Origin: a virus
Strand: one strand, 5' to 3'
Virus record (IMG/VR): IMGVR_UViG_3300048536_000039
Location: 1 to 24,332 of that record
Length of the DNA stretch: 24,332 nucleotides
Shown here: positions 1-24,332 of the stretch, piece by piece
Numbering within the stretch: position 1 is the first letter of the stretch
Layout: the number at the start of each line of letters is the position of its first letter
The notes under the pieces: generated by a model
What the model was told of the DNA's origin: nothing
The model's input: only the letters and a program-made list of their open reading frames with translations
Database searches by the model: none
Program-made: the position numbers and the translations under genes

Positions 1-1
1 T

Positions 2-172
2 TTTAAATGCAATGATTGTAACTATGTTGAAACATTTAACGATCAATTTAACATTCCTAAAAAGGCTTTAGAGGGTAAGTTAAATGACTATGAAAGCGTT
101 ATTTGCTCAGGTTGTGTAACTAAAAAAACAAGACTTAAAGGAAACTATATAATAATTGAAAGGAACAAATAA
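2..172 (+). CDS. Zinc-ribbon protein, 3' end only (5' truncated by window)
   Basis: An open frame enters from the left edge and stops with TAA at 170-172, giving the last 56 residues of a protein. It begins at or near a CxxC pair (C-N-D-C) and has a second pair (C-S-G-C) about 30 residues later, followed by a basic tail, so the fragment looks like a four-cysteine zinc ribbon. The next gene's ATG follows after one base, and its ribosome binding site lies inside the end of this gene, so the two are probably co-transcribed. The start and full length lie outside the window, so no function beyond zinc binding is assigned. Such small zinc ribbons are common among phage early and middle genes; that placement is inference. 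Confidence 0.6.
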   Translation, partial: FKCNDCNYVETFNDQFNIPKKALEGKLNDYESVICSGCVTKKTRLKGNYIIIERNK

Positions 173-173
173 G

Positions 174-506
174 ATGATTACATTTAATTTAACTCTTGAA
201 GATATGCCAAGCAGAGATAAAAAGCTTGCTAACATTGCAAAGGTTGAGAACTTTAAAAGCACTAGATCAGGCTTACCAATTGCTAACCAATTTATTATAA
301 CCTTGCAGAATGGAATTGAAGTATTTCAAAGCTATAATTCTATTATTGCAGTTAAAGCAAATAATGAAACATACCTTGATCAAAATAGGTGGAACTATTC
401 AAGAACCACTTCAAGATATAGAAATCAATTTCTTAATGAAACCACAGTTGAAACAGTTAAGAAAATTGGCTTTGGTAACTATGCAATGGTTGATTTAAAC
501 AAGTAA
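174..506 (+). CDS. Conserved small phage protein (DUF8033-like)
   Basis: A 110-residue protein. The frame could start at a TTG at 156, but the ATG at 174 is preferred because AAAGGAA at 159-165 sits about 8 bases before it. The central and C-terminal part (a strand ending in FQSYNS, then an alanine/valine-rich turn, then WNYSRTTSRYRNQFL) resembles a small phage family that I recall as DUF8033; this is from memory and the molecular role is unknown. There is no signal peptide or membrane segment. It is the last gene before a strong terminator and so closes the upstream transcription block. AT-rich codon use matches its surroundings. Confidence 0.7.
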   Translation: MITFNLTLEDMPSRDKKLANIAKVENFKSTRSGLPIANQFIITLQNGIEVFQSYNSIIAVKANNETYLDQNRWNYSRTTSRYRNQFLNETTVETVKKIGFGNYAMVDLNK

Positions 507-528
507 CAGTTAGCAAATTACTTCCCCT

Positions 529-568
529 AAAGGCGTCTTAGATTAGTTTCTAAGGCGTCTTTTCTTTT
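529..568 (+). terminator. Strong Rho-independent terminator
   Basis: The left arm at 529-542 and right arm at 549-562 form a 14-bp stem around the loop TTAGTT, followed by a T-rich run (TTTTCTTTT, from about 560). Two of the 14 pairs are G-U wobbles, so the hairpin is stable as + strand RNA and weaker as the opposite transcript. It follows the 174-506 gene by 22 bases and separates it from the late promoter at 1046. Confidence 0.9.
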
Positions 569-712
569 AGTAGCCTAATATATAACTAAAGCGTTGTTTA
601 TGTTGTGTAATCATGTTTGGTGGTGTTTGGGTATTTGTTCGCAATCTGCATCGCAATGAATACCTTTTGAGGTTTAGTTGTACAATCTAAAATGACAAAT
701 AGCATTACACGG

Positions 713-728
713 GCGTGCGTGCGTGCGT
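713..728. repeat. (GCGT)x4 tandem microrepeat
   Basis: Four uninterrupted GCGT units lie in an otherwise AT-rich intergenic stretch. Such a tract could vary in copy number by slippage. Nothing shows a function. Confidence 0.9.
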
Positions 729-904
729 ATGTTTAGCTAGGTTTACAGTTGGTTGATAGGTGGGTAGCTTTTGAGCCTATGGAATGGCAAGGTAAAACCT
801 CAATGAGGATTATCTATAAATTCAACCTATACGCCCACGCAAGGGACATGGGGGACCCCCCTGCATCTGCTAGCAATGTCGCCATATTTTTATCTGTGTG
901 AGTT

Positions 905-916
905 ACTTGTACAAGT
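905..916. promoter_or_regulatory. Perfect 12-bp palindrome (possible operator)
   Basis: ACTTGTACAAGT reads identically on both strands. It lies 130 bp upstream of the -35 box of the late promoter. A site of this form could bind a dimeric regulator; that role is inference from symmetry and position only. Confidence 0.4.
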
Positions 917-1045
917 TATTTGCACCCTTTAGGGTATCCCTGTAGGATACGCTGGGGGTTATAGGTGTATCTCCCGGAGGTGTTACTCCGATTATATCCA
1001 TTCTGACAGAAAAGTCAAGACATTTATGCCAAAATTATTTTTTAT

Positions 1046-1074
1046 TTGACATTAGGGTATTCTGTACGTATAAT
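1046..1074 (+). promoter_or_regulatory. Perfect-consensus sigma70 promoter for the late block
   Basis: TTGACA (1046-1051) and TATAAT (1069-1074) match the consensus at all 12 positions with a 17-bp spacer. The stretch just upstream is AT-rich, like an UP element. Transcription would start near 1081, giving a leader of about 90 bases before the first gene at 1174. No other promoter is evident before the terminase genes, so it probably starts the packaging and head operon. It implies use of the host housekeeping RNA polymerase. Confidence 0.88.
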
Positions 1075-1173
1075 CTTTGTATCAAGACCAGTTTCGAGCA
1101 GCAGCAATCAAACAAACTCTCGTGCTTTGGCTCAAGCTGAAAGGTTCTTGACTTAACTTAATAGGAATTTATC

Positions 1174-1383
1174 GTGTTTGAAGCATTTGTACTAGTTTGT
1201 TACTTAGGACAAGAGTCCGATTGTAGGCAATTGCAAGATACACGAGGTCCTTATGCTACAGAAATGCTATGTAAGCAGCGAATTGTAGAAATAACAGTAG
1301 ACTTACCTAAATATCTACCTAGTTATCAACCAAAAGCGTATAGATGTGACAAATTTACTTCCACAAAAGACGAACCAGCGTGA
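1174..1383 (+). CDS. Small four-cysteine protein, first gene of the late operon
   Basis: A 69-residue protein starting with GTG at 1174; AGGAA at 1162-1166 is correctly spaced before it. It has a hydrophobic N-terminus (residues 4-12), four cysteines (C9, C17, C33, C58), a central DTRGPY segment and a Pro/Tyr-rich C-terminal part. Similar short Cys-containing proteins with a D-T-x-G-P-Y-x-T-E-x-x-C core occur in marine phage genomes, from memory and without assigned function. Its last 38 bases overlap the start of the small terminase gene, so translation of the two is probably coupled. The hydrophobic start could be a weak secretion or membrane signal, but this is not clear. Confidence 0.65.
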   Translation: MFEAFVLVCYLGQESDCRQLQDTRGPYATEMLCKQRIVEITVDLPKYLPSYQPKAYRCDKFTSTKDEPA

Positions 1384-1750
1384 AATATCACCACAACAAG
1401 AAGAATTTCTAACCAATCTGTTCGAGAATGGTGGCAATGTCACCGACGCAGCGTTAGCAGCGGGCTACTCAAAGGGCAGCGTAACGTGGTTAAAGACCAG
1501 TTTAGCCGATGAGATAATCAATCGCACAAAGAACGTACTGTCTATGCACGCTTTTAAGGCTGCTACACGGCTAGTAACGACAATAGACAACCCCGTACCC
1601 GAGAGAGGAGACGACCTACGCTTCAGGGCTGCAGAATCGCTTTTAAACAGGGTTGGCTTGGGAAAACAGGAAACAACCAACGTAAATGTACAGGCAGTGC
1701 ATGGAATAGTTCTGTTGCCGCCGAAGAAAGACGTTGTAATTGACGGATAA
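1346..1750 (+). CDS. terS: Terminase small subunit
   Basis: This 134-residue protein should recognise the viral DNA and feed it to the large terminase subunit. The N-terminal half has the layout of a helix-turn-helix DNA-binding domain (residues about 18-52: SPQQEEFLTNLF, then NVTDAALAAGYSKGSV), which is the usual arrangement in phage small terminases. A following helical region (about 60-110) would serve oligomerisation. It lies directly before the large subunit and overlaps it by 11 bases. The only plausible start is the GTG at 1346, inside the preceding gene and without a strong ribosome binding site, so expression probably depends on coupling. Confidence 0.78.
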   Translation: MTNLLPQKTNQREISPQQEEFLTNLFENGGNVTDAALAAGYSKGSVTWLKTSLADEIINRTKNVLSMHAFKAATRLVTTIDNPVPERGDDLRFRAAESLLNRVGLGKQETTNVNVQAVHGIVLLPPKKDVVIDG

Positions 1751-3425
1751 ACCCCAGAGAGGTCGCCCTAAGAAAGACCCCGAAGCACCTAAGCAAAGAT
1801 ATTTCCTGTCTGCTGCAGAAAAAGCAAGGCGACAGACACAGAAGAGATTACGTGACGCAAAGAAGCGTGCAGAAAAAACAACCAAAGTAGCAGAAAGTAA
1901 AAGAAGATATGCCAGAAAGCTTGAAGAGAAAGTTGGTAAGGTTGAGAAAGCTCTTAAGGGAGATGCAACTACCGTTATCGATACAGGGGAGTTGGCAAGC
2001 CTTCCTCCACCTGTCCAAGAACTTGTTGGAAATAGGGAAGTCGTGTTTCAGCCGAATGAAGGACCTCAAGAAGAGTTTCTGTCGTCTAGTGAAAGAGATG
2101 TTCTCTATGGAGGTGCTGCTGGTGGGGGCAAATCTTTCGCCTTGTTGGCAGACCCCCTTCGTTATTGCACTAATCCTAATCATAGGGGTCTTCTTCTCAG
2201 GCGTACTCTTGACGAACTTACTGAGTTAATAGACAAGTCACGACAACTCTACCCCAAAGCGTTTCCCGGTGCAAAGTTCAGGGAGTCAAAGTCAACGTGG
2301 CACTTCCCATCTGGAGCAACCATTTGGTTTACCTATCTAGACAAAGACAAAGATGTAACCCGATTTCAAGGACAAGCTTTCAACTGGATAGGGATAGACG
2401 AGATAACCCAATACCCAACACCTTACGTGTGGGATTACCTCCGATCAAGATTGAGAAGCACCGACCCCGAGTTGCAACAAAGTTTGTATATGAGGTGTAC
2501 TGCCAATCCGGGTGGAATCGGTGGGTGGTGGATTAAGAAGATGTACATCGACGTAGGTGAACACAACAAACCGTTCCCTGCATCTGATGTCGAAACAGGC
2601 AGACCTTTCTTGTGGCCGCAAGGACACGAAAAGGAAGGTCAACCTTTGTTCTATCGTAGGTTCATTCCTGCGAGACTTACGGACAACCCGTTCCTTATGG
2701 CAGATGGACAATATGAAGCTATGCTTCGTTCACTACCTGAAATAGAACGGAAGAGATTACTCGAAGGGGATTGGGATGTAGCCGATGGCTGTGCCTTCCC
2801 AGAATTTAGCAGAGCAAAACATGTGGTCGAGAGTTTTGAGTTACCTACCAACTGGCCCCGAATACGTGCCGCTGACTACGGGTATGCAAGTCCTTCTTGT
2901 GTCTTGTGGGGTGCTATTGACTGGGATAACAATATATGGATTTATCGTGAATTGTATGTAAAACAGTTGACAGCAGAACAATTAGCAGATAGAATACTAG
3001 AAGCAGAGCAATTAGACCCTCTACCTCACTATACAGTACTTGACTCCTCCTGTTGGAATAAGACAGGATTTGGTCCTTCCATAGCAGAAACAATGATGAG
3101 ATGTGGTGTTCGTTGGACACCGTCTGATCGTAACAGAATACAAGGTAAGATGGAAATACATCGTAGGCTTGCAGATGACCCAAGAACAGAAGAACCTAGA
3201 TTACGAGTGTTTTCTAATTGCAGCAACACTGTCAAGCAATTGGCAGCAATTCCTCTTTCCAAAACTAACAGCGAAGACGTAGACACTAAAGCAGAAGATC
3301 ACGCATACGATGCTCTAAGATATATGTTGATGACAAGGATGACAGGGTATGCAGCGATTCATCAGACGCTTAATGGCATCAAGGCTCAGGTCTATCAGGT
3401 GCAAAATGAAACATTCGGATATTAA
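1740..3425 (+). CDS. terL: Terminase large subunit (ATPase and nuclease)
   Basis: A 561-residue packaging motor protein that pumps DNA into the procapsid and cuts the concatemer. The ATPase domain shows Walker A GGAAGGGKS (124-132), Walker B ending in IDE (219-221) and a coupling motif CTANPGG (253-259). The RNase H-like nuclease domain offers acidic residues D379 (AADYG), D435 (VLDSS) and D520/D524 (EDHAYDALRY). Residues 1-75 are an unusual Lys/Arg-rich, probably helical extension with an AT-hook-like QRGRPKKDP (6-14). The start is a TTG at 1740 right after an in-frame stop, overlapping TerS, with a weak ribosome binding site; a lower expression level than the capsid genes would fit. Confidence 0.95.
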   Translation: MTDKPQRGRPKKDPEAPKQRYFLSAAEKARRQTQKRLRDAKKRAEKTTKVAESKRRYARKLEEKVGKVEKALKGDATTVIDTGELASLPPPVQELVGNREVVFQPNEGPQEEFLSSSERDVLYGGAAGGGKSFALLADPLRYCTNPNHRGLLLRRTLDELTELIDKSRQLYPKAFPGAKFRESKSTWHFPSGATIWFTYLDKDKDVTRFQGQAFNWIGIDEITQYPTPYVWDYLRSRLRSTDPELQQSLYMRCTANPGGIGGWWIKKMYIDVGEHNKPFPASDVETGRPFLWPQGHEKEGQPLFYRRFIPARLTDNPFLMADGQYEAMLRSLPEIERKRLLEGDWDVADGCAFPEFSRAKHVVESFELPTNWPRIRAADYGYASPSCVLWGAIDWDNNIWIYRELYVKQLTAEQLADRILEAEQLDPLPHYTVLDSSCWNKTGFGPSIAETMMRCGVRWTPSDRNRIQGKMEIHRRLADDPRTEEPRLRVFSNCSNTVKQLAAIPLSKTNSEDVDTKAEDHAYDALRYMLMTRMTGYAAIHQTLNGIKAQVYQVQNETFGY

Positions 3426-3428
3426 TAA

Positions 3429-5357
3429 ATGGATTTAGAATTATTTAAACAGAAGGTGCAAGATCGTTCACTAACTGTAGGTGAAGCTTTTGATTACGTT
3501 GCAGCCAGAAAAGATACAGAAAAACCAGATACAATAAGAGGTTTAAAAAACAATGTAGCTGTAGATTTAGATTCTAAGTTTTTTGACACATACAACACTA
3601 AAGAATTTTCAGACGCTCTAGAAGAGCCTACAAACAGGTGGCGAGAGTACAGTGTATTTGAAAATCAACTCAGCAAAGGTTTGAGATCGGCAAAAGTAAC
3701 CGACGTAAACTACGAGAAGCTTTCTGGTAAAGGTGGCTTAGCTCAAGAAGCGTTTGGTCTAAAAGGAGTCCAAGACAGACCTAAAGACCCAATGAGAGGA
3801 ACAATCTACTCTCGTGACTTTGACAGGGTATACAACAAAGCCTTATCTGATCCACTAATTAATCAAGAAGCAAAAGATTATTTAATTTATGAAAAATACA
3901 CAGGTCAAAGAGTTGAAACAAATATAGGCAAAGAAGGTTTAAAAATAACTGATCTTGCTGTAAGCACTGACCCAAACGGTAATGTTGTTGTTAATATAGC
4001 AGAAAAGAAAAGTAAAACTAAGACACGCCCTGCTGTTAAATACACAGGTGCGTTCGCACAATTTTTAGCTGGTAAAAAACAACAAGCTTTAGCAAGAGAA
4101 GCAGGTAGCGATCCTTCAACTAAAAACTTATTTGCTACTACTAAAGGCACTACAGAGAAAGTGTGGAATGTACACGTAAAGCCTGCCTTAGAAGCTGAGT
4201 TCAGTGACTCACTTCCGTCAGACGGTAAAGGTGGGGGTAAAGCTACCCCTAAAGTTTTAAGAAAAATACTAGCAAGACAACTAGTTGATGAATTTAAATA
4301 CCCTAGAGATTTAGTCAAAGGGTGGATGGGTCACGCAGGAGCGACAGTTACTGCACAAGGTGATTTGCTTGAGCAAAGTTATGTAGGCGTTATAACCGAC
4401 CCTAGAGTTGGAGAAATCTCAGATAACTTAATTAAGACAGAAGCTCTTAACTTAGGTAAACCTACTGTAAACGATATGTTCGTAACACGTTCACCAAACA
4501 CATCAAAAGGTTTTGCAGAAGGAAAAGCATACAATCCTCATTCTTCCCCTTACACGTTTGGTAAAGAAGATGTAAAGCAGTCTGCGACAGAACTAACAGA
4601 CATACAAAAGCAAACACTAACAGCAACTCAACAAACACAACTTAATGAAGCTCAAGTAAGATTATATGAGTCAGAGACTGCTAGAGATAAAGCAAGACAA
4701 GAACGCATCATAGCTTCACAAGACACAATGGTAGAAGACGTCAAAAAGAAAGAAGCTGAGAAAAAAGTGAGAGCAAAACTAAAAGCAGAATCCAAACTAC
4801 TCAATGCACCTGCATCTCCAGATGACTTGTCTGACGGTCTAAAAGAAAAGTTAGCTAAGTGGGGAATAACTTTAGGTGGGGGTACACAAGCTGTCTTAGG
4901 TGCTATAGGGGTTACAGGAATAGTTGCCGAAGCCAAAGCTGATTATGACAAATACAGAGAACAAGGAAGAGGCCCAGTTGTTTCAGGGTTGGGTGCCGCA
5001 GCAGAAACGGTAAGAGATGTAGCAGTAGAAGGTGGTTCAAGAGCAGTTTCAATGCTACCTAACATGTTACTTAGTTCTAGTCCTGCAGGAGAAGGTTCAG
5101 ATAAGCCACCTGAAGTAAATCCAAATGCACCCAAAGCTGAAGACATTCCTGATACAGCAAATCCAGAAACACTTCCACCCGAAGCATTAAGAGTTATGCA
5201 AGAAGACGCTAGCATGACTGACACAGATTTAGACCCTGAAGCAGGGTTTATTTCCCAAGCTGATGTAATGAAAAATCAGCAGATGGGTTCACCTACGTCT
5301 CAAGGCTTTATGAGTAAGTATGGTGAAAAAGATCAAGACCTACTACAAACAACTTAA
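3429..5357 (+). CDS. Tyrosine-recombinase-like domain protein within head gene cluster
   Basis: A 642-residue protein starting 4 bases after terL stops. Residues about 128-325 match the layout of the tyrosine recombinase (integrase) catalytic domain: R161 in YTGQRVETN, lysines of a beta-hairpin at 193-198, K275-x-x-R278, G301-H302 in WMGHAG, and Y318 in QSYVGV. The spacings (117 residues from R161 to R278, 24 from R278 to H302) are close to those of Xer and lambda-type enzymes; the 16-residue gap to the tyrosine is longer. Residues 60-120 could be a core-binding domain. The C-terminal half is different: a charged coiled coil (about 405-455), hydrophobic segments (480-500 and 515-549) and an acidic proline-rich tail. 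Usual integrases are 300-450 residues, so this is a fusion or a repurposed fold. Whether it cuts DNA is unknown. Confidence 0.62.
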   Translation: MDLELFKQKVQDRSLTVGEAFDYVAARKDTEKPDTIRGLKNNVAVDLDSKFFDTYNTKEFSDALEEPTNRWREYSVFENQLSKGLRSAKVTDVNYEKLSGKGGLAQEAFGLKGVQDRPKDPMRGTIYSRDFDRVYNKALSDPLINQEAKDYLIYEKYTGQRVETNIGKEGLKITDLAVSTDPNGNVVVNIAEKKSKTKTRPAVKYTGAFAQFLAGKKQQALAREAGSDPSTKNLFATTKGTTEKVWNVHVKPALEAEFSDSLPSDGKGGGKATPKVLRKILARQLVDEFKYPRDLVKGWMGHAGATVTAQGDLLEQSYVGVITDPRVGEISDNLIKTEALNLGKPTVNDMFVTRSPNTSKGFAEGKAYNPHSSPYTFGKEDVKQSATELTDIQKQTLTATQQTQLNEAQVRLYESETARDKARQERIIASQDTMVEDVKKKEAEKKVRAKLKAESKLLNAPASPDDLSDGLKEKLAKWGITLGGGTQAVLGAIGVTGIVAEAKADYDKYREQGRGPVVSGLGAAAETVRDVAVEGGSRAVSMLPNMLLSSSPAGEGSDKPPEVNPNAPKAEDIPDTANPETLPPEALRVMQEDASMTDTDLDPEAGFISQADVMKNQQMGSPTSQGFMSKYGEKDQDLLQTT

Positions 5358-5371
5358 ATAGGAGGGCAGTT

Positions 5372-5596
5372 ATGCCAGACAATAACTATAACTACGGTGC
5401 TTCATACATAATGAGCAGTGATAAAACTTCAGTTGATGACCCAATGGGATCAAATCAATTAACACGTGAAGGTAAAGACTTTGATATGTCAAACAACGGT
5501 AACAATGAGTTACAAGTTGATATGCCAAAGAAACAATCTAAACCAACAGTAGAAGCTTCTCTGTTTTCTATGGCTGACGATAAAAACTACTTCTAA
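5372..5596 (+). CDS. Small hydrophilic protein of unknown function
   Basis: A 74-residue protein between the recombinase-like gene and the portal gene. A strong ribosome binding site (AGGAGG at 5360-5365) precedes the ATG at 5372. The sequence is polar, rich in Asn, Asp, Ser and Lys, with no hydrophobic core segment, signal peptide or membrane helix, and is probably largely disordered. It is not recognised. Its position and strong initiation signal suggest a small virion or assembly factor, which is inference only. Confidence 0.7.
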   Translation: MPDNNYNYGASYIMSSDKTSVDDPMGSNQLTREGKDFDMSNNGNNELQVDMPKKQSKPTVEASLFSMADDKNYF

Positions 5597-5608
5597 GTAA
5601 GGTAAAAT

Positions 5609-7717
5609 ATGTCTGATAATTTTCTTCAACCTGAAGATGATACTGGCGTACCTATAGCTAATCCATCCGAGCAAATGCCCGGACTAGCAGGATATGTACG
5701 CAATAAGTTTGAGGATTCTGAAAATGGGAGACGCACCCATGAACACAGATGGCTACAAGCTTTTAAAAACTTCAGGGGAATATATGATTCAACGACACAG
5801 TATCGTGATTCTGAACGTTCCAAAGTCTTCATTAAAATAACAAAAACTAAGGTTCTTGCAGCATACGGACAGATAATAGATATTCTGTTTGCTAATAAAA
5901 AGTTTCCAGTTGTTGTTGAGTCAACTCCTATGCCAGAAGGTATAGAAGAGTTTGCCCACATGAAGACGCCCCTTGATGAAGCCACTGATCCGTATGGATT
6001 TGAGGGAGACGGAAGACAAGTTCCACCCGGAGCATTGCAAGCCAATGAGCCACACAAACTAGGAACTTACGATAAAGAATTTCCAGACATGTTAGCTAAA
6101 GGTCCTTCTAAGATGGGAGAACCTCAACTTAAACCTGCACAAGAAATGGCATTAAAGATGGAGAAGTGTATTCACGATCAGCTTCTTGATACTAATGCAG
6201 TCAATGTATTCAGGCAAGCTATCTTTGAAGCATCATTGTTAGGTACAGGAATTATCAAAGGACCATTTAACTTTTACAAAAAAGTTCACAAGTGGGAGAG
6301 AGATGAGAACGGACAAAGAAACTACGTTCCTTACGAAAAAATTGTACCACGTATAGAATATGTATCCTTGTGGGATTTTCATCCTGATCCGTCTGCAACA
6401 AGCATTGAAGATTGTGAATATGTAATACAAAGACACCGTATGAATCGTCAACAACTACGTGGTTTGATACAAAGACCTTATTTTGATGCAGCAGCAATAG
6501 AAGAGTGTCTTGCTAAGGGTGCAAACTACGAAGACAAGTATTACGAAGATACTATTAGAGAAGACGAGACCGAACCCTACTACCAAGAGAACAGATTTGA
6601 AGTTCTTGAATATTGGGGAGTCATTGACAAGAAATATGCTGATGAAGTTGGCATGGATGGTGTCAATGAAATGTCAGAGTTTGATCAAGTACAAGTAAAT
6701 GTGTGGGTGTGTGGTAGCATGGTTATTCGCTGTGTAGCTAATCCGTTTACCCCTGCTAGAATACCGTTCCAAGCATTTCCATTTGAAATAAATCCTTATC
6801 AACTATGGGGAGTTGGCGTTGCAGAGAACATGGAAGATGCACAGTTGCTTATGAATGGTCACGTAAGAATGGCTATTGATAACTTGGCACTTGCAGGTAA
6901 CCTTGTGTTTGACGTAGACGAAGCAAGCTTAGTTCCCGGACAAAACATGGATATATTTCCCGGAAAGATATTCCGTAGACAGTCAGGGGTAACAGGAACT
7001 GCAATCAACGGTCTTAAGTTTCCAAACACTGCAGGTGAGAACATACAGATGTATCAAATATCTCGTCAACTTGCAGATGAAGAGACGGGCATACCATCAA
7101 TTATGCACGGACAAACAGGTGTAACAGGAACAGGTAGAACTGCAGCAGGTTTATCAATGCTTATGGGTTCTGCAGGTCTTGCAATGAAGACAGTTATAAA
7201 GAATATAGATGATAATTTATTAAAGCCAATCGGTGAAGCATACTTTCAATGGAATATGCAGTTTAACGAAAATGTAGATGACATAGAAGGTGACTTAGAA
7301 ATCAAACCTCGTGGGGTTGCAGCCGTAATGCAAAAAGAAGTAAGAAGTCAACGTTTGACATCCTTATTACAGACGGTAGCAAACCCTATGCTTGCACCGT
7401 TTATAAAAATACCTAACTTAATGAGAGAATTAGCAATAGCTCAAGACATTGACCCTGATACACTAGTCAATGATGCAAATGAAGCTCAGATATACGCAGA
7501 AATGTTGAAAGGAATGATGCCAGATGCTCAACAAGGACCAAGCGAGGGTGCTGACCCCAATAGTCAACAGCAAGGAATGGGACAACCTAGTGGAGTATCT
7601 CAACGACCTTCGGGAACTGACAATCAAGGGAATGGTAATGGCACAATCGGAGTCGGAGCTACGCCAACTGCAGGGGAAGCTGGCTTTACTGGAAATGCTC
7701 CTCAATTTGAAGAATAG
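5609..7717 (+). CDS. Portal protein
   Basis: A 702-residue protein that should form the dodecameric ring at the unique head vertex, through which DNA enters and leaves. The N-terminal region (residues 25-115) has the portal signature of an aromatic, basic helical segment (HRWLQAFKNFRGIY, then RSKVFIKITKTKVLAAYG) with a following strand on viral DNA-entry portals of marine podoviruses. The long middle, rich in Trp, Tyr and acidic residues (DFHPDPSA, RIPFQAFPFEINPYQLWGVG), and the late helical region are typical. The last ~65 residues are Gln/Gly/Ser/Asn-rich and look disordered; another gene is read out of frame through the same DNA (7524-7745). The ATG follows AAGG with suitable spacing. Length is in the range of podovirus portals. 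Confidence 0.9.
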   Translation: MSDNFLQPEDDTGVPIANPSEQMPGLAGYVRNKFEDSENGRRTHEHRWLQAFKNFRGIYDSTTQYRDSERSKVFIKITKTKVLAAYGQIIDILFANKKFPVVVESTPMPEGIEEFAHMKTPLDEATDPYGFEGDGRQVPPGALQANEPHKLGTYDKEFPDMLAKGPSKMGEPQLKPAQEMALKMEKCIHDQLLDTNAVNVFRQAIFEASLLGTGIIKGPFNFYKKVHKWERDENGQRNYVPYEKIVPRIEYVSLWDFHPDPSATSIEDCEYVIQRHRMNRQQLRGLIQRPYFDAAAIEECLAKGANYEDKYYEDTIREDETEPYYQENRFEVLEYWGVIDKKYADEVGMDGVNEMSEFDQVQVNVWVCGSMVIRCVANPFTPARIPFQAFPFEINPYQLWGVGVAENMEDAQLLMNGHVRMAIDNLALAGNLVFDVDEASLVPGQNMDIFPGKIFRRQSGVTGTAINGLKFPNTAGENIQMYQISRQLADEETGIPSIMHGQTGVTGTGRTAAGLSMLMGSAGLAMKTVIKNIDDNLLKPIGEAYFQWNMQFNENVDDIEGDLEIKPRGVAAVMQKEVRSQRLTSLLQTVANPMLAPFIKIPNLMRELAIAQDIDPDTLVNDANEAQIYAEMLKGMMPDAQQGPSEGADPNSQQQGMGQPSGVSQRPSGTDNQGNGNGTIGVGATPTAGEAGFTGNAPQFEE

Positions 7718-7745
7718 TCACAGGGAAGTCGTAAAGAATGTCTGA
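7524..7745 (+). CDS. Small helical protein overlapping the portal 3' end in another frame
   Basis: A 73-residue protein read in a different frame from the portal; 194 of its 222 bases are shared. Support: AAAGGAA at 7508-7514 is about 10 bases before the ATG, the protein is a coherent acidic/hydrophobic helical sequence with heptad-like leucines (LRQLQGKLALLEMLLNLK), and its stop lies 8 bases into the next gene. Small proteins with an L-Q-G-x-x-x-L-x-x-L-L-N-L motif beside portal genes are familiar to me from other marine phages, function unknown. The portal's frame here encodes only low-complexity sequence, as expected where one frame is free to carry another gene. A coiled-coil head or portal accessory role is a guess. 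Confidence 0.75.
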   Translation: MLNKDQARVLTPIVNSKEWDNLVEYLNDLRELTIKGMVMAQSESELRQLQGKLALLEMLLNLKNSHREVVKNV

Positions 7746-10410
7746 CATTTTTGCTACATTAGATTTTGCTAGTGATTTTTTTGGTCAACCCGATAGAAAC
7801 AAACAAAAAATATCACGAAGAGAATACATATCTCAAGATGTAGATTACTACAGGCAAGGTTTAGATTCAACAGGTATCAAAGTAAGTGATCCTGAACGTT
7901 GGAGTGACATAGATGATAATGATGAAGATCGTAAACGTGATATAGATATAAGTCAGGTTGGCATTAGTGAGGGAGACAATGAATCAACTGCTGACATAGG
8001 TAATTTATCTTCGGGGGTTGATAACGCATTAAGTAGTTCTTCTTCTCTCGGTAACATCAATGCTAGTTTTGTTGACTACAATACGTCTTTACAAAACGCA
8101 GGTTTTAAAGATAGAAGTCAAAGTTTCCTAAGTAAACAATTTGGAATATCACTTGCTAGTGTTCCTCAAAGTGGAAAAGAAGCAAAAGAAGATATAAAAT
8201 CTCTAAAAACAGAAAAGGGCATACAAACTTTAGCTACAAGTGCTGCAAAAAAAGGATTGGGGTTGTTAGGAATTAACCCTATAGCTACAAGTTTAATAAC
8301 TGGATTTGCAACAGGAACAAAAGTTCAAGACCCACTAGGTCAACCTTCATTTAGACCTAATCACGCTGTTTTAGGCACAGTTATGGATATAAACTTTTCC
8401 ATGCAAAGTAATAACATATCACAGAGTATAGCGGCTATGAACGCAAATTTAGACGTTCCATATTCACAAAGAGGAGCAGTAGGTTATTTTGGGTATATAA
8501 ATGGACAAGTTGTAAGCAGGGCCCCTCTAGGAAAAACTTTTACTGGAGTTACAGATTTATCAATAGAGCAGTTGAGTAATTTAGACGCACTTAGTAAAGG
8601 ATTCACTACCTCTGGGTATAATAATCAGACAGAAAGAGGGGAGCAGTTGGCTATGGGAACTGGAGTTGATTCTTTGGGTCAAACAACATCAGGCTATGGT
8701 AACAACGGATTTCATCACGGTATAAATGGTTCGTCAAGAACTGGAACTATGTCAGACGCTAAAGCAGCTGCAAAAGGATATGGTATTACTACCAAACAAT
8801 TTACTGACATCTTATCAAAAGTACGTAAAAATAATAATTTTTGGGGTAAGCCTAAAAACGATAAACTTACTTTGGATTTTCTAGCCAGAAAACAATACAG
8901 AGACAATGCTACTGCAGATGGTCCGGGAAATTTAGGTCTTGAGACTGATATTAATGCTCAGGTAGATATTCAAAATGCTTTAAGTAAGGGAATAGGCGTA
9001 AATGAATTTGGGGGTGTAACTCAAGACACACTATCGGATGTTCAAGACATAAATGCTGCTAATCCCGGAATAGGAACTTCTACAGGTGCAGGAGCAGTCG
9101 GATCAACAGGTGGTTTAAGTGAAACTTATGGTGGTGGCTCTGAAGGCACTGACTCTAATGACTCTAACTCTAGTGATATGGGGGGTATGACTGCCAAAGG
9201 TGGCTTTATTGGCAAAAAGAACTTTGCATTAGGGGGCAGAGGAGATGCCGAACCTGCAGGATTTATTGGAGGTCCTCCTGAACAATTTAATGATCAAACA
9301 ACCATTGCAGACGACATTCCACTTAAAGTAAAAGATGGTACATTTGTAATTAATGCACCTGCCGTAGAGTATGCAGGGTCTATAGATGTACAAAAAATGT
9401 TAGCTGAAGGTTATAAAAAAGCCATGACTAGAGATATAGGGGTTGACAAAAACTTTAGAATTGGTAAAATACCAAGTAGAGAAGAGTTAGATATACAAAT
9501 CTCTCGTGGTGAAGTTGTAGTCCCACCCCATGTAGCAAAAGCAATTGGCTACGACAGATTAGAAAAAATCAATAACAGAGGTAAGCGTGAAGTAGAACGC
9601 AGGCAGAAAGCTGGCGATCAGGAAAAGGTACAGGCTGGTCAAGGTTTCGCTGCAAAAGGTGGTAACTTTGCTACAGGCGATGGCGTATTTACCATAGACA
9701 AAGTTGCCGATTCCTACAAAGAAAAATACGCAACTCCACAATTAGCAAGACAAGCAACTATGAAACTTGCTAGAAAAATGCCACTAGCTGATGCTTTAGC
9801 CATACTTATGTGGGGTGAAGCTAAAAACTTAGGAGACGAAGGACTTGAAGGTGCAGCTCACGTTTTAATAAACAGGGCAAATGCAGAGAACTATCCGGGT
9901 TTCGGCAAAGATATATACAACGAGATAACAAGAACCTATAAAGGTGCAAAAAAAGGCGAAAGAATTTTTGAGTTCAATGCCTATGAGCCTACAAAGTTCA
10001 GAGAGACTATAAAAAGATTTAAGAAAGATAAAGACGCCTACCTTAGAGTAAGAAATATTGCTGAAGAAGTTATGGCAGGTGCTAGAAAAGATTTTACTAA
10101 CAACGCTTTATTTTTTTGGAATCCTAATACTTCAGGAAGCAGTTGGTACAAAGGCAAAGTAAACAGAAAAGAATTTAAAGAAACAACTAGAACAGTTAAT
10201 TCTAAGGACAAAAAAGTTTTACATGTGTATCACGTACCGTCTGATTTTAAAATGGATACAAAATTAAGTACAAAAACAATTAGTCCAAAACAATTTGAAC
10301 CTTCAACACCAATACCTAGTAATATACCTTTACCTATGAAACGACCTGATGAGATAAAGGATCGCAGTGATGATGGAGGTTTTTTAGATTATCTTAGAAA
10401 ATTATTTTAA
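7738..10410 (+). CDS. Large virion-type protein with C-terminal SleB-like cell wall hydrolase
   Basis: An 890-residue protein. Residues about 684-832 resemble the SleB/cell wall hydrolase family that cleaves peptidoglycan: an alanine/leucine-rich helix, the MWGEAKN motif with probable catalytic E694, then AAHVLINRAN, and later LFFWNPNTSGSSWY. Upstream are a polar Ser/Asn/Asp/Gly-rich region (1-480), then a Gly-rich GGFIGKKNFALGGRGDAE segment and two related units (about 525-565 and 580-620) of the pattern strand, (D/R)GxxV(I/V), then a helix. The tail (855-890) is Pro-rich and basic. Lying between portal and scaffold rather than with the lysis genes, it is more likely a virion-associated or ejected protein that opens the wall during entry. 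The start at 7738 has GGGAAG upstream and overlaps the previous gene. Confidence 0.68.
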   Translation: MSDIFATLDFASDFFGQPDRNKQKISRREYISQDVDYYRQGLDSTGIKVSDPERWSDIDDNDEDRKRDIDISQVGISEGDNESTADIGNLSSGVDNALSSSSSLGNINASFVDYNTSLQNAGFKDRSQSFLSKQFGISLASVPQSGKEAKEDIKSLKTEKGIQTLATSAAKKGLGLLGINPIATSLITGFATGTKVQDPLGQPSFRPNHAVLGTVMDINFSMQSNNISQSIAAMNANLDVPYSQRGAVGYFGYINGQVVSRAPLGKTFTGVTDLSIEQLSNLDALSKGFTTSGYNNQTERGEQLAMGTGVDSLGQTTSGYGNNGFHHGINGSSRTGTMSDAKAAAKGYGITTKQFTDILSKVRKNNNFWGKPKNDKLTLDFLARKQYRDNATADGPGNLGLETDINAQVDIQNALSKGIGVNEFGGVTQDTLSDVQDINAANPGIGTSTGAGAVGSTGGLSETYGGGSEGTDSNDSNSSDMGGMTAKGGFIGKKNFALGGRGDAEPAGFIGGPPEQFNDQTTIADDIPLKVKDGTFVINAPAVEYAGSIDVQKMLAEGYKKAMTRDIGVDKNFRIGKIPSREELDIQISRGEVVVPPHVAKAIGYDRLEKINNRGKREVERRQKAGDQEKVQAGQGFAAKGGNFATGDGVFTIDKVADSYKEKYATPQLARQATMKLARKMPLADALAILMWGEAKNLGDEGLEGAAHVLINRANAENYPGFGKDIYNEITRTYKGAKKGERIFEFNAYEPTKFRETIKRFKKDKDAYLRVRNIAEEVMAGARKDFTNNALFFWNPNTSGSSWYKGKVNRKEFKETTRTVNSKDKKVLHVYHVPSDFKMDTKLSTKTISPKQFEPSTPIPSNIPLPMKRPDEIKDRSDDGGFLDYLRKLF

Positions 10411-10500
10411 GAATTAGTCAGCTACCCAGTAATATCTGGCCCTGACATCCGAAGCAGCTACCCGCAGCCATGTGGCACTGCAATAAATGAGGTAATAACA
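10411..10500 (+). promoter_or_regulatory. 90-base spacer with direct repeat and hairpins before scaffold
   Basis: CAGCTACCC occurs at 10419-10427 and again at 10455-10463. Short stems are possible: CCAG/CTGG with a 6-base loop (around 10426-10439) and GCAG/CTGC near 10463-10481. The reading frame is open throughout and in phase with both neighbouring genes; only the TAA at 10408 separates them. The spacer is GC-richer than its surroundings and ends in a GAGG ribosome binding site for 10501. It may be a leader or processing element for the scaffold-capsid message. Confidence 0.35.
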
Positions 10501-11391
10501 ATGGCAAAACAAATAAAAGGTGCGAGAGCAAACAAACCAAATGACTCCTTCGGAGTAACTAACAATCCAAATCTTTACAAAAATAAGTACCGTGAAGAAG
10601 TGGACAGAGACGATGACGATGACGAAGTACAAGCTCAAGACCCCACTGAACAAGTGGCTACTCAAGAGGAAAGTACAAGTTTTGCAGAAACTAAGCAGTC
10701 AGATGAACACGATTACAAAAAACGTTATGATGACCTAAAAAAACATTATGACAGTAAACTTAATGAGTTTAAAAGTGAACGTGAACAGATGTCTAATGAG
10801 ATTCAAGCAATTAAAGACAACATGCAACGATTACCTGCAGATACTCCTACACCAAAGAGTGCAGAAGAACTTCAGGAGTTTAAGGAAAAGTACCCAGATG
10901 TTTTTGACGTAGTCGAAACTGTCTCAGGTATGAAGACTGAACAAACAGTTGCTAGTCTGCGAGAAGAAATCCAAGTCGTTAAAGAAAGGGAAAAAGCTCT
11001 TAAGAAAGAGAAAGCGTATGAAGAACTAATGCACACGCATCCCGATTTTGGTGAGTTAAAAACCAGTGAGAAATTTACTGAGTGGCTCGATGATCAACCT
11101 ACACAACTTAGTGATGGTATTTATAAAAACAATACTGATGCTAAATGGGCAGGCAAAGTCGTATCCCTTTATAAAGCAGAGATGGGCATATCTAATAAAA
11201 AACCTACTAAATCTAGCAGAAACGATGCAGCAGCTACGGTTACTAAGACTCAACCAAAAGACGTTGCAACATCGGATCAAAAAGGAAAGATTTGGAAGAT
11301 GTCCGACATCGCCAAACTGAAATCGTGGGAGTTTGAAAAACTTGAAAAAGAAATCGATCAAGCACGAGCAGAAGGGCGAATAACCCAATAA
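10501..11391 (+). CDS. Head scaffolding protein
   Basis: A 296-residue, highly charged, mostly helical protein directly before the major capsid gene, the classic place for the scaffold that guides procapsid assembly and then leaves. It has an acidic run DRDDDDDE (about 35-42), a long coiled-coil region (about 70-105), a second charged helix (about 145-175), and a basic/helical C-terminus where scaffolds usually bind the coat protein. There are no membrane segments or enzyme motifs. The ATG has GAGG about 8 bases upstream. Identification rests on composition, length and position; no sequence motif is diagnostic. Confidence 0.82.
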   Translation: MAKQIKGARANKPNDSFGVTNNPNLYKNKYREEVDRDDDDDEVQAQDPTEQVATQEESTSFAETKQSDEHDYKKRYDDLKKHYDSKLNEFKSEREQMSNEIQAIKDNMQRLPADTPTPKSAEELQEFKEKYPDVFDVVETVSGMKTEQTVASLREEIQVVKEREKALKKEKAYEELMHTHPDFGELKTSEKFTEWLDDQPTQLSDGIYKNNTDAKWAGKVVSLYKAEMGISNKKPTKSSRNDAAATVTKTQPKDVATSDQKGKIWKMSDIAKLKSWEFEKLEKEIDQARAEGRITQ

Positions 11392-11420
11392 CTAACCTCA
11401 AATAGAGGAAGGAAAAGAAA

Positions 11421-12398
11421 ATGGCTTTTGATACAGCTGCAGGGTATGCTAACTTACCGTCAGGTAACTTTGCTCCCTCAATTTTTAGCCAAAAAGTTCT
11501 TAAGTTCTTCCGTAGAGCTTCGGTTGCAGAAGATATTACGAATACCGACTATACTGGCGAAATTGAAAACTTTGGCGACACTGTTAACATCATAAAAGAA
11601 CCAACACTTACTGTGTCAGCGTACACAAGAGGTTCTGTTGTTAACCCTCAAGACTTGGCAGACGATCAGGTAACAATGACCGTTGACCAAGCAAATGCTT
11701 TTGCATTTAAAATCGATGACATCGAAGAAAGACATTCACATGTCAACTTTGAAGCATTAGCAACTTCTTCAGGTGCTTTTGCTCTAAAGAGAAAATTCGA
11801 TGCCAACATACTACAGGCTATGTCAGACGGTGCAGGTATTGCAGGTGCTGACGATGCAAGTTTATCAGGTGGATTAACAACTACTAATTCAGCTTTAGGT
11901 ACAGCATCTGCTCCAATTAATGTGGAGACCAACGATGCAGGTATCAATTTAATGCTCTTAATGGCTAGAACATTAGATGATCAATCTGTACCAGAAGAGA
12001 ACAGATGGTTTGTTGCTCCTCCAATCTTCTACGAGAAGATGTTTCAGGCAGGTAACAAGATGGCAGAAGTACAGGTAACTGGCGATGCGTCTTCAAACCT
12101 AAGAAACGGACTTGCAACTCCGGGTACACTTGCAGGATTTAGATGCTACAAGTCTACTGCATTAAATAGTACAGCAGGTACTGACCAAGTAACATTATCA
12201 GGTGTCGCTACAGACGCTTCTGAGAATATTATCATGGCAGGACATATCTCTAGTACTTCTACAGCGTCTCACATCGCAAAGACTGAAGTGGTACGTTCAA
12301 CTGAATCATTCTCTGATGTCGTTAGAGGACTACACGTTTTTGGTCGAAAAGTTTTAAGACCAGAATCAATAGTTCGTGGCGTCATAGATTTTGCGTAA
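11421..12398 (+). CDS. Major capsid protein (HK97-like fold expected)
   Basis: A 325-residue protein that should form the icosahedral shell. The opening (MAFDTAAGYANLPSGNFAPS, then a basic aromatic segment on a KVLKFFRRASV pattern), the DTVNI and AYTRGS segments, and the downstream DDQVTMTVDQANAFAFKIDD strand-helix region are typical of capsid proteins of marine podoviruses. The very strong ribosome binding site (GAGGAAGGA) fits the most abundant virion protein. It follows the scaffold by 29 bases and precedes a probable decoration protein. No protease is visible nearby, which fits a head matured without a dedicated encoded protease in this window. Confidence 0.92.
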   Translation: MAFDTAAGYANLPSGNFAPSIFSQKVLKFFRRASVAEDITNTDYTGEIENFGDTVNIIKEPTLTVSAYTRGSVVNPQDLADDQVTMTVDQANAFAFKIDDIEERHSHVNFEALATSSGAFALKRKFDANILQAMSDGAGIAGADDASLSGGLTTTNSALGTASAPINVETNDAGINLMLLMARTLDDQSVPEENRWFVAPPIFYEKMFQAGNKMAEVQVTGDASSNLRNGLATPGTLAGFRCYKSTALNSTAGTDQVTLSGVATDASENIIMAGHISSTSTASHIAKTEVVRSTESFSDVVRGLHVFGRKVLRPESIVRGVIDFA

Positions 12399-12411
12399 GG
12401 GGGATTAATTA

Positions 12412-12864
12412 ATGACTACTTATAATCATACCATTACTGGTGGTGGAACTGTAGGACATCCGGGCAATGTGCCGAGACCTTACATGGTTCAATCAAGAAT
12501 CTTTGATGCAGCCGACCAGAACCTTTCTGCAAATGACGTCGTACAAATGATTGATGTTCCTGATAACACAATGGTTATCGGTGGATGTATCGACGTTCTT
12601 GAAGCAGGTGGATCAGGTTTAACTTACGATGTTGGTTTAAGTACTGACATTGATGCGTTTGCTGACGGAGTAGATGGCAATGCTGATGCTATATACCAGT
12701 TTAATTTAAAAGCTGCAGGTATCAACACAGTTATCGCTGCCGACGCAATCCAAGTTAAAGCATTGGGTGCAGGCGTTACTGCAGGTCGTTTCAGAGTCAT
12801 AGCAATTATGTGTGACATTGGAACAGGTCCATTGCAGACTGCTAGTGTAACAACTGGTACGTAA
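12412..12864 (+). CDS. Probable head decoration or minor head protein
   Basis: A 150-residue protein, Gly/Ala/Asp/Thr-rich and beta-strand dominated, placed directly after the major capsid gene. Features include the strand-turn segments ANDVVQMIDVPDNTMVIGG and a following glycine-rich turn with VGLSTDIDAF. Small beta-rich proteins with this I-D-V-P-x-x-T-x-V pattern are common behind capsid genes in uncultured marine phages and are usually taken as head decoration or minor structural proteins; that function is inferred from position. AGGGGGA upstream of the ATG is a fair ribosome binding site. A stable stem-loop follows the gene. Confidence 0.65.
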   Translation: MTTYNHTITGGGTVGHPGNVPRPYMVQSRIFDAADQNLSANDVVQMIDVPDNTMVIGGCIDVLEAGGSGLTYDVGLSTDIDAFADGVDGNADAIYQFNLKAAGINTVIAADAIQVKALGAGVTAGRFRVIAIMCDIGTGPLQTASVTTGT

Positions 12865-12877
12865 CAATTAAAATCGG

Positions 12878-12899
12878 GAGGGCAGGGCAACTTGCCCTC
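12878..12899 (+). promoter_or_regulatory. Stem-loop after the capsid genes
   Basis: GAGGGCA (12878-12884) pairs perfectly with TGCCCTC (12893-12899) around an 8-base loop; an alternative pairing uses AGGGCA in the loop with the same right arm. There is no T-run after it, so it is not a canonical terminator. It could slow transcription or protect the 3' end of the abundant capsid message. Confidence 0.6.
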
Positions 12900-12919
12900 T
12901 TGACAACTATGAGGTAACA

Positions 12920-13207
12920 ATGTCCGAAAAAGGTACAATGAAAGGTCACACCATAAGTGGTGGTCAGAAACGCCCAACTAAGTCGGGTGCAGGTATGACT
13001 AAGAAAGGTGTAGCTAAGTACAGAAGGGATAATCCCGGATCAAAGCTCAAGACAGCAGTTACAGGTAAAGTAAAGAAAGGTAGCAAAGCTGCCAAACGTA
13101 GAAAGTCCTATTGTGCAAGAAGTGCAGGGCAAATGAAAAAGTTTCCTAAAGCGGCAAAGAATCCTAACAGTCGTTTAAGGCAAGCTAGAAAAAGATGGAA
13201 GTGTTAA
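12920..13207 (+). CDS. Small basic protein (DUF6321-like)
   Basis: A 95-residue, very Lys/Arg-rich protein with the recognisable core MTKKGVAKYRRDNPGSKLKT, followed by GSKAAKRRKSYCARSAGQMK and ending RKRWKC. This matches, from memory, a small family found in many marine phages and annotated DUF6321 with no known role. The conserved cysteines (in SYCARS and at the C-terminus) and the charge suggest binding to nucleic acid, but this is inference. The ATG has GAGG correctly placed. It is the first of several small basic proteins in the region between the head and lysis genes. Confidence 0.75.
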   Translation: MSEKGTMKGHTISGGQKRPTKSGAGMTKKGVAKYRRDNPGSKLKTAVTGKVKKGSKAAKRRKSYCARSAGQMKKFPKAAKNPNSRLRQARKRWKC

Positions 13208-13219
13208 AGGGAGATCAGT

Positions 13220-13636
13220 GTGACACAATATATGAAAGAAAGGTCTGGAAAAGACAGTAAAGTAGAGTTTCAATCTGGGAAAAATAAAAAAACTCCTTTG
13301 CCAAAGTCACGACCAAAAAGTGTAGGTAAAATATATGCTAACCCACCTAGAAAACCTGCAATGACAGAGCAAAAGAAAGCTCAAAATTATACAGGAAAAG
13401 TGTACAATCCTGAACCTAAAGCATCAAAGTCTAAAAAGAATCTACCTCTTAGTGGTAAACAAAAAAGAATGGACAAAGGCAAATCTAGGTTAAATCCATT
13501 CATAACTTATGGCGAAACAAAAAAGAAAGCACCACCTCTTAAATTTAAATCTCCATCAGGAAAAGAAGGTGGATCAGACGCATTGTACAGAGTGCCACAA
13601 TTAAGTAGAAACAAAAAGAAAAAATTAAAAACTTAG
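13220..13636 (+). CDS. Basic Lys/Pro-rich protein of unknown function
   Basis: A 138-residue protein rich in Lys, Pro, Ser and Gly with no hydrophobic core, probably disordered. The frame opens at GTG 13220, preceded by AGGGAG about 7 bases upstream; an ATG at 13232 is an alternative start. It contains repeated short K-P-x-S/P-K type segments and ends in a run of lysines. It is not recognised. With its neighbours it forms a cluster of strongly positive small proteins; association with packaged DNA or RNA is possible but unproven. Confidence 0.65.
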   Translation: MTQYMKERSGKDSKVEFQSGKNKKTPLPKSRPKSVGKIYANPPRKPAMTEQKKAQNYTGKVYNPEPKASKSKKNLPLSGKQKRMDKGKSRLNPFITYGETKKKAPPLKFKSPSGKEGGSDALYRVPQLSRNKKKKLKT

Positions 13637-13644
13637 GAAAATAA

Positions 13645-13752
13645 ATGTTAGCTTCAATTAATTTTGCTATGTTTAAAATACTAAACAAAATAAGCAATAA
13701 ATTCTACAGACAATATGTAAAACAATTACATAAATCTCAAGGGAGAATCTAA
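13645..13752 (+). CDS. 35-residue basic helical microprotein
   Basis: A short frame, ATG 13645 to TAA 13752, with AGGAAA well placed upstream and a TAATG overlap with the next gene. The product has a hydrophobic start (SINFAMFKIL) and a basic aromatic C-terminal part (KFYRQYVKQLHKSQGRI), so it could be an amphipathic helix at the membrane. The chain of overlaps in this region is the main evidence that it is translated. Confidence 0.55.
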   Translation: MLASINFAMFKILNKISNKFYRQYVKQLHKSQGRI

Positions 13753-13898
13753 TGGAAAATATGGTGCTAGATGCTTGGAATGATTTATCGTACCTAGAAG
13801 GTGCGTTGTTTACTATGTGGTTATTTATTCTGTACTACGGTAAAGTATGGATTGACAGTAGGTTTACTAAAAAGGGATGCACATGCTCACAGCGTTAA
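13752..13898 (+). CDS. 48-residue single-pass membrane microprotein
   Basis: Starts at ATG 13752 within TAATG, with AAGGGAGA upstream. Residues about 15-35 (LEGALFTMWLFILYYGKVWI) form one transmembrane segment, preceded by an acidic N-terminus and followed by a basic tail with C-T-C, which suggests N-terminus outside and C-terminus inside by the positive-inside rule. Its end overlaps the start of the holin-like gene, so a role in lysis (pinholin, antiholin or holin partner) is plausible from context. Confidence 0.6.
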   Translation: MENMVLDAWNDLSYLEGALFTMWLFILYYGKVWIDSRFTKKGCTCSQR

Positions 13899-14275
13899 TA
13901 GGTCCTATAGCTAATCTTGCAGGTTCTTGGATGAACAGCAAGGTAGAAAAAGTAAAGGCTGATGGTCAAGCTAAAGTAGCACAAGCCAGAGCTAAGGCAG
14001 TCGTTGCAGAGAAGGTAGCAACAGGAGAAGTTGCATGGGAGAAGTCTATGGCTGATGCTACAGACAATTCGTGGAAAGACGAATTTGCTTTGGTTGTTTT
14101 GCTTTTACCAGCAATATTAGTTTTCATTCCGTCATTTACAGAATACGTAAGAACAGGTTTTGAGGTGCTTAATACTTTGCCTGATTGGTATCAATACCTT
14201 TTATTTATAGCCGTGAGTAGCTCGTTTGGAATTAAAGGTGTAGGACAAGCAATGAAACTAATGGGGAAGAAGTGA
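13883..14275 (+). CDS. Holin-like membrane protein (GTA_holin_3TM type)
   Basis: A 130-residue protein expected to permeabilise the inner membrane and let the endolysin out. It has a short hydrophobic N-terminus (3-15), a charged Ala/Lys helix (20-55), SWKDEFALVV leading into a membrane helix (about 67-83), and a second membrane helix around WYQYLLFIAVSSSFGI (102-116). The order hydrophobic start, charged helix, S-W-x-D-E, two membrane helices and P-x-W-Y-Q is that of the three-TM holin family of gene transfer agents and marine phages. The ATG at 13883 is chosen over 13877 because AAAGGGA at 13871-13877 is correctly spaced only for it. It overlaps the microprotein before it and the gene after it, and the endolysin is 760 bases downstream. 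Confidence 0.75.
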   Translation: MLTALIGPIANLAGSWMNSKVEKVKADGQAKVAQARAKAVVAEKVATGEVAWEKSMADATDNSWKDEFALVVLLLPAILVFIPSFTEYVRTGFEVLNTLPDWYQYLLFIAVSSSFGIKGVGQAMKLMGKK

Positions 14276-14520
14276 TGTCAAACATTATTGAAACAAACTT
14301 TGGTACATTAATTAATCCTGAAAGAGTAGCAAATGGTAGTTCTTCTAGCATAGTAAAAAAGGGAGCTTTCTATATATTCTCCCTAAGACTAGATGCAGAT
14401 GATATAAGAGAGTATTCTTTTACTGACAGAGCTAGAGCAGAAAAGATGAGAGACATTCTAATAAGTCATCTAAAACATGCAATAGCTACAAAAGCGAGGA
14501 AAGTAAATGGCACTAACTAA
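14275..14520 (+). CDS. Small protein of unknown function, coupled to the holin
   Basis: An 81-residue protein. The ATG at 14275 overlaps the holin stop (TGATG), with GGGGAAG upstream; a GTG at 14272 is an alternative. It contains a strand-rich middle (FGTLINPERV, KGAFYIFSLRL) and a charged C-terminal helix (RAEKMRDILISHLKHAI). No membrane segment is present. It is not recognised. Tight coupling with the holin suggests production together, but the sequence does not show a lysis role. Confidence 0.7.
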   Translation: MSNIIETNFGTLINPERVANGSSSSIVKKGAFYIFSLRLDADDIREYSFTDRARAEKMRDILISHLKHAIATKARKVNGTN

Positions 14521-14656
14521 ACGTCAGCAGACTACCATGAAGAAACACTCAAAGCATCATACTAAAAAACATATGGATAGTATGACTAAGGCTATGAAAA
14601 AGGGAAAGACATTTACTAAAGCACACAAACTGGCAATGAAAAAGGTAGGCAAGTAA
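14507..14656 (+). CDS. 49-residue His/Lys-rich microprotein
   Basis: ATG 14507 to TAA 14656, overlapping the preceding gene by 14 bases, with GAGGAAA placed upstream. The product is almost entirely Lys, His, Met and Thr (MALTKRQQTTMKKHSKHHTK and so on, ending MKKVGK). Very similar short proteins, with the same T-K-R-Q-Q start and K-H-S-x-H-H-T-K-K-H core, occur in marine phages from memory. The role is unknown; the composition suggests nucleic acid or metal binding. Confidence 0.72.
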   Translation: MALTKRQQTTMKKHSKHHTKKHMDSMTKAMKKGKTFTKAHKLAMKKVGK

Positions 14657-14657
14657 C

Positions 14658-14813
14658 ATGGCAAAAAAGAAAAGTGGTTCTAAACCAAAAAATGCTGCAC
14701 TTTATTCTAGAGTAAAAGCAGAAGCAAAAAAGAAATTTAAGGTCTATCCTTCAGCGTATGCAAATGCTTGGCTTGTACGAACCTATAAGAAACGTGGTGG
14801 CACTTACGCATGA
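14658..14813 (+). CDS. 51-residue basic microprotein (YPSAYANAW family)
   Basis: ATG 14658 to TGA 14813, starting right after the previous stop and overlapping the next gene by ATGA. The protein has a Lys-rich start, then ALYSRVKAEAKKKFKVYPSA, YANAWLVRTYKKRGG and a short end. The segment around VYPSAYANAWLVRxYKKRGG is strongly conserved in many phages of aquatic bacteria, from memory and without known function. It is probably a compact helical basic protein. Confidence 0.78.
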   Translation: MAKKKSGSKPKNAALYSRVKAEAKKKFKVYPSAYANAWLVRTYKKRGGTYA

Positions 14814-15040
14814 GTTTAACCAAATGGTTTAAAGAAGATTGGCGTGATGTTAAGACAGGCAAGAAGTGTGGTCGTTCTGGTAAAGAGAAAAAGAAAAGAC
14901 CTTATCCTGCATGTAGACCAAAAGCAGTGGCTGGTAGAATAAGTAAAACTGAAGCCAAGAAGAAAACAGGACCTAAAGCAGTTAAATGGTCTGTTACTGC
15001 ATCAGGTAGAAAACGTAAGACAACAAGGAAAAAAACATGA
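14810..15040 (+). CDS. Small basic Cys-containing protein
   Basis: A 76-residue protein starting within ATGA of the previous gene. It opens with SLTKWFKEDWRDVKTGKKCG, continues with RPYPACRPKA, and ends in a Lys/Arg/Thr-rich tail. The pattern W-F-x-(E/Q)-x-W-x-D, K-x-C-G-R, and Y-P-x-C-R-P is a familiar one in short proteins of marine phages, again without known function; the two conserved cysteines may bind metal. It overlaps the endolysin gene by ATGA, so it is translated as part of the lysis-region chain. Confidence 0.75.
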   Translation: MSLTKWFKEDWRDVKTGKKCGRSGKEKKKRPYPACRPKAVAGRISKTEAKKKTGPKAVKWSVTASGRKRKTTRKKT

Positions 15041-15522
15041 AGTACGATCGTGATGAACTAGTTAAGATGATAGCTATCCACGAGGGAATAGTTTTGAATG
15101 TCTACCAAGATCATCTTGGCATAGATACGGTAGGTATAGGTCGTAACTTGGAGGACAGAGGTATCACAGATGGTGAGCTTTCGTACATAAATAAAACTAT
15201 GGATGATATATACGAAGGTGGTCTTACAGAGGAAGAAGCCTACTATCTTTGCATGAATGACATAGCTATTGTAGAAAAAGAATTACTTGCCAATAAACCA
15301 ATTGTAAATCAACTTAACGATGTACGACAAATGGTACTTATTGACATGGCATTTAATATGGGTGTTCCTCGTCTTATGAAATTTGTAAACATGTGGTTGG
15401 CGATAGAGAAAGTTAATTATCCTCTTGCTTGTGAAGAAATGATTGACTCAAGATGGGCAAGTCAGGTGGGAAACCGTGCAATGAAATTATCTTTAGCAAT
15501 GAAGAATGGAGAGTGGATTTGA
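15037..15522 (+). CDS. Endolysin, T4-type lysozyme (GH24)
   Basis: A 161-residue muramidase that should cut the glycan backbone of peptidoglycan to burst the host. The catalytic triad of T4 lysozyme (E11, D20, T26) is reproduced with identical spacing: E16 in HEGIVLNVYQD, D25, and T31 in IDTVGIG. The C-terminal lobe carries the family pattern AFNMGVPRLMKFVNMW and WASQVGNRA. It has no signal peptide, so it depends on the holin for export. It begins at ATG 15037 overlapping the previous gene by 4 bases, and its last codons are read in another frame by a Cys-rich microprotein. Confidence 0.93.
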   Translation: MKYDRDELVKMIAIHEGIVLNVYQDHLGIDTVGIGRNLEDRGITDGELSYINKTMDDIYEGGLTEEEAYYLCMNDIAIVEKELLANKPIVNQLNDVRQMVLIDMAFNMGVPRLMKFVNMWLAIEKVNYPLACEEMIDSRWASQVGNRAMKLSLAMKNGEWI

Positions 15523-15620
15523 CCGAAGAGAAGAAATGTGACACCTGTGAATGTTACAAATGTGATAAAGAAGAATGTAACTGTGACTGCCACAAGGAGG
15601 TAGAAGGAGTACCTGTATAA
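15519..15620 (+). CDS. Cys-rich metallothionein-like microprotein
   Basis: A 33-residue frame (TTG 15519, or GTG 15513 adding two residues; TAA 15618-15620) overlapping the endolysin stop, with GGAG at 15508-15511 suitably placed. The product has seven cysteines and one histidine within residues 7-25 (CDTCECYKCDKEECNCDCH), otherwise acidic and basic residues. The density and C-x-C/C-x-x-C spacing are those of metallothionein-like or zinc-binding miniproteins. Non-ATG start and small size lower the certainty, but the frame is conserved in coding style (no rare structure) and fits the chain of overlaps. Confidence 0.5.
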   Translation: MTEEKKCDTCECYKCDKEECNCDCHKEVEGVPV

Positions 15621-15639
15621 TTAAGTTAGGGGAAAGATA

Positions 15640-16392
15640 ATGGTAGTCGCTGAAATATTAACGGGTATTGCTTTAGTACAGAAAAGCGTTGACTTTATAA
15701 AATCAAATATTGGTACAGCAAACGATATTAAGGATATAGCAACACAGATAGACGGATTCTTTACTGGTGAAGCTCAGATGAACAAAAAGTCTGGTCGTGG
15801 CATGTCCATAGCAGAACAGTTTGGGTCGGTAGAAAGTTCAGCTACAGATTTTATAGACCGTAAGTTACTTGAAGAAAAGCGTAACGAATTAAAAATTATG
15901 ATCAACATGAGGTTTGGTCCTACTGCATGGGATGAGATTATAGCCGAAAGAGCTAGCAGGATCAACGAAGCTAAGGAAGCAAAAAGACTTCAAAGAGTAG
16001 AAGCAAGACAGAAGCAACAAGAGATATATGAAATCTTTCAGTTGCTTGGGTACGTTGTTGTTGGGGTGGTAGCCTTTATTATAATTCTTGTAATATCAGT
16101 AAAAGCACTTGCAGATGGTTATACCTACAAATCTAAGAATTACACAAGACAACAGAAGATACATCAGGGAATACTTAAAAAGAACGTATATGTTACTTGC
16201 CGATTAAAAAAACAAAAAGTTGTTAAAGATAAAATGGCTTGTATATACGAAGGTGCTAATAAAACATATGAGTTAGAATTTGCAGATGTTCGGGTAGGTT
16301 GCCCTAGACAGTATAAATGTATACACAATCCTAATTCAAAAGAACCTAACATAAATGACGTAATGGAAAGCTTGCGTAGTATAACAAAATAA
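15640..16392 (+). CDS. Single-pass membrane protein with coiled coil
   Basis: A 250-residue protein. The N-terminal half (1-133) is soluble and helical, with a long charged coiled coil (about 100-130); one membrane helix spans about 135-156 (GYVVVGVVAFIIILVISVKA); the C-terminal part (157-250) is basic with four cysteines (C187, C201, C221, C227) that could form disulfides if periplasmic. The segment SVDFIKSNIGTANDI and RFGPTAWDEIIAERA resembles a family seen beside lysis genes of marine phages, unnamed as far as I recall. A spanin-like or superinfection role is possible, not shown. GGGGAAAG precedes the ATG. Confidence 0.7.
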   Translation: MVVAEILTGIALVQKSVDFIKSNIGTANDIKDIATQIDGFFTGEAQMNKKSGRGMSIAEQFGSVESSATDFIDRKLLEEKRNELKIMINMRFGPTAWDEIIAERASRINEAKEAKRLQRVEARQKQQEIYEIFQLLGYVVVGVVAFIIILVISVKALADGYTYKSKNYTRQQKIHQGILKKNVYVTCRLKKQKVVKDKMACIYEGANKTYELEFADVRVGCPRQYKCIHNPNSKEPNINDVMESLRSITK

Positions 16393-16397
16393 ACTTC

Positions 16398-16426
16398 TTG
16401 CTATTTATATAATTTATGTGTATAAT
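16398..16426 (+). promoter_or_regulatory. Internal sigma70 promoter for the tail genes
   Basis: TTGCTA (16398-16403; 4 of 6 consensus bases) and a perfect TATAAT (16421-16426) are separated by 17 bp in the only AT-rich gap of this stretch. Transcription would start near 16433, close before the ribosome binding site (GGGAG) of the 16447 gene. It would provide extra transcripts for adaptor, nozzle and fibre genes. Confidence 0.6.
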
Positions 16427-16446
16427 TTAGGCAACAGGGAGTTAAT

Positions 16447-16656
16447 ATGAAAAACTTAGCAGCACAGGCATTAGCTTTCCAATACAAACTACAGATTGAT
16501 AATGCCACATCGTTAATAAACGTAAACCATAAGCCACTTCAAGAATTAGATAAAGCACTTGGCGAAATGGTAACAGCTAATCAAAAGTTACAGTTACTCA
16601 ACAAGATAGTAGCTGAAAACAATCCCAAAGAGATTGATACCTCCGAAAGTAAGTAA
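16447..16656 (+). CDS. Small helical protein of unknown function
   Basis: A 69-residue protein with AGGGAG just before its ATG, the first gene after the internal promoter. It is hydrophilic and predicted helical, with heptad-like leucines (LAAQALAFQYKLQI, LQELDKALGEMV, LQLLNKIV), so it may be a coiled coil. No membrane segment or enzyme motif is seen. It lies 3 bases before the head-tail adaptor gene and may assist tail assembly, by position only. Confidence 0.65.
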   Translation: MKNLAAQALAFQYKLQIDNATSLINVNHKPLQELDKALGEMVTANQKLQLLNKIVAENNPKEIDTSESK

Positions 16657-16659
16657 TAC

Positions 16660-17724
16660 ATGGCAAGCACATATCTTACGTTAGTTAATAATGTACTGAG
16701 AGATATGAACGAAGTAGAGTTAACAAGTTCTAACTTTGCAAGTTCTAGAGGTGTACAAACTACCGTTAAAGACTATATCAACAGAGCTATATCTGATATA
16801 CTTAACTCTGAACTTAACTGGCCCTTTACTAGAGCAGAAGGATCAGTTGATGCAATTGCAGGTAAACAACTATATAGCTTTGCATCAATAGCATCTACGC
16901 TTAAGTACATTGACTATGATAATGTGTTTCTTCAACCAAAAGATTACATTGCAAATGGTGACTTTGAGATAGATGGTTCAGCCAGTATAACTAACTGGAC
17001 TACAGTTTCAGGCTCTCCTGCAGCAAGTTCTAAGTTTGGCAACACACTTTTACTTACAAGTGCAAAAGCAACACAAGAAGTAAGTGACCTAATAGTAGGT
17101 AAGTCTTACGTTGTTCTTGTGCAAACTAGTGGCTCAACACTTACTTTAGATATTGGTACTAGTTCAGGTGGCACACAAACTAAGTCATCTACTCTTACCA
17201 TTGCAAGTGGCAACGAAGTATTATTATCTGAAGTTACATTTACAGCCACTGCAACAACTCATTATGTTACATTTACAGAAACAGCAGGTTCTGCAGCGTA
17301 TGTTAAATTAGTTCAACTAATGGAGAACATAAAAGCGATACCACTCAGGTATTTGTCTTACGAAGAATACAATGAAAGATACAGAGAAAGAGACGCTAGA
17401 CCTGATACAGATAAGTTTGCTGATCCAGAATACGTATATACAACATACAACGATGAGTTAGGTCTTACACCAATACCAGACACAAGCAATAGAACATTAA
17501 AGTTTGACTACTATGTAACAAACACTGATCTATCGGCTCACGGTGACACAGGCATAATCCCGACAAGGTTTGAACCAATAATCAATGCCCGTGCAAAGTA
17601 CTATACCTACATGTTTAGGTCTGATGTACAAACAGCACAATACGCCCTCAAAGAATACGAAGATGGTATTAAACGAATGAGGGTCGAACTTATAAACAGA
17701 AAGAATTACATGAGGGCAGTATAG
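16660..17724 (+). CDS. Head-tail adaptor (tail tubular A / gp4-like) with inserted beta domain
   Basis: A 354-residue protein that should sit under the portal and connect head to tail. The N-terminal helical part (about 5-55: LVNNVLRDMNEVEL, then VKDYINRAISDIL and LNWPFTRAE) and the C-terminal part (225-354: LRYLSYEEYNERYRERDA, then RFEPIINARAKYYTYMFR) are those of podovirus adaptor proteins. Between them, residues about 98-222 form an extra Ser/Thr/Gly-rich beta domain starting NGDFEIDGSASITNW, which resembles the galactose-binding/carbohydrate-binding jelly-roll type. Typical adaptors are about 170-220 residues, so the insertion accounts for the difference. The ATG has only a weak ribosome binding site. 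Confidence 0.78.
   Translation: MASTYLTLVNNVLRDMNEVELTSSNFASSRGVQTTVKDYINRAISDILNSELNWPFTRAEGSVDAIAGKQLYSFASIASTLKYIDYDNVFLQPKDYIANGDFEIDGSASITNWTTVSGSPAASSKFGNTLLLTSAKATQEVSDLIVGKSYVVLVQTSGSTLTLDIGTSSGGTQTKSSTLTIASGNEVLLSEVTFTATATTHYVTFTETAGSAAYVKLVQLMENIKAIPLRYLSYEEYNERYRERDARPDTDKFADPEYVYTTYNDELGLTPIPDTSNRTLKFDYYVTNTDLSAHGDTGIIPTRFEPIINARAKYYTYMFRSDVQTAQYALKEYEDGIKRMRVELINRKNYMRAV
16951..17325 (+). other. Jelly-roll-like domain inserted in the adaptor
   Basis: The segment encoding adaptor residues about 98-222. It begins with N-G-D-F-E followed by G-S...I-T-N-W, the usual opening of CBM/galactose-binding-like sandwich domains, and consists of alternating beta strands rich in Ser and Thr. 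It interrupts the otherwise continuous adaptor fold. Confidence 0.55.
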
Positions 17725-19236
17725 TTGGCTGACTTAAGTGAAACCGCTGCATTTCCATTCGTCTGTGAAGGTGGATTAGTTCTTAACCAATCTACATTTA
17801 TAATGAAACCCGGACAAGCTTTGGAGTTAGAAAACTTTGAGCCTGACATTGAGGGTGGCTACAGAAGGATAAATGGTTTTTCTAAGTATGTATCAGGGGT
17901 TGTACCTTTTACTTCAAATGCAAGTGAGGAAGTTCTTATGGTTGCTACTTTTGCAGATAAAGTTGTAGCAGCTAGAGGTACTAGCATATATCAGGCAACT
18001 CCCGGTGGATCATCTTGGACAAGCATAGATAGTGGTAGAACAAGTGCAGGCAAATACAGCTTTGAAAGATTTAACTTTGATGGCAACGACAAACTGATAG
18101 TCGTAGATGGTACAAATGATCCCACAGTGTTTAACACATCATTTAGTGCAACAGATATAACAACAAGTTCTGTAGAAGGTGCAAAACACGTTGTAGCTTT
18201 TAAAAATCACATGTTTTATTCTGGCATGTCTAGTACACCACAAGAGGTAGTGTTTAGTCAACCATTTGATGAAGATGCGTTTAGTAGTGGTTCAGGTGCA
18301 GGTAGCATTAAAGTTGACGACACAATCGTAGGATTAAAAGTTTTCCGTGATAATTTATTTATTTTTTGTGAGAACAGAATATTTAAATTAGGAGGTAGTT
18401 CCTCCAGTGACTTTGCTATTGTGCCAGTTACGAGAAACATCGGATGTATAAATGGTAACACAATTCAAGAATTTGCTGGTGACCTTATTTTTCTTGGTCC
18501 TGATGGCTTGCGTACCATCGCAGGTACAGCTAGGATCGGTGACGTGGAATTGGGAACTATAAGTGCAAATGTACAATCCTTGTTTGATAAAAACATATCA
18601 AGTTCATCAAAGTTTGAGTCAATAGTTATACCTGATAAGACACAATACAGAATATTCTTTTCAAAAGACAGTAGGGGCGATAATCTCACAGAAGGTGTTA
18701 TCTGTGTTATGAGAGGTCAAACATTTGAGTTCTCTAAGATGAGAGGTATAAAACCTACTTGTACAGACACATTTGTATCAGCAGGAGATGTGATTGCTTT
18801 ACACGGTTCAACATCTGGATACATACAAAGGCAGGAGTCTGGTTCTGATTTTGACGGTACAGTTATAAATGGTAAGTACCGTAGTCCAGACTTAACAATG
18901 AATGATCCGGGAATCCGTAAGCATATGCAAAAGGTTGTAGTTAACTACGCACCTGAATCTTCTATTGACGCAGACCTTTTTGTTCGGTATGATTATGAGA
19001 GTAGAAGCTCTTCTAGACCAGCAGCTTATCCCCTTGATTCAGAAGATATAGCAGCTATTTACGGTACATCATCATATGGAACACCAACTTACGGTGGAGC
19101 ATCACAACCACTTGTAAGACAAGCAGTAGAGGGATCAGGCTTTGCAGTAGCATTGCGTGTGAACGATGGAGGAGCTACTGCACCATATTCAATAAAAGGG
19201 TTTCAACTAGAATACCAATTAGGAGCAAGACGTTAA
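17725..19236 (+). CDS. Tail nozzle-like protein (gp10 / tail tubular B class)
   Basis: A 503-residue protein immediately after the adaptor, the position of the nozzle or tail accessory factor in podoviruses. It starts MADLSETAAFPFVCEGGLVL and continues with PGQALELENFEPDIEGGYRR, a pattern I associate with marine podovirus tail proteins. Repeated short beta-blade-like units (VLMVATFADKVVAARGTSIY, then HVVAFKNHMFYSGM, then VGLKVFRDNLFIFCENRIFK) suggest a beta-propeller core like P22 gp10 or T7 gp12. The start is a TTG directly after the upstream TAG, with GAGGG upstream. A stop at 19236 abuts the fibre gene. Exact family is uncertain. Confidence 0.65.
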   Translation: MADLSETAAFPFVCEGGLVLNQSTFIMKPGQALELENFEPDIEGGYRRINGFSKYVSGVVPFTSNASEEVLMVATFADKVVAARGTSIYQATPGGSSWTSIDSGRTSAGKYSFERFNFDGNDKLIVVDGTNDPTVFNTSFSATDITTSSVEGAKHVVAFKNHMFYSGMSSTPQEVVFSQPFDEDAFSSGSGAGSIKVDDTIVGLKVFRDNLFIFCENRIFKLGGSSSSDFAIVPVTRNIGCINGNTIQEFAGDLIFLGPDGLRTIAGTARIGDVELGTISANVQSLFDKNISSSSKFESIVIPDKTQYRIFFSKDSRGDNLTEGVICVMRGQTFEFSKMRGIKPTCTDTFVSAGDVIALHGSTSGYIQRQESGSDFDGTVINGKYRSPDLTMNDPGIRKHMQKVVVNYAPESSIDADLFVRYDYESRSSSRPAAYPLDSEDIAAIYGTSSYGTPTYGGASQPLVRQAVEGSGFAVALRVNDGGATAPYSIKGFQLEYQLGARR

Positions 19237-20928
19237 ATGGGAGCTACATACACAAGACAGTCCTCATATACTGACGGTGATGTAATAACTGCGGCTCATA
19301 CCAATGACGAGTTTAATCAGTTATTAGCCGCATTTCAAGCCAGTACAGGACATACCCACGATGGTACAGCCAACGAAGGTGGACCTATAACTAAGTTATT
19401 AGGTAACGCAATTACGTTTGGAGCAGGTACTGCAGGTACAGATATAACCATTACATACGATGGCGAGACCAACGACGGTGTAATGAAATGGATGGAAGAC
19501 GAGGACTATTTTGAGTTTAGTGACGACATACTTATTGCTTCTACAGAGAAGTTACAATTCAGAGACACAGCTATATACATCAATTCCAGTGCCGATGGAC
19601 AACTCGACCTCGTAGCTGACACAGAAATACAGATAGCAGCCACAACTGTTGACATAAATGGTGCAGTGGATATATCAGGCAACTTAGGTGTAGGTGGCAA
19701 TCTTACCGTAACAGGCACAACCACATTCAACGGTGGCACACTTACTCTCGGTGATGCCAACACAGATAACATTGTGTTTGGTGGTGAGGTAGATTCTAAC
19801 ATTATACCTGATGACGATGACACCCACGATTTAGGATCAGCTAGTAAAGAATGGAAAGACATCTACATTGATGGAACAGCCTACCTAGATGCAATAAACT
19901 TTAACGGTACAGCAATAACTGCTACTGCCGCTGAAATAAATATATTAGATGATGTGACTGCAACTACAGCAGAACTCAACTACAATGACACAGGTGCATC
20001 TGTAGGTACAGTTGTTGCTAGTAAAACAGTTACAGTAGATGCAAACAAAGACGTAGCATCTTTCAGAAACATAACTCTTACAGGTGAACTTGATGCAGGT
20101 TCTCTTGACGTATCAGGTGATGCAGATATTGATGGTACTCTTGAAGCCGACGCAATAACAATAGGTGGCGTAAGTTTAGCTGAGACTATTTCAGATACTG
20201 TTGGTGCAATGGTCACCTCTAATACTGAATCAGGTATCGCTGTAACCTACGATGATGCAGACAACACATTAGATTTTACTGTAGGAACACTTAATCAAGA
20301 CACAACAGGTAATGCAGCCACAGCAACAGCGTTAGAGACAGCAAGAACAATACACGGTGTATCATTTGATGGTACTGCCAATATTGACTTATCAGAAGTT
20401 GTATCTGACACAGTAGGTGCAATGTTTAGTTCTAACACTGAAACAGGTATAACTGCAACATATCAAGATGCTGATAATACAATAGACCTTGTTATTGGTG
20501 CAGGTGCTGTTGTTAACTCTATGCTAGCTGATGATGCAGTAGGTGCAGACGAGTTAGCTTCTGACGCTGTAGTAACTGCAAGTATTGTTGATGATGCAGT
20601 AACACAAGCTAAGATAGCCGATGATGCAGTAGGTGCAGATCAACTTGCAAGTGATGCAGTTGTAAACGCAAGCATAGCATCAGGTGCTTCAATAGCAGAT
20701 AGTAAACTTGCTACAATATCTACTGCAGGTAAAGTAGCACTGACTGCTTTAGAAATAGACGGTGGCACAGATATAGGTGCAGATTTAACAACCTCTGATC
20801 TCATCGTTGTAGATGACGGTGCAGGAGGAACAAACAGAAAAGCTGCCCTTTCGAGAGTAGTAACATTAATGTCGGCTCAAGGGTTCAGCACTGACGACCC
20901 TACTGCTCTTGCTATTGCACTCGGCTGA
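19237..20928 (+). CDS. Tail fibre protein with internal repeats
   Basis: A 563-residue Thr/Ala/Asp/Gly-rich fibre protein. The first 60 residues contain DGDVITAAHTNDEFNQLL and GHTHDGT, a motif found near the virion-attached end of many marine phage fibres, where the histidines may hold a metal ion. The shaft is built from beta-rich repeats: T-A-T-A-A-E-I-N type units, a 35-residue unit starting ETISDTVGAM / EVVSDTVGAM present twice, and a D-D-A-V-G-A-D repeated region. The end (KAALSRVVTLMSAQGF) looks like a connection domain for the next fibre protein. It should form a trimer projecting from the tail. No enzymatic domain is visible. Confidence 0.8.
   Translation: MGATYTRQSSYTDGDVITAAHTNDEFNQLLAAFQASTGHTHDGTANEGGPITKLLGNAITFGAGTAGTDITITYDGETNDGVMKWMEDEDYFEFSDDILIASTEKLQFRDTAIYINSSADGQLDLVADTEIQIAATTVDINGAVDISGNLGVGGNLTVTGTTTFNGGTLTLGDANTDNIVFGGEVDSNIIPDDDDTHDLGSASKEWKDIYIDGTAYLDAINFNGTAITATAAEINILDDVTATTAELNYNDTGASVGTVVASKTVTVDANKDVASFRNITLTGELDAGSLDVSGDADIDGTLEADAITIGGVSLAETISDTVGAMVTSNTESGIAVTYDDADNTLDFTVGTLNQDTTGNAATATALETARTIHGVSFDGTANIDLSEVVSDTVGAMFSSNTETGITATYQDADNTIDLVIGAGAVVNSMLADDAVGADELASDAVVTASIVDDAVTQAKIADDAVGADQLASDAVVNASIASGASIADSKLATISTAGKVALTALEIDGGTDIGADLTTSDLIVVDDGAGGTNRKAALSRVVTLMSAQGFSTDDPTALAIALG
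20182..20499 (+). repeat. Two diverged 35-residue fibre repeats
   Basis: Copy 1 is at about 20182-20286 and copy 2 at about 20395-20499, 213 bases apart. Shared protein features are S-D-T-V-G-A-M, S-N-T-E-(S/T)-G-I, D-A-D-N-T and a final beta strand. DNA differs at many third positions, so the duplication is old. Confidence 0.8.
20530..20639 (+). repeat. D-D-A-V repeats in the fibre gene
   Basis: The 20 bases at 20530-20549 recur exactly at 20620-20639, 90 bases apart, with a partial third copy at 20590. They encode D-D-A-V-G-A-D type units followed by (E/Q)-L-A-S-D-A-V-V. The near-identical DNA suggests recent duplication or gene conversion. Confidence 0.85.
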
Positions 20929-20948
20929 TCTAAAATAAGGAAAAAGAT

Positions 20949-21308
20949 ATGGCAAATACATTTAAAGTAGTCACATTCGCTGCCGAGCCAAATGCTGCAG
21001 GAAGTCCGTATACAATATATACAACTCCGAGTAGTACAACTACAGTGGTGATTGGACTTATACTCACAAACATACATACCTCACAAGTAACAACAGAAGT
21101 AGAACTTGTATCTGATACGTCAGGTGGTGGTAGAGGAGCAACCAACGGAACAGCTTTCTTGGTTAAAGATGCACCGATACCCGTAGGTTCTTCACTAGAA
21201 TTACTGACAGGTGGTAAGGTTATACTTGAGACAACAGACATATTAAGAGTGGACTGTTCTGTAGCAGACAAACTAAGTGGCACACTAAGTATCATGGAGA
21301 TAACATAA
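20949..21308 (+). CDS. Small beta-sandwich virion protein
   Basis: A 119-residue beta-rich protein (MANTFKVVTFAAEPNAAGS, IGLILTNIHTSQVTTEVEL, GSSLELLTGGKVILE). Small proteins of this pattern, with V-x-x-L-x-x-x-N and an E-L-x-x-G-x-K-(L/V)-(V/I)-L stretch, occur in the fibre regions of marine phages and are probably structural. AAGGAAAA lies upstream of the ATG. It follows the large fibre by 20 bases and precedes the next fibre gene by 1 base. No specific role can be assigned. Confidence 0.7.
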   Translation: MANTFKVVTFAAEPNAAGSPYTIYTTPSSTTTVVIGLILTNIHTSQVTTEVELVSDTSGGGRGATNGTAFLVKDAPIPVGSSLELLTGGKVILETTDILRVDCSVADKLSGTLSIMEIT

Positions 21309-21309
21309 T

Positions 21310-21759
21310 ATGGCATACATTGGCAACAACGTACCTGCTAACTTCCAAGCACCACCTGCTGTCGTAAGATTTAATGGTGATGGTTCTGATACAACCTTTG
21401 CACTAGGAAGAACAATAGGTTCAGTACAAGAAATACTTGTAAGTGTTGATGGTGTTGTTCAAGATAGTGCAGCTTATACTGTGCCTGATGGCTCAACATT
21501 AACATTTAGTGCAGCACCCTCAAGTGGTACAGGCAATATCTTTGTATACTTTCTTGAGTTATCAGCAGGAACAATAACACCTACAGCAGAGTTCAAGGGT
21601 AACTTCAAGAATGGTGGTATGTTCAGAACTAACGCACAAGCCTTAGATACAAACATAACAATACTTGCTACAGAAAATGCACAGGTAACAGGAACACTTA
21701 CTGTGAATAGTGGGATTACATTGACTGTCAATGATGGTGGAAGGTTGGTGGTATCGTGA
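21310..21759 (+). CDS. Fibre protein, collar-type domain
   Basis: A 149-residue protein. Residues about 20-85 (VVRFNGDGSDTTFALGRTIG, then ILVSVDGVVQDSAAYTV, and STLTFSAAPSSGTGNIFVYF) form a familiar beta domain found repeatedly in marine phage fibres and in T7-like fibre heads. The C-terminal part (95-149) is a repetitive Thr/Asn beta shaft ending in the L-T-V-N-x-G-x-x-L-x-V pattern. It is probably a short fibre segment or an adaptor for the following fibre-tip genes. Its last bases overlap the GTG start of the next gene. Confidence 0.72.
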   Translation: MAYIGNNVPANFQAPPAVVRFNGDGSDTTFALGRTIGSVQEILVSVDGVVQDSAAYTVPDGSTLTFSAAPSSGTGNIFVYFLELSAGTITPTAEFKGNFKNGGMFRTNAQALDTNITILATENAQVTGTLTVNSGITLTVNDGGRLVVS

Positions 21760-22235
21760 GCAGAATCAAAGTAGATGCCCTACAAGGCACAAGTGGCAGT
21801 GATACTGCTATAACATTAAGTGGTGCAAATGCTACAGTTGGTGGCACACTTGCAGTTACAGGCATACATACTGTAGGTAATAATGCCATATACACTTCTG
21901 ATGGTAGTGCAGTTACACAGAATACTGTGCAAAGTTTGGTTAAATGTTGGGTTCAATTTGATGGCACAGCAAGTGGTGCAGCAGCTAGAGATAGTTTTAA
22001 CGTAGGAAGTATGACAGATGGTGGTACTGGTATTTATACAGTAACATTTACTAATAATATGTCCAATGATGATTTTGCTGTTCCAGTAGGAGCACAAGAT
22101 ACATCTACAAGAACTAGTGTGCACACAAGTTTTGAAGGGCAAAGCACTAGTACTATATTACTGCAACACTATGAAAATGATACCTCAACAGATACTAACA
22201 GATGTGGTATAGTAGCAGCAGGAGACCTAGCATGA
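21756..22235 (+). CDS. Fibre-tip protein, tandem paralogue 1
   Basis: A 159-residue beta-rich protein starting at GTG 21756. It has an N-terminal shaft-like part (SRIKVDALQGTSGSDTAITL) and a C-terminal domain (SLVKCWVQFDGTASGAAARD, then FNVGSMTDGGTGIYTVTF, and ending RCGIVAAGDLA). The C-terminal domain corresponds to that of the next two genes: K-x-W-(V/I)-x-F, S-F-N, D-x-G-x-x-x-x-T, N-x-M, V-G/S-I-G-A, and a final G-D-L-A. It probably forms a distal receptor-contact module. GDLA plus stop supplies the ribosome binding site of the next gene. Confidence 0.72.
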   Translation: MSRIKVDALQGTSGSDTAITLSGANATVGGTLAVTGIHTVGNNAIYTSDGSAVTQNTVQSLVKCWVQFDGTASGAAARDSFNVGSMTDGGTGIYTVTFTNNMSNDDFAVPVGAQDTSTRTSVHTSFEGQSTSTILLQHYENDTSTDTNRCGIVAAGDLA

Positions 22236-22684
22236 GTACAGTAATCCTAGACACAATCACAGGCAAGTCCACTGCAACAACCATAACCATTGGCTCAACA
22301 CCTGTAGTTAGTGCAAGTGCAAACTCTATGACTATTAGAGGTGAGGGTTCAGCACAGACAAGTATACAGCAAGGGTTGTGTAAGCAATGGATAAAGTTTA
22401 GTAGTGCTGACCATTCTACAGCCGATAGTTTTAATACAACATCAATCACAGATAATGGTACAGCAGATACTACAATTACGATAGCCAATGATATGGCTAG
22501 TGCAAACTATAGTATTGGAGCTTTAGCAACTGATTATCATGTACATGAAAAAGACTATAATGGCACAGATGCTACAGCAACTTTGTATAGACTTTATACT
22601 TTTCTTGTTAGTAGCACCAATGGTTCAACGACTGCAAATGAAGAAGATAGAGTTTATGGACATATATTTGGAGACTTAGCATAA
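22232..22684 (+). CDS. Fibre-tip protein, tandem paralogue 2
   Basis: A 150-residue protein; the ATG at 22232 overlaps the previous stop (ATGA), and GGAG from the G-D codons of the previous gene is its ribosome binding site. A longer upstream TTG start (22202) is less likely. It shares with its neighbours the C-terminal pattern QGLCKQWIKF, then SFNTTSITDNGTADTTITI, NDMASANYSIGALA, and a final YGHIFGDLA. It is beta-rich, without enzyme motifs. Divergence from paralogue 1 is large, so the duplication is old or the genes have been exchanged. Confidence 0.75.
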   Translation: MSTVILDTITGKSTATTITIGSTPVVSASANSMTIRGEGSAQTSIQQGLCKQWIKFSSADHSTADSFNTTSITDNGTADTTITIANDMASANYSIGALATDYHVHEKDYNGTDATATLYRLYTFLVSSTNGSTTANEEDRVYGHIFGDLA

Positions 22685-23070
22685 TGGCAAACGGAACAAT
22701 AGCATTTGATACATTATCAACAAGTGGACAGATAACAGGTACAGCTAAGTCTGTGGATACAGATTATGTTGTGAATGGTAGTGCGAAGGCTTTTCATGGT
22801 TATGGAGACCAAGCTGCTGGTACGTTAAATGCTAGTTCAGAAACACTTAATATTTCTAGCTATGAAGATACTGGCACAGGTCGTTCAAGACTAAACATTT
22901 CAAACGCAATGTCTGTTTCAAGTACATATGCAGTAATTGGTTCTACTAATGGCTATGACTATAGTCATTATGGTGTTACTAGTACACAATATGAATCAGG
23001 CGTTGTAAATAGTGGTGGTAGTTATGCTGATGGTGTAACAAACACAGTAATACACGGAGACTTAGCATGA
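22684..23070 (+). CDS. Fibre-tip protein, tandem paralogue 3
   Basis: A 128-residue protein; ATG 22684 overlaps the preceding TAA, with the GGAG of the upstream G-D codons as ribosome binding site. It lacks the long N-terminal part of paralogue 1 and keeps the C-terminal domain: NGSAKAFHGYG, then LNISSYEDTGTGRSRLNISN, AMSVSSTYAVIGS, and HGDLA at the end. It is Tyr/Ser/Gly-rich, as expected for a receptor-contact domain. The third copy is the shortest and the most different. Confidence 0.72.
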   Translation: MANGTIAFDTLSTSGQITGTAKSVDTDYVVNGSAKAFHGYGDQAAGTLNASSETLNISSYEDTGTGRSRLNISNAMSVSSTYAVIGSTNGYDYSHYGVTSTQYESGVVNSGGSYADGVTNTVIHGDLA

Positions 23071-23555
23071 CAATAGAAACACCAGAATTTCAAGGCACAC
23101 ATCTTTGGGATAGATTATGTTGGGCGAAAGAAAAGCTAGAGCCTTACAGAACAGAATACTGTGTTGTATGGGAAGACCCAGAGACACCTGATGAACCTGC
23201 AAAGATTACACATCCTGACCCTAATTGGATGGCTTGTGCCTTAAAGGGTGGCATACTTCCACCTGTAGAAGCCTATTGGGAACTCAAGAAGGATGAAGAA
23301 AAGCCTGACTTTGTAAAGCATACAAGAGGTTACTTGTTACACAACACTAAACCTATTGAAGCTATGACAGAAGAAAGGGCAATAGAATATCTTATTATGA
23401 AGGACCTACCGAGACATGTATGGCAAGACTATGACAAAGCCAACAAACCTCGTATGCTCATTTGTACTAAGTCACAGTTACCAAGCACTAGAGTGTGGCG
23501 AAATGCTTGGAAGATTAATGAAGAAATAACCACGCATAATGAAGAAGCTGCTTAA
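23067..23555 (+). CDS. Conserved tail-region protein with R-x-W-R-x-A-W motif
   Basis: A 162-residue protein starting at ATG 23067 with the GGAG of the previous gene's G-D codons upstream. It is Trp-rich, starts MTIETPEFQGTHLWDRLCWA and ends with LPSTRVWRNAWKINEE. The R-x-W-R-x-A-W-x-(I/L) part is similar to the opening motif of the next protein and to a family frequent beside fibre genes in marine phages, whose role is unknown (often guessed as fibre assembly or a tip protein). Different composition from the fibre genes (many Glu, Lys, Pro, Trp) suggests a cytoplasmic helper rather than a shaft. Confidence 0.6.
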   Translation: MTIETPEFQGTHLWDRLCWAKEKLEPYRTEYCVVWEDPETPDEPAKITHPDPNWMACALKGGILPPVEAYWELKKDEEKPDFVKHTRGYLLHNTKPIEAMTEERAIEYLIMKDLPRHVWQDYDKANKPRMLICTKSQLPSTRVWRNAWKINEEITTHNEEAA

Positions 23556-23566
23556 AGGAGAAACCA

Positions 23567-23938
23567 ATGGCAACAACTAACATCGTAGACAAAGATGGTA
23601 ACAGTATATCTGCTTCAGATGCTACTGTTCCTTCAGACAGGCACTTCAGAGGTGCATGGTCATTATCAGGTACAACCATAACAGAAGATTTGGCTGTAGC
23701 TAAAACTATATTCAAGGATAAAGTAAGGGAAGCTAGAACACCTCTACTTGATGCTGAAGATGTAATCTATATGAAAGCATTAGAAGCTGATGATGCAGAT
23801 GCTAAAGCTGCAAGTGTAGCAAAGAAGAAAGCATTAAGAGATGCTCCTGCTGCAAGTGCAATATCAAGTGCAGACACTATAGCTAAACTTAAAGCTGCTT
23901 GGGATACAAGTACATTAGGTGACAGTCCGTACGCATAG
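23567..23938 (+). CDS. Conserved tail-region protein (DRxFRxAW family)
   Basis: A 123-residue protein with GGAGA upstream of the ATG. The N-terminal part carries PSDRHFRGAWSLSGTTI, then a helical region EDLAVAKTIFKDKVREARTP and LLDAEDVIYMKALE, a second helix with AKKKALRDAPA, and an Ala/Ser-rich end. The D-R-x-(F/Y)-R-x-A-W followed by (I/D)-x-x-x-x-A-x-x-(I/W)-x-x-D-K-x-R-x-A-R is a widespread marker of a small family beside phage fibre genes. The function is not established; association with fibres is from context. Confidence 0.72.
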   Translation: MATTNIVDKDGNSISASDATVPSDRHFRGAWSLSGTTITEDLAVAKTIFKDKVREARTPLLDAEDVIYMKALEADDADAKAASVAKKKALRDAPAASAISSADTIAKLKAAWDTSTLGDSPYA

Positions 23939-23947
23939 GAGTAACGA

Positions 23948-24332
23948 ATGGCATTAACAAAAGTAGACCCTGTACATGGAATTGATTTAGCAGACAAAGA
24001 ATATTTTCATGTTGACTTAACTACGGCACAAACTGGAGTAGCTGATATTACCAATACTACTGTAGATTTTGGTGGGAAAGGTACTGTTAAATATGACACA
24101 AAGTCTAATTTTGATAGTGCAAATGATGCATATCTTTTAGACAGTAGTGATGGTGTTTATTTAATTAGCTACAGCATAGGTCTACGAACTGATGACCTTG
24201 CAGATGTACATCTGATTGATGCCGTTGGATTAGTGAGAGTTGCCACAGATGGCTCAACTTTTGTACCCATACAAGGTAGTGGTGCTGTACCAAGAGATGA
24301 TGATAGTGGAGAAAGTGGGTCGCTTACTCTTT
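23948..24332 (+). CDS. Fibre protein, C1q-like jelly roll (3' truncated by window)
   Basis: At least 128 residues, open to the right edge. TAGGAGTAACGA before the ATG provides GGAG. It starts MALTKVDPVHGIDLADKEYF, then has the beta pattern VDFGGKGTVKYDTKSNFD, DGVYLISYSIGLRTDDL, and VRVATDGSTFVPIQGSG. The (F/Y)-D-x-x-x-x-F-D ... G-x-Y-L-(I/V)-S-Y-S-(I/V) layout is that of C1q/TNF-type jelly-roll domains, which form trimers and occur in phage fibre and head-fibre proteins. It is not clear whether it is a further fibre tip or a separate head-fibre; the end is outside the window. Confidence 0.55.
   Translation, partial: MALTKVDPVHGIDLADKEYFHVDLTTAQTGVADITNTTVDFGGKGTVKYDTKSNFDSANDAYLLDSSDGVYLISYSIGLRTDDLADVHLIDAVGLVRVATDGSTFVPIQGSGAVPRDDDSGESGSLTL

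Follow-up and report, generated by a model that had tools for sequence, protein, structure and literature searches.

A divergent, allele-swapping tyrosine recombinase between terminase and portal in HMO-2011-like marine podophages, possibly delivered with the virion

What would a tyrosine recombinase be doing among the packaging and head genes of a phage? The question is raised by a viral record of 24,332 bases (IMGVR_UViG_3300048536_000039), analysed at full length and hereafter the window, with the gene order TerS, TerL, recombinase ORF, 74-aa gene, portal, 890-aa gene, scaffold-like gene and major capsid protein. The genes and parts of the window listed here lie on the + strand. The terminase small subunit (TerS, 1346..1750; phrog_51, 4.6e-5) and large subunit (TerL, 1740..3425; phrog_979, 2e-59) precede the ORF in question (3429..5357), which starts with ATG, encodes 642 aa and has the TerL stop 3 nt before its start. 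Beyond it lie a conserved 74-aa gene in the recombinase-portal gap (5372..5596; homologues at 70 loci), the portal (5609..7717; phrog_332, 2.7e-78) and an 890-aa hypervariable protein with the tail GGFLDYLRKLF (7738..10410). The portal is 44-51% identical to HMO-2011-type phage portals (HTVC033P, at 51%, HTVC115P, HMO-2011 and CRP phages). The operon, its start bracketed by a terminator-like hairpin (529-562) and a sigma-70-like promoter of perfect consensus (12/12; 1046..1074), is unbroken, and this, with the TerL-portal position, bears out the late head operon location proposed in an earlier note on this DNA; we infer that the recombinase is made late, from the packaging/head operon. No ribosome-binding site is visible for the recombinase ORF, whose translation may rely on coupling to TerL. 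The 74-aa gene has a strong ribosome-binding sequence, AGGAGGG.

Taken alone, the window protein had no significant match in Pfam, PHROGs, PDB or NCBIfam and no cultured-phage match by tblastn against phages; NCBIfam and PADLOC searches gave no consistent match, and its close relatives in IMG/VR number five. Gathering relatives via portal similarity yielded 80 loci, and all main-clade loci with sufficient upstream sequence have a large ORF of up to 791 aa in the slot between TerL and portal (the shortest ones being truncated by contig ends). The 63 distinct slot proteins (that of the window and 62 relatives) form a single blastp-linked set in which the recombinase residues are alignable throughout (63/63). 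The Pfam integrase PF00589 is matched by 28 of the 63 and the PHROG integrase phrog_1 by 33, while the family profile matches Tn1549 Int (7e-10), a XerC-like protein (1.5e-7) and XerD (2.4e-6), besides the integrase of an MRSA strain and XerA and XerH chains. The slot protein thus almost certainly belongs to the tyrosine recombinase superfamily, the identity claimed at the outset and now borne out by sequence profile, fold and conserved catalytic set, and would, judged by its sequences, constitute a new and very divergent subfamily. Because annotation from a single sequence misses the enzyme, phages carrying it may be scored as having no lysogeny or recombination genes. For subgroups IV-X of the HMO-2011-type phages, to which the present clade may or may not belong, a published survey reported that lysogeny-related genes could not be identified (PMC9038755).

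The active site is the most constant part of this family. An alignment of the 63 slot proteins (16% mean identity), built without structural input and numbered on the window protein, has only three invariant columns, R161, R278 and Y318, with K198 conserved in >90%; when a sister clade was added, giving an alignment of 72 catalytic regions (13% mean identity), the same three were again the sole invariants. These residues are the first catalytic arginine (R161, 3909..3911; 72/72), the catalytic lysine of the beta hairpin (K198, 4020..4022; K in 65/72, R in 3/72), the second catalytic arginine, in a KxxR context in the window protein (R278, 4260..4262; R in 72/72), and the predicted nucleophile (Y318, 4380..4382; Y in 72/72). 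The family therefore has the catalytic-domain fold, the nucleophilic Tyr with two Arg and the beta-hairpin Lys by which tyrosine recombinases are recognised. At HIII, defined as His or Trp, residue 302 (4332..4334) is H in 40/72, including the window, and R in 32/72. A His or Lys three residues before the second Arg (HII) is common but not universal in known tyrosine recombinases and was handled as non-defining for membership; here this position, 275, is variable (K in 7/72, Y in 13, S in 12, a gap in 32) and is K in the window. Every residue named in the earlier note (R161, K193, K194, K196 and K198, K275-x-x-R278, H302 and Y318) is present at its position, and the agreement goes beyond coincidence, but conservation in relatives of the R-K-K/H-R-H-Y set that they make up holds for R161, K198, R278 and Y318 and fails for K275, with 302 being H or R; likewise, of the lysines at 193-198 assigned to the active site, K198 is the catalytic one and K193, K194 and K196 are not conserved.

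On this pattern of conservation, the family is very probably catalytically competent. The same pattern weighs against a recombinase fold kept as a non-catalytic structural component of the head or portal ring, which the head-operon position and the fusion to a long helix might otherwise suggest and which had been put forward as an option: a scaffold would conserve surfaces, whereas the most conserved positions here are the catalytic R, R, Y and nearly K. Because R-R-Y is invariant, and K nearly so, while almost all else varies, we regard such a role as highly improbable.

In predicted structure, the recombinase part covers residues about 1-345 (core-binding plus catalytic), instead of the 128-325 first assigned, because a core-binding-type domain is predicted at the N-terminus. 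This helical, core-binding-like domain (residues 1-110, 3429..3758; T16 nearly invariant, AlphaFold pLDDT mostly >80) is reached, to residues 6-15, by structural alignments with Tn1549 Int, lambda Int and XerH. The catalytic domain (residues 118-345, 3780..4463), besides its profile matches, aligns with XerH over 164 residues at 3.6 A (VIA-align Z 10.7). The remaining 297 residues form a C-terminal extension and agree with the long half, with coiled coil and hydrophobic segments, expected from the single sequence: the AlphaFold model has a coiled-coil-like helix of 69 residues (391-459, 4599..4805), then a Gly-rich hydrophobic segment of low pLDDT (481-505, 4869..4943), and near the end stands a GFM tail motif (626-628, 5304..5312). 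The AlphaFold domain model has a pLDDT of 87, and the N-terminal part of the full model is also confident. Profile search and structure prediction, the checks suggested earlier, concur: the former gave E about 7e-10, and the 50 structural matches listed for the domain model (Z 8.3-10.8) comprise tyrosine recombinases and type IB topoisomerases and nothing else. The structural alignments end at model residues 316-318, opposite Cre 324, human topoisomerase I 722-723 and XerH 344; Cre Y324 and human topoisomerase I Y723 are the nucleophilic tyrosines of those enzymes. Residues 304-322, which include Y318, are low in model confidence, and the active site is read here from the sequence alignments.

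Compared with known tyrosine recombinases and phage integrases (PF00589 and phrog_1; Tn1549 Int, XerH and lambda Int), the slot protein shares the fold, the core-binding-then-catalytic order and R-K-R-H-Y, but differs in that HII is not conserved, H302 is replaced by R in nearly half the family, and the H-Y spacing is 16 in the window protein instead of the usual 9 residues. It differs further in its ~300-residue C-terminal extension, head-operon location and whole-ORF allele swapping.

A telomere resolvase, or a type IB topoisomerase-like enzyme, acting on packaged or replicating DNA had to be considered, for Foldseek ranked TelA and TelK first and second with the full model, chains of type IB topoisomerases give a structural-alignment Z of about 9.7, and HII is often K, S or Y and not H, as it is often not His in TelA and TelK, which share the fold. 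TelK is also similar in length to the slot protein. With the domain model, however, Foldseek placed XerH, Tre and Cre at the top and the telomere resolvases were tied or lower, Z is tied with integrases, and the sequence profile prefers integrases and Xer to Tel. Nor was a palindromic target found: six long contigs have no long inverted repeats for inversion or hairpin telomeres, and no invertible segment or tos-like palindrome, bar one 20-bp palindrome in contig G004, and the complete relative G001 has no long palindrome, and no inverted repeat in a blastn self-search; the window has an imperfect 30-bp palindrome at 896-925. We therefore consider such an enzyme very unlikely.

With one sequence, the earlier reader could not have noticed two features that emerge from the relatives: the slot is always recombinase-filled in this clade, and its alleles are swapped wholesale. 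The recombinase occupies the TerL-portal slot in every readable HMO-2011-like marine podophage of this portal clade, and a literature search gave no account of a tyrosine recombinase at this position. A further set of portal relatives reveals a sister clade whose slot recombinases (L216-L234; 14 loci with a large slot protein) are divergent; a few of them (L224, L225 and L228 among others) are so divergent that the fourth catalytic residue is uncertain. The slot protein of L223 (772-3552) has 927 aa, with an N-terminal canonical integrase domain (E 6.6e-20) and about 650 residues beyond. The cultured HMO-2011-type phages checked have no recombinase gene between TerL and portal, and the recombinase state needs two changes on the portal tree, a quick tree with long outgroup branches.

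Constancy of place is coupled to extreme variability of sequence. Over 1,540 pairs, mean amino-acid identity is 82 for TerL, 80 for the portal and 20 for the recombinase, and the rank correlation of identities, 0.48 between TerL and portal, is 0.02 between TerL and recombinase. Near-identical phages differ by a swap of the whole recombinase ORF: between the window and L014, TerL DNA is 98.7% identical up to base 3432, blastn finds no match in the recombinase ORF, and identity is back at 5357. The sharp boundaries at the start and stop codons need not mark the places of crossover, because the alleles have no shared DNA homology inside the gene. Conversely, portal identity is only 77-82% between some phages that share recombinases >60% identical, and so the alleles move horizontally. 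A block at 4878-5141, at whose start lies the Gly-rich hydrophobic segment, differs even between same-allele phages. The operon's other hypervariable gene, for the 890-aa protein (7738-10410), differs in a middle block (mainly 8450-9220) between phages whose flanks are >90% identical. Co-swapping of its alleles with those of the recombinase, suggested by inspection, did not reach significance when the portals of a pair were 90% or more identical (Fisher p 0.16 and 0.27), which weighs against the virion-delivery reading set out below. The catalytic half itself is hypervariable and does not follow the backbone phylogeny; the combination of a fixed active site with whole-gene exchange points to strong selection, through diversifying exchange, on DNA-site or partner specificity.

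Such exchange would be rewarded by integrase/attB switching if the enzyme were a lysogeny integrase in an unusual place, integrating the phage into the host chromosome from an attP inside its own ORF, since allele and site would then travel together in whole-ORF swaps. It is the only tyrosine recombinase found in long contigs, which have no second integrase, and likewise the only one in G001; PF13408, a serine recombinase zinc-ribbon family, is absent from the 16 contigs searched. Among related phages, cultured HMO-2011 and CRP-212 have an ordinary integrase elsewhere in the genome, and CRP-3 of the same group integrates (PMC9038755). That HMO-2011-type integrase (HMO-2011, CRP-212 and CRP-3) is likewise a tyrosine recombinase, but an ordinary one of 300-370 aa, recognised by Pfam and located upstream of the replication module (PMC9038755), whereas the slot protein lies elsewhere and its window copy goes unrecognised. 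Against lysogeny, no family member was present as a prophage among the 1,049 genomes sampled from three classes, where the matches were ordinary integrases, and no clade portal occurs above 64% identity in genome contigs; a first search of genome contigs with the family likewise gave no relative. Moreover, G001 encodes RNR, DNA polymerase, helicase, primase, methyltransferase, T7-type endonuclease I and HNH endonucleases, with no lysogeny module among the families listed (the best 25 PHROGs families). A lysogeny integrase is hence an unlikely explanation. One genome match of 591 aa, at L144, was rejected as a relative, being part of a different two-recombinase element with no phage head genes: in a bacterial genome, two large tyrosine recombinases of 376 and 591 aa lie side by side with overlapping ends.

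Alternatively, a Cre- or Xer-like enzyme might act inside the cell late in infection, resolving multimers or circularising genomes with terminal redundancy through a site that lies within or beside the recombinase gene and not far from where packaging begins, with a C-terminal half that merely regulates it or contacts terminase or portal. XerH, Tre and Cre head the domain-model Foldseek list, the assembly of G001 closes into a circle through a 124-bp terminal overlap, and about 2.5 kb before the gene, adjoining TerS, stands a conserved noncoding element of ~100 bp (837..940, with an imperfect 30-bp palindrome at 896-925; present in about 30 clade contigs), perhaps a cos/pac or regulatory site. 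P1 cre-lox lies near pac, so that P1 Cre resembles the slot protein both in catalytic fold and in a gene near the packaging region; the slot recombinase differs in its fused C-terminal half, its late head operon and the absence of any lox-like site found. The recombinase gene and its surroundings show no conspicuous lox- or dif-like repeat, and the noncoding element, considered as an allele-specific recombination site upstream of TerS, varies with the backbone and not with the recombinase allele. This explanation also leaves the long C-terminal half unaccounted for, and we judge it rather unlikely.

That C-terminal half behaves as a separate module. Between L022, L023 and L024 the C-terminal half is shared and the catalytic half is not; in seven pairs it is the catalytic half alone that is shared. 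The similarity of the C-terminal half goes with that of the portal (rho 0.33) and, less closely, with those of the 890-aa protein (0.25) and the 74-aa gene (0.18), but not with that of TerL, whereas the catalytic half tracks no head gene or TerL strongly (portal rho 0.10); linkage could be a partial cause of the C-terminal/portal correlation. A tail motif, [GSADNQE][GSDN]F[ILVM], occurs in the last 40 aa of 49/63 recombinases, compared with 2.8 in shuffles; at the same place xGF[ILVM] is likewise enriched in the 890-aa protein (23/61 copies) and absent from the TerL, portal, scaffold and capsid proteins. This xGF tail, though a short motif, is the main support in sequence for a link between recombinase and head. 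No homology was detected between the C-terminal half and either the 890-aa protein or those slot proteins of sister phages that are not recombinases. From these sequence features, we put an association of the slot recombinase with virion or head at a little short of an even chance.

Our best overall reading is a tentative one: an active recombinase would be made late, its C-terminal half would be tied to the head, and it would probably be delivered by the virion. Residues 1-345 would bind and recombine DNA via a Y318 covalent intermediate; the C-terminal half, with its long helix, hydrophobic stretch and xGF tail, would anchor the enzyme to head or portal and thereby bring a few copies of it into the virion; and the injected enzyme would act on the genome upon arrival in the next cell, possibly by closing it into a circle or by linking it with another replicon, either the host's or a co-infecting one. 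That the enzyme travels with the genome and acts at entry is conceivable but somewhat doubtful, and the fuller proposal, in which abundant marine phages deliver a recombinase bearing a C-terminal loading tag and swap its specificity alleles like an immunity or receptor gene, is no firmer. A functional analogy might be drawn with the N4 virion RNA polymerase, which is delivered with the phage genome (PMC12633501); the slot protein is a different enzyme and a candidate for packaging. An active site that stays constant in a protein otherwise exchanged wholesale between nearly identical viruses, and encoded amid head genes, suggests a previously undescribed DNA-rearranging step tied to particle making or injection in a common marine virus group. 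If packaged, the recombinase would give phages a novel means of acting on DNA just as they enter a cell, and the slot would amount to a natural library of divergent recombinases at a single genomic address.

Outside these clades the slot has other contents. In a further sister lineage it is empty or filled with unrelated non-recombinase proteins of 209-507 aa with a GGK-type tail; those of L156-L189 (as L183, 3430-4677, and L170, 616-2136) have a conserved tail like YAxGGKVYSxxxRKPK. Sinorhizobium phage phiM6 has an SGNH/GDSL hydrolase gene immediately before the portal (L011, 4316-5923), hinting that the TerL-portal slot accepts different enzymes.
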